Shown here piece by piece: positions 1 to 64,000 of a stretch of DNA of 64,000 nucleotides. The DNA lies in NCBI GenBank assembly GCA_944325635.1, contig CALVBD010000001.1, forward strand, positions 1 through 64,000, given 5' to 3'. The notes under the pieces were generated by a model that ran no database searches, was not told the origin of the DNA, and saw only the letters and a program-made list of their open reading frames with translations. Positions within the stretch are counted from its first letter, which is position 1; every line of letters begins with the position of its first letter. A program made the position numbers and the translations under genes. Source of the stretch: Candidatus Gastranaerophilales bacterium. GTDB taxonomy: Bacteria; Cyanobacteriota; Vampirovibrionia; Gastranaerophilales; Gastranaerophilaceae.

Positions 1-204
1 GGCGCAAATATCGGTTGCCAGCAGGATGTTCAAGAGGCTGTTACAAAATACGGCGCAAATATCGGTTGCCAGCAGGATGTTCAAGAGGCTGTTACAAAAT
101 ACGGCGCAAATATCGGTTGCCAGCAGGACGTTCAGGAGGCTGTTACCAAATACGGCGCAAACATCGGTTGCCAGCAGGACGTTCAGGAAGCTGTTACCAA
201 ATAC
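1..204 (+). repeat. 51-bp tandem repeat, four full copies visible
   Basis: Units start at 1, 52, 103 and 154. Units 1 and 2 are identical over 51 bp; units 3 and 4 differ from them at a few mostly silent positions (for example GAT/GAC and ACA/ACC). Near-identity at the DNA level indicates recent expansion by unequal crossing-over or slippage. A diverged unit follows at 205-273 and another start at 274. The array continues to the left of the window. Confidence 0.95.
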
Positions 205-438
205 GGCGCAAACATCGGTTGTTCGCAGGATACTGTTATTGATCAGCAGTTTGAAACTCCTCAAATTGTAACGAAATATGGCGCGAATATCGGTTGCGGC
301 GATCATACCTTTAAAGTAAATAACAGGGAATTAATTGATAAAATTAAAATCAGTATTGATAAAAACAATACTGATAGTGCTGTTGTATATGATAGACAAA
401 CCGGAACTTTGCATCTTAGAACTCGTAAGAGTGAATAA
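1..438 (+). CDS. C-terminal part of a tandem-repeat protein (start lies outside the window)
   Basis: Frame 1 is open from the first base to TAA at 436-438, so the gene enters from the left and about 145 C-terminal residues are visible. Four 17-residue units reading GANIGCQQDVQEAVTKY follow one another, then two diverged units that both begin GANIGC, then a non-repetitive tail (about residues 105-145) rich in Lys, Asn, Asp and Thr. Each unit carries one Cys. I do not recognise the family. The repeat may be a surface or structural module, but nothing here proves that. The other two forward frames also stay open over part of the repeat; the frame chosen is the one that runs past the array to a stop without a break. 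Confidence 0.7.
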   Translation, partial: GANIGCQQDVQEAVTKYGANIGCQQDVQEAVTKYGANIGCQQDVQEAVTKYGANIGCQQDVQEAVTKYGANIGCSQDTVIDQQFETPQIVTKYGANIGCGDHTFKVNNRELIDKIKISIDKNNTDSAVVYDRQTGTLHLRTRKSE

Positions 439-892
439 GCTAACTTTTCATGATGTGTTCGCATGGCAGGATTGTGCTTGACGTAGTAGCCTTAAACTTG
501 ACTACGGATTGAGTGTTTCCAGAACTTTGTTCTTTACACACCCAAACTCTTACTCTGCTAGCAGGTAGCCCATGTAAAATACATTTGAGCTGCGTTCTTG
601 GATTTGCTCTACGCTCACGGAGTCTCACCTTAAAGCCTTGCGGCTTAGCCGGTTAGTTCCGCTCGGTATCCGGATACTAAAAATCTGTGAGCATTTTGTG
701 ATCATTTGCCTTACAAAGGGTATAAAAATTTACGCTTGGCGCGATTGTCTTGCTCGGCGGCGTTAAACAGGACTTCGGTTGACTACTTCAATGCCTCCGG
801 CATTTCGTAATCAAGCCTGCGCCCTCTGCCGCCTCGCGCTCGAACGACAGATGATGCTTTCGCATCAAGCATTCTCGTCTTAGCAAAACAGC
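439..892. other. Gene-free stretch between the repeat protein and tRNA-Lys
   Basis: No convincing coding region: the only ORF, about 62 codons on the minus strand, lacks a ribosome-binding site and recognisable protein content. The DNA is richer in G+C than its neighbours and has several short palindromic words. At 733-746 there is a 14-bp exact copy of the 3' end of the tRNA-Lys gene (929-942), in the same orientation. Confidence 0.5.
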
Positions 893-927
893 AAAATAAA
901 AGAGGACATTATGTCCTCTTTTATTTT
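893..927 (-). terminator. Terminator of tRNA-Lys, near-perfect 35-bp palindrome
   Basis: Two perfect 17-bp arms (893-909 and 911-927) are separated by a single base. Read on the minus strand, directly downstream of the tRNA, the inner part AAAAGAGGACAT/ATGTCCTCTTTT forms a hairpin followed by a T-rich run. The outer end of the palindrome includes the tRNA discriminator position. Confidence 0.8.
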
Positions 928-999
928 GCGCTTGGCGCGATTCGAACGCGCGACCTATCCCTTAAAAGGGGAGTGCTCTACCTGCTGAGCTACAAGCGC
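927..999 (-). tRNA. tRNA-Lys (anticodon UUU)
   Basis: A 73-nt cloverleaf on the minus strand: a 7-bp acceptor stem GCGCTTG/CAAGCGC, D-arm GCTC/GAGC, anticodon loop CUUUUAA giving UUU, and T-arm GCGCG-TTCGAAT-CGCGC. The discriminator is A and CCA is not encoded. The first anticodon-stem pair is a C-U mismatch; the other four pair normally. Confidence 0.95.
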
Positions 1000-1159
1000 A
1001 TATTTATTAACTTGTTATGGGGCTTTTATTATTCTAACCTTGACGAACTTTCGTTTTATCTGTCGTGTGCTCCAACTTTCACACCCGACCGGCTAGTCCC
1101 AGTAAGATTAATTTAACAAGAACAAAATTTATTGTCAATAGTTTTGTTAAAAATTTTTC

Positions 1160-4100
1160 TTATCCGATTTTTGTGAAAGTTTTTTCTTCAACAGGTTTAT
1201 TATAACCCATTTTTTTCTGATGTTTGTTGAAGAAGTAGTAGCCCCCACCGGCGATTGCAGCGGCTCCTGCAAGGCTGAATGCTATTATTTTTCCAAGTTT
1301 GGATTTTTTCGCAGATGCGGCTGCTGTTTCTGCTTCCACTACAATTTTTTGTGTTGCAATTCCGAATTCTCCGACAAGACGTTTCATAGGTTTTTTATTT
1401 CTTACATCCATGCCCTTGTCTCTTTCGAAAACTTCATTCATATAGCGTTCGTTAGCAGTCTTTCCATTGTTATAATCAGCATTCTGGTGCCAATCCATTT
1501 TATCTTGCTGCAAGCCTGCATTTTGAACCATTTCTTTGTAAGGATGGACAGTCCGTGTTTTCAGTTCATCACTCAATTGATCCTGAATTGCTTTTTTGAA
1601 CTCTTCATCACTGGATTCCATAGCCAGAACAATGCAATCTTTTAGTTCAAAAGTCGCATTTTTCCATCTTGCTCCATCCAGGACTTTTGCATCGTGTGCT
1701 CCGTCCCCGTTAAAGTCTAGCTTTTCACCTAATATTTCTTCAAGTCTTTTCTGACTTAATAAATAAGGATTTTTGGTCAGCAATCCACGCATTTCATTGA
1801 TAAAATCAGGCGAACCTCCTGTGTTAATTGAAATGCAAGGTGTTGCTGATGCAAAAGATTCCAGAGGAGTAATTCCGCACGGTTCAAATCTTGATGAAAA
1901 CATTGTCCATGTTGCACAACCTACAAGTCTGTTTGAGAAGAAATTGTTTACATACATTATGTTACCGGTATATTTACCGTTATCAATTTTTGGTAATTGT
2001 ACTTCAATTAAGTCTTTTACCCATTTATAATCATCAGCATTCGAATCCCATACTCCTGCTCCGAAAATTGCCTTAGTACGTAATTTCATTTCTTCAGGAA
2101 TATTTTTATCTTTTAAGAATTCCAAATATTCTTTGATGGCACCTACAGATGTAGGATAACCTTTTTGAGGATCCGGTCTGCCCCAGCCCATAAAGAGTTT
2201 GTCTCCTTCTTTATAGCCTGAAAGGTGTCCTATAACAGTAGCTCCGGATGATACCTGAGCGTCGCTGCAAAATACTTTTGTAACACCGCTTTGTCCGCCA
2301 TGCTTGTATGCATGGTCAATTATATTTAATAACCATTTGGTATTATTTTCTTTAGCTTTTAATACATCATCAATATTATCTTTTATAATTTTTCCGTCTT
2401 TATCAAGCTGGTACTCATATTTATATGTTTGAAATCCTCGTTTTAATTTTGATAATACATTCGGGTGACCGTTTCTGTGGAAATTTGCCTTTGGATTATC
2501 AAGCTGAAGATTTGCAGGAGTACTGCCGTTTGTAATATCATGTGTTTCGATTTCGTTAAGTTTTTTGGTTAGTCCGAGTGCAATATCCGGGGTGTCAGGA
2601 TTTTTCATCTCCTTGCCGTAATTCATTGATACTGTACCGGCTTTGTTGTTTTTACCATCAATCTTAGAGGCAGCAACCGGCGTCATTGTGATATTATATG
2701 TATTAAAATCATCCATAAAGTTTTTGAAGAACGGGTCAAATATTTGTTTAATAAATATAGCTTCCGGTTTCAGAGGTTGTCCCGCTATAGGGCAGAATTT
2801 AGACCAATTCTTTTCAATATATTTTATTTCTTTTAATTGAGGATGGTTTCTGAGTTCTTTCACGTCTTCTTCAGAAGCAACAAGGCGGAAGAATTCAAAC
2901 GGATTATCCATCCATCCTTGATAGTCTCTGCCTGGATTGTGGAAACTTCCGTGAGAGATTATTCCTCCGTTATAATATTCATCGCCTGCCGCAGATTTAT
3001 CAATTATACTATTCATTATTAAAAATGCGGGACGATCGTGGAGCCATAAGTTTGCAGGGTTATAGTAGCCATGTTTTTCGGTGTTCAGTTGAGGCAGGGC
3101 TTCTACCAAAGCTCTGTTGCTGTTAGCGTAATATGTATTTGTACTTACATGGTGGATGCCGTCTTCACTGCCAAGAGTTCCGTATGCACCGTAGGTTCCG
3201 TAAGTTCCATAAGCTCCGTAGGCGCCATAAGCCCCTCCTGCCTGCTGGTTAACGCCATAAGCGTTTGCAAATTTAGCAAGATCTTTTGTATGTATAAAGT
3301 AGGCCGCATTTCTTTCAGGAACTTCTTGAGCCGCTGTATCTTTTATTTTTTGAAGTCCGTCTTTGTATTCCTGGGACTCTTTAAGTTCTTTTAATTTTTG
3401 GGCTATTTCGTCTTTATATTTTAGCAATTCGTCATTAATTTTTTTATTATATTCTTTTTCAAGCGTTTCGATTTCAGGATTTGGCTCGAATGAAAACATA
3501 TCTCTGTTGAATTTTAGTACATCCTCATCGTTTAAGTTTTTGAGTTTTTCCTGATATTTGTAAGTCGGTTCCAATTCTTCCTTTATTTTTTGTATAAAAG
3601 GTGCTGTAATTTTATTTTTTGCATTTTCCGCATATTTTTGTTCTGCTTTTATAACAGGATCTTCGATAGTTGAATCTTTTGCTTTAAACAATCGATAAGT
3701 AACTTCTTTAAGCTTATCAACAGAATCGTCTGCAACAGTTTTGAACGAACCTGAAACACCTATATCATCCAATGGGATATAATTACATAAACCTTTACTG
3801 TCTGGTTCAGTTTGAATTGCAAATGCAAGGTTTTTAACGTCTTTTCCTAATCTTTTGGCAACATCTTCAAGCGATTCCATTTGTTCTGCATGATGGAATT
3901 TGTCTTTAGGTAACTGTTTTTTAGGGGTGCCGTTTTCATCGTAGATGATTTCTACAACCTTAACGCCTCCATCAGGGTTTGCGTAGGCATGGTATGGTGA
4001 AAAATCTCTCACATCAGCCCCTTCACGTAATCGCCAGCTTTCAGGCCCTTCCTGTGCGACAACGCCTAATCCGCCCATATTGTAGGAATTTATGCCATAT

Positions 4101-4345
4101 CTTTTGTTTTCGGGAGCGTATGAAAGAAATTGATTGATATTTTTATCTCCGCCCGTAAATGTCAAGTGAATATACCGGCTCTTTTCGGTTTTTGAAAGGC
4201 CTTTGAGATATACAGGTGTTGCATAGTTAAGCGAATTAACATGACGGTCAGTTGTTAATGTCACTGTTTTGTTTTCCTGAATAGTGTTGGTGTGTTCTCT
4301 CAATTTGCCCGCATAAGTCTGCGGCATTACCGAAGTGATACGCAT
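1160..4345 (-). CDS. Starch/glycogen-synthase-like glycosyltransferase (GT5-type GT-B fold) with C-terminal membrane anchor
   Basis: A 1061-residue protein. The N-terminal half has YNMGGLGVVAQE (about residues 88-99), matching the KxGGLGDV loop that binds ADP-glucose in starch synthases. The C-terminal half has FSSRFEPCGITPLE, the E-x7-E motif of retaining GT-B enzymes, followed by the P-C-I-S-I-N-T-G-G loop. It is about twice the length of bacterial GlgA: a Lys/Glu-rich coiled-coil-like insert (about 210-350) and a Gly-Ala-Tyr repeat (about 375-395) interrupt the first domain. Near the C-terminus a hydrophobic stretch (about 1017-1040, rich in Ala and Gly) looks like a membrane anchor, which ordinary glycogen synthases lack. 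The start has GGGG about 8 bases upstream. The GT5-like fold is well supported; the substrate and the reason for anchoring are unknown. Confidence 0.75.
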   Translation of the reverse strand: MRITSVMPQTYAGKLREHTNTIQENKTVTLTTDRHVNSLNYATPVYLKGLSKTEKSRYIHLTFTGGDKNINQFLSYAPENKRYGINSYNMGGLGVVAQEGPESWRLREGADVRDFSPYHAYANPDGGVKVVEIIYDENGTPKKQLPKDKFHHAEQMESLEDVAKRLGKDVKNLAFAIQTEPDSKGLCNYIPLDDIGVSGSFKTVADDSVDKLKEVTYRLFKAKDSTIEDPVIKAEQKYAENAKNKITAPFIQKIKEELEPTYKYQEKLKNLNDEDVLKFNRDMFSFEPNPEIETLEKEYNKKINDELLKYKDEIAQKLKELKESQEYKDGLQKIKDTAAQEVPERNAAYFIHTKDLAKFANAYGVNQQAGGAYGAYGAYGTYGTYGAYGTLGSEDGIHHVSTNTYYANSNRALVEALPQLNTEKHGYYNPANLWLHDRPAFLIMNSIIDKSAAGDEYYNGGIISHGSFHNPGRDYQGWMDNPFEFFRLVASEEDVKELRNHPQLKEIKYIEKNWSKFCPIAGQPLKPEAIFIKQIFDPFFKNFMDDFNTYNITMTPVAASKIDGKNNKAGTVSMNYGKEMKNPDTPDIALGLTKKLNEIETHDITNGSTPANLQLDNPKANFHRNGHPNVLSKLKRGFQTYKYEYQLDKDGKIIKDNIDDVLKAKENNTKWLLNIIDHAYKHGGQSGVTKVFCSDAQVSSGATVIGHLSGYKEGDKLFMGWGRPDPQKGYPTSVGAIKEYLEFLKDKNIPEEMKLRTKAIFGAGVWDSNADDYKWVKDLIEVQLPKIDNGKYTGNIMYVNNFFSNRLVGCATWTMFSSRFEPCGITPLESFASATPCISINTGGSPDFINEMRGLLTKNPYLLSQKRLEEILGEKLDFNGDGAHDAKVLDGARWKNATFELKDCIVLAMESSDEEFKKAIQDQLSDELKTRTVHPYKEMVQNAGLQQDKMDWHQNADYNNGKTANERYMNEVFERDKGMDVRNKKPMKRLVGEFGIATQKIVVEAETAAASAKKSKLGKIIAFSLAGAAAIAGGGYYFFNKHQKKMGYNKPVEEKTFTKIG

Positions 4346-4563
4346 CTTTACCCCTTTTCTATTAACATGCTGCAGAAAATAAATCTTCTGCCTTTATAGT
4401 AAAATGCTGACAAATTTTTTTTCAACAGTGAATACTCTTTTTATTACAAAATATTAAGTAAATTTTTTTCAATAATTAGAGTTTTTTAGTTTCCTTTAAA
4501 GTAAAATTGATATGCAGAGCCGAAAATGGCAGTCTGCGCGGAGCAGTATAACTAAGGATAGAT

Positions 4564-5844
4564 ATGGACAGATTATTTGGAATTCTCGGAATTATTTTAA
4601 TATTTTTAATATGTTTTTTAATGTCTAATAACAAAAAACATATTAATTACAAAACCGTAGGCATGGGCTTTTTATTGCAGGTTGCGCTTGCTGTTTTTAT
4701 ATTTAAGGTTCCTCTGGGGCGTGCTTTGTTTATGAATGTCGGCATGTTTATCCAGAAGATTCTTGATTTTGCAAAAGAGGGCGGAAGCTTTGTTTTCGGG
4801 CCATTAATTGATAATGAAAAATTGAATTTGGTCTGGGGACTTGGAGCAAATGTTTTTGCGCTCCAGTTAATTTGTTCGTTAATATTTATGATGATTCTTG
4901 TAAATATCCTCTATTACTATGGGATAATGCAGAGAATTGTTCCTATATTCGGCAAAGCCATGAATAAGTTAATGTCTGTGAGTGGTGCAGAAGCGTTATC
5001 AAATGTGGCTAGCGCTTTTCTGGGGCAGATTTCTGCACAGATAATGATAAGACCTTATCTTGAAAAACTCACACGATCTGAACTTCTGGCTTCTATGGCA
5101 GGAAGTATGGCCTGTATTTCCATGGCAACAATGCCGATTTATATAGGACTTGGAATTCCGGCGCATTACCTGTTGGCATCCTCATTTATGGCGGCTCCGG
5201 GGGCGCTTGTAATTTCTAAAATTATGTATCCGGAAACTCATACACCTGAGACCAGCGAAAATTTTAAAATTTCTTACAGTAAGCGTAAACGTCCTTATAT
5301 AAATGTGTTTGATGCAATTTCAGCAGGTGCATCTGAGGGTATGAAGGTTGCCATAAATGTTATTGCTATGATTCTTGCATTAGTTGCGCTTGTCGCAATG
5401 ATTGACTGGTTTTTGAAAGGTTTTGGAATTTTATTTGTTAAATATCTCCATATTAATTTTGCTTCTTTTGATATGACCCAGTTATCATTGAGAATGATTT
5501 TAGGCAAAATATTTGCAATATTCGCGTTCTTTATGGGGGTTCCGCTGCATGAGGCTACTACTGTCGGAAGCCTTATGGGGACAAAGCTTGTCTTGAATGA
5601 AATGGTTGCTTATGTTGATTTAACAAATCTGCCGATTGCTTTGTCAGAAAAAAGCTATTTAATTGCGTGTTTTGCACTTTGCAGCTTCGGAAACTTCGGC
5701 TCCATTGCAATCCAACTGGGCGGTATCGGAGAGCTTGCGCCTAACCAGAGAAAAAATTTGGCAAGACTGGGTGTTCGTGCGCTAATTGCAGGAACTTTAA
5801 CCTGCTATATGTCAGCAGCAATTGTCGGGGTTTTATTTAATTAG
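4564..5844 (+). CDS. nupC: Concentrative nucleoside transporter (CNT/NupC family)
   Basis: A 426-residue multi-spanning inner-membrane protein of usual CNT length (about 400). The Nup N-terminal segment is followed by the gate region with SGAEALSNVASAFLGQ and by SSFMAAPGALVISKIMYPET, close to the conserved SAPxxLxxSKIMxPE signature of NupC proteins. Such proteins import nucleosides with H+ or Na+. A ribosome-binding site AAGGA lies 7 bases before the ATG. The leader at 4514-4537 can fold into a small hairpin (GCAGA/TCTGC enclosing GCC/GGC), not matched to any riboswitch I know. The stop overlaps the stop of the convergent gene by 4 bases. Confidence 0.88.
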   Translation: MDRLFGILGIILIFLICFLMSNNKKHINYKTVGMGFLLQVALAVFIFKVPLGRALFMNVGMFIQKILDFAKEGGSFVFGPLIDNEKLNLVWGLGANVFALQLICSLIFMMILVNILYYYGIMQRIVPIFGKAMNKLMSVSGAEALSNVASAFLGQISAQIMIRPYLEKLTRSELLASMAGSMACISMATMPIYIGLGIPAHYLLASSFMAAPGALVISKIMYPETHTPETSENFKISYSKRKRPYINVFDAISAGASEGMKVAINVIAMILALVALVAMIDWFLKGFGILFVKYLHINFASFDMTQLSLRMILGKIFAIFAFFMGVPLHEATTVGSLMGTKLVLNEMVAYVDLTNLPIALSEKSYLIACFALCSFGNFGSIAIQLGGIGELAPNQRKNLARLGVRALIAGTLTCYMSAAIVGVLFN

Positions 5845-6155
5845 GATTTCGGCAAATGGTCAGCCCAGTGTTCATCTAAGTTTCGGATAAATCTGTGCGC
5901 GTCTATAACGTCGTCATAACTTATGGGTTCAGGCCCTTCCTGAACTTCCAGTGCTAATTCTGACGGATCTTTAACTTCAATTCCGGAAAAGCCGAGAAAA
6001 GCTACTCCAAAGTTTTTTCCGCAGTGTTTGCATACAAGGTGAGTTACGGTTAATCCCGGTTCTTCACGTTTTATTACAAACGAATCTTCATCAAAACTGT
6101 TCTTACATACTGAGCAGCATAGATTTTCAAATAATGCTTTTAGTTTCTTTTCCAT
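5841..6155 (-). CDS. Small zinc-ribbon protein of unknown function
   Basis: A 104-residue soluble protein with two CxxC pairs, CCSVC near residue 15 and CKHC near residue 45, separated by about 30 residues, a likely zinc ribbon. The acidic C-terminal half has no recognisable domain. The start at 6155 is chosen over an upstream in-frame ATG at 6185 because AGAGGA lies 5-6 bases before it. The gene is convergent with nupC. Function unknown. Confidence 0.7.
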   Translation of the reverse strand: MEKKLKALFENLCCSVCKNSFDEDSFVIKREEPGLTVTHLVCKHCGKNFGVAFLGFSGIEVKDPSELALEVQEGPEPISYDDVIDAHRFIRNLDEHWADHLPKS

Positions 6156-6342
6156 TATATTCCTCTTTCTTCTTATTATATACAAAATTTTTTGAAAGTA
6201 ATTTAAAACTTTTTGGCATAATTCCCTTCTGTGCCTGCTTTTGTCTTAAATCCTTTGAATTTAATTTTTTATATCATTAAATTTAGTGTTACATTTTCTT
6301 CATACATGGGCATAATATACATGTAGACATGGGTGTATTGTG

Positions 6343-6374
6343 CGCCGCTCAAGTCAGCGTTGTATAATCACCGG
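6343..6374 (+). promoter_or_regulatory. Promoter of the 31-residue membrane peptide
   Basis: A perfect -10 box TATAAT lies at 6362-6367; a weak -35 candidate TTGTGC is about 19 bases upstream. Two copies of ACATGGG followed by a T/C-rich step occur just upstream (near 6304 and 6328), which could be an activator site. Transcription would start near 6374, leaving a leader of about 20 bases with a good ribosome-binding site. Confidence 0.5.
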
Positions 6375-6392
6375 ATTACAGGAGATATTCTG

Positions 6393-6488
6393 ATGGAAGC
6401 TATCAACTTAATTCTTTTCGGGTTTATTGTTTACACTGCATTAATTGTAGTTCCAAGCATCTGGGAAGAATTAACAGCAGAGGGTTAA
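6393..6488 (+). CDS. 31-residue single-pass membrane peptide
   Basis: ATG at 6393 to TAA at 6486-6488. AGGAG lies 8-9 bases before the ATG and a consensus -10 box lies upstream, so this short frame has its own expression signals. The peptide starts MEAINLILFGFIVYTALIVV, a hydrophobic stretch long enough to cross a membrane once, then a short tail ending WEELTAEG. It sits alone between a zinc-ribbon gene and bioA, with no partner to suggest a role. It resembles in size the small subunits of membrane complexes, but I cannot match it to one. Confidence 0.65.
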   Translation: MEAINLILFGFIVYTALIVVPSIWEELTAEG

Positions 6489-6616
6489 TCCTTACAAGAA
6501 TACAGACGATTTGAAGTGTTGATTTGTTTCAAATTTTTTATCGCCAATTAAGAGTGTGTGGTCTTTAAAAAGTGTTTAATATACGCTTGTTCATCAGGCG
6601 TAGGATGTCGTATACC

Positions 6617-7978
6617 TTATTCAGGTAAAACTTCTAAAAGGCATTCTAGTGCGACATCTGTTACAAAATCCATATCATCGCGGCTTATTATCAATGGCGG
6701 GTTGAAATAAATTACATCACCGAGCGGTCGGAGAAGCACGCCTTTTTTCAGAGCTTTTTTGTAAATCTGATAGCCTGTTCTGAGTCTGGAATCGAGCGGT
6801 TCTTTTGTCTGCGTATCTTTTACCAGTTCTATTGCGTTAATTAATCCTATATGTCTGATATCTCCCACATTTTTATGTGAGGCAAACTTTTCTTTTATTA
6901 TTCTGTTGAAATATATTGCGTTTTCATTTGCTTTTTTTAAGATACTGCCATCCTCCAATAAGTCCAGTACGGCATTTGCTGCAGCACAGGCAAGAGGGTT
7001 GCCGCTATAGGTATGAGAGTGCATAAATGCTTTGTGTGTATTGTATTCATCATAGAATGCGTCGTAAATCTTTTGTGTAGTTACAAAAAGCGCGCACGGC
7101 ATATAACCGCCTGTTAAACCTTTAGACAGGCACATTATATCAGGAGAAACTCCGGCATGGTTGAATGCAAACATTTTTCCTGTCCTGCCGTAACCGGTTG
7201 CGATTTCATCTGCGATTAAGTGAACGTTGTATTCCGTACATAATTCTCGCAATTTTTTTAAATATAAAGGCGGATAAACCTTCATTCCTGCAGACCCCTG
7301 CAATAATGGTTCCACCAGAAGTGCCGAAGTTTCTTTCCCGTATTTTTTAAATGTTTCTGCGGCTTTTTGTGCACATTCACAAGCGCAGTGTTCTCTGTCT
7401 TTCCCGAAAGGACAGCGGTAACAATCAGGCCCTTCAATTCTTACTATATCCATTAATATCGGTTTATAAAGTTCCGAGTATAGGTCGCATCCGCCTACAG
7501 AAAGCGCACCTATAGTTTCGCCGTGGTAAGCGTCTGTTAGAGCCATGAACCTCGTTTTTTGCGGATTCCCGGTCTGCTGGTGATACTGAAAACTTACTTT
7601 CATAGCGGCTTCAATTGCAGATGAGCCGTTATCTGTAAAGTTGAATTTGCACAAGCCTTCCGGTAGTATTTTGGATAATCTTTCGCATAACCTTATGGCT
7701 TGTTTATTCGAAAAATTTGCGAAAATAACATGTTCAAGTGAATCAAGTTGTTTTTTTATTTCGTCGTTAATGTGTGGATTGCAGTGCCCGAGAAGGTTAC
7801 ACCACCATGAACTTATCACATCAACATAGCGTTTTCCGTTAACATCATAAAGATACATACCTTCGCCGTGGTCTATTACAATCGGCGGAAGTTCTTCGTA
7901 ATCTTTCATCTGGGAACATGGGTGCCAGATGTATTTTAAATCTGTTTTTGACCAGTCTTTATTCTCGCAAATTGCCAT
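6617..7978 (-). CDS. bioA: Adenosylmethionine-8-amino-7-oxononanoate aminotransferase
   Basis: A 453-residue class III aminotransferase (fold type I, PLP). It converts KAPA to DAPA with S-adenosylmethionine as amino donor, the third step of the biotin ring pathway. SSWWCNLLGHCNP near residue 55 is the typical BioA substrate-side motif; DEIATGYGRTGKMFA carries the cofactor-binding Asp, and the PLP lysine is in LSKGLTGGYMP. Length is normal for the family. It follows bioD with one base between stop and start; its ribosome-binding site AAGGAG is formed by the last codons of bioD, so the two are translationally coupled. bioF and bioB are not in the window. Confidence 0.95.
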   Translation of the reverse strand: MAICENKDWSKTDLKYIWHPCSQMKDYEELPPIVIDHGEGMYLYDVNGKRYVDVISSWWCNLLGHCNPHINDEIKKQLDSLEHVIFANFSNKQAIRLCERLSKILPEGLCKFNFTDNGSSAIEAAMKVSFQYHQQTGNPQKTRFMALTDAYHGETIGALSVGGCDLYSELYKPILMDIVRIEGPDCYRCPFGKDREHCACECAQKAAETFKKYGKETSALLVEPLLQGSAGMKVYPPLYLKKLRELCTEYNVHLIADEIATGYGRTGKMFAFNHAGVSPDIMCLSKGLTGGYMPCALFVTTQKIYDAFYDEYNTHKAFMHSHTYSGNPLACAAANAVLDLLEDGSILKKANENAIYFNRIIKEKFASHKNVGDIRHIGLINAIELVKDTQTKEPLDSRLRTGYQIYKKALKKGVLLRPLGDVIYFNPPLIISRDDMDFVTDVALECLLEVLPE

Positions 7979-7979
7979 T

Positions 7980-8666
7980 TTATATCTCCTTAAATAGTGA
8001 TAAAAGGGTTTCTTTACCTATTTGAAGTTCTTGTTCGCCTTCTTTAACAACAGCAATGACTTTTTCACCAGTTAAATTCTCTATTTGTAATTTGTTGTCA
8101 TACTGCATAAAGTCATTTTCGTCATAATGATTAAGAATAAACCCCTTTGATTTTATGCCGCTGTTTTTTATGTATTCTGACGTTAATACTGCGTTATTAA
8201 TCGAGCCTAATTCCGCATTTGCAACTATGATTACATCAAGTTCCAGCATTTTTATAACATCAGGAAGAAGAAGTTTTTCTGATGTAAGATTAAACGGGCA
8301 TACAATTCCGCCAGCGCCTTCTACAACTAAGTAATCGTACTCTTGTTTTTTCTTTTCAAAATCAGCCAGAATTTTTTCTCTTTTTATTTCCTCGCCTTCA
8401 ATTTCTGCAGCAAGGTGCGGTGACACTGCGGATTTAAATATATAACTTGCACAATCTGTTGGATTAGAGGCTATTCCTGCGGTTTTTAATACGTATTCGC
8501 AGTCCCCCGGTATTAGTTTACCATCTTTAAGCTCTGCGCCGCTCAGTGCTGGTTTATAATATCCGCAATTTAATCCAAAGTCACGCATTTTTTTTACCAG
8601 AAGGGCAGAGATAAATGTTTTTCCAACATCAGTGCCTGTTGCTGTAACAAATAATCCTTTTGTCAT
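7980..8666 (-). CDS. bioD: Dethiobiotin synthetase
   Basis: A 228-residue cytoplasmic P-loop protein of normal length. It carboxylates and closes DAPA to dethiobiotin using ATP and CO2. The N-terminus MTKGLFVTATGTDVGKTF holds the Walker A variant GTDVGKT. VVEGAGGIVCPF near residue 115 is the conserved substrate loop. First gene of a bioD-bioA operon read on the minus strand, directly downstream of an 11-bp inverted repeat that looks like a biotin operator. Confidence 0.95.
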   Translation of the reverse strand: MTKGLFVTATGTDVGKTFISALLVKKMRDFGLNCGYYKPALSGAELKDGKLIPGDCEYVLKTAGIASNPTDCASYIFKSAVSPHLAAEIEGEEIKREKILADFEKKKQEYDYLVVEGAGGIVCPFNLTSEKLLLPDVIKMLELDVIIVANAELGSINNAVLTSEYIKNSGIKSKGFILNHYDENDFMQYDNKLQIENLTGEKVIAVVKEGEQELQIGKETLLSLFKEI

Positions 8667-8680
8667 ACTTCCTCTCCAAT

Positions 8681-8730
8681 AAATAACACCTCCAGTCTAG
8701 AACCAAAGGTGTTATTTTTCAAGTACTGTT
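8681..8730 (-). promoter_or_regulatory. bioDA promoter overlapping a likely BirA-type operator
   Basis: Arms AAATAACACCT (8681-8691) and AGGTGTTATTT (8707-8717) form an 11-bp perfect inverted repeat with a 15-base spacer, the geometry of BirA biotin operators (TTGTAAACC-N14-16-GGTTTACAA). On the minus strand, TTGAAA followed after 17 bases by TAGACT could be -35 and -10 boxes, and the repeat covers this spacer and -10. It lies about 15 bases before bioD. The half-site differs from the classical one, so the regulator is inferred. It could instead work as a weak terminator for the upstream gene. Confidence 0.5.
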
Positions 8731-8762
8731 TATTTTTTATGTTACAGAGTCGTCAACAGTCT

Positions 8763-10727
8763 CTATAGAGAACCGCCGCCACCATCATTGAAGTAATCAT
8801 AATGACGGATATCATCGTAGTTATTAACCGGTTCTGCTGGCGGTAAAGGTTCAGCTTTTACTGCCTTAGCTGTAGATCTGTGTCTTAACAATGCATCAAA
8901 GTTAGGTTCCATTGTTAATTCAAAGTGGAAACGTCCGATTTTGTGGTCGGTTTCCCAAGAGTGGTTAATTAACGGGAAGCCCCAGTATAAACGACCTGTC
9001 AAATCTCCAGGTAATTGAACTCTTAAGCCCATACCAAGTGATGCCATAAAGTAGTTGTCATCATAGTAATCTTCACCAGTTGAAGGGAATACACCGCCGA
9101 AATCTGCAAATACAGCACCTTTAACATATTTTCCAATAAACGGAATTTTTTCTTTTGAACGAGGGCTTGTGATTTCACGAGGTAATAACGGGAACATTAA
9201 TTCGTTGTTGATATAGAACCCGTTTTTACCGATCATAAGACCTTCAGAGTAACCTCTTACAGTAGCAAGACCGCCAGCCTGGAACTGATCAATGTACGGA
9301 ATATGTTTGTTGTTAGGGATTACCTGATAGTTAGCTCTCATTTGACCGATAAAGCCGTGGGAGAAGTCGTGTAATCTGACTGCGCCACCTGAAATTTTTA
9401 CGTAATTAGAATCATTATCAAATATCGGAGCAGCATAGCTTACACCCTGGTTCAAATACCAAATACCGTATTTTGTATCTTTACGCATATTCAAAGCAAC
9501 ATCAACACTTGTTACCTGATCCAAACCGAGTTCATCATCAAGTCCGAAGTCGCTTAAAAGTCCCATTGTTGTTCGTGCACGTTTATAGTTTAAAGCAGTA
9601 TAAGTCTTCAACTCAAATCCAGGTTTTCTAATAATAGGTTGTGTATAGTAGAGTGAATACATATAAGCTTTGCTTCTCAAGTCTAAGTCTTTAAATTCAC
9701 CGTATTTGATTTTTGAAAGACCGGATGAGAACAAGAAGCCGATACGTCCGTCTTTTCTGTTAACCGGAATATTGTAATCAACAAACGGGCTGACAGAACC
9801 TCCGCTAAAATAAGATCCGATGGATAACTTATCTCGTACATGGAAAAGGCTGTCTGCGTAAATCATAGCACCGCCTCTTAAGTGACCGGTTGTATAACGG
9901 CCGGCATTATCCATGACACCAACTACATGGAACGGAAAGTTTTCATGTGCGGTGATTTCAATATCTGTCGTTCCGTCAGCTTCTCCGGCTTTAAGATTAG
10001 CTGTAAGGTTTACACCTTCGTTATATCTGTTGAAATCAAGGATATCTTTTTCTAATTCTACGATATCAAACAAATCACCTTTTTTCTGAGGTAATCTGTC
10101 TGTAATAAATTTATCTCTTGTATATTTATTTTCATGTACCGTAATATTACCAACACGGCTCTCAACAAGTTCAATATAAATGTTTCCGTTAGTAACAGTT
10201 TGTTCCGGGAGGAAGGCTTTTGCTGTTACAAAACCTTTTGATGCGTACAACTGGTTAATCTGATTAACAACACTTGTAATATCTCCAATGAAAACATTTT
10301 TACCGATAATTGGTCTTATGATATTATCAATTTCTTCTTTTGTTAATATTTCTGAAGGTGATACTTCAACGGAATTTACATAAACTCCTTTTGTATCAAT
10401 ATCTTCAACCTGAGCCTGCATTAGCGAACCATTAGGGTCATAATTTTTAATGACCTGATTTTCTTTACTCGGATTTTTTACTGCATTTTTTCTTCTTTCG
10501 TAGCGATTGTAATCCTCGTTAATATACTGCTGGTCGCGTTTAAATTCCAAAGAATCTGTGTTATGTTTATAGTTTGCGCCGCTTTCCATCTGAATTTGAT
10601 TCATAATCGGGATGTCAGGTGCCGCTAAACTAGGGGTAACAGATGCAGGAATAGCAAGGGCAAGACCGGCGCATAAGCCAAGTAATGCCTTTGAAATTTT
10701 CATATTCTTTTGATTCTTTTCCATCAT
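8763..10727 (-). CDS. TpsB-type outer-membrane transporter (ShlB/FhaC/HecB family)
   Basis: A 654-residue outer-membrane beta-barrel with a signal peptide (hydrophobic core about residues 12-36, cleavage near SLAA-PD). POTRA-type domains span about residues 115-275 (TKEEIDNIIRPIIGKN, then GNIYIELVESRVGNI), followed by a 16-strand-type barrel. The Omp85-superfamily barrel motif appears as GGLATVRGYSEG (VRGY). Such proteins secrete a large exoprotein by two-partner secretion, but no TpsA partner is in the window. AGAAGG precedes the start. A BamA-like assembly role is less likely because only about two POTRA units and the ShlB-type layout are present. Confidence 0.85.
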   Translation of the reverse strand: MMEKNQKNMKISKALLGLCAGLALAIPASVTPSLAAPDIPIMNQIQMESGANYKHNTDSLEFKRDQQYINEDYNRYERRKNAVKNPSKENQVIKNYDPNGSLMQAQVEDIDTKGVYVNSVEVSPSEILTKEEIDNIIRPIIGKNVFIGDITSVVNQINQLYASKGFVTAKAFLPEQTVTNGNIYIELVESRVGNITVHENKYTRDKFITDRLPQKKGDLFDIVELEKDILDFNRYNEGVNLTANLKAGEADGTTDIEITAHENFPFHVVGVMDNAGRYTTGHLRGGAMIYADSLFHVRDKLSIGSYFSGGSVSPFVDYNIPVNRKDGRIGFLFSSGLSKIKYGEFKDLDLRSKAYMYSLYYTQPIIRKPGFELKTYTALNYKRARTTMGLLSDFGLDDELGLDQVTSVDVALNMRKDTKYGIWYLNQGVSYAAPIFDNDSNYVKISGGAVRLHDFSHGFIGQMRANYQVIPNNKHIPYIDQFQAGGLATVRGYSEGLMIGKNGFYINNELMFPLLPREITSPRSKEKIPFIGKYVKGAVFADFGGVFPSTGEDYYDDNYFMASLGMGLRVQLPGDLTGRLYWGFPLINHSWETDHKIGRFHFELTMEPNFDALLRHRSTAKAVKAEPLPPAEPVNNYDDIRHYDYFNDGGGGSL

Positions 10728-10995
10728 ACACCTTCTGTTTGTACTGTATATTCAGTTTATTCCTATTGTTCTACTTAGATATTAAAATAAAAACAAAATC
10801 TAAATTTTTATTGCGATATATTTACAAAAATTTATAAACTAGCAACTTTCGGAATTGACCTGTTATTATTATATAGGATTGTTATGGCGTTGTAAAGATT
10901 CTTATAAAAAGTTCACATTTATAAATGAGCAATTTATATAAAAATCATTATAATAGTGTAAGTCCAATAGAGTAGAGTTACAAAGGAGGATAGAA

Positions 10996-11460
10996 ATGAA
11001 AAAATTAGGAATGGCAGTATTTGGTCTTGCAGCATTTGTTGTGGGGATGTCTTTGAACAACTTTGCAATGTCTGATGTTCCGCCGAGCTACAAAATTGCA
11101 GTTGTGGATGTAGGTAAAGTTGTAGCTTCTTCTTCGCAGGTAAAAGCTTTGAAAAAAGAGCAGCAGGCTAAAGCTACTGAAATTGTTAAATATGTAGAAA
11201 ACGCTAGAAAAGATGTAGCTTCAGTTACTGATGAAAAGAAGAAAAAAGCTCTTGAGGATAAGTATTCAAAAGAATTAATGACCAAAAGAGAGAAGTTGGA
11301 AAAAGAATATACAACTAAGCTGACAGCAATTGATAAAAATATTTCTTCAACAATTACAGCACAGGCTAAAGCTAAAAATTACAACATTGTTTTAGCTAAA
11401 GGTGTAGTTCTTTACGGCGGCGATGATATCACAGCTGACATCATCAAAGTTGTTAAGTAG
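10996..11460 (+). CDS. skp: Skp/OmpH-type periplasmic chaperone
   Basis: A 154-residue exported protein: signal peptide or N-terminal hydrophobic segment (residues 5-25), then YKIAVVDVGKVVASS, the typical start of OmpH/Skp proteins, a Lys/Glu-rich coiled-coil tentacle region (about 50-115), and a C-terminal strand ending in NIVLAKGVVLYGGDDIT, which closes the Skp trimer body. Skp carries unfolded outer-membrane proteins across the periplasm. Strong ribosome-binding site AAAGGAGG; a TATAAT box lies at 10949-10954. It is divergent from the TpsB-type pore, a plausible client. Confidence 0.9.
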   Translation: MKKLGMAVFGLAAFVVGMSLNNFAMSDVPPSYKIAVVDVGKVVASSSQVKALKKEQQAKATEIVKYVENARKDVASVTDEKKKKALEDKYSKELMTKREKLEKEYTTKLTAIDKNISSTITAQAKAKNYNIVLAKGVVLYGGDDITADIIKVVK

Positions 11461-11627
11461 CGCGAGCGAGCTGAGGGCGGAGGAACTTACTTTGGAGCAA
11501 GCGAAGCTTGTGAAAAGGAAGTCCGTAGTCCCGTGAATTGCGAGTGAGCAAGATGCGCGAGCGAGCTGAGGGCGAAGTTTGGCGATACTCGGCATGTGTG
11601 TGCGTTAGTAAATAAAAACAAGGATAG

Positions 11628-11667
11628 AAAACGAGATGGTGACATAAGTCGGCATCTCGTTTTTATT
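11628..11667 (+). terminator. Rho-independent terminator downstream of skp
   Basis: Arms AAAACGAGATG (11628-11638) and CATCTCGTTTT (11653-11663) enclose a 14-base loop; a T-rich run follows. Between skp and this hairpin lies about 165 bp containing a direct repeat, GCGCGAGCGAGCTGAGGGCG, at about 11460 and 11554. Confidence 0.75.
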
Positions 11668-11695
11668 TGCTATATAAGAAGGATGCTGCTTATTT

Positions 11696-12150
11696 CCCCC
11701 TCTCACCTTGCGGGAGAGGGGTAGGGGTGATGGGTAAGAAAAAGGTCCTTAGACACTAGGGCGCTAAGAAAAATTTTTACGTCATTCTGAGGGCGCAGCC
11801 CGAAAGAATCCAGCTTTTGGAATATGAAGAGTAACGAGTGAAGTGTGAAGGTACTAATTTTTGTTGAACCATTCACTACTCACCCTTCACCATTCACTTT
11901 TTAAAAAGGCTGGATTGCTTCGGCTGACGCCTCGCAATGACGTCACATCCCCCGCCCCTTGAGAGATACAAAGGGAACCGCTGAACTGTGCGAAGCGTAT
12001 GTCCCTGTAGGCCTTGTGCTGATGGTGTCCACAGGAAGGGTGAGGGTGTGAGAAAACCCTCCGGCGCTTCGCACCACCTCCCTTCTTGTAAGGGAGGCTT
12101 TAATTAATTCCCTCTCCCCTTGCGGGAGAGGGGTAGGGTGAGGGGTATAA
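11696..12150. repeat. Block of interspersed palindromic repeats, no gene
   Basis: Several repeat families found elsewhere in the window lie end to end. Family R1, an inverted repeat around CCTTGCGGGAGAGGGG, is at about 11696-11734 and 12110-12147. Family R2, around CCTCCGGCGCTTCGCACCAC and a following CTCCCTT...AAGGGAG hairpin, is at about 12055-12098. Family R3, ATTCACTACTCACC-like words joined to GGATTGCTTCGGC...CCTCGCAATGAC, is at about 11867-11945. Short ORFs here are repeat-derived and not supported as genes. Confidence 0.8.
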
Positions 12151-12203
12151 TACAACATTATAGCTGTCCAAGTAGAACACACTCCCTAATATTGCCTTAA
12201 ACA

Positions 12204-12236
12204 AAAGGCGCCTGAGTTTTTTACTCAGGCGCCTTT
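12204..12236 (-). terminator. Strong terminator of the hydrogenase operon
   Basis: Two perfect 14-bp arms AAAGGCGCCTGAGT / ACTCAGGCGCCTTT separated by five bases, with T-rich flanks on both strands. It lies 15 bases beyond the hydA stop and probably works in both directions. Confidence 0.9.
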
Positions 12237-12251
12237 GATTTTTAGAAATTA

Positions 12252-14009
12252 TTAGATATCCTTATACGATCCCGCAAACTTATTTGCATAAGTTGTATGC
12301 AAAAGCTCATGCGCTTTATGCGAGCCCGGGTGTTCCAGATATTCCTGATAGAGCTTCTGGATAGAAGGGTTCATGTGGGATTTACGCTGAGGAAGTTCAC
12401 TATCCTCTTTGTAAAGTCCTTCTGCACGCTCAGCCTTAATTCTGCTGTCATCACAGCTTCTAGGCTGACCTCCGCCGTTGACACAGCCGCCAGGGCACGC
12501 CATAACTTCAAGCATCTGAAAATCAGCTTTGCCTTCTTTAATTTCTCTAATGGCTTTTTCAGCTTCTTTCAAGGTTGAAACAACTCTTACAACGAGTTTT
12601 GTGCCTTTGAGATCAAGTTCAACTGTTTTTGAGCGGTTAGAAGTTCCTCTCATTTCTTTAATATCAACATCTTTAAGCTGTTCGCCCGTTGCAAATTCGT
12701 AAGCTGTACGGACTGCAGCTTCCGCAACACCGCCGGATGCCCCGAAGATTGTACCTGCGCCGGTGTATTCACCGAACGGAGAATCATGATCTTCAGGCTC
12801 AAGTGAATTGAAGTTAATGCCGGCTTCTTTAATCATTCTGCCGAGTTCCTGAGTTGTTAATACATAATCTGTATCCGGATGCCCGTTTCTTGCAAGTTCA
12901 GGCCGTTTGCACTCGTATTTTTTAGCGGTGCAAGGCATAATTGCAACAACAACAAGGTTTTCTCTTTCAATACCAAGCTGTTTTGGAACTAAATCAACAA
13001 GAACCGGCGACAGCATTGACATTGGGGATTTGCAGCTTGATAAGTGCTTAAGCATATCCGGATGCTGATCTTCAAGATATTTTACCCATGCAGGACAGCA
13101 GGAAGTAAATAACGGAAGGTTTTGCCCTGATTTGAGTCTTTCCAGAAATTCAGTTGCTTCTTCCATAATGGTTAAGTCTGCCGAGAAGTTGGTATCATAA
13201 ACCTTGTCAAACCCGATTTTTCTGAGAGCTGCGTTCATTAAACCGATAGTGTTAGCGCCCGGTTTTAAACCGAACATTTCACCTAAGGCAACACGTGTTG
13301 CAGGTGCCATCTGAACGACAACGGTTTTATCCTTGTTTGTGATTTCGCCCCAGACTCTTTCAACATCGGTTTTGATAGTCAAAGCGCCTGTCGGGCAAAC
13401 TGCCGCACACTGCCCGCAGTTTACGCAGTCAACCTGACCGAGCGGTCTGCCGTTCATCGGTTGGACTACGGTTTTAGAACCTCTGTTCGCAAAGCCGAGA
13501 ACTGCATGTCCCTGAAATTCCGCGCAGGCTCTGACACATGCACCGCACAGAATACATTTGTTAGGGTCGCGGACAAGTGACGGGCTGCTGTCATCTATAG
13601 GAAGATATTCATCCAGCGGTTTTTCCGCGTAGCGGATTTTTCTTATTCCGTATTCTTCCGCGTATTGCTGAAGCTCGCAGCTTCCTGATTTTTCACAGGT
13701 TAAGCATTCTTTGTCGTGGTTTGCAAGAAGAAGTTCCAGAACGGTTTTTCTGATTCTTCTTGTTTTTTCTGTATTAAGATGGATTTTTAATCCGTTTTCA
13801 GGCGGCATTGTGCAGGAAGATTGAATGCCGCGGCCTTCAACTTCGACAACACACATTCTGCATGCACCGAATTGTGTTAAGTCCGGACGGTAACAGAAAG
13901 TCGGAACATTCATGCCTGCTTTTCTGATTACTTCAAGCAGGTTAGGTTCCGTTGTAAATTCAACTTCTTTACCGTCTATGAATAATGTTTTTTTATCTGT
14001 ATCTGTCAT
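12252..14009 (-). CDS. hydA: [FeFe]-hydrogenase catalytic subunit of a HydABC-type complex
   Basis: A 585-residue enzyme that reduces protons to H2 or runs in reverse. In order: an N-terminal [2Fe-2S] domain (Cys 39, 50, 53, 66), a His-Cys3 [4Fe-4S] site (His 98, Cys 102, 105, 111), a two-[4Fe-4S] ferredoxin domain (Cys 152-162 and 195-205), then the H-cluster domain with all three signatures intact: TSCCPAW (302-308), MPCTAKKYE (358-366) and MACPGGCVNGGGQ (503-515). The small-subunit-like region forms the C-terminus. With hydB and hydC upstream this matches the trimeric NAD-linked or electron-bifurcating enzymes; which of the two cannot be decided from sequence alone. It is the last gene of the operon; a 110-bp repeat-bearing gap separates it from hydB. 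Maturases HydE, HydF and HydG are not in the window. Confidence 0.96.
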   Translation of the reverse strand: MTDTDKKTLFIDGKEVEFTTEPNLLEVIRKAGMNVPTFCYRPDLTQFGACRMCVVEVEGRGIQSSCTMPPENGLKIHLNTEKTRRIRKTVLELLLANHDKECLTCEKSGSCELQQYAEEYGIRKIRYAEKPLDEYLPIDDSSPSLVRDPNKCILCGACVRACAEFQGHAVLGFANRGSKTVVQPMNGRPLGQVDCVNCGQCAAVCPTGALTIKTDVERVWGEITNKDKTVVVQMAPATRVALGEMFGLKPGANTIGLMNAALRKIGFDKVYDTNFSADLTIMEEATEFLERLKSGQNLPLFTSCCPAWVKYLEDQHPDMLKHLSSCKSPMSMLSPVLVDLVPKQLGIERENLVVVAIMPCTAKKYECKRPELARNGHPDTDYVLTTQELGRMIKEAGINFNSLEPEDHDSPFGEYTGAGTIFGASGGVAEAAVRTAYEFATGEQLKDVDIKEMRGTSNRSKTVELDLKGTKLVVRVVSTLKEAEKAIREIKEGKADFQMLEVMACPGGCVNGGGQPRSCDDSRIKAERAEGLYKEDSELPQRKSHMNPSIQKLYQEYLEHPGSHKAHELLHTTYANKFAGSYKDI

Positions 14010-14030
14010 ATTTTTGTTCCTTTACTTTTT

Positions 14031-14121
14031 AGTGAATGGTGAATTGTTAATAGTGAGTTGTTCATTAAACCGGCTTTGCAGGTATGTTGGTCTATTCACT
14101 ACTTCACTCTTCACTGTTCAA
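14031..14121. repeat. ATTCAC-type imperfect inverted repeat between hydB and hydA
   Basis: The left part (14031-14066, AGTGAATGGTGAATTG...) and right part (about 14091-14121, CTATTCACTACTTCACTC...) are imperfect inverted repeats made of short GTGAA/TTCAC words. The same words occur at 11830-11905, 26479-26516 and 37200-37245. It separates two genes that would otherwise be nearly adjacent and reaches the hydB stop codon. Confidence 0.7.
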
Positions 14122-15984
14122 CTATTCTAAAACTATTGCTCTGAACGGGCAGTTAGTCAAGCAGGCTTCACACTTAATACATTTTTCCTGATTAATGTGG
14201 TGAGGCTGTTTAACAGTACCCTCAATAGCCCCGACAGGGCAGGTTCTTGCACATTTTGTACATCCTTTACAGAGTTCAGGCTGAATAACGATTTTCTTCA
14301 TCGCCGTACAAACTCCTGCAGGACATTTTTTATCTTTAATGTGTGCAATATATTCATCTCTAAAGTATTTCAAAGTTGAAAGTACAGGGTTTGGAGCTGT
14401 TTTACCGAGTCCGCAGAGTGAACCTTCTTTTACTGATAAAGCAAGTTCTTCCAGTAAATCAAGGTCTTTCATTTCACCTTTACCCGCAACGATTTTTTCT
14501 AAAATTTTAAGCATATTTTTGGTACCTTCACGGCAAGGAACGCATTTACCGCAGCTTTCATGCTGTGTAAAGTTCATAAAGAATCTTGCGACCTCAACGA
14601 TACACGTATCCTCCGCCATTACGACAAGACCGCCTGAACCTACCATTGCGCCTGCTTTTATAAGACTGTCATAGTCCATAGGAAGGTCTAAGTGTTCTTC
14701 TGTCAAACATCCGCCTGACGGACCGCCGATTTGAACAGCTTTAAATTTTTTGCCGTTTCTTATGCCGCCGCCGATGTCAAATACGATTTCGCGTAATGTT
14801 GTTCCCATCGGAACTTCAATAAGACCTGTATTGTTAACTTCACCTGTAAGTGCAAATGTTTTTGTGCCTTTTGAAGTTTCGGTACCTAAAGATGCAAACC
14901 AGTCAGCGCCTTTAAGCATAATTACAGGAACGTTTGCAAGAGTTTCAACGTTGTTAATCAAAGTCGGACGTCCGAACAAGCCTTTATTTGCAGGGAACGG
15001 AGGTTTTGGTCTAGGCATACCGCGTTCGCCTTCAATTGATGCGATAAGAGCGGTTTCTTCACCACAGACAAATGCACCGGCGCCTTCTTTAATATGAATT
15101 GTCAGAGAAAAATCGCTTCCCATAATATTTTTGCCGAGGAAGTTTCTTGCTTCCGCATCAGCGATAGCTTTTCTGAGGCGTTTAATAGCAAGCGGATATT
15201 CTGCACGAACATAGATATAACCTTCATCAGCACCGATTGCGAATGCTGCAATTGCCATACCTTCAAGAAGTTTATGCGGGTCACCTTCCATAACGGATCT
15301 ATCCATAAATGCCCCAGGATCGCCTTCGTCACCGTTACAAACGATATATGATTTTCCGCCTCTGTTGGCTGCAGTAAATCTCCATTTTCTGCCGGTCGGG
15401 AAGCCGCCGCCTCCTCTTCCGCGTAAACCTGATTTTTCGATTTCTGCAATTACCGCTTCAGGATCATTTTGTTCAAGAACGTTTGCTAAAGCTTCATAAC
15501 CTCTTACTGCAATGGCTTCATCAATACATTCAGCGTTTATGTGTCCGCAGTTTGCAAGTGCGGTTCTTGTTTGTTTTGCGTAGAAATTAATTTCTTCTGC
15601 TTTATGTACATGTTCATGAGTTTTCGGGTCTGTGTAGAGAAGTCTTTCTACAGGTTTATCATTTTTAATGTGACTTTCGTAGATTTCTTCAACATCTTCC
15701 GGTTTAACCTTTACATAGACAACGTGTTTATCCGGGATAAGAACAAGAACACCCTGTTCACAAAAACCGTGGCACCCTGTCGGCACGATTGTCATTTTGT
15801 CGTAATCTGTGAGAGGTGATACATCAGCGCCGAGTTCTTTGAATTTTTCAATAACTTTCATAGAACCGTTTGCGACACATCCTGTTCCTGCGCAAACAAG
15901 AACTCTGAGTCCCTGTTTTTTTATTTCATCTTGAGCCTTTTTCTGCTCCTCTTTTATATCAATTTTTAATGCTGTTTTTTCCAT
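14122..15984 (-). CDS. hydB: NADH-linked flavin/iron-sulfur subunit of the hydrogenase (NuoF-like)
   Basis: A 620-residue diaphorase subunit that binds FMN and NAD(H). An N-terminal thioredoxin-like [2Fe-2S] domain (VLVCAGTGCVANGS, then CHGFCEQG) is followed by the NuoF core: glycine-rich flavin/NAD loop GRGGGGFPTGRKW (about residue 192), CNGDEGDPGAFMD, and the [4Fe-4S] motif ESCGKCVPCREGT. The C-terminal domain adds two [4Fe-4S] clusters, CKGCTKCARTCPVGAI and CIKCEACLTNCPFRAI. This architecture is that of HydB in trimeric [FeFe]-hydrogenases. One base separates its start from the hydC stop. Confidence 0.95.
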   Translation of the reverse strand: MEKTALKIDIKEEQKKAQDEIKKQGLRVLVCAGTGCVANGSMKVIEKFKELGADVSPLTDYDKMTIVPTGCHGFCEQGVLVLIPDKHVVYVKVKPEDVEEIYESHIKNDKPVERLLYTDPKTHEHVHKAEEINFYAKQTRTALANCGHINAECIDEAIAVRGYEALANVLEQNDPEAVIAEIEKSGLRGRGGGGFPTGRKWRFTAANRGGKSYIVCNGDEGDPGAFMDRSVMEGDPHKLLEGMAIAAFAIGADEGYIYVRAEYPLAIKRLRKAIADAEARNFLGKNIMGSDFSLTIHIKEGAGAFVCGEETALIASIEGERGMPRPKPPFPANKGLFGRPTLINNVETLANVPVIMLKGADWFASLGTETSKGTKTFALTGEVNNTGLIEVPMGTTLREIVFDIGGGIRNGKKFKAVQIGGPSGGCLTEEHLDLPMDYDSLIKAGAMVGSGGLVVMAEDTCIVEVARFFMNFTQHESCGKCVPCREGTKNMLKILEKIVAGKGEMKDLDLLEELALSVKEGSLCGLGKTAPNPVLSTLKYFRDEYIAHIKDKKCPAGVCTAMKKIVIQPELCKGCTKCARTCPVGAIEGTVKQPHHINQEKCIKCEACLTNCPFRAIVLE

Positions 15985-15985
15985 A

Positions 15986-16480
15986 TTATCTGTCCTCTTT
16001 CAAAAGGGTATCCAAAACGATTGTGATGGCGTCTGATGTCATCTGTGGATAAACCTTTCCGTTTATAACTACAACAGGTGCAAGGCCGCAGGCTCCAAGA
16101 CAGCTTACGGTTTCTAAAGAGAACATTCCGTCCTCGGTTGTCATTCTGCCGTCTTTCAGATCAAGTCTTGCCTTAATAGCATTAAGAACAGGCATTGAAC
16201 CTCTAACGTGGCAGGCTGTTCCGTCGCACACTTTAATTTCGAATTTACCCTTAGGTTCCAGTGAAAATTGTGCGTAAAAAGTCGCAACCCCGTATACGGT
16301 TGCCGGAGATAAGCCCTCAATTTTTGTACCGATATAAATCAAGGCTTCTTCAGGCAAGTACCGGTAAACCTCCTGAACTTTTTGCAGTATCGCAATCAAA
16401 TTGGATTTCTTACCTTCGTAGGAATTGATAATCTCATCCAATTTTGATGTATTGATTTTGTGAGGATTATCTACTGTCAT
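15986..16480 (-). CDS. hydC: NuoE-like [2Fe-2S] subunit of the hydrogenase
   Basis: A 164-residue thioredoxin-fold protein carrying one [2Fe-2S] cluster on CDGTACHVRGS and CLGACGLAP, the C-x4-C ... C-x3-C pattern of NuoE/HydC. SPATVYGVATFYAQF is the family core. First gene of the hydC-hydB-hydA operon; ribosome-binding site AGGAGG lies 8 bases before the ATG. It passes electrons between the NADH subunit and the hydrogenase. Confidence 0.95.
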   Translation of the reverse strand: MTVDNPHKINTSKLDEIINSYEGKKSNLIAILQKVQEVYRYLPEEALIYIGTKIEGLSPATVYGVATFYAQFSLEPKGKFEIKVCDGTACHVRGSMPVLNAIKARLDLKDGRMTTEDGMFSLETVSCLGACGLAPVVVINGKVYPQMTSDAITIVLDTLLKEDR

Positions 16481-16589
16481 CTCACACTCCTCCTATATAT
16501 GTTATTAACACTCTGATTGTAATTTTTAACCCAAAAACTTGTACAATCTTAGTGAAATTATCGCATAAGGAGGGTTTAAAATCAAGCTT

Positions 16590-17090
16590 TTAAGATTTTT
16601 TGCCTTTTACTGCATCTGTAAGATTGGAAATATTTCTGTATAACATTTTTAAAAAGTTATCATCATGGCTGATATATCCTGTATGAATATATTCAGTTCC
16701 GGCTTCAGTATTTTCCAGCATTCTTGTATTAGACCGTGTATAAATATATGTTTGCTTTGTATCTGCAGGCATTATCGCATCTTTGGCTTTGCCTGTAAGC
16801 ATGTCGGTTACACGGATTGTGATAAGATCATCTGCAGATTTTGCAAATTCAGGCGTTATGTCTTTTGCGAAGTCCATTGTTGCTGATGTATCAAAAATAT
16901 CAACATTAACAGTGTTCTTTTTGGCAAAATTTGCAATTGTTTCTTTTGCTAATGCAATTTCATTATATGCCTTAATATGTTTTTGTAACCCTGTTGTATC
17001 AACAAGACGATTTATTTCTTTTTTATGTTTTTCATATCTACTTAATGCAATTTTGTTTTGAATTTTACCGAAAATTTTGCTGATTCCCAT
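16590..17090 (-). CDS. Conserved-looking protein of unknown function
   Basis: A 166-residue soluble, basic protein. The N-terminal half is Lys-rich and probably helical (residues 1-60); the rest has a mixed alpha/beta pattern with ITIRVTDMLTGKAKDA and TKQTYIYTRSNTRML. There is no signal peptide or transmembrane segment. It lies between nth and hydC on the same strand, about 110 bp ahead of hydC. I do not recognise it. Confidence 0.6.
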   Translation of the reverse strand: MGISKIFGKIQNKIALSRYEKHKKEINRLVDTTGLQKHIKAYNEIALAKETIANFAKKNTVNVDIFDTSATMDFAKDITPEFAKSADDLITIRVTDMLTGKAKDAIMPADTKQTYIYTRSNTRMLENTEAGTEYIHTGYISHDDNFLKMLYRNISNLTDAVKGKKS

Positions 17091-17154
17091 AATTTTAATT
17101 CCTTTTTGGTTTTACATTTGCTTCTATAAAAACAGGTAATAAAAATTTTTGCTA

Positions 17155-17805
17155 TTATATTAACTTTTTGCAATAATCTTTTATCGGACAGATATCACAC
17201 CTCGGTTTTATTGGCTTACAAACATTTTGCCCGTGGGTTACAAGAAGTGTATTTATATCAATCCAGTGTTTGACCGGCAGTTTTTCTCTCAGTGCAAATT
17301 CGGTCTCTTCCGGCGTTTTTGTTTTTACGTAACCCAGTCTGTTAAAAATCCTATGAACATGTACATCCACGCAAATCGCAGGTTTATTAAAACCTCTGCT
17401 CATGACAAGGTTTGCTGTTTTTCTGCCGACACCTTTGAATTTTGTCATTTCCTCTATTGATTCCGGAACTTTGGAATTGTATTTTTCAACGAGTTCTTTT
17501 GAAAGTTCAACTATTTGTTTTGCCTTATTTGCATAGAATCCTACAGGATAAATGGCTTTTTCCAGTTCTTTTACATCGCATTTTGCAAAATCCTCAGGAG
17601 TCCGCCCAAGTTCCAGCATCCTTAATGTCGCAGGGTACGTTGTCTTATCATTGGTTCTGAGGCTCAATATGCAGGCAATCAAGACAAGATACGGATCATT
17701 AAATGAATCCATCAGATGTACAAAATCGCTTCTCGGCTGTTCCGCCTCTTTTAGCAATCTTACGATTTCATCTATTATATTATCTTTCTCTTTCAATTTT
17801 GCCAT
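17155..17805 (-). CDS. nth: Endonuclease III (DNA glycosylase/AP lyase)
   Basis: A 216-residue base-excision repair enzyme that removes oxidised pyrimidines. The helix-hairpin-helix KFKGVGRKTANLVMS contains the catalytic Lys, and VDVHVHRIFNRLGY has the catalytic Asp. The C-terminal [4Fe-4S] motif CKPIKPRCDICPIKDYC has the usual C-x6-C-x2-C-x5-C spacing. Its start overlaps the 3' end of lpxK by 26 bases; GAGGAA inside lpxK serves as ribosome-binding site, so the genes are coupled. Confidence 0.95.
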   Translation of the reverse strand: MAKLKEKDNIIDEIVRLLKEAEQPRSDFVHLMDSFNDPYLVLIACILSLRTNDKTTYPATLRMLELGRTPEDFAKCDVKELEKAIYPVGFYANKAKQIVELSKELVEKYNSKVPESIEEMTKFKGVGRKTANLVMSRGFNKPAICVDVHVHRIFNRLGYVKTKTPEETEFALREKLPVKHWIDINTLLVTHGQNVCKPIKPRCDICPIKDYCKKLI

Positions 17806-18820
17806 TCAAAAGTTCCTCAACATTTATATCTGTTTTAAGTTTCAGTGCATAAATATTATCTTTATTAAACTTTTTCAATTTTACGGCGTCTTTTTCTGTC
17901 GTGACTATTACGCCTTTTATATTTTCAATATCACTCAAAACATACTGATGATGATCGTCAAACGGAAGTATTTCTTTTATTGTGTATTGTTCCAGAAAAT
18001 CAAAGAACTGTCCCGGCTGTCCTATTGCGCAGAGTGCAGTGATTTCCGTATCCGGTGCAAGGAGTTCCCCTGTTTTAATATTGTAAACGATATCAGGCTC
18101 GGTTTTACAGACAAATGTTTGAATTTTCATCCGCTTTTCCATAATTTTAGCTATTTTTTCAGCGCGGGTATGGTCGAGATTTTTACTTACAACGACAAGT
18201 CTGTCAACCCGTTTGAAGGCTTCAGGTCCTTCTCTCAAAGGTCCTGCCGGAAGTAATTTTTCGTTCCCGAAACCTTTTTCGCTATCCATTAATACGATAT
18301 CTAAATCTCTGTGTAATTTTCTGTGCTGAAAACCGTCATCAAGGATTATATTAGTTACACCGAATTTTTCTATTGCGTATTTTGCGGCTTCATAACGATT
18401 TTTGGAAGTGACGACAATTGCCCCTTTTACGTTTTCTGCAAGCCAGTAAGGTTCATCGCCTGCAAGGTTTGCGTTATAGTAAATCTTTTCACCGTCTGAT
18501 ATGAGATTAATCTGTTTATTAGAGAGTTTTCCGCCGTAGCCGCGGGAGATTATTGCGGTACGTTTGCCTTTTTCTATAAAATATTTTGCGATTTCAGCAA
18601 CCACAGGCGTTTTCCCGACGCCGCCCGTTGTAATATTACCGACAGAAACAACAAAAGCATCGACTTTTTTCGGTTTCAGGTAACCTCTGTCATATAGAAT
18701 ATTTTTTAAGCCGCTTCCAATCCCATAAAAAATCGAGGCAAATTCAAGGATTTTTACAAAAGCTCCTTTTGCCTCTTTATTGTAATGAATTTTAGTTATT
18801 TCTGTTTTTAAATTTTTCAT
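17780..18820 (-). CDS. lpxK: Tetraacyldisaccharide 4'-kinase (lipid A synthesis)
   Basis: A 346-residue inner-membrane-associated kinase that phosphorylates the lipid A precursor at the 4' position. An N-terminal hydrophobic/amphipathic segment (about 28-42) is followed by VSVGNITTGGVGKTPVV, the LpxK Walker A with the family GNxTxGGxGKTP form, then SRGYGG and LDDGFQHRKLHRDLDIVLMD. Length is normal. Its presence shows the cell makes lipid A and so has a Gram-negative outer membrane. A repeated stem-loop lies between mlaD and this gene. Confidence 0.95.
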   Translation of the reverse strand: MKNLKTEITKIHYNKEAKGAFVKILEFASIFYGIGSGLKNILYDRGYLKPKKVDAFVVSVGNITTGGVGKTPVVAEIAKYFIEKGKRTAIISRGYGGKLSNKQINLISDGEKIYYNANLAGDEPYWLAENVKGAIVVTSKNRYEAAKYAIEKFGVTNIILDDGFQHRKLHRDLDIVLMDSEKGFGNEKLLPAGPLREGPEAFKRVDRLVVVSKNLDHTRAEKIAKIMEKRMKIQTFVCKTEPDIVYNIKTGELLAPDTEITALCAIGQPGQFFDFLEQYTIKEILPFDDHHQYVLSDIENIKGVIVTTEKDAVKLKKFNKDNIYALKLKTDINVEELLNGKIERER

Positions 18821-18846
18821 GAATTTTATACTTTTGCTATTACCAT

Positions 18847-18926
18847 GGAAACAGGAGTATTTATTTTCTCAACACGCTCCTGCACATGCTCCCGCTATCG
18901 TTTCGAAAACAAACACTCCTGTTTCC
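18847..18926 (-). repeat. Stem-loop repeat with conserved core (copy 1)
   Basis: Perfect arms GGAAACAGGAGT (18847-18858) and ACTCCTGTTTCC (18915-18926). On the minus strand the stem extends inward to about 22 bp if two G-U pairs are allowed. The core, on the minus strand at 18871-18902, reads ACGATAGCGGGAGCATGTGC and continues AGGAGCGTGTT. The same core occurs at 22115 and 63310, always in the direction of the local genes. Here it sits in the mlaD-lpxK gap. Confidence 0.85.
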
Positions 18927-18941
18927 GAAGATTATCGCCTT

Positions 18942-20306
18942 CTAAAACATTAGCCTGAACAGTAAAAATCTCTTATTCAGTTTTTCCGAGAATTGTCTTA
19001 AGTTGCAGGCCGTTGCGGAAGTTTCTTCCAGCAGTGTCTGCAATTGTGTTTTATTTTCAGGTGTAACCTGATTTACTGTAGCAAGTGTTGTCGTTATTTG
19101 AGCCATTGCGCTGTTTGCGTTATCAACGGTCATTGTAAGTTTTCGTTTCAGGTTTGTATCTTTGGTCATTGAATTTACAAATTCGCTGATTTCATTTATG
19201 TTATGCGCAATAGTTCTTATGTCAGACGCCATTTGTTCGGCTTCCTGTTCATTACCCATAATTTTGTTTAAATTCTTTGCAAGCTGATCAACAGAATTTG
19301 ACGCTGAATATATTGATTCTTTAAATTGCGGATCGCCAATTATGTTATTAATGTTTGTTGATAATTTGTTAAAATCGGTTGTTGCCTGATTCATTAATGC
19401 CATTAATTCATCAATATCGTCTCTTGAATCATCGAGGAGTTTGTTAACTTTTTCAACGGTAGTAGAAGCCTGAGCTGTAATATCGTTTAAGTTGACAACT
19501 GTACTTTTTAAATCGGCAATCATTTGATCAGACAGAAGCATATTAATTTTCTGGTTGGTTTCAGTGAGCGTTTCTGCTGCTTTATACTGCCATTCCATAA
19601 AGTCTGCAATACGCATAGGTTCAATAATTGTATAAGGAGAATCCTGTTGGGGGAACGGTAATACTGTATCGTCAAGAGTTGATATTCTGAGTTTTTTTGT
19701 ACCGTCTTTCAGATTTACCGCTTTACCTTTTACGAATTCAGGAAGAATAAGCCCCGGAAGGGTCACTGTATAATCAATTTTATAAGCATATTTAGTTTTA
19801 ATTCTCTCTCTGTCAGCGGAAGGAATAGCTTCTGTTGACACCGTTTCAATATTTTTTATAACACCGACATCCCTGTATTCATCATCAAGCTTCATCTCAA
19901 CAAGATCATCTTTATAGAGAATATCTTTGTTAAACATCGGTATATAAAGAGTTTTTGTCTTTGGCGGAGTAATCTCAAGGAAAAGTTCTCCTATCAAACC
20001 TGACTGTTGAATACTGAATAATGATGCCGGCGGAATTTCAATATCAGGTTCTGTGATTACGAATTTGACCCTGACGTAATTGTTTTCGCCATTGATGACA
20101 GGTGTAATTTCTTCAACTTGACCGACTTTTAGTCCCATCATTTGTACAGCGGAACCCGGGCGCATGCCGTTTACGTCCTGAAATTTTATTTCAATTCTAT
20201 CGGCTGATGAGAGTGCACGTCCTTTGACTCTTAAAACTATACCAAGAAGCAATACTATTGCTATAAGAGTTAAAAGCCCCACTTTAAATGATGATGAAAA
20301 TTTCAT
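18942..20306 (-). CDS. mlaD: MCE-domain protein, MlaD-like lipid transport component
   Basis: A 454-residue protein anchored by one N-terminal transmembrane helix (about residues 8-25), then an MCE domain (about 38-115: FQDVNGMRPGSAVQMMGLKVGQVEEI and SLFSIQQSGLIGELFLEITPP), then a long helical C-terminal region rich in Asn, Thr and Asp. MCE proteins bind lipids in the periplasm and act with an ABC transporter (MlaEF-like) in lipid exchange between membranes. No ABC partner is in the window. Ribosome-binding site AAAGGGA. Its position before lpxK fits an envelope operon. Confidence 0.88.
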   Translation of the reverse strand: MKFSSSFKVGLLTLIAIVLLLGIVLRVKGRALSSADRIEIKFQDVNGMRPGSAVQMMGLKVGQVEEITPVINGENNYVRVKFVITEPDIEIPPASLFSIQQSGLIGELFLEITPPKTKTLYIPMFNKDILYKDDLVEMKLDDEYRDVGVIKNIETVSTEAIPSADRERIKTKYAYKIDYTVTLPGLILPEFVKGKAVNLKDGTKKLRISTLDDTVLPFPQQDSPYTIIEPMRIADFMEWQYKAAETLTETNQKINMLLSDQMIADLKSTVVNLNDITAQASTTVEKVNKLLDDSRDDIDELMALMNQATTDFNKLSTNINNIIGDPQFKESIYSASNSVDQLAKNLNKIMGNEQEAEQMASDIRTIAHNINEISEFVNSMTKDTNLKRKLTMTVDNANSAMAQITTTLATVNQVTPENKTQLQTLLEETSATACNLRQFSEKLNKRFLLFRLMF

Positions 20307-20376
20307 ATATCCCTTTCTTCAATAAACAGATTTTAATAAATTTATTGTATCAAAAACCATTTATTAATGCAAAAGT

Positions 20377-21117
20377 TTACAGATAATTTGCGAGGATATT
20401 TTTAACATAATTCTGAGTTTCAGGGTACGGCGGAATTCCGTCGTATTTGTCAACAGCCCCCGGACCTGCATTGTATGCTGCAAGTGCTAAAATTATATTA
20501 CCGTTATATTTATTAAGCATTGATTTTAAATATCTTACGCCGCCGTCGACGTTTTGGAGCGGATTATAGGCATCCTGAACACCTAAACCTTTGGCAGTTG
20601 CAGGCATGAGTTGCATAAGCCCCATCGCGCCTACTTTTGATGTTGCGTTTGCATTAAATCCGGACTCTTGTTTTATTAGTGCTTTTACTAATTTTTCATC
20701 CACTCCGTGTTTTTCACATACTTTCGATATCATGCTCAAAATCTGGGATTTTGACGTTCCTGTTGTTTGTGAGGCTTTTTGAACTGCATTTGCTGAATTT
20801 ATTTCGTTAACTGCATTGGTTAATGTTTGAGCAGGGGTATTTTTTAGTAAATTGGCTTTTACATTCATTGCCTGAGGACCGAGAAGTAGACTTCCAAAGT
20901 CTGATTTTGCACTTTCCATCAGGATATTTTCGAATGATTGAAGATTTTTGTTATTTGCAGGATAAATCGTATCTATCGGATTTTTTGCGGTTGTTTGTTC
21001 CGGTCCGTGAATCTGTTCATTTATACTTCGCACCTGATTGCTTAATGCTGCATAACGCTGCATTGCAGCAGCCTTGCCGCTCGATGATAACAAATTCTGT
21101 ATCATTTTTGAAAACAT
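20377..21117 (-). CDS. Lytic transglycosylase (SLT family)
   Basis: A 246-residue protein whose C-terminal 115 residues form a goose-lysozyme-like SLT domain: [14 protein letters not shown] with the catalytic Glu, then [26 protein letters not shown] and [16 protein letters not shown]. It cleaves peptidoglycan strands to anhydromuropeptides. The N-terminal 130 residues lack a classical signal peptide and are Gln/Asn-rich. Export may be by the flagellar route or another non-classical path, which I cannot tell from sequence. Confidence 0.9.
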
Positions 21118-21204
21118 AATTACTCTACCCTTGTCCTGATAACCTTATTATAGGTTTAAACTTCTACCCTGATATCATATAAACTAATGATTTTTATCAG
21201 AATG

Positions 21205-21987
21205 TCAACGTATTGGATTTGGTTGGAGGTCCTGTTTGTTTGTATAGTTCACAAGGGCTTTGAACACAAACGGGTGCATTTTTCCGTCCTGTACGTCTTT
21301 GTAGATAATTGTTAGTGCGGTTTCTCTATCCAGCTGGTCTTTATATGCTCTTTTTTCTGTCAATGCGGAATATTTATCAGCCATCGCAACTATTTGCAGG
21401 TTTAAGTCGGCATTGAAATTTTTATCTGCAAACGGGTACCCTGTTCTCTTTGCATTCTGGTGGTGATTTTTTATCAGATTGAGAGTTGTTTTATCTATAT
21501 TGCTTTCTTTTAGCAGTTCATAACCAAGAACAGAATGTCTGTGCATGATTTCTGTTTCAAGTGGCGTGAGTTTGCCGTTTTTATTAAGTATTTCCTCCGG
21601 AATAAGCGCTTTTCCTATGTCATGAAGGTATGCTGCATCTGATATTGCTTTCATATTTACTTTATTTTGAAGTGCAAACGGAAGATTTTGCGCAATACCC
21701 TCCGCTATTCTTTGGGTATCTGCCGCATGAGTAGAAAGCAGCGCATTTAGGTTTTTCATGTTAAGTTTTACCGGTACGTTTACTTCTGTCAGAATTTTAG
21801 TAATCCGCGGGTTTGTTTGAATTGCTTTTCTTAAATAAAATTCAGATGTAAAGCGATTTGGCGATGAACTTTCAAACTTGTCGTTTGTAGTCTCGCCGTT
21901 AAAATTTATCCGCTGTCGATAAGGATTAAGCCCGTTCGACGGCGAAATTGTATTAATATTTCGGAATTTAAGAAATTCTATTACCAC
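21205..21987 (-). CDS. HD-GYP-type phosphohydrolase, possible c-di-GMP phosphodiesterase
   Basis: A 260-residue protein starting with GTG. The HD core has YLHDIGKALIPEEIL (about residue 117) and the GYP part has HHQNAKRTGYP with ADKYSALTEKRAYK, close to the canonical HHE...GSGYP and ADxxDALTxxRPY. His replaces nothing catalytic, but Glu of HHE is Gln here. Length is short, so it is a stand-alone HD-GYP unit. The N-terminus carries RINFNGE, one of several similar F-x-G patches in orphan proteins of this window. The start is uncertain because no ribosome-binding site precedes the GTG. Stop codon is TGA. Confidence 0.75.
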   Translation of the reverse strand: MVIEFLKFRNINTISPSNGLNPYRQRINFNGETTNDKFESSSPNRFTSEFYLRKAIQTNPRITKILTEVNVPVKLNMKNLNALLSTHAADTQRIAEGIAQNLPFALQNKVNMKAISDAAYLHDIGKALIPEEILNKNGKLTPLETEIMHRHSVLGYELLKESNIDKTTLNLIKNHHQNAKRTGYPFADKNFNADLNLQIVAMADKYSALTEKRAYKDQLDRETALTIIYKDVQDGKMHPFVFKALVNYTNKQDLQPNPIR

Positions 21988-22106
21988 TTATTCTACACAC
22001 CAAAAATATAGACATACTACCTGTATATATTTATAAAGTATTTTTGAAGCTTGAAATTTCCTATTTATTTACTAATTTTTACAAATAATTGTAGAAATAA
22101 TATATT

Positions 22107-22168
22107 AAGGGAGAAACGATAGTGGGAGCAGGGCAGGAGCGTGTTGAGAAAATAAAAATTCATTCCCT
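22107..22168 (+). repeat. Stem-loop repeat with conserved core (copy 2, degenerate stem)
   Basis: The core at 22115-22145 reads ACGATAGTGGGAGCA, then GGGCAGGAGCGTGTT; the following GAGAAAATAAA also matches copy 1. Only short arms remain (AGGGA 22108-22112 and TCCCT 22164-22168). It lies upstream of panE in the same direction. Confidence 0.75.
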
Positions 22169-22250
22169 GATAAACTTAAATAAAATAACTAATATAAAAT
22201 TTTTATTCAGATTATGTTGTCGAGCTATATTTAGTGTTAGAATTACAATT

Positions 22251-23192
22251 ATGAACGAGATTAAAAAAGTAATAGTATGCGGACTTGGTGCAATCGGCAC
22301 AATATATGCAGATAAACTTCAACGATATGATGCTGATAATTTCAGAGCTTTAGTTGATGAGTCAAGAAAAGAAAAATATTTGAAAAATCCTATTTATTTT
22401 AATAATGTTCGTCTTGATTTTAATTATCTTTTGCCGTCGGATGATAACTTTAAGGCTGATTTGATTATAATCGCGACAAAGTTCACGGGTCTTGACGAAG
22501 CTATAAAAAATATTAAAAATTTTGTAAAAGATGACACTGTTATTCTCTCGCTTTTGAATGGTGTAACAAGCGAGGATATTATTGCATCTGTGTATGGAAA
22601 GGATAAAATCCTTTATTCATACTTTATCGGACACAGTTCTGTGAGGACAGGAAATTCTATTACGCATGACGATGTTAACAATATCGTTTTCGGCGCGGAA
22701 AATAATTTAAGTGAGAATGTTCTTCGAGTCAAATCATATTTTGATAAAATAGGTATACATTATACAATTCCTGATGACATAAAGCGTTCTATGTGGCTTA
22801 AATTCATGCTGAATGTCTGTGCAAACCAGCCGACTGCAATTTTAAAGATGACATTCGGAGAAATGCTTCGTAATAGAAATTTTATGGATTTTGCCATTAA
22901 AATTATGGAGGAAGTCCGTGATGTTGCTAAAGCCGAAGGTATTCATAACACAGATACAATGATTGAAGAAACAATAGAACATCTGCATACAATGGTTCCG
23001 TGGGGCAAAACATCTATGCTTCAGGATGTGGAAGCCGGACGAAAAACCGAGGTTGATATGTTTGCCGGCACAGTGATTGATTTTGGCAAAAAACACAATA
23101 TCCCAACGCCTTACAATACAATATTACGCAGTATGATTAAGATTATTGAAGAGGATAATGCGTATAAAGCCAGAGAAAATGTCTGCTTATAA
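22251..23192 (+). CDS. panE: 2-dehydropantoate 2-reductase (ketopantoate reductase family)
   Basis: A 313-residue NADPH-dependent enzyme. The N-terminal Rossmann loop GLGAIGTIYADKL is the family GxGxxG; LSLLNGVTSEDIIASVYG and the C-terminal helical domain with WLKFMLNVCANQPTAI (catalytic Lys region) and VPWGKTSMLQDVEAGRKTEVD are typical of ApbA/PanE. It makes pantoate for coenzyme A, though this family also has members with other keto-acid substrates. The start at 22251 is preferred over an upstream in-frame GTG at 22122, which would add 43 residues overlapping the stem-loop repeat and push the Rossmann loop inward. There is no clear ribosome-binding site at either. Confidence 0.88.
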   Translation: MNEIKKVIVCGLGAIGTIYADKLQRYDADNFRALVDESRKEKYLKNPIYFNNVRLDFNYLLPSDDNFKADLIIIATKFTGLDEAIKNIKNFVKDDTVILSLLNGVTSEDIIASVYGKDKILYSYFIGHSSVRTGNSITHDDVNNIVFGAENNLSENVLRVKSYFDKIGIHYTIPDDIKRSMWLKFMLNVCANQPTAILKMTFGEMLRNRNFMDFAIKIMEEVRDVAKAEGIHNTDTMIEETIEHLHTMVPWGKTSMLQDVEAGRKTEVDMFAGTVIDFGKKHNIPTPYNTILRSMIKIIEEDNAYKARENVCL

Positions 23193-23218
23193 GTATTAAA
23201 CAGGAAATACAGGTAATA

Positions 23219-23401
23219 TTGCTAAGAAACGGAATGTCAATGTCAAAATTGACAAGAAAATTGCAAAATGAAGGCATTAGCAATATTAATATTGCAAGTT
23301 TGTCGCGAATGCTTACGACAAAAACAATAAAATTTGAAACGGTTCAGCAAATTTTAGATTATTTAGGATACGAAATTGATATAAAAAAGAAGAACGCTTA
23401 A
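23219..23401 (+). CDS. Small helix-turn-helix-like protein
   Basis: 60 residues from a TTG start (AGGT 5 bases upstream), or 55 from ATG at 23234. The pattern SKLTRKLQNEG, ASLSRMLTTKTIKFETVQQI and LDYLGYEIDI resembles the four to five helices of small Cro/CI-type DNA-binding domains. A similar small protein is at 43638-43865. It follows panE by 26 bases and overlaps the convergent gene by 4. A regulatory role is inferred. Confidence 0.55.
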   Translation: MLRNGMSMSKLTRKLQNEGISNINIASLSRMLTTKTIKFETVQQILDYLGYEIDIKKKNA

Positions 23402-23622
23402 TAATTTTCGTGGTTTATGTTGAGACTCTGATTACGCATATTTTGAATTTCGTTGAGTTTCTGGTTAACCTCATCTTCAAGACTTTCCTGTTTTATCGGA
23501 GAAGCGTCAAGATTTGTACCGCCTGAACTTTTGATTGATGGCATAAGCATTATAAATAGCAATGCTATTATAAGCATTGTTAGTAAAAGTCCGATAGCTC
23601 CGCTTGCAGAAAGTTTTTTCAT
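23398..23622 (-). CDS. Small single-pass membrane protein of unknown function
   Basis: 74 residues: one N-terminal transmembrane helix (about 8-28, GLLLTMLIIALLFIMLM) and a polar, Gln/Asn/Glu-rich tail. Last gene of the minus-strand operon headed by the 28676-29020 gene, 12 bases behind the next upstream frame. No domain recognised. Confidence 0.6.
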   Translation of the reverse strand: MKKLSASGAIGLLLTMLIIALLFIMLMPSIKSSGGTNLDASPIKQESLEDEVNQKLNEIQNMRNQSLNINHENY

Positions 23623-23634
23623 TCAAATAGCCCT

Positions 23635-23982
23635 TTATTTTAGTCTGTTTTTCTTAATAAAAAATGTCACAGCTTCTTCTATTGTTCTTGGAGTATTTAA
23701 GGTATCCTCCGGAAGTTCTCTGTTTTTCAGACGGTTTTTTACAAAGAATTTGTTATAAACAGTAAGCCCGAGCCAGATTACAACAGAAGATAATACAACT
23801 CCGAACATTGTAATGATAAACTTTATCATTGTATTACTCAGTCCGGCAGGTGCTTTTGCTGGAATTGCCCCGGCTGCGGCAGGTACATGCTGAGCAATTT
23901 CATCAGCACAAATACCTGCTTTTGCCGATAATACAATTATTAATCCGAGTATAAGAATTAAACTAAGCTTCCTGAGTTTCAA
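23635..23982 (-). CDS. Two-helix membrane protein overlapping the end of the RNase E gene
   Basis: 115 residues from a TTG start at 23982, chosen because GAGG lies 6 bases before it inside the RNase E/G gene; the frame extends further upstream but there only mirrors the Lys-rich RNase tail. A signal-like hydrophobic segment (about 5-22, ending KAGICADE), an Ala/Pro-rich linker, a second hydrophobic helix (about 50-75) and a basic C-terminus follow. FliO-like proteins have a similar plan, but I see no diagnostic motif. It overlaps the previous gene by 20 bases. Confidence 0.6.
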   Translation of the reverse strand: MKLRKLSLILILGLIIVLSAKAGICADEIAQHVPAAAGAIPAKAPAGLSNTMIKFIITMFGVVLSSVVIWLGLTVYNKFFVKNRLKNRELPEDTLNTPRTIEEAVTFFIKKNRLK

Positions 23983-25804
23983 CTTTTTCCTCACTTGATG
24001 TCTTTTTAGACCTTGTACGTTTTGACGTTCCTCTGTTCGGGCGTCTTGTACGTTTTGGTTTTTCTTCTTTTTTATCTTCTGCAGGAACTTCTGCTGGAGC
24101 CTGTTCTTCCTGTTGTTCAGAGTTCGAAATTTCCTGTATTTGTGACTCAGCAGGTGCTTCTGTTGGCGTTTCTGCAGATTTTTCAGCTTCGGAAGCTTTT
24201 GCTTCAATTATTTCTTCCGTAAATTCAGGTTTAATTTCTTCATTAACCTTAAGAACTGTTTCTGCAGTATGAACTTCATCAGTTACGGCAAGCGGTGTTT
24301 CAACTTGATCCGCCTGTTTTTTATCAAATCTTGTTTTTCTGCCTTTACGTTTTTTATCTGCTTTTTCAACTTCCTGAACTGCAACTGTTGACGGGTTTTC
24401 AACTTCAATTTCAGGTGTCGGAATTTGTTCTGTCATTTCAACAGGAGTTTCCTCCGTCTGAGGTTTCTGTTTGTTGTTATTGTTTTTCTTGAAATTACTT
24501 ACAGGAAGTTTCAATTTAGCGGCTTTTGCTCTATATTCGCCTTCTGCGGTTGGGGTTGCAAAGTTAAAGTCTACAACAGAACATCCTGTCCCCTGACAGT
24601 GCGGGCATTTTTTCGTGAAGATTTCTGATAATGACTGACCCTGACGGTGTCGGGTTAATTCAACAAGCCCTAAATCAGAAAGCTGTCCGACCTGCGGTTT
24701 TGCTTTATCAGGTTCAAGCGCAATTTCAAGTTCTTCGAGCATTGCAAGCTTATCTGCGCGGGACATCATATCAATAAAGTCAACGATAATCATACCGCCG
24801 ATGTTTCTTAGTCGAAGCTGACGAGCAATCTCATGAACAGCTTCAATATTTGTTTTCAGAATTGTTTCATCCTGAGTTGAGGAACTTGTAAATTTACCGC
24901 TATTGACATCAATTACGGTCAATGCTTCTGTCTGCTGAATGAATAAATATCCGCCTGAAGGCATATTTACTTTTACATTAAGCGCCGCTTTGATTTCTTT
25001 ATGAATATCGTACGCGATCAGAAGCGGTTCTGTTCCTTTATAAAGTGTTACTTCAATATTTTTATTAATGTGCCAGTTCTGGAGAATGTTTTGAACACGG
25101 CTCATTGCAAAAGCCGTATCAACAACGATTTCTTTAACATCTTCCGTGCAGGCTTCACGGATTACTCTGTAGAGTAAATCCTGATCCCTGTAAATTAAGT
25201 TAGGCGGAGTCATTGTTTCAGCCGCTGTTATAATGTTGTTCCATTTTTCAAGAAGAATTTCCAAATCTTCCTGAATATCAGCTTCTGATTGTCCTTCTGC
25301 TTCTGTTCTAATGATTACGCCGACGCCTACAGGCTTGATTAAATTCATGATAGCTTTTAATCTTGCACGTTCTCTTGAATTTTCAATTTTTTTACTTACG
25401 CTGACGCCCGGTTCATAAGGCATAAGAACGAGAAATCTTCCGGGAAGGCTGATTTCTGTCGTAACCCTCGGACCTTTGTGCCCTGTAGGTTCTTTCACAA
25501 CCTGAACGATGAGTTTTTGTTTCGGTTTAAGTTTTTCTTTTAAGGTGCCTTTACCCATAACGTCCTGAGCGTGCAAAAATCCCATTTTATCCGTCCCGAC
25601 GTTTACGAATGCCGCATCAATGCTCGGCAGAATATTGTCAACAGTTGCGAGGTAAACATCTCCTAGTAAGACTTCTCCTCTATGGATAAAAAAATCTGTT
25701 ACTTTACCGTTTTCCAGAACTGCTGCGATGTTATCTCTTTCAGCAATTATAATTTTTTTCCCTTGATTTTGCTGATCTTTAAAATTTCTGTTGTTGTTTG
25801 CCAT
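23963..25804 (-). CDS. rne: Ribonuclease E/G
   Basis: A 613-residue endoribonuclease that starts mRNA decay and trims rRNA. The S1 domain (about 38-125, VLLGDVYLATVDNILPSIDAAFVNVG) is followed by the RNase H-like/DNase I-like catalytic core with DVNSGKF and VDFIDMM, whose Asp residues bind the metal. The zinc-link CPHCQGTGC follows. The C-terminal ~190 residues are low-complexity, rich in Glu, Pro, Ala, Lys and Thr, like the unstructured tails that recruit partners in degradosomes. The start is supported by AAGGA upstream. It lies 12 bases behind the radical SAM gene, a common pairing in bacteria. Confidence 0.93.
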   Translation of the reverse strand: MANNNRNFKDQQNQGKKIIIAERDNIAAVLENGKVTDFFIHRGEVLLGDVYLATVDNILPSIDAAFVNVGTDKMGFLHAQDVMGKGTLKEKLKPKQKLIVQVVKEPTGHKGPRVTTEISLPGRFLVLMPYEPGVSVSKKIENSRERARLKAIMNLIKPVGVGVIIRTEAEGQSEADIQEDLEILLEKWNNIITAAETMTPPNLIYRDQDLLYRVIREACTEDVKEIVVDTAFAMSRVQNILQNWHINKNIEVTLYKGTEPLLIAYDIHKEIKAALNVKVNMPSGGYLFIQQTEALTVIDVNSGKFTSSSTQDETILKTNIEAVHEIARQLRLRNIGGMIIVDFIDMMSRADKLAMLEELEIALEPDKAKPQVGQLSDLGLVELTRHRQGQSLSEIFTKKCPHCQGTGCSVVDFNFATPTAEGEYRAKAAKLKLPVSNFKKNNNNKQKPQTEETPVEMTEQIPTPEIEVENPSTVAVQEVEKADKKRKGRKTRFDKKQADQVETPLAVTDEVHTAETVLKVNEEIKPEFTEEIIEAKASEAEKSAETPTEAPAESQIQEISNSEQQEEQAPAEVPAEDKKEEKPKRTRRPNRGTSKRTRSKKTSSEEKVETQEA

Positions 25805-25816
25805 CTTTTTAAATCC

Positions 25817-28660
25817 TTATAATTCTCTTAAATCTTTGTCAAAGAACCGTGTACGTTTGATATTAAACAATACATCCGGCGCAATAACGTTCATTAAAAC
25901 GTCAGCCCTTAATGCGGATATTGCATTATCTCCGGTACTCTGACCAGTTTTTAATACTATGAACAGACTTTTACCTTCATATCTGTGTGACATAATTGCC
26001 GGTTTGATGTCTGTTTTTTTGATTAAACCTTTTTTGTTTTTCTTTTCGATAAAAATTTCTTCGAAAGACAAAACTCTGTCTGTATTATACTTTAATTTGT
26101 CAAAATCGTAAAGATTTTCATTTACGGGAGTTATCTCATATTCCGCCCATTGTGCCGTAATATCAATAGCGGGAGCAGATTTATCAATTTTAACAATACT
26201 TAGTATTTCAGATTGCGGCGGGAGAACTTTTTCCAACTTTAGTTTAAGTTCTTCCGGTGTAATATTGTCTAAAAGTTCAATATCAACAAGTTCTGTGATA
26301 CTTTCTTCAAAAAGCGGTAGCGCAATCCCCAGTGATACTTTCATTGTCGGGTTAAACCCTTGAGTAAACGCGACATTCAAATCCGTACGCGCCAGAGCTT
26401 TCAAAAACGTATTTTGCCAATCCAGATGGGAGAAATATTTCAAAATTCCGGTTTTGGTAAGCTTAATTCGAAATTTCAGCGGGTGAAGAGTGATGGGTGA
26501 CGTGTGAAGTGATTCTTTTGCCACTTGCTTTATCTGGTCAGCCTCAACGTTATTGTGTATGTAAGCGAAGCTATCAGGCTTTTTGCTCTTCCCCTCGCCC
26601 CTTGCGGGAGAGGGGTAGGGGTGAGGGGTGCTTTTGGTTGAAAAGTCAGCCTCAACGTCATTATGAGTCTCAACAGAGGCTTTATATGGTTTTGCCATAA
26701 CTTTATGAGTTTTTAAATTCTTACAAACACCGCAGTTTACACATTTTGTCTGGCATGTCGGAACGATGTGAGACCCCTCACCCGTCGCTTCGCGACACCC
26801 TCTCCCGCAAGGGGCGAGGGCGTTTATGTATTCATTTTGGAACCATTCTTTATCAACACCGATGTTTATAAAATCCCACGGAAGCGGTTTTTCTAAGTCA
26901 TACTCTTTTTCAGCAAGTTCTGCAAGATTAATCCCGAGTTCTTCCGCGGTTTCATACCAGATATCTTTGTTAAAGTATTCGCCCCATGCATCAAGGTAGC
27001 AGCCTTTTTTATAAAGTGCTTCTATGTACTTGCAAAGGCTTTCATCGCCGCGCGTCAGGACGGCTTCCAGCTGTGAAACGTATTTTTCGTGGTAGTTAAT
27101 TTTTACACCCTTAATTGTCTTAACTTGTTCTTTTAAATATTTTATATGTTCTGTGACTTTGTCTAAATTCATTTGAGGGCACCACTGGAACGGGGTAAAA
27201 GGTTTTGGCACAAAAATCGATAATGTACAGGTTAAATCCATGCCGTGAGTTAACCCTTTTTCTTTTTTTATCAGGCGGCAGCGGTGGCGGATTTTTCTGA
27301 AAAGTTCTGCCATTTCGTCCATATCTTCCAAAGTTTCTGTCGGAAGTCCGCAGATAAAGTAAAACTTAATCCTCGACCAGCCGTTTTCGTAAAGCGTTGT
27401 TACGGCATTTAAAATCATCTCTTCTGTGATATTTTTCTTGATAACATCGCGAAGCCGCTGGGAACCTGCTTCCGGCGCAAGTGTCATTGTAGATTTTCTC
27501 ACACTCTGCACAAGATTTGCAAGTTCAAGGTTAAACCCGTCAATTCGCTGGCTTGGGAGTGATACGGAGATTTTTTTCTTATTAAAATCTATGGCAAGTT
27601 CTTTTATAACCTCATTTATGTTCGCATAATCATTTGAAGAAAGTGAAAGAAGCGAATATTCGTCATAACCGGTATTTTTAACGAGTTCTTTTGCAATTTT
27701 AATAATATCTTCAGCAGAACGCTCTCTTATAGGAAGGGTTACATGCCCCGGCTGGCAGAAACGGCACATTCTTCCGCAGCCTCTTCTGATTTCCACTACA
27801 GCTCTATCCTGAACCGATGAAGAAAACGGTATCGGGTAAGATTTCAGGGCTGTTTCGTAAGTTAATTGCGCAATCCGTTTGGTAACTGTGCCGCCCGTAA
27901 GCTTTGACCAGCGTCCGCTATTTTTGAACCCCTCACCCGTCACTTCGTGACTCCCTCTCCCGCAAGGGGCGAGTGAAATTTCACTGCGTCCGCATTGTTC
28001 TGTAAACCCTCCGGTACTTTGCACCACCTCCCTTACAATGGAGGTATTTGCTTTACACCCCTTGTAAAGGGGGGCAGGGGGGATTTTTTCGCATAATGCT
28101 TTAATTCTTTCTTCTCGCGGCATGCCTTTTGTTTTTTCTAAAATTTCGCATACCTCAATAATACTGTCCTCGCCGTCCCCTATCATAAATACGTCTATAA
28201 AATCCGCCAAAGGCAACGGGTTAAATGCACAGGGACCGCCTGCAATAATTATCGGGTCATCATCTGTGCGGTCAGCGTTTTTATACGGAATTTCCGCCAT
28301 CTCAAGCATTTTTAATACCGTAGGATACGCCATTTCGTATTGGAGCGAAAACCCGACCGCGTCAAAATCTTTTATCCTTCTTTTACTTTCCAGTCCGTAA
28401 AGCTCTTTTGGCTTAAAATCAGGTTCGGGTGCGTAGGCTCTATCCGCCATAAACCCTTCATGCCTGTTCACTAAATCATATAAAACCCTTACCCCGAGAT
28501 TACTTATGCCGATTTCATATTTATCAGGAAAACAAAATGCAAACCTTACTTTTGCGCTATCGAAATCCTTGTTATAAGATAAAAATTCTCCGCCTACGTA
28601 CTGGTAAGGTTTATTACATTTAAATAAGGCTTCGTGATAATCTCTAAAAAAACAATCCAT
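25817..28660 (-). CDS. B12-binding-like radical SAM protein fused to DUF2344, with repeat-derived inserts
   Basis: 947 residues. An N-terminal cobalamin-binding-like region is followed by the radical SAM motif RRGCGRMCRFCQPG (Cys 295, 299, 302), a TIM-barrel core (KFYFICGLPTET), a Cys cluster CQTKCVNCGVC near 636-646, and a C-terminal DUF2344 domain from about residue 728. This matches the TIGR03960/TIGR03936 proteins, whose substrate is unknown, often encoded next to RNase E/G as here. Three regions do not belong to the family and are read from interspersed repeats: about 195-250, 614-632 and 664-726. All stay in frame and avoid the motifs. It follows the 28676 gene by 15 bases. Confidence 0.88.
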   Translation of the reverse strand: MDCFFRDYHEALFKCNKPYQYVGGEFLSYNKDFDSAKVRFAFCFPDKYEIGISNLGVRVLYDLVNRHEGFMADRAYAPEPDFKPKELYGLESKRRIKDFDAVGFSLQYEMAYPTVLKMLEMAEIPYKNADRTDDDPIIIAGGPCAFNPLPLADFIDVFMIGDGEDSIIEVCEILEKTKGMPREERIKALCEKIPPAPLYKGCKANTSIVREVVQSTGGFTEQCGRSEISLAPCGRGSHEVTGEGFKNSGRWSKLTGGTVTKRIAQLTYETALKSYPIPFSSSVQDRAVVEIRRGCGRMCRFCQPGHVTLPIRERSAEDIIKIAKELVKNTGYDEYSLLSLSSNDYANINEVIKELAIDFNKKKISVSLPSQRIDGFNLELANLVQSVRKSTMTLAPEAGSQRLRDVIKKNITEEMILNAVTTLYENGWSRIKFYFICGLPTETLEDMDEMAELFRKIRHRCRLIKKEKGLTHGMDLTCTLSIFVPKPFTPFQWCPQMNLDKVTEHIKYLKEQVKTIKGVKINYHEKYVSQLEAVLTRGDESLCKYIEALYKKGCYLDAWGEYFNKDIWYETAEELGINLAELAEKEYDLEKPLPWDFINIGVDKEWFQNEYINALAPCGRGCREATGEGSHIVPTCQTKCVNCGVCKNLKTHKVMAKPYKASVETHNDVEADFSTKSTPHPYPSPARGEGKSKKPDSFAYIHNNVEADQIKQVAKESLHTSPITLHPLKFRIKLTKTGILKYFSHLDWQNTFLKALARTDLNVAFTQGFNPTMKVSLGIALPLFEESITELVDIELLDNITPEELKLKLEKVLPPQSEILSIVKIDKSAPAIDITAQWAEYEITPVNENLYDFDKLKYNTDRVLSFEEIFIEKKNKKGLIKKTDIKPAIMSHRYEGKSLFIVLKTGQSTGDNAISALRADVLMNVIAPDVLFNIKRTRFFDKDLREL
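26479..26664. repeat. Repeat insertions inside the radical SAM gene (linker site)
   Basis: About 26588-26629 is an R1 palindrome (CCTTGCGGGAGAGGGG core), read in frame as HPYPSPARGEG. About 26479-26516 holds GTGAA-type words of family R3. An 18-base direct repeat with one mismatch, GTCAGCCTCAACGTTATT / GTCAGCCTCAACGTCATT, flanks the R1 copy (about 26538 and 26647) and suggests a duplication at insertion. Confidence 0.8.
26773..26820. repeat. Repeat insertion inside the radical SAM gene (R1, opposite orientation)
   Basis: Starts ACCCCTCACCCGTCGCTTCG and ends CTCCCGCAAGGGGCGAGGG. It is read on the minus strand as LAPCGRGCREATGEG. It is nearly the same as the copy at 27928-27973 and lies in the opposite orientation to the copy at 26588-26629. 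Confidence 0.85.
27910..28085. repeat. Composite repeat insertion inside the radical SAM gene (R1 plus R2)
   Basis: An R1 copy (about 27928-27973) is joined to an R2 copy (about 28003-28085, AAACCCTCCGGTACTTTGCA... plus a CCCCTTGTAAAGGGG hairpin). Together they add about 55 codons (residues 195-250) without a stop, including LAPCGRGSHEVTGEG. Confidence 0.85.
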
Positions 28661-28675
28661 AAAATTTACTTTCTG

Positions 28676-29020
28676 CTAAGCTAATTCATCAGGAAAATAC
28701 TTTTCGATTTCAATAATTTTTCCGTCGAGAGTATTTTCTTCAAAAGATTTTATAAATTTGAACAAATCATTGTTTGGTACATCGTAATTGTAAAGTACGG
28801 TTTCTCCTTTATATTCTCTCATAACTCTGACAATATAATGGCAGCCGTTGGCATATTTTAACAGGTGTTCCGGATTAAATTTATTCCCGTTAGTATCCCT
28901 GTCAATCCGAACATAATTGAACCCTGCGTAGAACTTAACTTTTTCTTCCGTTGCGGGCGGCAGAGACTTGTTGTGTCTGGAAAATATATTTGTTACCTTG
29001 CGATTTATTTCATCTGTCAT
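28676..29020 (-). CDS. Protein of unknown function heading the RNase E operon
   Basis: 114 residues from ATG at 29020; a TTG at 29035 would add five residues. Mixed alpha/beta with VKFYAGFNYVRIDRD, GCHYIVRVMREYKGETVLYNYDVP and an acidic C-terminus. No signal or membrane segment, no family recognised. It reads into the radical SAM gene 15 bases later. Confidence 0.6.
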   Translation of the reverse strand: MTDEINRKVTNIFSRHNKSLPPATEEKVKFYAGFNYVRIDRDTNGNKFNPEHLLKYANGCHYIVRVMREYKGETVLYNYDVPNNDLFKFIKSFEENTLDGKIIEIEKYFPDELA

Positions 29021-29182
29021 ACTTTTATTAAACAATATAATAAAACTTTTGGCTAGATGTTAAGAAACATAACATTTTTAATAGTCAGATAGCTATATAT
29101 TTACATAGTAGAATGTATATTTTTCTTATTTATGCTAATTTATATTTATATATATTATTAATTATTTGAATGGGAGATATTT

Positions 29183-30131
29183 ATGTGTAGTTCAGCTTTG
29201 CAGTTTATGGTTGATGTTATAAGAGGGAAAAGATCTATTATTGATCCTAATAAGCATATTCCAAGACTTGTTATAGGTAAAAAGTTTGTTTATGAGGCTG
29301 AAGATGCCTGTGAAGTTGTTAAAAATCATATTCTGTCGGGTAAGCCGCGGATGATATGCCGGTTTGGCACGCTTGAACTTGATACTATTCGTATGATGCT
29401 CAATTCTAAAAACGGGAATCCGAAATATGACAGGTGGCATAAGGATTGGTTTACGAATACTGCGGGATTTTTCCCTGTTGATGACTATAATATGACGCGT
29501 TTTGCCTGTGAACATCTGGATTTACTTAAAGATGTTGATATAATGAGTTGCCGCTCTGACAGATATGAAATAAAAATTATTGAAGAATACCTCCAGCATG
29601 CAGATTTGATTAATATCAACGCAATATCTTTCCCTTTTTTGTATAAAAATCCTTGGTCTGCAGCGTTAAAAGGTAAAAAGGTGCTAGTTATACATCCTTT
29701 TGAAGAAACTATAATAAAACAATATGAAAAACGTGAAAAATTATTTAAAAATCCGGAGGTTTTACCGGAATTTGACTTACTTACATATAAGCCGGTTCAG
29801 GGTATCGGGCGGGCAAAAAATAAACTAAAATATAAAACCTGGTTTGAGGCGCTGGCTAAAATGAAAGAAGATATTAAAAATATCGATTTTGATGTTGCAT
29901 TGATAGGTGCCGGAGCATATGGAATATTTCTGGCTCAATTTGTGAAAAGTCTTGGCAGGCAAGCAATTCACGGGGGGGGGGGCGACGCAACTCCTCTTTG
30001 GAATAAAGGGTTCCAGGTGGGATCGTATGCTTGAAGGATCTTTCTATAATGAACACTGGACAAGACCGTCAAAGGATGAAACACCTGAAGGTGTTGAGCT
30101 TTTTGAAAGAGGCACTATGGCTTACTGGTAG
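29183..30131 (+). pseudogene. GT-D-like glycosyltransferase-type protein, out of frame at an 11-G tract (copy 1)
   Basis: ATG at 29183 (GGGAG 7 bases upstream) opens a frame that runs through a run of 11 G (29972-29982) and then ends early at 30034. With 10 G the frame would continue to TAG at 30129-30131, giving 315 residues whose C-terminus (GSRWDRMLEGSFYNEHW) matches the intact neighbour. The N-terminal ICRFGTLELDT resembles the RFGDGE-type substrate motif of GT-D (DUF1792) proteins; IGAGAYGIFLAQFVK and IHGGG-ATQLLFGIKG are also shared. The tract encodes the conserved Gly run. Length differences at this tract would switch the gene on or off, so it is better seen as phase-off than dead. The substrate is unknown, likely a surface polysaccharide. 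Confidence 0.75.
29972..29982 (+). repeat. Poly-G tract, 11 bases
   Basis: A homopolymer of 11 G in an AT-rich region, beginning at codon 264 of copy 1. It causes the frame change that truncates the protein. Tracts of this length are prone to slipped-strand changes; an assembly error cannot be excluded. Confidence 0.9.
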
Positions 30132-30170
30132 TTGTTGTTTAATAATGTAATTTGTGAAATAGGAGGTGGT

Positions 30171-31100
30171 ATGGCAAGAATTAAAGCTGTTCAAAAACTA
30201 ATAAATATTCTTAGAGGACGAGAAGATTCACAGTTAGTCAAATCCTATTATGGTGATAAGTTTATTTATTTACATGAAGATTCGCAGGATTTGATTTATG
30301 AAAAGTTAGTATCAGGGGAGCCAAGTTTAATTTGCCGCTTTGGCAGTACTGAATTAAATACCGTAAGACAATTTTTTGAACATAAAAACAGAAAATCTCA
30401 CTACAGTAAAAATCAACGTTACATAATGTCAACCCTTTCCGGATTTTTCCCGACTGATGATTATAATTTGAATAAGTTTGCCTGTGAGATGATATCAATT
30501 GCAAGAGATATTGATATTCTTGGATGCTGGTTCAGACCGTTTGAAGAAGAAATGTGTAGAAGATATCTTAAAGAATCGGCTAAGCTTGTGCACTTAAATT
30601 CAATTTGTCCTATTTGGTTTAAGCGTCCGTGGTCAAGAGCATTGAACGGTAAAAAAGTTCTTGTCATCCATCCGTTTGAAAAATCTATTCAAGAACAGTA
30701 TAAAAAACGGGAAAAACTGTTTGAAAATCAAGATACTCTGCCGGACTTTGAACTTATTACAATGAAACCGGTGCAGAGTCTGGCAGATAACAAGGCTGAT
30801 TTACCTTATGAAACCTGGTTTGACGCATTAAATGATATGAAATCAAAGATAAAAGAAATTGATTTTGATATAGCTATAATCGGTGCCGGAGCGTATGGAA
30901 TATTTCTGGCTCAATTTGTAAAAACCCTTGGCAGGCAAGCAATTCACGGGGGGGGGGCAACGCAACTTCTCTTTGGAATAAAGGGTTCACGCTGGGATAG
31001 TGTGCTTAATGATTCTTTTTACAATGAATACTGGATTCGACCTGATGTAAGTGAACGACCGAAAGGTGCCGAGAAAGTTGAAGGCGCCTGTTACTGGTAA
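30171..31100 (+). CDS. GT-D-like glycosyltransferase-type protein, in frame at a 10-G tract (copy 2)
   Basis: 309 residues from ATG at 30171, preceded by AGGAGG at ideal distance; the frame extends upstream but without support. Homologous to the preceding gene from end to end: ICRFGSTELNTVRQF, WSRALNGKKVLVIHPF, IIGAGAYGIFLAQFVK, IHGGGATQLLFGIKGSRWD and a C-terminal tryptophan. The 10-G tract encodes Gly 260-262 and keeps the frame. The DUF1792/GT-D relationship is from family memory and moderate. A tandem duplication with two separate switches fits surface-antigen variation. Confidence 0.78.
   Translation: MARIKAVQKLINILRGREDSQLVKSYYGDKFIYLHEDSQDLIYEKLVSGEPSLICRFGSTELNTVRQFFEHKNRKSHYSKNQRYIMSTLSGFFPTDDYNLNKFACEMISIARDIDILGCWFRPFEEEMCRRYLKESAKLVHLNSICPIWFKRPWSRALNGKKVLVIHPFEKSIQEQYKKREKLFENQDTLPDFELITMKPVQSLADNKADLPYETWFDALNDMKSKIKEIDFDIAIIGAGAYGIFLAQFVKTLGRQAIHGGGATQLLFGIKGSRWDSVLNDSFYNEYWIRPDVSERPKGAEKVEGACYW
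30948..30957 (+). repeat. Poly-G tract, 10 bases
   Basis: Ten G at the same alignment position as the 11-G tract of copy 1. One base more or fewer would truncate the product. Confidence 0.9.
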
Positions 31101-31155
31101 AATACTGCGTAAGAATTTTCAAAGAAGAGTTTTTATGTAATGGTTTACAGGTAAG

Positions 31156-31455
31156 TTATTTATCAATATTCTTTTCAATATGTTCAATAATATCGAGTGC
31201 GAGTTCGTGGCGTAATTCGTCCGGTGCGTGTTTCAGGTATTCCATTGCGTGCGAAACTTTTATGTTTTTATCATACCAACGGCGGAGAATATAGTGATAC
31301 TGTTCCTCCAAACTCATCGGAAAATCAAGGTCTTTAAGTCTGTCAATCACGTATTCCGCGCAAATTACCTGTAATTCTTCCGGCGCTGTTTCCAATACCG
31401 CAACTGCTCTGCTTACAACAGGGTCTATATCATACCAGCGTTTTTGTTGTTCCAT
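31156..31455 (-). CDS. Small two-repeat helical protein of unknown function
   Basis: 99 residues made of two copies of one ~48-residue module: RWYDIDPVVSRAVAVLETAPEEL near the start and RRWYDKNIKVSHAMEYLKHAPDEL in the second half, each followed by an amphipathic helix ending in Asp/Glu-Ile/Arg. AGGAG-like sequence precedes the ATG. Soluble, no known domain. Confidence 0.65.
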   Translation of the reverse strand: MEQQKRWYDIDPVVSRAVAVLETAPEELQVICAEYVIDRLKDLDFPMSLEEQYHYILRRWYDKNIKVSHAMEYLKHAPDELRHELALDIIEHIEKNIDK

Positions 31456-31521
31456 TTTTCTCTCCTTCTTCTTGTAACGCCCATTTTATCGACCTTTATT
31501 ATACCATGTAATTTTGTAAAA

Positions 31522-31552
31522 TTGTAGCAATGTTTTTTATGTGTTGTATAAT
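31522..31552 (+). promoter_or_regulatory. Promoter placing transcription start at the ATG (leaderless gene)
   Basis: A perfect -10 box TATAAT (31547-31552) ends six bases before the ATG at 31559, with TTGTAG 19 bases upstream of it. No ribosome-binding site precedes the ATG, so the message probably begins at or next to the start codon. Confidence 0.55.
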
Positions 31553-31558
31553 GCTGTT

Positions 31559-32719
31559 ATGAAAAAAGTAATATCTTCGTTTTTATTGATAGCTTTTTTA
31601 TTTATTAATGCCCCTGTGCTTGCGGATCCGGTTTTTGAAGGACATGCTGAAAAGTCTGACCAGCTTCAAAAGCTTGAAAGCGAGTTGTTTACGGGACAGG
31701 TAGAAACGCTTGAACGTTCTGATGTTATCCACATGACTGTTTCTCAGGTTCTTGATTCAAACATAAACGAAGAAGGCGATGAGTTTTTTGCGGAAGTTGT
31801 AAATGATGTGGAGGGCGATTCCGGAGTTCTTATTCCGAAAGGTTCTATAGCTCACGGTAAAATCTCTAAAACAGAAGAAGCAAAACGGCTAGGGCGTCCT
31901 GCTCAGATTTCGCTGGATTTTGATTATCTGATTACGCCTGACGGAAGGGAAATCCCCATAGAAGGCAGGATGTCTACTAAACTTAATCCTGTTGTTCAGA
32001 CGTCAAAAATTGTTGCGCAGGATTTGGGATATACTCTTGCTGGCGGTGCGGTAGGCGGTTTTCTGGCATTAAATTGGCTTGGGTTGGAGGCTGCAATTGC
32101 ATCTCAGGGATATACACTTGCGGGTGGCGCAGCGCTGGGTGGCGCAATAGGTCTTGGTGCTGCTCTTATCAGAAAAGGCCATGATGTTTTAATTGCACCG
32201 GGGGATGAAATTAAGGTTAAGATTAATACATCGGTAAAGCTTCCTGTTTACAGAGAAACTGCTCTTATGCAGCATGAACTGTTTTATCCGGGGCTTGATA
32301 TTATGATAAGCGATATTAAGCATGAAGAAGATCCTTTCGGGGAAGCAAATACTATTACTCTTACTATTATGATAACCAATATGTCGGATAAAACTTTTTC
32401 CGGTTTGGATTTGGCTCTTGTAAACGATTATAATGCTGTATTCAGACCATCAATTTTTGGAGATACCAAGTTGATGTTCAGGCAGATAAAACCCGGGGAT
32501 AAGGTTGTAGGACATATCTCCTTCGCGGTCGATAATATTAACCGTAAGTTCTGGCTGACTTTTTATGACAGAAGAACGAGAAAGCCACTTTCAAAAATCT
32601 CAATTGATAATGCTTACAGAAAAGTTTCAGCCAAAACAAAGAAAAAAAATGATAAAGTCAGAACAAAGAAAAACAGTTTTAAGAAAGTCCCCGATATTTT
32701 AGATATGGAAGAATTGTAA
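31559..32719 (+). CDS. Exported protein of unknown function
   Basis: 386 residues with a clear signal peptide (residues 1-22, cleaved near VLAD-P). The middle has VLIPKGSIAHGKISK and a beta-rich region; then two GYTLAGGA copies inside a Gly/Ala-rich hydrophobic stretch (about 155-205), which could be a membrane hairpin. The C-terminus is a Lys-rich tail. The phrase IPKGSxAxGKI recalls the beta-barrel of VirB10/TrbI-type proteins, but the match is too short to name it. The start at 31559 replaces an upstream in-frame codon because the signal peptide begins here. Confidence 0.7.
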   Translation: MKKVISSFLLIAFLFINAPVLADPVFEGHAEKSDQLQKLESELFTGQVETLERSDVIHMTVSQVLDSNINEEGDEFFAEVVNDVEGDSGVLIPKGSIAHGKISKTEEAKRLGRPAQISLDFDYLITPDGREIPIEGRMSTKLNPVVQTSKIVAQDLGYTLAGGAVGGFLALNWLGLEAAIASQGYTLAGGAALGGAIGLGAALIRKGHDVLIAPGDEIKVKINTSVKLPVYRETALMQHELFYPGLDIMISDIKHEEDPFGEANTITLTIMITNMSDKTFSGLDLALVNDYNAVFRPSIFGDTKLMFRQIKPGDKVVGHISFAVDNINRKFWLTFYDRRTRKPLSKISIDNAYRKVSAKTKKKNDKVRTKKNSFKKVPDILDMEEL

Positions 32720-32804
32720 ATAAACCTTAGTACAGGCTTGCAATTCGGAATATCTGTGTTACAATGTTAGTAATTAGTCAGAAAAAAGAAAGTAGAGGAA
32801 TTAT

Positions 32805-33143
32805 ATGGTGTGCGGTAAGTTAGAAATTGACATTTTAAACTCAATTTGGCGAATGACATCCGAGTATGAGGATAGAGATATTTCCATACAGGATGTTGTG
32901 GACGACTTATCAGAAAATGGTATAGAAAGAGCTTACACTACTATCAAAACGGTTATGGACAGATTGACCGTGAAAAGTATTCTTGTGCGTTATAAGGTTG
33001 GTAAAAAATTCTTCTATAAAGCAACAATGAATAAGCGAGAAATGGCCAGAGACTCTGTTAAAGAACTTGCCGAGCAGTTCTTTGATTCGGATTATGCAAG
33101 CCTTATCAGATTTGTGGAAAAAGAATTTGATTTAGTAATATAA
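32805..33143 (+). CDS. BlaI/MecI/CopY-family transcriptional regulator
   Basis: 112 residues: winged helix with GIERAYTTIKTVMDRLTVKSILVRYKVGKKFFYKA, the BlaI signature (TTIxTxxxRLxxKG.L), then a helical dimerisation tail. Such repressors are usually released by a BlaR1-type sensor protease, not seen here. GAGGAA precedes the ATG by 5-6 bases. It is followed two bases later by the next gene. Confidence 0.85.
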   Translation: MVCGKLEIDILNSIWRMTSEYEDRDISIQDVVDDLSENGIERAYTTIKTVMDRLTVKSILVRYKVGKKFFYKATMNKREMARDSVKELAEQFFDSDYASLIRFVEKEFDLVI

Positions 33144-33145
33144 TT

Positions 33146-33514
33146 ATGGCTGACGAATTTAATAACAGAGAGTACGTTGCGCTTTTGCTCAGAAAAGTTT
33201 TAATCGGAGCGTTGACTGTTGGCGAGGCTGTTAAAAATTTCCCGTTCGATACAGGTGATAAGAGTATTGAGGCTGCATACCATGCGCTTGTTCATTATGA
33301 AGCGGACGAGGATTTAAGACGCCGTGATATTATGTACAGAGAAGAGCAGGATGAATATATCGAAATGATTTCTGAAACGCTCGAGCGCGGCGAAAATCTT
33401 CCGGATAATATCATTAGAAATTACGAAAAATATTATCCGGAGGCAAATGTGCCGCACAGGCATGATAGAGCAGGCGCTGTTAAAAGTTTTTTGAGATTTT
33501 TGAATATTAAATAA
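33146..33514 (+). CDS. Protein of unknown function in a regulator cluster
   Basis: 122 residues, helical and acidic, no export signal. It has LLRKVLIGALTVGEAVKNFPF and EQDEYIEMISETLERGENLP. It begins two bases after the BlaI-like gene and is followed by the PadR-like gene, so the three may act together. No family recognised. Confidence 0.6.
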   Translation: MADEFNNREYVALLLRKVLIGALTVGEAVKNFPFDTGDKSIEAAYHALVHYEADEDLRRRDIMYREEQDEYIEMISETLERGENLPDNIIRNYEKYYPEANVPHRHDRAGAVKSFLRFLNIK

Positions 33515-33534
33515 ATTTATGCTATTTTAAATTT

Positions 33535-34059
33535 ATGATTGATTTGCTGATTTTATATATGGTATCAAAACGGGAATTCACAATGTATGCCATTCAAAAG
33601 GGTATAGAAAGTGAATTCGGGGTTTATACACGCCCGAGTTTCGGCGCGTTGAAGCCTGCTTTGCGTCGGTTGGAATTTAATGACTTTCTTTCTACCCGTA
33701 AGATGATGTCTGATGGCGGCAAGCTTTCTGTATATTATCTTGCAACAAAAAAGGGGCTTCAGGAATTGAAAAGGCTTACGCTTGAAAAATTGAGCGATAA
33801 TCCTGTCCAATTTATTACAAATGCAAAAATAAAGCTTTCATGCGCAGAGTTTTTGGATTATGAAGAAAAAAAACAGCTTTTCTTTGATTTGAAATCTCTT
33901 GCCATGAGTTTTAAAATCTGTGCAGAAAAGATTTTGAATGATGAATACACGGAAAAGAATTTTTACGAAAAAATTCTGCTGGATAATACCATTTGCGAGT
34001 ATTCCAATTTAATAACAATTATAGAAGGGTTTGAAAAAGATAATGAGCGCAATAGTTAA
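33535..34059 (+). CDS. PadR-family transcriptional regulator
   Basis: 174 residues. N-terminal winged helix: LLILYMVSKREFTMYAIQK, PSFGALKPALRRLEFND and a wing ending VYYLATKKGLQEL, the PadR pattern; the C-terminal half is a helical dimer domain. An extended -10 (TGCTATTTT, box at 33523-33528) ends six bases before the ATG and no ribosome-binding site is present, suggesting a leaderless message. It overlaps the DUF512 gene by 17 bases. Confidence 0.8.
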   Translation: MIDLLILYMVSKREFTMYAIQKGIESEFGVYTRPSFGALKPALRRLEFNDFLSTRKMMSDGGKLSVYYLATKKGLQELKRLTLEKLSDNPVQFITNAKIKLSCAEFLDYEEKKQLFFDLKSLAMSFKICAEKILNDEYTEKNFYEKILLDNTICEYSNLITIIEGFEKDNERNS

Positions 34060-35311
34060 TAAAGTTCTGGAAGGTTCTATTGCGGAAGAACTCGGAATTG
34101 AATCCGGCGACGAAATTGTATCAATCGACGAAAACAAAATGCAGGATATGATTGATTACAATTTCTTTTGCAAAAGTGATTTTTTGACGCTTGAGGTTAA
34201 AAAGAAAAGCGGGGATGTTGAAGTTATTGAACTTGAAAAGGATTACGATGAGGATCTGGGTATCGTATTTGAAAGTGCTGTGTTTGACAGAGTAAAACCT
34301 TGTTTGAATAAATGTATTTTCTGTTTTGTCGACCAGCAGCCAAAAGGTTTGAGGGAGACTCTTTACGTAAAAGACGATGATTACAGGCTTTCTTATTTGC
34401 AGGGAACCTATATTACGCTCACCAACCTTACGGAAAAAGATAAGGAGCGTATCAAGAGAATGCACCTCGGACCTTTTTATGTTTCAGTTCACACCACAAA
34501 TCCTGAACTGCGCTCAAAAATGCTGAGAAACCCGAATGCCGGAAATGCTTTAGAAAATTTAAAATGGTTCAGGAAGAATAAAATCCCGTTTCACGCGCAG
34601 ATTGTACTTTGTCCGGGGTATAATGACGGCGCGGAACTTGAGCGGACATTATCAGACCTTGCTGAATTGAAAAATACTGTTTTATCTGTTGCGATAGTCC
34701 CTGTCGGGGTTACACAGTTTCGTACTGAGAATTTAAAACAGGTAGATAAGAAATGCGCTCTAGAAACTCTTGAAATAGCCTCAAAATACAAAAGAGTTTG
34801 CTGCTCCGATGAATTTTTTCTTCTGGCAGAGCGAGAAATTCCGCCAGCAAAATACTATGGAAATTTTTCGCAGTTAGAAGACGGGGTGGGGTCGATACGA
34901 TGCCTGCTGGAGGATTTTAAAGCACTTAAACTTCCAAACGCAGTCAAAAAGCCGTTGAAAATTCTTTTTGCAACATCGTTTGCCGCAAAAACCGCGCTTG
35001 ATGAAATTTGTAAAAAACTTTCTAAAATCAAAAATCTTACAACGGAAGTTGTCCCGGTTAAATCAAATTACTGGGGGCAGAATATTACGGTTGCGGGCTT
35101 AATTACAACTGACGATTTGATAGCCGCTCTGAAAGATAAATCCGGTGATTTTGTCGTAATCCCTTCTGTAATGCTCAGACCTTATAGCGAAGATTTTCTT
35201 GACGGCAAGACGCTTTCTTACGTAAAAGAAAAGACGGGGAAAGAATTCTTTGTAATTCAAAATATTTATTCAATGAGGGAACTAACTGAATATTTAAAAA
35301 GCCTCTCATAA
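34043..35311 (+). CDS. PDZ/radical-SAM-like iron-sulfur protein (DUF512 family)
   Basis: 422 residues from ATG at 34043. An N-terminal PDZ-like domain (about 1-75, VLEGSIAEELGIESGDEIVSI) is followed by CLNKCIFCFVDQQPKGLRETLYVKDDDYRLSY, with a Cx3Cx2C radical-SAM-type cluster, then the barrel and the C-terminal DUF512 domain. This order matches TIGR03279, described from cyanobacteria and also present in Clostridia; its reaction is unknown. Overlaps the PadR-like gene and ends just before a terminator. Confidence 0.85.
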   Translation: MSAIVNKVLEGSIAEELGIESGDEIVSIDENKMQDMIDYNFFCKSDFLTLEVKKKSGDVEVIELEKDYDEDLGIVFESAVFDRVKPCLNKCIFCFVDQQPKGLRETLYVKDDDYRLSYLQGTYITLTNLTEKDKERIKRMHLGPFYVSVHTTNPELRSKMLRNPNAGNALENLKWFRKNKIPFHAQIVLCPGYNDGAELERTLSDLAELKNTVLSVAIVPVGVTQFRTENLKQVDKKCALETLEIASKYKRVCCSDEFFLLAEREIPPAKYYGNFSQLEDGVGSIRCLLEDFKALKLPNAVKKPLKILFATSFAAKTALDEICKKLSKIKNLTTEVVPVKSNYWGQNITVAGLITTDDLIAALKDKSGDFVVIPSVMLRPYSEDFLDGKTLSYVKEKTGKEFFVIQNIYSMRELTEYLKSLS

Positions 35312-35325
35312 AAGAGAGGCTTTTT
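35296..35325. terminator. Bidirectional terminator between the DUF512 gene and glnA
   Basis: AAAAAGCCTCTC / GAGAGGCTTTTT arms with a short A-rich loop, lying between two convergent genes whose stops are at 35311 and 35333. Runs of T occur on both strands. The left arm overlaps the last codons of the DUF512 gene. Confidence 0.9.
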
Positions 35326-35332
35326 AATCTGT

Positions 35333-36697
35333 TTAATATCTTTCAAGGTACCTGTCGATTTCCCACTGGGAGACGTATGTTCTAAATGAATCCCACTCTT
35401 TTTTCTTAGCGGACATAAATTCATTAAAAGCGTGTTCTCCGAGTGCTGCGCGTCCGACTAATGATTTATCCATCAGGTCGAGTGCTTCTGCAAGGCTTCC
35501 CGGAAGGGAATCAATTCTTTGTTTTTTACGTTCTTTTGTTGTGAGTTTATAGATATTGCTTTCAACAGGAGCCGGCGGGTCAATTTTGTTTCTGACACCA
35601 TCAAGACAAGCTTCTAAGATTGCAGCAAATGCTAAATAAGGGTTGCAGGCAGGATCAGGGGAGCGAAGTTCTACTCTTGTTGCGTTTCCGCGTTTTGCAG
35701 GAACCCTTAAAAGAGCGCTTCTGTTTGCTAAAGACCACGCAAGATATACCGGAGCTTCATAACCCGGAACAAGTCTTTTATAGCTGTTGACCGTCGGGTT
35801 TAGGATTGCCGTAATACTTTTGACGTGTTTTAACATACCGCCGATAGAGTATTTCGCAACATCTGAAAGCTGGTATTCTGCTTTTTCATCGTAAAATGCA
35901 TTTTTGCCGTCTTTAAACAATGAAACGTTACAGTGCATGCCGGAACCGTTAATTCCATAGATAGGTTTCGGCATAAATGTTGCGTGGAGATTATGTTTTG
36001 CCGCAATTGCCCTAACTGCAATCTTGAAAGTAGCAACGTTATCAGCCGCGGTTAAAACATCAGCGTATCTAAAATCAACTTCGTGCTGGCCGTCTGCAAC
36101 TTCATGGTGGGACGCTTCTATGTCAAATCCCATTTCCTGGAGCGTAAGAACAATATCCGCTCTAACGTCTTCTCCCAAATCTTCAGGGCCTACATCATAG
36201 TATCCGGCGCGGTCTTGAGTTGTTGTTGTCACATTTCCGTCTTTATCTCTTGAAAATAAGAAAAATTCCGCCTCAGGGCCTACGTTCATGGAAAATCCCA
36301 TTTTTTCAGCTTCTTTCATAACTCTTTTTAAGTTACATCTCGGGCAGCCTTCAAATGGAGTCCCGTCTGAATTATAAATATCACAGATTAATCTTGCGGA
36401 ATGCATTCCGTCATGTTCTCTCCACGGTAAAATCTGGAAAGAATTTTTGTCAGGGTGGAAAAACATATCGGAAGTTTCAATACTTCTGAAACCTTTAATA
36501 GAAGAACCGTCTAACATGATTTCATTATTCAAAGCTTTCCCGATGTGCTGTGACGGGATGGTCATATTTTTAACCTGACCGTTAATGTCAACGAATTGCA
36601 GTTTGATAAACTTGATATTGTATTCCTTTATCAAGCTTTTGATTTCGTCATCGGTAAATTCTTTGTTGTCGAGTCTTGTGTGCATAAATTCTTTCAT
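35333..36697 (-). CDS. glnA: Glutamine synthetase type I
   Basis: 454 residues, normal for the GSI-alpha subtype. It makes glutamine from glutamate, ammonia and ATP. Beta-grasp N-terminus (KFIKLQFVDINGQVKNMTIP), then LDGSSIKGF, VGPEAEFFLF, ASHHEVADGQHEVDFRY (metal and substrate ligands), INGSGMHCNVSLF (ATP loop), and the Arg-bearing RSPDPACNPYLAFAA. The adenylylation-site region of GSI-beta is absent. Ribosome-binding site AGAGGA. Confidence 0.97.
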   Translation of the reverse strand: MKEFMHTRLDNKEFTDDEIKSLIKEYNIKFIKLQFVDINGQVKNMTIPSQHIGKALNNEIMLDGSSIKGFRSIETSDMFFHPDKNSFQILPWREHDGMHSARLICDIYNSDGTPFEGCPRCNLKRVMKEAEKMGFSMNVGPEAEFFLFSRDKDGNVTTTTQDRAGYYDVGPEDLGEDVRADIVLTLQEMGFDIEASHHEVADGQHEVDFRYADVLTAADNVATFKIAVRAIAAKHNLHATFMPKPIYGINGSGMHCNVSLFKDGKNAFYDEKAEYQLSDVAKYSIGGMLKHVKSITAILNPTVNSYKRLVPGYEAPVYLAWSLANRSALLRVPAKRGNATRVELRSPDPACNPYLAFAAILEACLDGVRNKIDPPAPVESNIYKLTTKERKKQRIDSLPGSLAEALDLMDKSLVGRAALGEHAFNEFMSAKKKEWDSFRTYVSQWEIDRYLERY

Positions 36698-36738
36698 GTA
36701 GTCCTCTTTCTTCTTTGTAAAAATATTCCACGTATCTT

Positions 36739-36767
36739 ATTAGAATACTTTTTTGAAAAAAGGTCAA
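36739..36767 (-). promoter_or_regulatory. glnA promoter
   Basis: On the minus strand: -35 TTGACC (36762-36767), a 17-base spacer and -10 TCTAAT (36739-36744), giving a leader of about 35 bases. No clear NtcA-type GTA-N8-TAC site is visible around it. Confidence 0.7.
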
Positions 36768-36874
36768 GCATTTACATATAAAGATTGTATAAAGACGCGG
36801 GTTTTGACGTATTAATTGATGACTGATTTTTTTATTAATAATTGCAAAAATATTGTAAAATTTTGGCATAAAAA

Positions 36875-37072
36875 GAAAAAACCCTATCTTTCGATAGAGT
36901 TTTGGAATTCTTTTTTGTAATTCCTCGTGTGTGTAGAAGGTTAGTGTGTAGTAGGTAGTGTAGTTAGTAAGTGTGTGTTTTATGTCTCGTGTTTATTTAA
37001 TCGATATTGCTTACATATTAGTAAAGTATTTTTGATGTATATAATTGCTATATCTACTTTATTTTGTTACAT
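36875..37072 (-). ncRNA. Candidate small RNA with terminator, copy 1 of a duplicated ~195-bp element
   Basis: On the minus strand it ends in a terminator-like hairpin, CTCTATC-gaaa-GATAGGG followed by a T run. Upstream is a nearly G-free, CA-rich stretch. About 93 bp (36917-37009) are identical to the second copy at 38584-38676, and the stem of the hairpin differs by a change that keeps pairing (G-U versus A-U). No ORF fits. Transcription is not shown; it may instead be a duplicated untranslated region. Confidence 0.45.
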
Positions 37073-37079
37073 TTCGTAA

Positions 37080-38540
37080 TAAAAAATTTTTCTCTCCTTC
37101 ACCAGTGACTACTCATGCACTTTCCTTTTCTCTTCCCCTAGAGGGAGGCATACGGCGTCAGATGATGATTAACAGTCATTGCGAGGCGAAACCGAAGCAA
37201 TCCAGCCTTTTTTAGTGAGTGGTGAATAGTGAGTAGTGAATAGTTCAACAATAATTAGTCCCCTCACGCTTCACTTATAAAAGATTGATTTTTTTGTGCT
37301 TCGCTCTCAGAGTGATGTAAAATTACTCTTCGTGCCTTTGTATCTTTGGAACTTCTCTTTTACCCCTCACCCGAATTTCTAAGCTCACCTTGGTTCGCTA
37401 AGAAATTCTACCCTCTCCCTCAAGGGGCGAGGGAGGAAGTCAAAGCCATCCCTTACAAGAGAGGCAAAACAAATATCCAATATCCTAAAACATTTCCATA
37501 TTCGTCCCAGAGTGTAAGAGCAGTCAACGAATTCCCGCTCGCGAAAAACGCTTTTTTATCCCTCTCCCCTTGAGGGAGAGGGTAGGGGTGAGGGGTTACC
37601 GTAAACCCTCCGCCGCTGCGCGCCACTTCCTGCTTGGGTTGCTCGCGCTAAACGGGTCTGCAACGCCCTTGCCTTCGTCCTTCCCTCTAGCCAAACAAAT
37701 ATTCTGAGATTTCACCATATTCGTTCAAGAGTATAAAAGCCGCCTACGACTTTCCGTTCGCCAAAAACGTTTTTTATCCCTCTCCCCTTGAGGGAGAGGG
37801 CAGGGTGAGGGGTTATAAACCCTCCGGTCACTGCGCGTTACCTCCTGCTAGGTTGCTCGCGCAAAACGGCACCGCTCCACCTCTATCGCCGTCACCTGCG
37901 CACCGCCGATTAGGTGTCGACTCTCACTTCGTTCGTGCCTCTGCTCATTCGGTACGTCTTACATAAATCCAAAAAGCAATTACTTTTAAAACGCTAAAAC
38001 AAAAAACTTCAACATCATTCAATACTGAGAAAAGTGCATTTCCCCTACTCGTTCCATAGTGTAAAGGCAGTCTACGACTTCCCGCTCGCGTAAAACTGTA
38101 CCGCTCCAATACTATCGCCGCCGCCTGCGCGCCGCCGATTCAGGTGTCGTCTCTCACTTCGTTCGTGCCTCTGCTCATTCGGTACATCTTACATAAACCT
38201 AAAAAACAGTTATTGAAAAAACGCTAAAACAAAAAGCTTCAACATTATTCAAACCTGAAAAAAGTGCCATCATCATAATCATTCCGAAGTATAAGTGCAG
38301 TCTACGACTTCCCGCTCGCGAAAAACGGCACCGCTCCACCTCTATCGCCGTCGCCTGCGCGTCGCCGATTAGGTGTCGACTCTCACTTCGTTCGTGCCTC
38401 TGCTCTTTCTGTACGTCTTACATAAACCTAAAAAACAGTTACTTTAAAAACGCTAAAACAAAAACTTCAACATCATTCAAAACTATAAAAAGTGCCATCA
38501 CCATACCCATCCCAGAGTATAAGAGCAGTCTACGACTGCC
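37080..38540. repeat. Gene-free block: interspersed repeats, then a tandem array of ~230 bp units
   Basis: No coding sequence found. The left part holds R3 (about 37172-37245), R1 (37361-37432, 37559-37598, 37778-37815) and R2 (about 37597 and 37818) copies. From about 37860 three units of 229-230 bp follow, marked by CCGCTCC at 37872, 38101 and 38331. Each has a GC-rich part (CCGATTAGGTGTCGACTCTC and CTTCGTTCGTGCCTCTGCTC), an AT-rich part (ACGCTAAAACAAAAA) and a spacer with TAAGAGCAGTCTACGACTTC. Partial copies of this last word occur near 37507 and 38520. Confidence 0.8.
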
Positions 38541-38737
38541 AAAAAAAAACTCTATCTTTTGATAGAGCCTTGGAATTCTTTTTGTAATTCCTCGTGTGTG
38601 TAGAAGGTTAGTGTGTAGTAGGTAGTGTAGTTAGTAAGTGTGTGTTTTATGTCTCGTGTTTATTTAATCGATATTGTTTACATATTAATAAAGTATTTTT
38701 GGAATATATAATTGCTATATCAACATTATTTCTTTAC
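38541..38737 (-). ncRNA. Candidate small RNA with terminator, copy 2
   Basis: Same element as 36875-37072. The hairpin here is CTCTATC-aaaa-GATAGAG followed by ten T on the minus strand, a strong terminator. It lies just past the mannosidase stop, so it may only be that gene's 3' end, duplicated elsewhere. Confidence 0.45.
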
Positions 38738-38748
38738 ACTTCTTAACA

Positions 38749-40674
38749 CTAATCCTCAAAATCAGCCAGAGGAAAGACTTCTAAAATTCTGTTTTCAGCT
38801 TCTTCCGGAGAGAAAAATCCTATAGAAAATTCTGCCGTGTTTTGTCCTATCTGCTGTGCTTCAGGTACCGCAAGCGGCGGACCTGCAGGGGTTGAACGGG
38901 CAGGATTTTTTGGGGTTGAGATAATCCCTATGCTGCGTAAAATTGTTATTGCAAGCGAATCTTGGAATACTTCATATTCGGTGAGTCCTTTTGTGATAAT
39001 TCCGAACCCATGCGCCCCCACATATCTCTGCATCGGAGCAAAGTTGGATTTTGTTTCAATCCCTCGGATTTTCGGCAGGTGTTTTCGCATATCGTAATCA
39101 GGGTCAAATTTTCGCTTGATTATTGAATTCATATCTTCCGAAAATGTTTCTGTAACAGGTTTTTCAAGATTAAATCGAACCTGCCAGAGTTTATCCGTTA
39201 AATTATTGTTCCATTTAATTTTAAAATTAATAAGGTTTTCGGTTTTGTAGAATTCGACGTTGAAAAAGCTTGTTTTGATTGAGTTATCGTTAATTTCAAA
39301 GATTTTCGCAATTTCGCCGTAATCGTCCTCACGCGGGGCAAAGTTATAAGTGTCGCCAAGGTCGTCGCGGCGGACAAATTCTATTTGAATATTATCGGCG
39401 AAGAGTTTGCCGTCTTTTATTTGTAAATTAATATTTGTAAGGCTTTCAGGCTTTTTGCGCAGGGTATAAATATCTGTCAAATCCTCTGTAACAGGGATTT
39501 TTTGTGTATCATACAGGATTTTGTTATCAAAGCCTTTATGAGTTTCTATGATTTCGTAGCCTTCTAATGGTGTCGGGCTTTCTATTACAGGAGTTTTAAA
39601 ATTATGCTTTAATCTTAATTCTTCAACAATAGTATCTGCGATTTGGATGATTTTTTCGTAGCGGGTGATGTTTTCTCTATGGACTGCATCGGTTGAACAG
39701 CCGCAAATTCCGTCGTGTGCCTGATTTTGTAATAGTAGTTTATAGGCATATTCAATTACGCTGTCGTACCTTGAGCCGTAGTGTTTTTGTATCCGGTTTG
39801 CAAAATCAAGCCTGTATATAGCTTTAGTATTAAGCTGTTTGATTTTTGTTCTGGCTGAATAACTTCCCGGCAGGATAAAGGTTTTTGAATTATCGCGGAG
39901 TTCGTCGTTCCATTCGAAATTTTTAAAATTGTCTTTTACGAGTTTGAAATAATCAAACGGGGAGCCGAGAGTTATTTCGTAATCTTCTAAAAGATTGTTC
40001 ACTTTTTCAATCTGGTCTGCGATGTCAGGTTCAACACCGAGGTGATCGGCGCCAATCGGAAGCAATAGCACATTTGATGATTTTGCGGCTATTTTATCAA
40101 GGTTTCCTTTCATCCATTCTGCTTTTTGTTCAATTGTCATCGGCGCGGAAAAAATATCCATAAAATACCCGCGGATAAGATTAACAGTATCAACTCCGTT
40201 AAATTTGAATTCAGACGGAATATCCCCGCATCCGCGCCAGACCATACATTTATCAATACCAAATTCTTTTAAGATTGGCGGAATATTTTGGCTGTGCCCG
40301 AAGGTGTCAGCAAGGTATCCGATAAAATCTTCACATCCGAAATCCCGTGAGATTTTAAGTCCGATTTCAAGGTTTTTTTCAAACGCTGTTCTGTCGGTTA
40401 AAAGTTCATCCACAAGAGTATAAAACGGTCCGATAAAGAGTTTTTTTTCTTTAATGAATTTCCTGACCTGCTGTTCTTTTTCCGGTCTTAATTCCAAATA
40501 GTCCAGAAGCGCTGCAGTCTGTCCGTCAAAATAAAAGCAAGGAATTGAACCTTTTTCAAGCATTTCGAGAACGTTATCAAAAACTCTTAAAAGCCTTAGC
40601 CTGAAAACTTCAAACTCTCTGTACCATTCTCTATCCCAGTGTGTGTGCAGATATGCAATAACTTTCTTTTTCAT
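38749..40674 (-). CDS. Glycoside hydrolase family 38 alpha-mannosidase-like protein
   Basis: 641 residues. The N-terminal GH38 domain has AYLHTHWDREWY (zinc ligands His 12 and Asp 14), FYFDGQTAALLDY, and GYLADTFGHSQNIPPIL with the nucleophile Asp 123. QAHDGICGCSTDAVH in the helical middle domain is also typical. The family removes alpha-linked mannose from glycans. The protein is shorter than many GH38 enzymes (800 or more), lacking part of the C-terminal beta region. There is a Pro/Ala-rich stretch near the end. TATAAT ends six bases before the ATG, with no ribosome-binding site. Confidence 0.9.
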   Translation of the reverse strand: MKKKVIAYLHTHWDREWYREFEVFRLRLLRVFDNVLEMLEKGSIPCFYFDGQTAALLDYLELRPEKEQQVRKFIKEKKLFIGPFYTLVDELLTDRTAFEKNLEIGLKISRDFGCEDFIGYLADTFGHSQNIPPILKEFGIDKCMVWRGCGDIPSEFKFNGVDTVNLIRGYFMDIFSAPMTIEQKAEWMKGNLDKIAAKSSNVLLLPIGADHLGVEPDIADQIEKVNNLLEDYEITLGSPFDYFKLVKDNFKNFEWNDELRDNSKTFILPGSYSARTKIKQLNTKAIYRLDFANRIQKHYGSRYDSVIEYAYKLLLQNQAHDGICGCSTDAVHRENITRYEKIIQIADTIVEELRLKHNFKTPVIESPTPLEGYEIIETHKGFDNKILYDTQKIPVTEDLTDIYTLRKKPESLTNINLQIKDGKLFADNIQIEFVRRDDLGDTYNFAPREDDYGEIAKIFEINDNSIKTSFFNVEFYKTENLINFKIKWNNNLTDKLWQVRFNLEKPVTETFSEDMNSIIKRKFDPDYDMRKHLPKIRGIETKSNFAPMQRYVGAHGFGIITKGLTEYEVFQDSLAITILRSIGIISTPKNPARSTPAGPPLAVPEAQQIGQNTAEFSIGFFSPEEAENRILEVFPLADFED

Positions 40675-40801
40675 ATTCTTATTATAATCTATTTTTTATA
40701 ATAATTAAGTATTTAACATTTTTAAATAAAATATCGCCTTAGGGTCTAATGAAAATTCTCTCACCCTGTTGTAAACTTCTCAAAAATCAGAGGAGTATAT
40801 T

Positions 40802-41245
40802 ATGAAAAAATCTTTAGTATTATTAATAGGACTTATATTTTCCATAAACGGAGCATTCGCAACCCGCTATGTAACAACGTATTCTCCCGGGCGTCCTGCT
40901 TATAATCCGAGTATATACAACAGCCATTTTCGTAATCACAGACCGCATCGCGGAAATTACCACAGACACCCGCGACCTATTTACGACAGACCATACGATA
41001 ATCCGCGTTATAGAAACCGATATGGTTATAATAGTGTAAATATCGGTGGTACAGGCGGTTTATTCAATAGAATAAGTACTTTTTTTACCGGCACCCCAAC
41101 CGGAGTCACCCCACAGGTTAATCCTTACTGGGATGATGATACAAAAGCTGATAATGGCAAACAGTTTGATTATGAGGGTATAAACGGCTGGTATCATCAT
41201 AATGAACAAATAGGTTCCGGGACTGGAGTTCATATTATTGACTAA
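40802..41245 (+). CDS. Exported Arg/His/Tyr/Asn-rich protein of unknown function
   Basis: 147 residues with a signal peptide (1-20, cleaved near AFA-T). Residues 25-85 are rich in Arg, His, Pro, Tyr and Asn in irregular repeats; the rest has Gly-rich and acidic parts. Ribosome-binding site GAGGAG precedes the ATG. A cell-wall or surface role is possible but not shown. Confidence 0.65.
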   Translation: MKKSLVLLIGLIFSINGAFATRYVTTYSPGRPAYNPSIYNSHFRNHRPHRGNYHRHPRPIYDRPYDNPRYRNRYGYNSVNIGGTGGLFNRISTFFTGTPTGVTPQVNPYWDDDTKADNGKQFDYEGINGWYHHNEQIGSGTGVHIID

Positions 41246-41335
41246 TTGATTTTTATCATTAAATATATCATACGTTTAGATGTTTCTGAACTTGCGGTTA
41301 TATAACATAATAATCACAAGAAAGTATAGTCTAAA

Positions 41336-41824
41336 ATGCCTTTTCGTTACAGATTACAAAAAGTCTTAGAATTCAGAATTCGCAAAAAAGAAGAACAGTT
41401 GTTAGTTGTTCAAAAAGCACAGCAGGCAGTCTTTATAGCGGAAGAGAATATAAGAAAAAATAACGAGGAGATTGAGGCTACCAAACAGAACATGCGACAT
41501 GCTAACCCGATGATGTATGAAACGTATGATAATTACCTTATATATCTTTGGGATAAAGCAAAGAAACTCGAAGAAATCCGTGTAGAAGCACAGCGAAAGC
41601 TTGATATTGAAAAAGAAAAACTTGTTAAGCTTGAGCAGGGTGTAAAGGTTCTTGAAAAACATAAAGAAAAAAACAGGGAAGCATATATTGCAGAAGAAAA
41701 AGCGGCTGAACTGAAAACTTTTTCGGAACTCGGTGTCACAAGGTTCTACAGGCAAAACCTTGAAAAAATCGAGGAAGAAGAAAAAGAAATTATGAAACAA
41801 CTTCAAGAGCTTGATGGAGGGTAA
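41336..41824 (+). CDS. fliJ: Flagellar export protein FliJ
   Basis: 162 residues, almost wholly coiled coil rich in Glu and Lys. It begins FRYRLQKVLEFRIRKKEEQL, the FliJ family start. FliJ is the chaperone escort and stalk of the flagellar export ATPase. TATAGT ends five bases before the ATG and no clear ribosome-binding site is present. First of three flagellar genes in a row. Confidence 0.82.
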   Translation: MPFRYRLQKVLEFRIRKKEEQLLVVQKAQQAVFIAEENIRKNNEEIEATKQNMRHANPMMYETYDNYLIYLWDKAKKLEEIRVEAQRKLDIEKEKLVKLEQGVKVLEKHKEKNREAYIAEEKAAELKTFSELGVTRFYRQNLEKIEEEEKEIMKQLQELDGG

Positions 41825-41833
41825 TTAATAAAA

Positions 41834-42745
41834 ATGATAAATGTAGATACAGCAGCAACAGCAATCTTCGGGAGCAACGGGGTTACTTCCTCAAAATCCC
41901 CGTCAACTTCTCGTACGTCTGAGAAAAAATCCTCTTTTCAGGATGAACTAAAGGCATCTGAAGCAGAAGATACAAAAGATATTCAAGAAACCGAACAGGA
42001 GCCGGAAACAGAAGAGGTATCTAAAAAAGAAGATAATACTAAATCTGAGAAAAAAGAAGAAAAGCCTTCTGCTGATAAGCAGGAAGAAAAAGCTGAGACA
42101 AAAGCAGACGCTGCCGATGATTCTAAACAGTCATTAAAAGGTGAGGTTTCTATGGCGGAAGCTCAAGGAGATGACTACGCAGCCCTTTCTGATCAGGTTA
42201 AATCTTTTATGCTCAAAAATGGAGGTCAGTTTAATCTGAATGCCGTAAATCTTATGACTGCGACAACACGCGCTGAAATTGCAAGCATTTCTCCGTCTGT
42301 AGATTATTCTTCTATAAAAATGTCAGATAACGACGCAAAATTTTTCTCGGATTTGGTGAATAAAACAGATATGTCAGCCAAAAGTGTTGCGGCTGAATTC
42401 CAAAAGGTATTGAATGGTGGAAACGTCCAGCAGGCTCAGTCTACAGCAAAAGCTACAGCAGCTTTGATTGCTAATCTTCAGGAGTCTGCTAAAACCCATC
42501 AGCCGTTTAGAATCGACTTTGACAAAGATGTTTCTGTAATATTGCAGGTGGATAAAGAAGGTAAAATCAACGCAAACTTTATTCCGGGTGATAAAGCTGT
42601 TGAAGCATATCTCAGAAATAATATAGATTTTCTTAAACAAAGATTTAATGAAGAAAATATCGCTTACGGTGATTTAAATTACTCAAAATCCCGTCAGGAA
42701 AGAGAAAAACAAAACAAAAATAATAAGGAGCAAAATAATGAATGA
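41834..42745 (+). CDS. fliK: Flagellar hook-length control protein-like (FliK)
   Basis: 303 residues. The N-terminal 110 are low-complexity (Glu, Lys, Ser, Asp, Thr), a secreted ruler-like region. The C-terminal part, FRIDFDKDVSVILQVDKEGKI then NFIPGDKAVEAYLRNNIDFLKQ, resembles the Flg_hook domain of FliK. The name also rests on position between fliJ and the hook gene. It ends in TGA inside ATGA, overlapping the next start. Confidence 0.7.
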   Translation: MINVDTAATAIFGSNGVTSSKSPSTSRTSEKKSSFQDELKASEAEDTKDIQETEQEPETEEVSKKEDNTKSEKKEEKPSADKQEEKAETKADAADDSKQSLKGEVSMAEAQGDDYAALSDQVKSFMLKNGGQFNLNAVNLMTATTRAEIASISPSVDYSSIKMSDNDAKFFSDLVNKTDMSAKSVAAEFQKVLNGGNVQQAQSTAKATAALIANLQESAKTHQPFRIDFDKDVSVILQVDKEGKINANFIPGDKAVEAYLRNNIDFLKQRFNEENIAYGDLNYSKSRQEREKQNKNNKEQNNE

Positions 42746-43574
42746 TTCATTTATTACTGCGCTGAATACCCAGAAATCTACAACCAACTGGATGGATGTT
42801 ATTGCGGATAACATGACTAACATCTATACACCGGGTTTCAGGGAAAAACAGGTTAATTTTAAAACCTTTTTGGGCGGAGCAATATCCGATGACTACGACA
42901 AAAAAATCAGTCAGGGAAAATCTACTCCTGGTACTTCAAACGATAACTTATTCCTTGAAGGCAAAGGCTTTTTCCTGATGAAAACTCCTGAAGGCAAGAG
43001 TGTTTATACTCGTCTGGGAGAATTTACATTTGACGGGGAAGGTGTTTACCGTGACAGAAACGGCAATACTGTTCAGGGCTATATTTTAAACGATAAGGGC
43101 GAAATTATGCAAGGGACAAAAACAATCTCCGCAGACCTTTATCAGGAAACAGCTCTGAAAGGCGGAGCCCTTGATATTCCGACAACAAACATAAAAATGT
43201 GGATTGACCCGAATAACGGTAAATATCTTGGTAAATACGACGACTTTGAAATAAAAGAGGACGGCACAATCTACGGAAAAGCCGACAACGGCAAACGTAC
43301 GGTTCCTCTGTATAGAATTACAACAAGAAACTTCCATAATGCAGCAGGTTTGTATGAATTCAAAGACGGACAGTATGTAGAAACAGAAGAATCCGGAAAA
43401 CCTCTTTTAGGTTACGGTTCAATTCGTTCAGGCTTATTGGAAATGTCAAACGCTGATTTTAAAGGAAATATTTCTTATTTCCAGATGGCAAAATTACAGC
43501 TTGAAATCTCAAATAAACTCATATCTTCCAACAAAGAATTACTTGAAGAAGCTTTGAGGCTTGTAGGAAGCTAG
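42738..43574 (+). CDS. Flagellar hook/basal-body rod protein (FlgE/FlgF/FlgG family)
   Basis: 278 residues, normal for FlgF/FlgG. N-terminal rod motif ALNTQKSTTNWMDVIADNMTNIYTPGFRE (Asn-rich, ANNxAN-like), central LFLEGKGFFLMKTPEGKSVYTRLGEFTFDGEG, C-terminal helix GLLEMSNADF...LQLEISNKLI. The family builds the rod and hook. Which member it is cannot be settled. Followed by a terminator. Confidence 0.88.
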   Translation: MNDSFITALNTQKSTTNWMDVIADNMTNIYTPGFREKQVNFKTFLGGAISDDYDKKISQGKSTPGTSNDNLFLEGKGFFLMKTPEGKSVYTRLGEFTFDGEGVYRDRNGNTVQGYILNDKGEIMQGTKTISADLYQETALKGGALDIPTTNIKMWIDPNNGKYLGKYDDFEIKEDGTIYGKADNGKRTVPLYRITTRNFHNAAGLYEFKDGQYVETEESGKPLLGYGSIRSGLLEMSNADFKGNISYFQMAKLQLEISNKLISSNKELLEEALRLVGS

Positions 43575-43626
43575 TTTTAAATTTTCGGGTGATATATAAA
43601 GTCACAATAATTCAAACTCCATTTAC

Positions 43627-43653
43627 AAAGAGGGTACTCATCCCTCTTTTTTA
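43627..43653 (+). terminator. Terminator of the flagellar genes
   Basis: AAAGAGGG (43627-43634) and CCCTCTTT (43642-43649) with a 7-base loop and a T run. It overlaps the last codons of the convergent HTH gene. Confidence 0.85.
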
Positions 43654-43865
43654 TTGTGTAATTCTAATTCACAACCGATTATTCCTGCTATAAGTTTCAT
43701 TTCTCTGTAAGTTATGGTTTCATTTCGCAATTTATTTGATAAATTTGCAAGTGTGTAAGTTTTGCCGATTTTTTTACCGAGTTCTTCAGCTACATATTTC
43801 AATGTAAGTCCCTTGCTATATAAAACTTCTTTCAATTCTGTAACAATTCTCATACTTATTATCAT
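43638..43865 (-). CDS. Small helix-turn-helix-like protein
   Basis: 75 residues (71 if the second ATG is used). LYSKGLTLKYVAEELGKKIGK, TLANLSNKLRNETITYREM and IAGIIGCELEL fit a phage-repressor-like helix bundle, like the shorter protein at 23219-23401. No ribosome-binding site is evident. It ends in TGA. A regulator by inference. Confidence 0.6.
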   Translation of the reverse strand: MIISMRIVTELKEVLYSKGLTLKYVAEELGKKIGKTYTLANLSNKLRNETITYREMKLIAGIIGCELELHNKKEG

Positions 43866-43973
43866 TGCATATTTTAAGTGTTTAAGGACTTCAAAGTTAA
43901 ATAATATTGACTATATTAAATTAATATATTTATAATATATATATTAGTTTAATATTGTAATCGGAGGATATTC

Positions 43974-44003
43974 ATGAAAAACGACGGCTTTACTTTAGCA
44001 TGA
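43974..44003 (+). pseudogene. Nine-codon remnant of a type IV prepilin start
   Basis: ATG with a strong GGAGG 5-7 bases upstream encodes MKNDGFTLA and then TGA. This is the prepilin leader and first mature residues (compare MKQAFTLAEVLITL at 53153). The rest of the gene is gone; a short hairpin follows. It could also act as a short leader peptide. Confidence 0.5.
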
Positions 44004-44102
44004 AAAAGGAGGTTTTTCTTCCTCACAAATGTTATTTGAAGCTTACAGGTAAAATTACTTAATATAATTGCTTCATGACGCCTTTTGAGATATTCTGTAA
44101 GT

Positions 44103-45755
44103 ATGATTAAGCAGTTGAAGTTGAAAGATTACATTTTAATAGACGAACTGACGGCTAACTTTCATCAGGGCTTAAACGTAATTACAGGGGAAACCGGCGC
44201 CGGCAAAAGTATTCTTATAAGCGCGATTGACCTTGCTTTTGCGCCAAGAGTTTCAAAAGAAGTTATCAAAAACGGGTGCGAAAAGGCTGTAATTGAACTG
44301 GTTATTGATAATACAAAGCACGATTTAAAAAAACTTTTTGACGAAAACGGAATTGATGATTTTGGAACGGAAATAATTCTTACCAAGGAGATTACGCAAT
44401 CATCTGTCAGAACCCGACTGAACGGCACTCTTATCAATCAGGATTTCTTAAAGCATATAAAATCCTTATTTCTGGATATCCATTCCCAGCACCAGACTTA
44501 TGTATTTATGCAGCCAAAGTACCATATCACACTGCTTGATAATTATGCAAAAGATGTTTACGGGGCTTTGCTGGAGGAATACGGCTTACTCTATAAAAAA
44601 TACACAGATACTCAAAAACTGCTTGATGCTGCTAAAAATTCCGCTGATACGACAGAATCTCAGATTGATTTTCTGAAATTTCAGGTGGAAGAGATTGAAT
44701 CTGCTGAAATTAAATCGGAAACAGAGGATGAAGATTTAACAAATGAACTTGAAGTTCTTGAAAACGCAGAAAAATTGAAAGAACTCACAGGTTCCTCATA
44801 CTGGGCAATAAACGGTGATGACGGCTCTATTATGGAAGCGCTCGGAAAGATTAAGCAGAATATCTCAAAAGCAGCTTCTATGGATAAAAATCTTGAGGAA
44901 TCCGAACAAAATTTGATTGATGCTATAGAACGTTTGAGAGATGTCGGGTCAGAACTCCGCGAATATAGCCAGAGCCTTGATAATGACACTGAACGCCTTA
45001 ATGAAATTCAGGAAAGACTGTTCCTTCTTGATAAATTAAAACGCAAATACGGCGGAACTCTTGCCGATGTTATTCAAACAGGAGAAAAGCTTGCGCAGGA
45101 ACTCTCTTCTATTGAATTTTCGACACAGAATATAGAAGAACTTGAAAAAGAGGTGTCTAAACTCCATTCTGAACTTATTGAAAAAGCCGCTGTAATAACG
45201 GAAAAACGTCAGGATTATGCAAAAGTTTTATCTGTTTATATAGAAGAAAAACTCTCACAGCTTGAACTTCCAAAAGCACGGTTTCAAATATCAGTTACCC
45301 CTAAAGATCTTGCATCAGACGGGGCTGATAACGTGGAATTTTTAATTTCAACAAATGTGTCGGAGGATTTAAAACCGCTTGCAAAAGTCGCATCCGGCGG
45401 TGAAATTTCCCGTGTTATGCTTGCTATAAAATCAATTTTTGCGCAGTCTGACGACATTGATACAGTTATTTTTGATGAAATTGACACGGGGATTTCCGGT
45501 AAAGCCTCACAGAGCGTTGCGGATGAGATTAAGGAATTATCAAAATATCATCAAATTATTTTAATCACCCACCAGCCGATAATCGCCTCCAAGGCTGACA
45601 AACATTTCTATGTCAGAAAATCTCAGGAGGATGAAACAAAGGTTGAAGTGTACGTATTAACAGGAGATAACAGAATTAAAGCGCTTGCGGAACTCGCAGG
45701 CGGCGACATAAATGAGCAATCAATGGAATTTGCAAAATCGCTTATAGAAGCGTAG
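44103..45755 (+). CDS. recN: DNA repair protein RecN
   Basis: 550 residues. SMC-like ATPase: Walker A ITGETGAGKSILISAI near residue 30, a coiled-coil middle, ABC signature ASGGEISRVMLAIKSI, Walker B TVIFDEIDTGISGKA and ITHQP. RecN gathers broken DNA ends. The start at 44103 (MIKQLKLKDYIL) is preferred to an upstream TTG; TATTCT ends six bases before it, so it may be leaderless. Confidence 0.95.
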   Translation: MIKQLKLKDYILIDELTANFHQGLNVITGETGAGKSILISAIDLAFAPRVSKEVIKNGCEKAVIELVIDNTKHDLKKLFDENGIDDFGTEIILTKEITQSSVRTRLNGTLINQDFLKHIKSLFLDIHSQHQTYVFMQPKYHITLLDNYAKDVYGALLEEYGLLYKKYTDTQKLLDAAKNSADTTESQIDFLKFQVEEIESAEIKSETEDEDLTNELEVLENAEKLKELTGSSYWAINGDDGSIMEALGKIKQNISKAASMDKNLEESEQNLIDAIERLRDVGSELREYSQSLDNDTERLNEIQERLFLLDKLKRKYGGTLADVIQTGEKLAQELSSIEFSTQNIEELEKEVSKLHSELIEKAAVITEKRQDYAKVLSVYIEEKLSQLELPKARFQISVTPKDLASDGADNVEFLISTNVSEDLKPLAKVASGGEISRVMLAIKSIFAQSDDIDTVIFDEIDTGISGKASQSVADEIKELSKYHQIILITHQPIIASKADKHFYVRKSQEDETKVEVYVLTGDNRIKALAELAGGDINEQSMEFAKSLIEA

Positions 45756-45791
45756 TGTACTTTTTAAATAATAAGGGGAGAATGAATTATT

Positions 45792-47066
45792 ATGAAATGT
45801 CCGAAGTGTGATATTGAACTCGGTTTGTATAACCGTGAGGGATTGAATATCAAATATTGCAAAACGTGTAAATCTATATGGATTAAATTCCCTATGCTGG
45901 AAAAAATCGGTGGTATGCTTGATTTAAAAATGCCGCTGCTTAATCCTGCCGAGATGGAGCCGATTAAGGTTAAAGAAGAAGCGAGAAGCTGTCCTGACTG
46001 CGGAAAGCAGATGGATAAGGTGTATTTTAACGGAGTTGTTGTTGATAAATGCTCCGATTGTAACGGGATTTGGTTTGATAACGGCGAACTTTCAAGATAT
46101 TTTAATTTATTCCTGAAAAACCCTGCCGGCGTAATGGATAATATTGCATTTCTGGAAACTTCCTGCAATAAAGCAAGATTAAAAAATAAAGAATGTCCAT
46201 CGCAGGAACTGGAAATTCAAAGTAAAGAGAAGGAGCGCAGTGTAATTTCCATCAACGGGTTTGTAATGCTGCTTTTTATGCTTATTTTCGCGGGTATTAT
46301 CTGGATGTTTTTCTCAATCGGATGGTTTGTTGCGGCAATAATCTGTACTGTTCTTCTTGTATTTTCATTCCCGGGCTTCAAGCTTCTCAAACCTCAAGAA
46401 GCAATGGTTTTGACGGTTTTCGGTAAATACATAGGAACCCTGCGCGGCGCAGGACTGCATTACGTAAACCCTCTTGCGCAGAGTGTAACAATGTTTGTGC
46501 CGATTTCCCTGAAAGCTATGACTCTTGATAACGGCAAACAAAAAATTAACGACGAACTCGGAAATCCGATTGAAGTCGGAATTATTGTAATCTGGGAGGT
46601 TCAGGATACTGCAAAAGCCATGTTTAATGTGGATAATTATAAAACATTCCTTGCGGCTCAATGTGATTCTGCCCTGAGAAATATTGTCAGAATGTACCCT
46701 TACGATTCGCCTGAAGATTCCGGTCTGCAATCTTTAAGAGGAGATAGTCAGGAAATTTCCCAAAAACTCAAAGAAGAAATCCAGAAAAATGTCAAGGTTG
46801 CAGGGCTTAATATTGTTGATGCAAAAATTTCCCACCTTGCTTATTCTCCGGAAATTGCCGTTGCAATGCTTCAAAGACAGCAGGCTGCCGCAATTGTCGA
46901 TGCTAAAAAAGCTATTGTTGAAGGTGCTGTAGGTATGGTTGAAATGGCGCTGAATAAATTAAATTCCAATAACGTCGTTAGTCTTGACGAAAACCAAAAA
47001 GCAAAAATGGTGAGCGATTTACTTGTTATTCTCTGCAGCAACAAAGAAGCGATTAAAACTATTTAG
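45792..47066 (+). CDS. Fusion of two TFIIB-type zinc ribbons with a membrane SPFH/Band 7 domain
   Basis: 424 residues. Two zinc ribbons at the N-terminus: CPKC...YCKTCKSIWI (residues 3-26) and CPDC...KCSDCNGIWFDNGEL (about 67-97), both zf-TFIIB-like. A hydrophobic region of two helices (about 155-200) follows, then an SPFH domain (QEAMVLTVFGKYIGTLRGAGLHYVNPL to about 400). SPFH proteins form membrane rings and rafts. The joining of these domains is unusual. AGGGGA precedes the ATG. It follows recN directly. Confidence 0.85.
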   Translation: MKCPKCDIELGLYNREGLNIKYCKTCKSIWIKFPMLEKIGGMLDLKMPLLNPAEMEPIKVKEEARSCPDCGKQMDKVYFNGVVVDKCSDCNGIWFDNGELSRYFNLFLKNPAGVMDNIAFLETSCNKARLKNKECPSQELEIQSKEKERSVISINGFVMLLFMLIFAGIIWMFFSIGWFVAAIICTVLLVFSFPGFKLLKPQEAMVLTVFGKYIGTLRGAGLHYVNPLAQSVTMFVPISLKAMTLDNGKQKINDELGNPIEVGIIVIWEVQDTAKAMFNVDNYKTFLAAQCDSALRNIVRMYPYDSPEDSGLQSLRGDSQEISQKLKEEIQKNVKVAGLNIVDAKISHLAYSPEIAVAMLQRQQAAAIVDAKKAIVEGAVGMVEMALNKLNSNNVVSLDENQKAKMVSDLLVILCSNKEAIKTI

Positions 47067-47085
47067 AGTAAAACCGGTTTATAGA

Positions 47086-47112
47086 GGGGCGAAGCCTTGG
47101 CTTCGCCCCTTT
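47086..47112. terminator. Bidirectional terminator
   Basis: GGGGCGAAGCC-TT-GGCTTCGCCCC with a short T run, between the convergent SPFH and sigma-factor genes. It touches the end of the sigma gene. Confidence 0.85.
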
Positions 47113-48100
47113 AATCCTCAATAAAATCTCTGAAATGCTTCAGTTCCTCTCTCTGCCTGATTTTAGTCAGGGCAGCCTCTTCCAATTGCCTTATTCTTTC
47201 TTTAGAGTAGCCCATAGTTTTCCCGAGTTGTTCAAGTGTCATCGGATTTGTGCCGTTTATTCCGAAACGGCAGTTGATAATCTGTTTTTCCCGTTCATTC
47301 AGAGTTTGCAAAAGGTGAGAAAGACTTCCTTTTATTGCATTATTTTTGGCATGAACATCAGGAGAGTTGTAACTCTTATCCTCTATATAATCGCCTACGC
47401 ATAAATCATCTGTAACAGGCGTTTCAAGACTTATTGGTTCTTTTATTATTGCTCTTTTTATAGCTGCAATATTTTTGAGGTTAAGCCCCAGTCTTTCAGC
47501 AATTTCTCTGTCCGTCGGTTCGCGGCCGAGTTCAAAGGACAGTGCAGTGTAAGTTTTCTTATACTTTCTTATTTTATCTGCCATGTGAACAGGAATTCTT
47601 ATGGTTTTGGCATTGTTTGCGATTGCTCGCATTATTGTCTGTTTAATCCACCAGGTCGCGTATGTTGAAAATTTGAAATTTTTAGAATAATCAAATTTTT
47701 CAGCAGCCTTGATTAAACCGAGCGAGCCTTCCTGCACAAGATCCATAAAAAGAACACCCTGACCTATGTATTTTTTTGCAATGCTTACGACAAGCCGGAG
47801 GTTTGCCTGAACGAGTTTTCGTTTCGCAATCTCGGCTTTTTTATTTTCGCCCTCTTTAATGTCTTTTCCGAGAAGTTTTTCTTCTTTTGAATTAAGCAGT
47901 TTAATTTTCCCGACATCTTTTAAATACATTTGTAAGATATCATCTTCTTTTGCTATTGAACTGAAAGTTTTTGGATTTGTTTCTTCTTCTAGAGTTTCGT
48001 CGTGTATTCCTGTCATTATTTCATCATCTTCCTGATGTGATGAAGAAAAGTCGCTGTAAAGAGTATCAAGTTCCATGCTAATCTTACTATCCAATGTCAT
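47111..48100 (-). CDS. Sigma-70 family RNA polymerase sigma factor (group 1/2 type)
   Basis: 329 residues: region 1.2 ([14 protein letters not shown]), regions 2.1-2.4 ([52 protein letters not shown]), region 3 ([13 protein letters not shown]) and region 4.2 helix-turn-helix ([21 protein letters not shown]). No region 1.1, as in alternative group 2 factors of cyanobacteria, so it may be an alternative or the main housekeeping factor. GAGAGGG precedes the start. Confidence 0.92.
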
Positions 48101-48214
48101 TTAAAACCCTCTCTTTTGATTTAATTATTTATACTCATTGCGGGCTGCGCCCCGTAATTGCCTGCGCAATTCAGTGCCGCATAAAATCACAGACGAAAGA
48201 GAGTGCGTTTTGTT

Positions 48215-49525
48215 TCAAAGGTTCAGGGCATTTGCAAAAAGTTCACCGACTTTTAAATTGTAGGCACGTCCGTCATCTTTGGTAAAAAGGTTTTCCCAGT
48301 GACTCTCAGGTGTGCCGTCAGTGGAATACGACGGGTTTGTCATCATAAGGTGATGGGTGCTTGTGTCGTATCTGAGCGGAAACAAATCTTCCATCTGCAT
48401 AAAACTCGGCAGCTTATCACTCGGATATTCATAGCCGAAAAGGCAGGTGTTAATCCTGTTTAATCTATCCTCATAGCGGGAGCCGCCGTTATCATTGTCG
48501 TTTGAAACTTCAATTCCGGGAGCATATTCGCGGCTGTATTTGAATTTCTCAGACCAATCTTTAACATTATTAAAATCATCAGGTGAGACAAAGGCAGTAC
48601 CTGCTGTCAGACCTAAATTTTTATACCTTTCAAAATCGCCGGTACTTTTTTCCCCGACAAAACTAATTGTTGTCATGCCTGAGCGTTCGCGAATTTGCTG
48701 TAAGATATACTGCATTTGGCCGTATTCGGGAAGGTCGCCGACCCCTGTGTAATTCTCGCATTCATAGCCGCCTATGTGTTTTGCGGAATCTATAAATATA
48801 CATTCAAACCCGAGTTTCATTAGTTTTACATGTTCATTGATAAAGATTTCCTGATGTTCCGGATTGCACCAGTTGAAGCCTTCTTCTCTATCAGGATAGC
48901 AAACCTTTATCTGATCAGCAGATATTACCGTCCGGAAGCCTGTTTTTAACCCGTGAAAATGCGCAAGGTCATTAAACGCTATAAATTGTTCATCCGGAGA
49001 GATTTTATCTGTAATCGAAAAATCTATAATGTTTCCGCTGTAGCCTGCATTCAGTTTAATTCCGTAAATGGAATTTTCTTCAAAAGGTCCTTTGTTATAT
49101 CCGTCGCCGAAAATGTTCGGGAAAATTTGAGATAAAATTACGCAGTTTGCCCAGCTTTTTGCAGACGGCGGAAGAGCAGGTAGAATTTTTATTGCGCTTA
49201 AAATCCCGTTTTTGGTCTTATCTCCGTGCATTTCTGCAATTGCACGATTGTTTATCTCAATATAATTTGCAAGACGGCCCCAGTTATCCCCGTAGTTAGG
49301 GCTTTTAATACTATCAGGAAAAGTTTTAAAAAACTCATCACATTCACAAAGTGTGATAAGAGATTCCACCGCATGCTTGACGCTTCTTTTCAATAGTTCC
49401 GACGGCAGAATATTTCCTATCCATTTCTTTTTCCCTGAAACAAATTCATGGTCTTTTGTCCATTTGTCATAATGGAGATGTGTATTAAATCTTAGTGCCG
49501 TAAGTAATTTGTTAACAGTATTCAT
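48215..49525 (-). CDS. Alpha-amylase-superfamily-like TIM-barrel protein
   Basis: 436 residues without a signal peptide. LGFECIFIDSAKHIGG resembles the GFRxDxxKH strand of GH13 enzymes (nucleophile Asp), SFVGEKSTG the strand with the acid Glu, and LAHFHGLKTGFRTVI strand 3. The catalytic pattern is only approximate, so the activity on glucans or other sugars is open. GLNPY-like N-terminus lacks known domains. -10-like CATAAT ends six bases before the ATG. Confidence 0.6.
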   Translation of the reverse strand: MNTVNKLLTALRFNTHLHYDKWTKDHEFVSGKKKWIGNILPSELLKRSVKHAVESLITLCECDEFFKTFPDSIKSPNYGDNWGRLANYIEINNRAIAEMHGDKTKNGILSAIKILPALPPSAKSWANCVILSQIFPNIFGDGYNKGPFEENSIYGIKLNAGYSGNIIDFSITDKISPDEQFIAFNDLAHFHGLKTGFRTVISADQIKVCYPDREEGFNWCNPEHQEIFINEHVKLMKLGFECIFIDSAKHIGGYECENYTGVGDLPEYGQMQYILQQIRERSGMTTISFVGEKSTGDFERYKNLGLTAGTAFVSPDDFNNVKDWSEKFKYSREYAPGIEVSNDNDNGGSRYEDRLNRINTCLFGYEYPSDKLPSFMQMEDLFPLRYDTSTHHLMMTNPSYSTDGTPESHWENLFTKDDGRAYNLKVGELFANALNL

Positions 49526-49611
49526 ATCCTGATTATGAGAATATCAATGCGTTATTTCATCAGTCAGAAAGACATATTGTAATACGGTTAATTTTAAATT
49601 ATTATGATTAT

Positions 49612-50103
49612 ATGGACGAAAATAAAGATTACAAATACTATTTGAATTACGGAATTGAACTTACTAATAAAGGAAAGTTTGAAGAAGCAATTGATGAATT
49701 TGATAAATCTCTGGAACTTAAATCAGATTCCGCTTTAACATATTTTTCAAAAGGGATTGCATATCACAATTTAAATAAACTTGAAGATGCTTATGAATGC
49801 TATACAAAGGCAATTGATTGCAATCAGCAGATGATTGATGCGTATTATAACCGCGCACAGGTAATTCTTGCATACGACAACCCGACAAAAGATGAACTCA
49901 AATCAGCGCTTTCAGATTTACAAAAAGCTCTTGAACTTGATGCAAAATTTATAGACGCATACTATTATGCTGCGGTTGTTCAGAAAAAACTCGGCGAATA
50001 TAAAGCCGCAATAACATCTCTCGATAAAGTTATTGCGCTCCAGCCGGATGCCGTGCACTCAAGAGCTTTGAAAAAATTAATACTACAAAAATATCTTAAA
50101 TAA
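49612..50103 (+). CDS. TPR-repeat protein
   Basis: 163 residues, about four tetratricopeptide repeats: YGIELTNKGKFEEAIDEFDKSLEL, FSKGIAYHNLNKLEDAYECYTKAI, YNRAQVILAYDN...ALSDLQKALEL, YYAAVVQKKLGEYKAAITSLDKVI. No signal peptide; a protein-binding scaffold. TATTAT ends six bases before the ATG, without a ribosome-binding site. It is followed 10 bases later by the nitroreductase. Confidence 0.85.
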   Translation: MDENKDYKYYLNYGIELTNKGKFEEAIDEFDKSLELKSDSALTYFSKGIAYHNLNKLEDAYECYTKAIDCNQQMIDAYYNRAQVILAYDNPTKDELKSALSDLQKALELDAKFIDAYYYAAVVQKKLGEYKAAITSLDKVIALQPDAVHSRALKKLILQKYLK

Positions 50104-50113
50104 GGAGGTTATT

Positions 50114-50626
50114 ATGGAGTTAATGGATTTGTTAAAAGAACGCCACTCGGTTAGAAAATTCAGTGATAAAAAGGTTGAAAAAGAAAAGATAGATAAAATT
50201 CTGGAAGCGGGACGCCTTGCGCCGACTGCTGTCAACTTTCAGCCTCAAAGAATTTATGTGATAGAAAGTGAACCTTCGCTTGAAAAATTAAAAGAATGCA
50301 CCCGCTATCATTTTAATGCACCTGTTGCACTTTTAGTCTGCTACGACAATCAGGTAAGCTGGAAACGCCCTTTTGATAACAAAGATATGGGAGAAGTTGA
50401 TGCCGCAATCGTTTCAACACAGATGATGCTTGAAGTAACTAATTTAGGGCTGGGAACAACCTGAGTAGGTCATTTTGACCCCGCAGCAGTAAAAGAAAAA
50501 CTTGCCCTTCCTGAAAATGTTATACCTGTTGCGCTTTTCCCTATCGGATATCCGGCAGAAGATTCCGCTCCTAACCCGCGCCACTTTGAGCGGTTTGATA
50601 TCACAGAAACTGTTTCCCGCTGCTAG
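50114..50626 (+). pseudogene. Nitroreductase-family gene interrupted by one TGA codon
   Basis: The frame runs from ATG (AAGGAGG 7 bases upstream) to TAG at 50624-50626, 170 codons, the usual nitroreductase length, but codon 117 (50462-50464) is TGA. It lies in NLGLGTT-stop-VGHFDP, where relatives have Trp (TGG). N-terminal features are intact: RHSVRKFSDKKVEKEKI (FMN-binding Arg-Ser-x-Arg), LAPTAVNFQP. The downstream part keeps family sequence, so the change is recent, or an assembly error. TGA ends other genes here (fliK, 21205, 43638), so recoding is unlikely. Confidence 0.85.
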
Positions 50627-50650
50627 ATGTTTGAGATATAATTTATTATT

Positions 50651-51952
50651 ATGAAGAAATTCTTTGCGATATTACTTATAATCCTGCTTTCTTCAAATGC
50701 TGCTTTTTGCATTGAAGAGGTTAAAAAAGTCTATCTTGAAGAAGCAATTGAAGCGGCTCTGAAAAATAATATTGACCTGCAGGCTCAAAAGTTTGAAATC
50801 AATATCGCTAAAAATAAAATAAAATCAGCAAATCGCCTACAAAATCCATCCCTTGATGCTTTTTATTTTTTAGGCGCTTCAGGAAGATCTGAACCAAAAC
50901 AGTTAGGTGTCAGCCAGAATATTGAAATTTTTAAACGCAGTGCCAGAAAAAATCTGGCAAAATCCAATCTCGCACTCGTTGAAAAAAATGTCGATTATAC
51001 AAAATTCGATTTGAAAATGGATGTCAGGGAAGCGTATATTAATCTTGTTGCCGCAAAATCCATTTTATTTACTCTAGAACAGCAGCAGGAATTACAAGAA
51101 GAACTTTTACAAATTGCTGAAAATCGAGTAAAATCAGGCAAGGTTCCTGAAATCGATGCCATACAGGCAAAAATCGCCCTAAATCAGCTTATAACACAGG
51201 TTAATACATCAAAGGTTAACGTAAAAAATGCGCTTTATGAGTTTAATAAGATTATAAATGATCCGAATAACGTCGTTTATGACAGTAAAGATAAAATTTT
51301 TTCTGAGGAAAATAACTTTGATGAAATGCTTACTCCGCCCCCGGATTACAAATTTCCGGAGATTTCCGTTATAATTACTAAACTTTTGAATAACAGATTT
51401 GATATCCAAATCGCCAAACAGGAAATAGATGTTGCAGAAAAAAATCTTATTATGGTTAGCCGCCAGAGAATTCCTGATATTGAATTGACAGGCGGTTATG
51501 CTTATCAACTCGGCGCTTATACCGATACAGGAAACTTTAATAACGGTGCTTATGCTGGTGCAAGCCTTGTAAATATCCCGCTTTTTTATAACTATGCTCC
51601 TGAAATTCAAAACGCTACATTTAAACTTCGACAGGCAGAATTAAAATATAATTCAGTTCAAAATAAAGCGATTAAAGATATAACCTCAGCCTATGAAACT
51701 TTTCTTACCGCTGCAGAAAACCTTAAACATTACGAAACCCAAATTCTGACTGATTCTGAGGAATTGATTGAAGTCTCTAAAAAAAGTTATGAAGCCGGAA
51801 AATCCGATATTACGGCATTAATCGTAATGAAGCAATCTTACAAATCAATAATTGTCGGCTACACGAATGCCTTGACTGATTACTATAACAGCTGGACAAA
51901 CTTCCTAAGAGAAATTAATGATGAAGATTTCGATCTTGAGGAAGATTTATAA
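50651..51952 (+). CDS. TolC-family outer-membrane efflux protein
   Basis: 433 residues with a signal peptide (1-20, ending NAAFC). Two coiled-coil halves with the OEP repeat: AIEAALKNNIDLQAQKFEI, AENRVKSGKVPEIDAIQAKIAL in the first and VSRQRIPDIELTGGYAYQLG, VSKKSYEAGKSDITALIVMKQ in the second. It forms a trimeric channel across the outer membrane for efflux or type I secretion. The inner-membrane partners are not in the window. TATAAT ends eight bases before the ATG. Confidence 0.9.
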   Translation: MKKFFAILLIILLSSNAAFCIEEVKKVYLEEAIEAALKNNIDLQAQKFEINIAKNKIKSANRLQNPSLDAFYFLGASGRSEPKQLGVSQNIEIFKRSARKNLAKSNLALVEKNVDYTKFDLKMDVREAYINLVAAKSILFTLEQQQELQEELLQIAENRVKSGKVPEIDAIQAKIALNQLITQVNTSKVNVKNALYEFNKIINDPNNVVYDSKDKIFSEENNFDEMLTPPPDYKFPEISVIITKLLNNRFDIQIAKQEIDVAEKNLIMVSRQRIPDIELTGGYAYQLGAYTDTGNFNNGAYAGASLVNIPLFYNYAPEIQNATFKLRQAELKYNSVQNKAIKDITSAYETFLTAAENLKHYETQILTDSEELIEVSKKSYEAGKSDITALIVMKQSYKSIIVGYTNALTDYYNSWTNFLREINDEDFDLEEDL

Positions 51953-52010
51953 CAAAAAATAATTTTTTCATATTTTTAAATAAGTCGAAAATGAATAGTG
52001 GAGAAAAACT

Positions 52011-52289
52011 ATGAACGTTAATAAAATATCAACATCAAAAATAATGGTTACCAGAATTTATAAAGAGGCAAAATTTAAACGAAATATAACCGCTGCCGCA
52101 GCAGCCATGAATCTTGCAATCGGTGTAAATGATGCAGTTTCACATAAATTACCAAATATGTTAATCTCTTATGGATGCACATGTCTTATGGCAAAATTAT
52201 CAAAAGATGCTCAAACTGTTATTAATTTATTGAAGCCTGAATACAAAGCTATTTTAAAACGAGCACGTTGTATTTATAAACATAAATAA
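52011..52289 (+). CDS. Small protein of unknown function
   Basis: 92 residues, basic, Ala-rich helix near 25-45 (ITAAAAAMNLAIGVNDAV), one hydrophobic stretch (50-62). GGAG precedes the ATG. It ends two bases before the tRNA-Ala 3' end on the opposite strand. No family recognised. Confidence 0.55.
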   Translation: MNVNKISTSKIMVTRIYKEAKFKRNITAAAAAMNLAIGVNDAVSHKLPNMLISYGCTCLMAKLSKDAQTVINLLKPEYKAILKRARCIYKHK

Positions 52290-52290
52290 A

Positions 52291-52363
52291 TGGAGCGTAG
52301 GGGATTCGAACCCCTGACCTTGACACTGCCAGTGTCACGCGCTACCAACTGCGCCAACGCCCC
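52291..52363 (-). tRNA. tRNA-Ala (anticodon GGC)
   Basis: 73 nt on the minus strand: acceptor GGGGCGT/ACGCTCC including the G3-U70 pair that marks alanine, D-arm GCGC/GCGC, anticodon stem TGACA/TGTCA with loop CUGGCAG, T-arm AGGGG-TTCGAAT-CCCCT, discriminator A. CCA is not encoded. Confidence 0.97.
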
Positions 52364-52471
52364 CTGCAACTGGAATGTTATAGGTTTGTCGATATTTAGG
52401 GGCGGGCGCAGCCCCCCTTCAAATTTGATTAAGTATCAAATTTGTGGGTACCCTGCCAACGCCCCCTGCAA
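52353..52471. repeat. Duplicated 5' end of tRNA-Ala around a hairpin-rich insert
   Basis: GCCAACGCCCCCTGCAA occurs at 52353-52369 (5' end of the tRNA on the minus strand plus flank) and again at 52455-52471. Between lie a GGGGC...GCCCC hairpin and a perfect 10-bp inverted repeat CAAATTTGAT/ATCAAATTTG (52420-52444). The two flanks continue to resemble each other after the exact part. Confidence 0.8.
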
Positions 52472-52501
52472 TAGAAATTGGAATTTGTATATATTTTTAT
52501 T

Positions 52502-52529
52502 AAAAAAGACCGCCAAAGCGGTCTTTTTT
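52502..52529 (-). terminator. Terminator of tRNA-Val
   Basis: AAAAAAGACCGC-CAAA-GCGGTCTTTTTT, a strong hairpin with T runs, just past the tRNA-Val 3' end on the minus strand. Confidence 0.9.
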
Positions 52530-52532
52530 ATA

Positions 52533-52608
52533 TGGTGGGCGTTATAAGACTCGAACTTATGACCCTCTCCTTGTAAGGGAGACGCTCTACCAACTGAGCT
52601 AAACGCCC
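52533..52608 (-). tRNA. tRNA-Val (anticodon UAC)
   Basis: 76 nt with encoded CCA: acceptor GGGCGTT/AACGCCC, D-arm GCTC/GAGC, anticodon stem TCTCC/GGAGA with loop CUUACAA, T-arm ATAAG-TTCGAGT-CTTAT, discriminator A. This is the only tRNA of the three here with an encoded CCA. Confidence 0.97.
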
Positions 52609-52715
52609 TTAATCTCTTTATTTAATTATCAACTCTGTTTTTCGCTCAGTCGGTAGAGCTTATTTTGAACTACGCTTCGTCTCCGACTTCGCTGGGCAAC
52701 TGAGCTAAACGCCCT
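52591..52715. repeat. Duplicated 5' end of tRNA-Val around an insert
   Basis: CAACTGAGCTAAACGCCCT occurs at 52591-52609 (tRNA) and 52697-52715. The insert holds an inverted D-arm-like word GCTCAGTCGGTAGAGC (52644-52659), whose GCTCAGT pairs with ACTGAGC of the second copy. Neither fragment makes a complete tRNA. Confidence 0.8.
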
Positions 52716-52789
52716 AACCCCGTGGGGTTGTCTTTCGACATTTATTATCGTATCAAAAAAATTTTTGCTGTCAATATATTTTTTGTTTT

Positions 52790-53074
52790 TTAATCATCAA
52801 TCAACTTAAAACCTTCAGGAAGCCGGCTTTCAACTTCTTGTGCAAACGCTGTAAATGTCATGCCGAAAGCATTTGCAAGTTTCCATAACGTTGTGAACTG
52901 TACATCTCTTGTTCCTTTTTCAAGTAATGCTATTGAACTGTTTGAAATGTCATATTCATAGCTCAACAATAATATCCCCTTATTGGCAGCAAGTCTTTTT
53001 TCTTTGATGATTTCTCCGACTATTCCTAAAAGCAGCTCTTTTTTAGGATCAATAAACTTTTTTTCTTGTTTCAT
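52790..53074 (-). CDS. XRE-family helix-turn-helix regulator
   Basis: 94 residues. GEIIKEKRLAANKGILLLSYEYDISNSSIALLEKGTRDVQFTTLWKLANAFGM is a lambda-repressor-type domain. It is divergent from the prepilin gene with a palindrome between them, so self-control and control of the pilin are plausible. Confidence 0.8.
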   Translation of the reverse strand: MKQEKKFIDPKKELLLGIVGEIIKEKRLAANKGILLLSYEYDISNSSIALLEKGTRDVQFTTLWKLANAFGMTFTAFAQEVESRLPEGFKLIDD

Positions 53075-53112
53075 ATTTACAATCCTAATAAGATATGGTA
53101 AATTAGTTATAG

Positions 53113-53134
53113 TTAATTAGATATAGCTAATTAA
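53113..53134. promoter_or_regulatory. Candidate operator between the XRE regulator and the prepilin
   Basis: TTAATTAG (53113-53120) and CTAATTAA (53127-53134), a perfect 8-bp inverted repeat with six bases between; a related TTAGTTATAG lies just before it. It fits a dimeric XRE regulator site. The palindrome is real; the function is inferred. Confidence 0.45.
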
Positions 53135-53152
53135 ACATAAAGGGGACGAATT

Positions 53153-53851
53153 ATGAAACAAGCATTCACACTTGCAGAGGTTCTGATAACTCTCGGCATC
53201 ATCGGAATTGTTGCAGCACTGACACTACCTGCACTTATTTCATCAAATAGAAACAAGCAGCTTGAAACCGGCTTAAAAAGAATCTATTCCCTCCTATCAC
53301 AGGCATTGAACATGTATCAGGCTGCAAACGGTGAACCGGTTACTTCCGAAAATATTGGGGAATATGAATTAAAGCCAATTTTAATGAAATATCTTCGTTA
53401 TGTTAAAGATTGCGGGAATGGAACTGATATTGATAAAGCTTGTATTCCAAATTTGGATGCTGGGGGTGATAAATATGATGATGTTAAGAGGACATATAAA
53501 ACATTTAACGGAAAAACTGATATGTATTTATATAATATTGATGACGGACAATTTGTTTTAAATGACGGAACCCTTATTATGCTTGAAAATTCTCCGGTTA
53601 GCGGAAGCCGCATTTTGATTACTGTTGATGTTAACGGGTATAATAACAGGCCTAACAGATTTGGCCATGATGTTTTTCTTTTTCAACTTGGCTCTGACGG
53701 CAGACTGATTCCCGGCGGCGCTGAAGGTACAGCCTACTACTCTAAAAATGATACCTATTGTTCATTAACGTCTACAGGTAACACAAACGGTGCGGGATGT
53801 ACCTATAAAGCTTTAAGCGACAAAGATTATTTCAACAACCTGCCTAAATAA
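53153..53851 (+). CDS. Type IV pilin-like / pseudopilin protein
   Basis: 232 residues. MKQAFTLAEVLITLGIIGIV is a short leader with prepilin peptidase site A-FTLAE (mature residue Phe1, Glu5) followed by the hydrophobic alpha-1 helix. The C-terminal globular part has four or more Cys and NG/GG-rich turns, typical of type II/IV pseudopilins of this lineage. GGGGA precedes the ATG. Confidence 0.85.
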   Translation: MKQAFTLAEVLITLGIIGIVAALTLPALISSNRNKQLETGLKRIYSLLSQALNMYQAANGEPVTSENIGEYELKPILMKYLRYVKDCGNGTDIDKACIPNLDAGGDKYDDVKRTYKTFNGKTDMYLYNIDDGQFVLNDGTLIMLENSPVSGSRILITVDVNGYNNRPNRFGHDVFLFQLGSDGRLIPGGAEGTAYYSKNDTYCSLTSTGNTNGAGCTYKALSDKDYFNNLPK

Positions 53852-53870
53852 TTCATGTTATAATCCTTGT

Positions 53871-55220
53871 ATGAATATTAATGACGAATTGACTGTCACA
53901 ATTGAAAAACTTTCTAATCTGGGTACAGGTATTGCCCGTGTCGACGGGTTTGTAATTTTTGTAGAAAACGCTTGTCCGCAGGACGAATTGAAAATAAAAA
54001 TTACAAAAGTAAATAAAAATTACGCAAATGCGAAAATTGTAGAGATGGTAGAGCCTTCACCGCACAGGGTTAAACCTTTCTGCCCAATGCAAAAGGTCTG
54101 CGGTGCATGCCAGCTTCAATTTATTGATTACGATTATCAGCTTGAAATTAAACGTCAGATTGTTGAAGATTCTATGCGCACAATTGCAGGACTTGATATT
54201 GAAATTCCGAAGCCTGTACCGAGTCCTGAGATAAGAACATACCGTCACAAAGTTCAATATCCTGTTTCTCAGACAAAAGTCTCAAGGAGAATTCTTGCAG
54301 GTTATTACAAACCGAACAGCCACGAAATTGTTAATATCAAACACTGTCCGATACAGCCTTCAATTTGCGATGATATCATAGAATTTATCCGTGTTAAATG
54401 TTTTGATTACGGGATTTCAGGTTACAACGAAAAAAAGCATGCCGGCGATTTAAGGCATATTGTCCTGAGGGTTTCTGCAGTAACCGGAAAGGTTCTTGTA
54501 ACACTCGTTGTTAATTCAAAAAAAGTCTTTCCGCGCTTGAAGGATTTCTGTAATGAAATATTTGCGGAGTTTAAGGAAGTTGCCGGAGTCTGCGTAAACT
54601 TTAACACTAAAAATACAAACGTAATTCTGGGAGAAACAACTGAATGCGTTTGCGGCAAAGATTATATAAAAGAAAAACTTCTTGATAAAACATTCCGTAT
54701 CGGTGCGAACACCTTCTTTCAGGTAAATCCGAAAAGCGCAGAAAACATATTTTCTTACGTAAAAAAATACATAAAAGAAAATTTTGAAAATCCTACGATA
54801 CTGGATGCCTATGCTGGAATTGCAACATTCGGCATAAGCGTTTCAGATGTTGCAGGGAAGGTTGTGTCTGTTGAAGAAAACAACGAATCAATTGAAAAAG
54901 CCCGGGAAGTGCTTGAACTTAATGATATAAAAAATGTGGAACTCCACTGCGCAGATACTGCAAAATTCTGCAAAAAAACAATGCGCAAATTCGATGTAAT
55001 TATACTTGATCCGCCTCGAAAAGGCTGTACAAAAGACTCTCTTGATGAAGTTTTAAGGCTTTCAAAAGGAACAATTATTTATGTAAGCTGCAACCCTGCA
55101 ACGCTTGCGCGGGATTTAAAATACTTATGCGAAAAAGGCTGCCGCGTTCAAAGCATACAGCCTTTTGATATGTTCTGCCACACCTACCATATTGAAAATG
55201 TGGCGATAATTAATCTTTAG
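53871..55220 (+). CDS. rlmD: 23S rRNA m5U methyltransferase, RlmD/RumA family
   Basis: 449 residues: N-terminal TRAM domain, [4Fe-4S] motif CPMQKVCGACQLQF with a later KHCPIQ, then the SAM domain NTFFQVNP, LDAYAGIATFGI, LDPPRKGC, VSCNPATLARDL (catalytic Cys). It methylates a uridine in rRNA; RlmCD-type or tRNA-modifying relatives are possible. TATAAT with an upstream TG ends six bases before the ATG and no ribosome-binding site is seen. Confidence 0.9.
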   Translation: MNINDELTVTIEKLSNLGTGIARVDGFVIFVENACPQDELKIKITKVNKNYANAKIVEMVEPSPHRVKPFCPMQKVCGACQLQFIDYDYQLEIKRQIVEDSMRTIAGLDIEIPKPVPSPEIRTYRHKVQYPVSQTKVSRRILAGYYKPNSHEIVNIKHCPIQPSICDDIIEFIRVKCFDYGISGYNEKKHAGDLRHIVLRVSAVTGKVLVTLVVNSKKVFPRLKDFCNEIFAEFKEVAGVCVNFNTKNTNVILGETTECVCGKDYIKEKLLDKTFRIGANTFFQVNPKSAENIFSYVKKYIKENFENPTILDAYAGIATFGISVSDVAGKVVSVEENNESIEKAREVLELNDIKNVELHCADTAKFCKKTMRKFDVIILDPPRKGCTKDSLDEVLRLSKGTIIYVSCNPATLARDLKYLCEKGCRVQSIQPFDMFCHTYHIENVAIINL

Positions 55221-56400
55221 TTTCTTTTAATCCGCTTTTGTGGTTAAAATACTCAATAGTTTCGCGAAGATTATCCTGAATTTTTTTCAGAAGAGTTCTA
55301 TCGTGTCTGAGGTCTGAATTTAATTGTTTTAATGCAGATTCACTCACCTTTGCATAATTTTTTTCTTCCTTATAGCATGAAGCAAGTCTGTCTTTTAATC
55401 CTGAAAAATAACTTTCAAACATTTTTTTATCAGTTTCAGAAAAAGTAATCGGCACTTCTTCTTTAATATCATATAAGTCTTTGTTTTTTGCGTTCAGAAA
55501 TAATTTTTCAGATACTTTTCCTCTGAACATTTGCTGGATGAGGTCTATATAACGGTTAGCTTTTTGAGAATGTGAGCCAAGTGTATTATCAGTAAATTTC
55601 ATATTTAATTCATCGAACAATCTCAAAAAACTGTAAACTTTTTCGGATTCAAGATGTTTTGCCTGTGAGTAATTTGGACCGAAAAGAATGATTAATTCAT
55701 GCTGAACGGGATTTTTCTTTTTATCAAAATCCCTGACAAATCTTATTTGAATATCTTCATATCCTGATTTTTGCGGTTTTCCTATGCTGTATTGGAATTT
55801 TTCTTCCAATTTCGGAAGCTGCTCTGTTACATCTTCCAATCTTATATCTAAATCCGGAACAATTTTTTCGGCATTAACGTTTTTCAATTCTTCCTGTGTA
55901 GGCTTGTAGCCACGTTTTATAAGCTCTTTTATCGGCATGTCTGTATCAGAAACCACATATCCGCGCAGTTTCATTCCTCTAAGCAGAGTGTTTAAAGTGT
56001 CCAAATCATATATGTTGTTGCAGTATAATGTAGCTCTGATTGTATCGGGAACTTTGAATTTCCCTGAACGGACAACTTTACTTGTGTAGGCTTTTGGCGA
56101 TTTTACAGGATTTAATTCGCAGTAAGCTCTGTCAAAAGAAAAACCTTGATCTTTTAATCTTAGAGCTACAGATTCTAGTACGTCAAGATATGTTGTAGCA
56201 ATACGCTGAAGCCTGTACATATTGTCAGATACGCCTTTTTCAACAAAATCCGAAATCTGTGTCGGTCTTGCAGTAAAAGATACAGTGTCGCGCTCCAAAG
56301 TTTGCGCAAACTTTGGTTGAATAACAGGACTGTTATTCAAATAATTCTTTTGAGCTTGATTATGTATTATCCGCAATGGATTGATAGAAATTGTATTCAT
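55210..56400 (-). CDS. Orphan protein with an N-terminal VSFTA patch; possible distant RelA/SpoT-like fold
   Basis: 396 residues, no signal peptide. The N-terminus is Asn/Gln-rich up to VSFTAR (about residues 41-46). In the middle, VPDTIRATLYCNNIYDLDTLNTLL and later SGYEDIQIRF...QHELIILFG recall the order of strands in RelA/SpoT nucleotidyltransferases (DxxRxT..., GYxxIHL...E-Q-R), but key residues are not clearly conserved. The C-terminus is helical and Lys-rich. It overlaps rlmD tail to tail by 11 bases. Function unknown. Confidence 0.6.
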   Translation of the reverse strand: MNTISINPLRIIHNQAQKNYLNNSPVIQPKFAQTLERDTVSFTARPTQISDFVEKGVSDNMYRLQRIATTYLDVLESVALRLKDQGFSFDRAYCELNPVKSPKAYTSKVVRSGKFKVPDTIRATLYCNNIYDLDTLNTLLRGMKLRGYVVSDTDMPIKELIKRGYKPTQEELKNVNAEKIVPDLDIRLEDVTEQLPKLEEKFQYSIGKPQKSGYEDIQIRFVRDFDKKKNPVQHELIILFGPNYSQAKHLESEKVYSFLRLFDELNMKFTDNTLGSHSQKANRYIDLIQQMFRGKVSEKLFLNAKNKDLYDIKEEVPITFSETDKKMFESYFSGLKDRLASCYKEEKNYAKVSESALKQLNSDLRHDRTLLKKIQDNLRETIEYFNHKSGLKETKD

Positions 56401-56506
56401 GAAAATCCTTTCTTTGTCTATTTTTATAATACCAGTGAATATATTTTTTTTACATTCTTAGCCTTAAAAACATATAAACTTAATATAAATTTACAAATGC
56501 ATTTTT

Positions 56507-56535
56507 TTGTATATTTATTTTGTTTGTATTAAAAT
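56507..56535 (+). promoter_or_regulatory. nifJ promoter
   Basis: -35 TTGTAT (56507-56512), 17-base spacer, -10 TAAAAT (56530-56535). It would give a leader of about 50 bases with AAGGAGG before the ATG. Confidence 0.55.
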
Positions 56536-56591
56536 GTAGGGGTATTATAGTATTAAGTAATAGCATATAAACAAGGAGGTTAGGTAAAATT

Positions 56592-59500
56592 ATGCCAGGA
56601 AAAACTATAACGGTTGATGGTAACTACGCTGCCGCACATATTGCTTATGCGCTCAGTGAAGTATCAGCAATTTACCCTATCACTCCATCATCAACAATGG
56701 GTGAATGGATTGATGAATGGGCATCCCAGGGTAAGAAAAATATCTGGGGAAAAACCGTCAAAGTTGCTGAAATGCAATCAGAAGCCGGTGCTGCAGGTGC
56801 AGTTCACGGTTCATTAGCAGCAGGTGCTTTGACTTCAACTTATACAGCATCACAAGGTTTGCTATTGATGATTCCTGTTATGCACAAAGCAGCAGGTGAA
56901 ATGCTTCCGCATGTTATTCACGTATCTGCCCGTGCACTTGCAGCACAATCTCTTGCAATCTTTGGTGATCATACAGACGTTATGGGTTGCCGTAACACGG
57001 GTTACGCAATGCTCGCCGCAAACTCTGTTCAGGAAGAAATGGATATGGCTTTAGTTGCTCATCTCGCAACTTACAAGGCTAAAGTTCCGTTCCTTCAGTT
57101 CTTCGACGGTTTCAGAACTTCTCACGAAGTACACAAAATCGAAGAAATTTCTTACGAAGATATTGCTAAATTAGTTGAACCTAAATATATTGAAGAATTT
57201 AAGAAAAGAGCAATGAGACCGGAAGCTCCTATTTGTAAAGTTGGTGCACAGAACACCGATGTATACTTCCAGGGTCGTGAAACTGTTAATAAATACTATG
57301 ATGCAGTTCCGGATATTGTTCAGGAATATATGGATAAAGTTGCTGCTGTAACAGGCAGACAGTATCATCCGTTTGATTACGTCGGTGCTCCGGATGCAAC
57401 TGATGTTATTGTTGCTATCGGTTCCGGCTGTGAAACTATTGAAGAAACTATCGAATACCTTAACGCAAAACGCGGTACAAAATACGGTTTGGTTAAGGTT
57501 AGATTATACAGACCATTTGATACAAAACGCTTTAACGATGCTCTTCCTGCATCTGTTAAACGCATTGCGGTTCTTGACAGAACTAAAGAACCTGGTTCTA
57601 TCGGTGAACCTTTATACATGGATGTTGTTGCCGCATTAGGTAATAAAGATATCAGAGTAATCGGCGGACGTTACGGTTTGGCTTCTAAAGAATTCACTCC
57701 GTCAATGGTTCTTGCTGTTTACAAACACCTTGCAAACAACGGTTTCCACGGTTTCACTGTAGGTATCGAAGATGATGTAACTCACAAATCTCTTGAGGTT
57801 GTTGACCACATCGTTACTGAACCTGAAGGCACTACAAACTGTATGTTCTGGGGCTTGGGTTCTGATGGTACCGTTGGTGCTAACAAAAACTCAATCAAAA
57901 TTATCGGTCAATACACAAATAAAGATGCGCAAGCTTACTTTGCTTACGACTCTAAAAAATCTTTCGGTGTAACTGTTTCTCACCTGAGATTTGGCGACAA
58001 ACCGATTAAATCTACTTACCTTATCACAGCTCCTGACTTTGTATCATGCTCTGCTCATGCTTACATCGGCAGATATGACCTGTTAAAAGGTATTAAAGAA
58101 GGCGGAACTTTCCTCCTCAATAGCCCATACTCTAAAGAAGAAGCATTCGCTCACTTAACAAGAGATATGCAGAAAACTATTATCGATAAGAAAATTAAAT
58201 TCTACAACGTAGATGCTGAAAAACTTATCGAACAACAGCCGGGCTTGAGAGGTAAAGGTGCAAACACAGTTATGATGGTTGCATACTTCAAAGTTTCAGG
58301 AATTATTCCGTTTGAACAAGCTCTTGAAGGTATGAGAGAAATGACTAAGAAAACCTTCAAGAAAAAAGGCGACGATGTTGTTAACATGAACTTAGCCCTT
58401 ATTGATGCGGCTGTTGACGCAACTGAAGAAGTTCCGGTTCCGGCATCTCTTGATGGTGTTGGTTGTGTTGATGAAGTTAAGTTAATTTCTGAAGATGCAA
58501 CAGACTTCGCTAAGAAAATCATTGAACCTTCAATGAGACAAAAAGGCGATGATATTCCTGTATCAGCAATGTCAGTTGACGGCGTTATCCCTACAGGTAC
58601 AGCTTGTCTTGAAAAACGCGGTATCGCTCCACGTGTTCCTAAATGGAATCCTGAATTCTGTATTCAATGCGGTATCTGTGCTTCAGCTTGTCCGCATGCA
58701 GCTATCAGAACTAAATTGATTGAAAAGGAAAACTTAAAAGATGCTCCTGAATCATTCAAAACAGTTCCAGCAAAACCAGCTCTTGCTGATGAAGAATTCA
58801 AAGTACAGGTATATTGCAAAGATTGTACCGGATGCGGTGTTTGTATCGACCAGTGCCCTATGGCTAAAAACCCTGAAAAAGCTGCTCTTTCTTGGTCAAC
58901 TATTGAAAAAGAAGAAGAAGCTTGCGAAATGGTTAACGAAGAATTCTTCGATGCATTGCCTGACAACGTAATGGGTAAAAATACAACCAAAACAATTAAA
59001 GGTGCAATGCTCAGAAAACCGTTGTTTGAATTCTCAGGCGCATGTGCCGGCTGCGGTGAAACACCTTACGTTAAACTTGTTTCACAGTTGTTCGGTGAAA
59101 ATGCCATCGTTGCTAACGCAACAGGTTGTTCTTCAATCTACTCAGGTACATTCCCGACAATTCCTTACACAACAAACAAAGACGGAAGAGGTCCGGCTTG
59201 GGCTAACTCACTCTTTGAAGATAACGCTGAATTCGGTTTCGGTATGAGACTGGCAGTTGATCAAAACAGAGATACTTTGAAAACTTATGTTGAAAAAGTT
59301 CTTGAAAATGATAAAACTCCGGCTGACCTGAAAGAAGCTCTTGAAGGCGCTATGTCTCACTGGGATAATTCAAAAACAGAAGAAGCTGTTGCTGCTCAGG
59401 AAAATGCTAAGAAAGTTCTTGCAAAATACGCAGATTGCGGATGTCCTGATCTTGCAAAAGTAAGAGAACTTGAAGATTACTTTACAGATAAATCTGTTTG

Positions 59501-60128
59501 GATTATCGGTGGTGACGGTTGGGCAAACGATATCGGTTACGGCGGTATTGACCACGTAATTGCTCAGAACAAAAATGTAAACATTCTTGTTCTTGATACC
59601 GAAGTTTACTCTAACACAGGTGGTCAGGCTTCTAAATCAACACCTACCGGTGCTGTTGCGAAGTTTGCTACAGGCGGTAAACCTACTTACAAGAAAAACA
59701 TGGGCTTGATGAGCATGTCTTATGGTTACGTTTATGTTGCATCAGTTGCATTGGGTGCTGATAGAGCTCAAACTCTGAAAGCATTCCAGGAAGCTGAAGC
59801 TTACAACGGACCATCAATCATCTTTGCTTATGCTCCTTGTATCGCTCACGGTATTGATATGTCTAAAACTCAGACAGAGCAAAAACGTGCAGTTGAAGCA
59901 GGGTACTTCCCGCTTTACAGATACAATCCTGCAAACCCTGAAGCTCCGTTCACTTGGGATGCTAAAGAACCTAAAGAAAGCTATCAGGACTTCATTAAGT
60001 CTGAAGGTCGTTACAAATCACTGCTTAAGACAAACCCTGAACACGCAGCTGAATTGTACGCTCAGGCTGAAGAAGATGCAGCAAAACGTATGGCAGTTTA
60101 CAAAGCTGTCGGCGAATTGATGAAGTAG
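56592..60128 (+). CDS. nifJ: Pyruvate:ferredoxin (flavodoxin) oxidoreductase
   Basis: 1178 residues, single-chain form of usual length. It oxidises pyruvate to acetyl-CoA and CO2 and reduces ferredoxin or flavodoxin. Domain I has YPITPSSTMGEW; domain VI holds two ferredoxin-type clusters, CIQCGICASACPHAAI and CKDCTGCGVCIDQCP; the thiamine-diphosphate domain has FSGACAGCGETPYVKL and GGDGWANDIGYGGIDH...NTEVYSNTGGQ-type sequence. AAGGAGG precedes the ATG. It supplies electrons to the hydrogenase in the same window. Confidence 0.97.
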   Translation: MPGKTITVDGNYAAAHIAYALSEVSAIYPITPSSTMGEWIDEWASQGKKNIWGKTVKVAEMQSEAGAAGAVHGSLAAGALTSTYTASQGLLLMIPVMHKAAGEMLPHVIHVSARALAAQSLAIFGDHTDVMGCRNTGYAMLAANSVQEEMDMALVAHLATYKAKVPFLQFFDGFRTSHEVHKIEEISYEDIAKLVEPKYIEEFKKRAMRPEAPICKVGAQNTDVYFQGRETVNKYYDAVPDIVQEYMDKVAAVTGRQYHPFDYVGAPDATDVIVAIGSGCETIEETIEYLNAKRGTKYGLVKVRLYRPFDTKRFNDALPASVKRIAVLDRTKEPGSIGEPLYMDVVAALGNKDIRVIGGRYGLASKEFTPSMVLAVYKHLANNGFHGFTVGIEDDVTHKSLEVVDHIVTEPEGTTNCMFWGLGSDGTVGANKNSIKIIGQYTNKDAQAYFAYDSKKSFGVTVSHLRFGDKPIKSTYLITAPDFVSCSAHAYIGRYDLLKGIKEGGTFLLNSPYSKEEAFAHLTRDMQKTIIDKKIKFYNVDAEKLIEQQPGLRGKGANTVMMVAYFKVSGIIPFEQALEGMREMTKKTFKKKGDDVVNMNLALIDAAVDATEEVPVPASLDGVGCVDEVKLISEDATDFAKKIIEPSMRQKGDDIPVSAMSVDGVIPTGTACLEKRGIAPRVPKWNPEFCIQCGICASACPHAAIRTKLIEKENLKDAPESFKTVPAKPALADEEFKVQVYCKDCTGCGVCIDQCPMAKNPEKAALSWSTIEKEEEACEMVNEEFFDALPDNVMGKNTTKTIKGAMLRKPLFEFSGACAGCGETPYVKLVSQLFGENAIVANATGCSSIYSGTFPTIPYTTNKDGRGPAWANSLFEDNAEFGFGMRLAVDQNRDTLKTYVEKVLENDKTPADLKEALEGAMSHWDNSKTEEAVAAQENAKKVLAKYADCGCPDLAKVRELEDYFTDKSVWIIGGDGWANDIGYGGIDHVIAQNKNVNILVLDTEVYSNTGGQASKSTPTGAVAKFATGGKPTYKKNMGLMSMSYGYVYVASVALGADRAQTLKAFQEAEAYNGPSIIFAYAPCIAHGIDMSKTQTEQKRAVEAGYFPLYRYNPANPEAPFTWDAKEPKESYQDFIKSEGRYKSLLKTNPEHAAELYAQAEEDAAKRMAVYKAVGELMK

Positions 60129-60153
60129 GAAGCTTTACCAATCAGCAAAAATT

Positions 60154-60185
60154 AAAAGAGTCCGGAGAAATCCGGGCTCTTTTTT
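60154..60185 (+). terminator. nifJ terminator
   Basis: AAAAGAGTCCGG-AGAAAT-CCGGGCTCTTTTTT, 26 bases past the stop. Confidence 0.9.
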
Positions 60186-60233
60186 ATAAAATAGAAAAGG
60201 AAGAAGCGAAGCCGGTTTAGCTTCGCTTTTGTG

Positions 60234-60659
60234 TTAATACATACCGCGCATTTGTTGATATGGATTATACGCATACATTCGCGTTCGCCGCGGCATAGGA
60301 TTTGTCATAGGGGGTGGAGTAAATACCGGTTGTGGCTTTGGTTTTTGAATCACTATTTCATCAGGTCGCTGTAAAGGATTATGTGCCACAATTGAATATA
60401 TAGCGGCATCATTTAATGTTGCGCCGGGCAAATCGTGCGGCACATTTACATTATTTATTTTTTTATACCAGCCCTGCTCAGCAACAGGCGGAATCTCCGG
60501 ATAATATTTCTTTACAGTCGGTTTTTCCAAATTCTGCGGAGTGGTAACATTATTATTTATACTATCATTCGGCGGTAATGACGCACCTTCTTCCAACGGC
60601 AAGCCGCCTGCGCTTGAGAACGGATTTTTTACATCCGCCTCAGAAATTAAATTTTCCAT
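60234..60659 (-). CDS. Pro/Asn-rich low-complexity protein
   Basis: 141 residues, no signal peptide or membrane helix. Pro, Asn, Gln and Tyr rich, with a more ordered middle (YPEIPPVAEQGWYKKINNVNVPHDLPG). C-terminus rich in Tyr, Met and Arg. It has no recognised domain. It faces nifJ and is supported mainly by length and codon pattern. Confidence 0.55.
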   Translation of the reverse strand: MENLISEADVKNPFSSAGGLPLEEGASLPPNDSINNNVTTPQNLEKPTVKKYYPEIPPVAEQGWYKKINNVNVPHDLPGATLNDAAIYSIVAHNPLQRPDEIVIQKPKPQPVFTPPPMTNPMPRRTRMYAYNPYQQMRGMY

Positions 60660-60765
60660 TACAATTCTACCTAAATTTAAAACACCTAACCTATATTTAT
60701 ATAAACGTTTTTTATAAGGAATAATTGCTAATATCTTAAAACTTATTTACATTTTATTTGTAATA

Positions 60766-60795
60766 AACCCGCCTATGCAGTTTTGCTGGCGGGTT
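60766..60795. terminator. Terminator between two orphan genes
   Basis: AACCCGCC (60766-60773) and GGCGGGTT (60788-60795) with a 14-base loop; T-rich on the minus side. It follows the 60824-61855 gene. Confidence 0.75.
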
Positions 60796-60823
60796 ATAAA
60801 TTTTATTGAATATTTTTTGATTA

Positions 60824-61855
60824 TTAATCTTCGTTGTCAACGTTATCATCAGAGGAGATTTCGTCTGCCTTCTCTGTTTCTGAAAATTCGACGTCATTAT
60901 CAACAACAGGAGTTTCTGTTTCTGTTTTTTCCATAACAATTTCTTCTTGAGGTGCGTTTGCTTTTAAATCCTCAATTTTATCACTAACTTCTTCCGGCAT
61001 ATCTTTCAATGGTTCTTTTACAATTTCTAAGTCTTCTTTATTTTCCGGAGTCTGCATAAGAAAATCGTTTTGGAGTTTTAATTCATTCAATCTAGCCTGC
61101 GCAAGTCTTAATTGGGTATCTTTCATTGCGTCGTAATTTTTGTTAAACTCACGACGTCTGTCAATGTTATGGCTGATGTTGTGGAAAAATGCTGTCAGAA
61201 GCAGTGCTTGAGGTGCCACTGCAATCCCGAATTTAGCACCGTTTTTAATAATTTGAGGAGCGGCTGCAATAAATTTTGATATTGGTTTTTTGATAAATTC
61301 AGGTGTTTTAACTTTATTAATTACATTTGCAATAGCTTCAGATTTTTTACCGAGGTTTGCGAATGTTTTAGGTCCCATCTTATTAAGGAGTTTTGAAAGT
61401 CCTGCTCCACCCCCTATAAAGACAGCTGTTGCTGCTGCAATAAGTCCGCCAAATGTTAAAATTGGATGTTTAGCTTCCGCTTCTCTGAGATTTTCAGATT
61501 TTTTCACAGCAAGATTATTAGCTCTGCCTACACCGTCAATGATACCAAAACCTACTGCCCAAGGTAATGCACCTGCAATACCGGCTGTCAATTTAGATGC
61601 AAGTCCGCCGATTTCCTTACCGAATAAAGAAACTTTGCCTCTTGTTAATAATGCGCTTGAAAGACCTGCTGCTACAGGAATTGAATACCATAAAGCATTT
61701 GAAATTTTTCGGTGTTTTTTATCTTTGACATCATGCATTGCCTTCTGGTATGCATAAGCTCTGACGTATCTGTCATCCTGAGCAATAGCTCCATCAATAT
61801 TGTCTCTTTTTCCGGTAAACCCCTTATCATAAGATGAAATTGCATTAACTTGCAT
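60824..61855 (-). CDS. Orphan membrane protein
   Basis: 343 residues with several hydrophobic Ala/Gly-rich helices (about 52-72, 90-112, 130-152, 205-225) and a long acidic Glu/Asp tail (about 275-343). The N-terminus has YDKGFTGKRD, another F-T-G patch. Not recognised. The acidic tail suggests binding of a basic partner or cation; inferred. Confidence 0.65.
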   Translation of the reverse strand: MQVNAISSYDKGFTGKRDNIDGAIAQDDRYVRAYAYQKAMHDVKDKKHRKISNALWYSIPVAAGLSSALLTRGKVSLFGKEIGGLASKLTAGIAGALPWAVGFGIIDGVGRANNLAVKKSENLREAEAKHPILTFGGLIAAATAVFIGGGAGLSKLLNKMGPKTFANLGKKSEAIANVINKVKTPEFIKKPISKFIAAAPQIIKNGAKFGIAVAPQALLLTAFFHNISHNIDRRREFNKNYDAMKDTQLRLAQARLNELKLQNDFLMQTPENKEDLEIVKEPLKDMPEEVSDKIEDLKANAPQEEIVMEKTETETPVVDNDVEFSETEKADEISSDDNVDNED

Positions 61856-61982
61856 ATTTTGACACCTACACTTTCACTTTTATTATACAATATTAAAGTC
61901 CGAATGTAAAATTTTTTGCTAATTGAATATTTAATTTTAAGAAATATTTACAATTAAATTGTTTTTATTATAAGATACAGAA

Positions 61983-63263
61983 ATGAAACGATTTGTCATC
62001 CACACAATGGGCTGTAAAGCCAACCAGTTTGAAAGTTCAATCATTATAGAAAACCTTGAAAATCACGGCTTCTCAGAAATTAAAAACATTGAGGACGCTG
62101 ATATTTATATTTTAAATTCCTGTACCGTAACACATAAGAGTGATAACGAAGCTCTTTATCTTTTGCGTAATGCAAAACATAAAAAGCCGGGTATTGTTAC
62201 TGTGTTGACCGGTTGTCTTGCCCAGATAGAAAAAGAAGAACTCTTAAAAAATGATTTTATTGATTATGTAATCGGCAACGATGAAAAATTAAATTTATAT
62301 GACTATATTGCAAAAGATAAAAAATGCGAAGTCTCAGATATTATGCAGTTAGAAACTTTCCATACCACGGAACTTTCTGATATGTCTAAAACCCGCGCAA
62401 GCCTAAAAATTCAAGATGGATGCGATAACAGATGCACGTATTGTATTATCCCTTTTGCCCGCGGCAAAAGCAGAAGCGCCAAGATTGATTTTATAATTGA
62501 CCAGATTAATAATTTTGCAGACCATGGGTTTAAAGAGGTTGTGTTTACAGGCATTCATATAGGACTCTGGGGACGCGATTTAGGATTGACTTTGCTTGAT
62601 TTATTGAAAGATGTTGAGGCAAAAACGTCCATCCAGCGTTATCGCCTCGGGTCACTTAATCCGCTTGAAATTACGGATGATATGCTTGATTTTCTTCAAA
62701 AATCAGAAAAATTCTGCCCGCATTTTCATCTTTCTTTGCAATCTGCCTGTGATAAAACTTTAAAATCAATGAACAGATTTTATAAGGTTGAGGATTATCT
62801 CGCGCAAATTGATAAGATTAACAGTATGTTTGACCTGCCGTTTCTTGGCAGTGATATTATTGCAGGATTTGCAGGTGAAACTGATGAGGATTTTGAAATT
62901 ACACGATCCAATCTTGAAAAATCAGGGTTGTCGCAAATTCATACCTTCCCTTATTCAATGAGGAAAGGAACGGTAGGTGCTGGATTATCCTCTCAGGTTG
63001 ACGATAATATAAAAGAACAGCGTGCAGATATTGTAAAAGAAATTTCACGCAAAAAGTACAAAGACTTTGTGAATAAAAATATCGGAACTATCCGCGAAAT
63101 ACTGATAGAAAAACACCCTGATAAAAACGGTTTCTTAAAAGGTGTTACAAGAAACTATCTGACTGTTATTACAAATTCAAAAGATACAAAACTTTTGAAC
63201 ACTCTGCAAAAAGTCAGAATAGAAAAGTTTGCAAACGGGAAAATTTACGGGACACTTCAATAA
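61983..63263 (+). CDS. mtaB: tRNA t6A37 methylthiotransferase, MtaB type
   Basis: 426 residues. MTTase domain with three Cys: MGCKANQFES, LNSCTVTHKSD, LTGCLAQIE; radical SAM CDNRCTYCIIPFARGKSRS; then TFPYSMRKGT and a C-terminal TRAM-like domain. SCTVT and RKGT are MtaB-like rather than MiaB. It adds a methylthio group to t6A in tRNA. TAAGAT ends six bases before the ATG; no ribosome-binding site. Confidence 0.9.
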   Translation: MKRFVIHTMGCKANQFESSIIIENLENHGFSEIKNIEDADIYILNSCTVTHKSDNEALYLLRNAKHKKPGIVTVLTGCLAQIEKEELLKNDFIDYVIGNDEKLNLYDYIAKDKKCEVSDIMQLETFHTTELSDMSKTRASLKIQDGCDNRCTYCIIPFARGKSRSAKIDFIIDQINNFADHGFKEVVFTGIHIGLWGRDLGLTLLDLLKDVEAKTSIQRYRLGSLNPLEITDDMLDFLQKSEKFCPHFHLSLQSACDKTLKSMNRFYKVEDYLAQIDKINSMFDLPFLGSDIIAGFAGETDEDFEITRSNLEKSGLSQIHTFPYSMRKGTVGAGLSSQVDDNIKEQRADIVKEISRKKYKDFVNKNIGTIREILIEKHPDKNGFLKGVTRNYLTVITNSKDTKLLNTLQKVRIEKFANGKIYGTLQ

Positions 63264-63282
63264 AATGTTTTTTAATTAATGT

Positions 63283-63366
63283 GAGGGGACTTATTATATA
63301 TAATTCTAAACGATAGCGAGAGCATGTGCGGAAGCGTGTTTAGAATTATATATAATAAGTCCCCTC
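63283..63366 (+). repeat. Stem-loop repeat with conserved core (copy 3), perfect 28-bp arms
   Basis: Arms of 28 bp (63283-63310 and 63339-63366), starting GAGGGGACTTATTATATATA, are perfect inverted repeats around a 28-nt loop that begins CGATAGCGAGAGCATGTGCG. The loop matches the core of copies at 18871 and 22115; the arms do not match those of the other copies. It lies between convergent mtaB and the Bax-inhibitor-like gene, in mtaB orientation, and may also terminate transcription. Confidence 0.92.
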
Positions 63367-63382
63367 TTTAATAATAAAAGTT

Positions 63383-64000
63383 TTAATTTCTGTCAGATAA
63401 TTTTAAAAGCAATCTTAAAATTTCCAGATACAGCCATACAAGGGTAACCATTAACCCGAATGCGCCGAACCATTCGTATTCTTTTGGCATTAAGGTTTCA
63501 GACCCTCTTTTTATGAATTCAAAATCAATAATAAAGTTAAAGGCTGCTATTAATACAACAGCAATGCTGAACAAAATTCCAATCGTGCTGGATGTGAAAA
63601 TCTGCGGAATGCCTCTCCCGAAAAACGATGCAACAATATCAATCAAATAAATAAGACCGACTGATAATGTTGCAGTAAAAATGACAGCTCTAAATTTTTC
63701 AGTGCATTGAATTACCTTTGCGCGGTATAGAAGCAGCATTGAAAATAATACCGCAAAAGTTCCGGCAACAGCCTGAATGACTATCCCGCTTTGTGCAGCT
63801 TCAAAAAATGCTGAAATTCCACCTAAGAAAAATCCTTCACACAACGCATATACAGGCGCCAATACAGGTGCAGTTCTTCCTCCGGTAAAAGAAATTATCA
63901 GAGCAAGTATAAAACCGACAACAGCACCTCCAATGCAAAACATAGAGGCTTTATCCGTAAATCCTGATGCCAAAAGCCACCATGTATAACCTGCTGACAC
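63383..64000 (-). CDS. Bax inhibitor-1/YccA-family membrane protein (5' end outside window)
   Basis: 205 residues visible, the frame open to the window edge, so the N-terminus is missing. Seven or so hydrophobic helices; PVLAPVYALCEGFFLGGIS and LIAAFNFIIDFEFIKRG, EWFGAFGLMVTLVWLYLEILRLL are the BI-1-like conserved parts. The E. coli YccA relative modulates the protease FtsH; others act as calcium channels. A short open GTG codon exists at the edge but is not taken as the start. Confidence 0.85.
   Translation of the reverse strand: MSAGYTWWLLASGFTDKASMFCIGGAVVGFILALIISFTGGRTAPVLAPVYALCEGFFLGGISAFFEAAQSGIVIQAVAGTFAVLFSMLLLYRAKVIQCTEKFRAVIFTATLSVGLIYLIDIVASFFGRGIPQIFTSSTIGILFSIAVVLIAAFNFIIDFEFIKRGSETLMPKEYEWFGAFGLMVTLVWLYLEILRLLLKLSDRN

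Follow-up and report, generated by a model that had tools for sequence, protein, structure and literature searches.

The palindromic elements of Rickettsia (RPE) lie in frame in many unrelated conserved genes (Ogata 2000, 2002, as cited in PMC2229807 and PMC10969869), and an RPE-bearing gmk of R. conorii is reported to be translated and active (PMC2229807). Their length is given as about 105–150 bp, those examined end in CGTC (PMC3733652), and a review describes the frequency of in-frame palindromic repeats in Rickettsia as unusually high (PMC10969869). Many genes contain translated GTAG/CGTC REPs in Opitutus, Rickettsia, and others; genes for DNA repair and tRNA genes are overrepresented among them, and in two Xanthomonas recB genes REPs occupy about the same site (PMC3733652). 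Small mobile sequences read as protein are also found among the MITEs in ORFs of enterobacteria and Coxiella (PMC2759123, PMC5896051). Untranslated, bypassed palindromes are described for Magnusiomyces yeast mitochondria (as cited in PMC6649704). Finally, the BoxC/PIT/TM repeat is built from the blocks CCCTC(T/G)CCC, GGGAGAGGG, and GGGTGAGGG; E. coli MG1655 has 23 copies, cyanobacteria have many, and in E. coli the repeat is described as lying invariably between genes (PMC4666352).

The window analyzed here is a stretch of 64,000 nucleotides, bases 1–64000 of contig 1 in the MAG of a Candidatus Gastranaerophilales bacterium (G000; 2.0 Mb, 13 contigs, 99.75% complete). Positions 25817–28660(-) hold an intact ORF of 947 aa, a radical SAM gene (rSAM) that fuses TIGR03960 and TIGR03936/DUF2344. 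Both models score above their curated cut-offs within this one ORF (609.7 bits against 462.3 for TIGR03960 and 145.8 bits against 71.9 for TIGR03936/DUF2344). The radical SAM cysteines C295, C299, and C302 are present and invariant in 58 orthologues, in agreement with a preliminary description of this DNA, which had the FeS cysteines intact. An Rfam scan of the gene returned no family and one sub-threshold miRNA match, attributable to chance. In G008, a genome of the same genus rated 99% complete, the TIGR03960 gene is apparently absent.

Elsewhere in the window, 51-nt tandem repeats occupy positions 1–297, and two tandem gene copies, about 82% identical, lie at 29831–30067 and 30807–31042, each with a run of about ten G (29973 and 30948) that is a possible phase-variation tract.

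Alignment of the rSAM protein with 80 fetched orthologues sets the limits of three inserts, at aa 193–245, about 616–623 (a net gain of 8 aa), and 680–720; nearly all of the 80 are without them. The preliminary description had placed R1/R2/R3-type repeats, in both orientations, at about 26479–26664, 26773–26820, and 27910–28085. They are present at these positions, with R1 copies at 26590–26630(-), 26772–26822(+), and 27927–27977(+). Three places are indeed occupied, but the gene contains at least five repeat units rather than three because sites 1 and 3 are composite.

Insert 1 (53 aa; 27926–28084(-)) lies between the N-terminal domain and the radical SAM domain and is a composite of R7, R3, and R1. 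Its BoxC/PIT-type R1 copy (27927–27977(+)) is read by the gene as LAPCGRGSHEVTGEG and is recovered by a covariance model with E 1.4e-13. An R3-type triplex repeat at about 28004–28055(+), with CCTCCATTGTAAGGGAGG ... CGGAGGGTTT on the gene strand, is partly common to the genomes G002 and G012, and an R7-type triplex repeat occupies 28056–28084(+) (CCCCTTGTAAAGGGGGGCAGGGGGGAT). At site 2, the R1 copy (26772–26822(+)) is read as APCGRGCREATGEG. Insert 3 (26501–26623(-)) is located in the linker preceding DUF2344. Its R1 copy, a short-linker form found with the covariance model (26590–26630(-)), is read as TPHPYPSPARGEG and is flanked by a 21-nt direct repeat (26537–26557 and 26645–26665, 19 of 21 positions identical), a single case that may reflect either duplication of the target or a tandem duplication of local origin. 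Adjoining this insert, an R2-like repeat at about 26479–26512 is read as LHTSPITLHP and has a 26-nt local match to the 11.8-kb block, equalled in quality by 0 of 500 shuffles. Among the junction-spanning peptides predicted for the rSAM protein is GCREATGEGSHIVPTCQTK.

Two gene-free blocks of the window also carry these repeats. The first (11696–12147) has R1 at 11696–11736 and 12108–12147 and R3 at 12056–12097; the second (37361–37814) has R1 at 37361–37435, with a long hairpin linker, and at 37558–37597 and 37776–37814. A direct repeat array with a unit of about 230 nt (37855–38746) directly adjoins the latter, R1-rich block.

Judged by its sequence, R1 is the known BoxC/PIT/TM intrastrand triplex repeat, usually with an enlarged hairpin linker. 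It has the form TACCCCTCACCC - V - CCCTCTCCC(G/T)CAAGGGG(A/C)GAGGG, with a length of 40–75 nt and the conserved ends TACCCCTCACCC and GAGGG, and reads CCCTC(T/G)CCC-loop-GGGAGAGGG-linker-GGGTGAGGG on the other strand. The BoxC/PIT blocks (C-rich arm, complementary G-rich arm, and GGGTGAGGG as third block) are nearly invariant in a 24-copy alignment. Over about 38 nt, copies from E. coli and Azospirillum have the same sequence as the short form, which has a match in 5375 of 5426 E. coli genomes. Most copies differ from BoxC/PIT in the second loop, which is 2–3 nt in the described repeat (PMC4666352); here the third strand is mostly joined through a hairpin linker, and V measures 2–5 nt in 13, 12–14 nt in 21, and 33–42 nt in 11 of 45 full copies. 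Since most copies are thus linker variants, we name the set BoxC/PIT-type. A further difference is location, with 19 copies here in coding sequence, whereas those of E. coli are always intergenic (PMC4666352).

To describe the wider class, we used a scanner that accepts a perfect pyrimidine/purine hairpin followed on its 3′ side by a mirrored purine block, with A and T interchangeable. Applied to 311 kb of fetched loci, it returned 91 hits, and ten Markov controls returned none. The 91 cases with the purine block on the 3′ side compare with 10 on the 5′ side. Besides R1, the hits comprise R3 (AGGGAGG ... GGAGGGT), R4 (GGGAGGA ... AGGAGGG), R6 (GGGAGGG ... GGGTGGG), and R7 (AAGGGGG ... GGGGGAT), the counts of which are biased to R1 loci, as the sample consists of R1-bearing stretches. 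Between families the third block covaries with the hairpin, as would be expected under a triplex constraint. From mirror symmetry, the one property tested, we infer that these repeats may fold as triplexes.

Like RPE, R1 has entered numerous unrelated protein genes without disturbing the frame, here with 19 copies in 15 genes. It is set apart from RPE by size (40–75 nt versus 105–150 bp) and by having no CGTC end tag and, unlike RPE, it is GC-rich in an AT-rich host, follows the triplex rule, and is spread over distant phyla. The resemblance to the protein-coding palindromic elements of Rickettsia that had been proposed for this locus therefore stands as a likeness, but neither tag nor size makes these BoxC/PIT-type repeats RPE. 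With the GTAG/CGTC REPs, R1 shares an occurrence in repair and tRNA genes (Mfd, UvrD-like, PD-(D/E)XK nuclease, ArgS, LeuS, and QueA). However, its palindrome ends, when tested, have no unpaired GTAG/CGTC tetranucleotide, the mark of a different repeat class, and, unlike in the REPs, three sites are filled in one gene and one loop is used by unrelated families in two genes. The MITEs of enterobacteria and Coxiella are larger and often lie at gene ends or in hypothetical genes, not mid-gene in many essential enzymes (PMC2759123, PMC5896051). In the open-access literature we found no paper on such inserts in Melainabacteria. In-frame palindromic repeats are thus known; new, as far as we found, are this repeat class in coding sequence, the lineage, the density per gene, and the reuse of loops.

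The missing tag also bears on what moves R1. Mobilization as a REP by a RAYT/Y1 transposase, an alternative that concerns the mover only, would fit the presence in the same genome of one Y1/RAYT-like protein flanked by a GTAG-type palindrome. That palindrome, however, is a different repeat from R1, which has neither a GTAG nor a CGTC tag. The gene occurs in G000, G003, G006, and G012 but was not found in G002 and G004, which have 38 and 33 R1 copies, respectively. With no clean co-occurrence with R1, we consider this mover unlikely. At the transposase locus itself (L239:137–160 and 451–473; G000:C8), the GTAG palindrome (GTAGGTTGGGGTTTCTACCCCAAC) precedes the Y1/RAYT-like gene and is also present in frame inside it (AVGVETPTYGYVN).

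All three rSAM inserts are common to two close species, L061 (G006) and L072 (G004); the genomes compared are MAGs, and the inserts nonetheless recur in these separate assemblies. In L072 the gene is interrupted by a contig end in site 3 and continues in L044. More distant members of the genus are without the inserts (e.g., KALCEGENSGRW at site 1), and relatives with empty sites, which alignment with insert-free homologues had been suggested to reveal for rSAM, are found for rSAM, DXR, and ArgS.

An AlphaFold model of the rSAM protein (58 sequences) has a mean pLDDT of 71.9. Residues 194–245, 619–628, and 671–724 are largely below pLDDT 50, mostly coil, and each flanked by ordered elements, although the radical SAM core is also partly low-scoring in this model, so that low pLDDT alone is not specific to the inserts. 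The prediction of disordered inter-domain loops at all three sites agrees with the placement proposed earlier. A Foldseek search with the model retrieves B12/radical SAM enzymes (MgmA 9ccb, OxsB, and AprD4) and TruA/Pus folds, matches that have no bearing on the inserts.

Comparison of the window gene with L061 gives a dN/dS of 0.023 for 814 core codons and 0.60 for 131 insert codons, and comparison with L072 gives 0.036 and 0.67, the insert values being rough because sites are few and the repeat alignment inside the inserts is uncertain. By domain, the values against L061 are 0.009 (N-terminal), 0.021 (radical SAM), and 0.018 (DUF2344). By these codon comparisons, the rSAM core is under strong purifying selection, including the domain downstream of all inserts. 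The inserts themselves, at about 0.6, are not fully free and may be subject to some constraint or have a function. Between G000 and G006 the insert indels are +45, -3, and -3 nt, all of which keep the frame; together with the open 947-aa ORF, they bear out the earlier claim of in-frame insertion without stops.

These data weigh on the possibility that rSAM is a decaying pseudogene, open by chance, as three inserts in one gene might suggest. Such decay is extremely improbable given the dN/dS of each large domain (about 0.02, also for the one that follows all three inserts), the invariant FeS cysteines, and a reading frame that is open, with no stops, in three species. A broken gene had been named as an outcome that would overturn the finding, and the constraint on DUF2344 speaks against it. 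Lying downstream of all three inserts, DUF2344 would be made only by in-frame read-through, unless the inserts are skipped.

The rSAM gene is one of many hosts. In the 2.0-Mb genome, the R1 core pattern has 57 matches and its reversed control none; for the two-block pattern, the corresponding numbers are 56 and 0. The covariance model, taken to E of about 0.03 with rough E-values, finds about 111 copies. Degenerate in-gene copies (NagA, Mfd, and YmdB-like) escape exact patterns but are recovered with the covariance model and a protein search, the latter contributing the NagA copy. At least 19 copies are in frame in 15 real genes, for rSAM (three copies), RsmE, a CCG-domain Fe-S protein (two), an oligopeptide-binding protein (at its C-terminal end), a UvrD-like helicase, NIF3, LeuS, ArgS, QueA, Mfd (two, in opposite orientations), a PD-(D/E)XK nuclease, a polyprenyl synthetase (IspA), DXR, a NagA-like protein, and a YmdB-like phosphoesterase. 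Seven of these identities were established by Pfam and those of ArgS, DXR, QueA, and LeuS by PDB matches, while the Mfd, UvrD-like, NagA-like, YmdB-like, and oligopeptide-binding assignments are our own reading and putative. Three repeats in one gene had been called striking; the gene with three sites stands, and more striking are these copies in 15 genes and the reuse of loops described below.

In QueA, the insert falls precisely at the junction of two blocks that align to PDB 1yy3. LeuS shows a net gain of only 6 aa against the PDB, and here the repeat may stand in for a portion of the original loop. Of the other 92 R1 copies, one has long same-strand ORFs abutting both sides, the pattern of a broken gene, in a search that detects fragments of 90 aa or more. 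Several ORFs of about 100–154 aa that are mostly repeat (C8:49371, C2:260793, and C12:6376) were rejected as spurious. In the mfd-like gene (G000:C3:61215–61363), two R1 copies stand in opposite orientation 50 nt apart, the pairing described for E. coli BoxC pairs (PMC4666352).

The coding copies are oriented 9 in the direction of R1 and 10 against it, and the frames of non-genic copies are open in 66% of cases on average. An alternative reading is that the inserts are removed or skipped, by RNA splicing or translational bypassing, leaving a mature protein without them. The inserts are strongly structured GC-rich hairpins, and the bypassed palindromes of a yeast mitochondrion (cited in PMC6649704) offer a precedent. 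A skipped insert, however, need not keep frame or avoid stops, and those of rSAM, DXR, ArgS, and QueA do both; the insert indels are multiples of three. Finding 19 of 19 copies open is unlikely at 66% open frames, though the 19 were found by being open, and the use of both orientations would not be allowed by a sequence-specific splicing signal. Skipping is, in our assessment, very improbable.

Across 241 genomes of the order, the R1 two-block pattern is present in 95, representing 24 of 50 genera, at 0–84 copies per genome, and the control pattern occurs once. This patchy distribution suggests bursts or transfer of the repeat.

The same loops have been filled by different repeats. In 81 rSAM proteins, every internal insert of at least 15 residues is located at one of four places. 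Site 1 holds R7+R3+R1 in the G000/G004 lineage, R4 in place of the R3 middle in G006, R3 alone in G012, none in its sister G007 (support 100), and an R3 remnant in G002. In L071, L081, L083, L088, and L090, it holds an unrelated hairpin repeat, R5, which is dispersed in each genome (7–16 hits) and occurs also at site 2 in four of the five. The fourth place is represented by a 30-aa insert at L134:3000–3089 (TNSKISDFCLNGANRNFALSQRERDFEQSP) that looks repeat-derived.

A comparable pattern is observed in ArgS. The loop is short and repeat-free in G001, G005, G009, and G011, carries R1 in G000, G002, G007, G008, and G012, and carries a third repeat, R8 (CHPELVSGS), in G004, G006, and G010. R8 is dispersed at 9–52 copies in five genomes of the genus. 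The ArgS states are discordant with the rSAM gene tree, which implies gene exchange or independent events. The DXR site is empty in seven genomes and has R1 in four. As far as we found, this repeated occupation of individual loops by distinct repeat families is the most novel point.

Recurrent occupation of the same loops in two genes, together with an insert dN/dS below 1, could mean that the repeat-encoded loops are adaptive, through regulation, interaction, or control of mRNA or DNA structure, and are refilled for that reason. Against this, peptides that share a site have unrelated sequences and derive from different repeats and frames, the rate of evolution is about 20-fold higher in the inserts than in the core, an insert is missing from many close relatives, and insertion takes place in unrelated enzymes. 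We regard adaptation as distinctly unlikely. Somewhat less doubtful, though still improbable, is an alternative in which insertion, rather than being random and filtered afterwards, would be structure-driven, with different triplex-type or hairpin repeats copied into and exchanged at the same spots, for example by template switching at stalled forks, with no dedicated transposase. If so, the loops of essential enzymes would be repeat-exchange sites that generate variation in protein length.

Very probably, the repeats are selfish or passive passengers tolerated in protein loops. According to this model, BoxC/PIT triplex-class repeats (R1, R3, R4, and R7) and ordinary hairpin repeats would spread through Gastranaerophilales genomes, settling mostly between genes and sometimes inside them. 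A genic copy would persist only with an open, in-frame reading and in a loop able to accommodate additional residues. The repeat would then be translated as a disordered loop rich in Pro, Gly, Arg, and Glu, while the host enzyme stays functional; both translation of the full-length protein and neutrality of the peptides are what we infer. In rSAM, the three inter-domain loops would be permissive sites, filled repeatedly by different repeats in different lineages.

So far, protein-coding palindromes have mostly been regarded as peculiar to Rickettsia, Wolbachia, and certain REP-rich genomes. The same result is now seen in an uncultured gut lineage near the cyanobacteria, with a repeat of the BoxC/PIT class known from E. 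coli and many phyla. The patchy distribution across the order, from 0 to about 84 copies, makes the movement of BoxC testable by comparative genomics. When LAPCGRG, HPLPQGAR, CHPELVSGS, or similar peptides appear in protein databases, they can be genuine parts of proteins, and the loops of ArgS, LeuS, DXR, QueA, Mfd, and a radical SAM enzyme constitute a natural experiment in the tolerance of 10–50 foreign residues.
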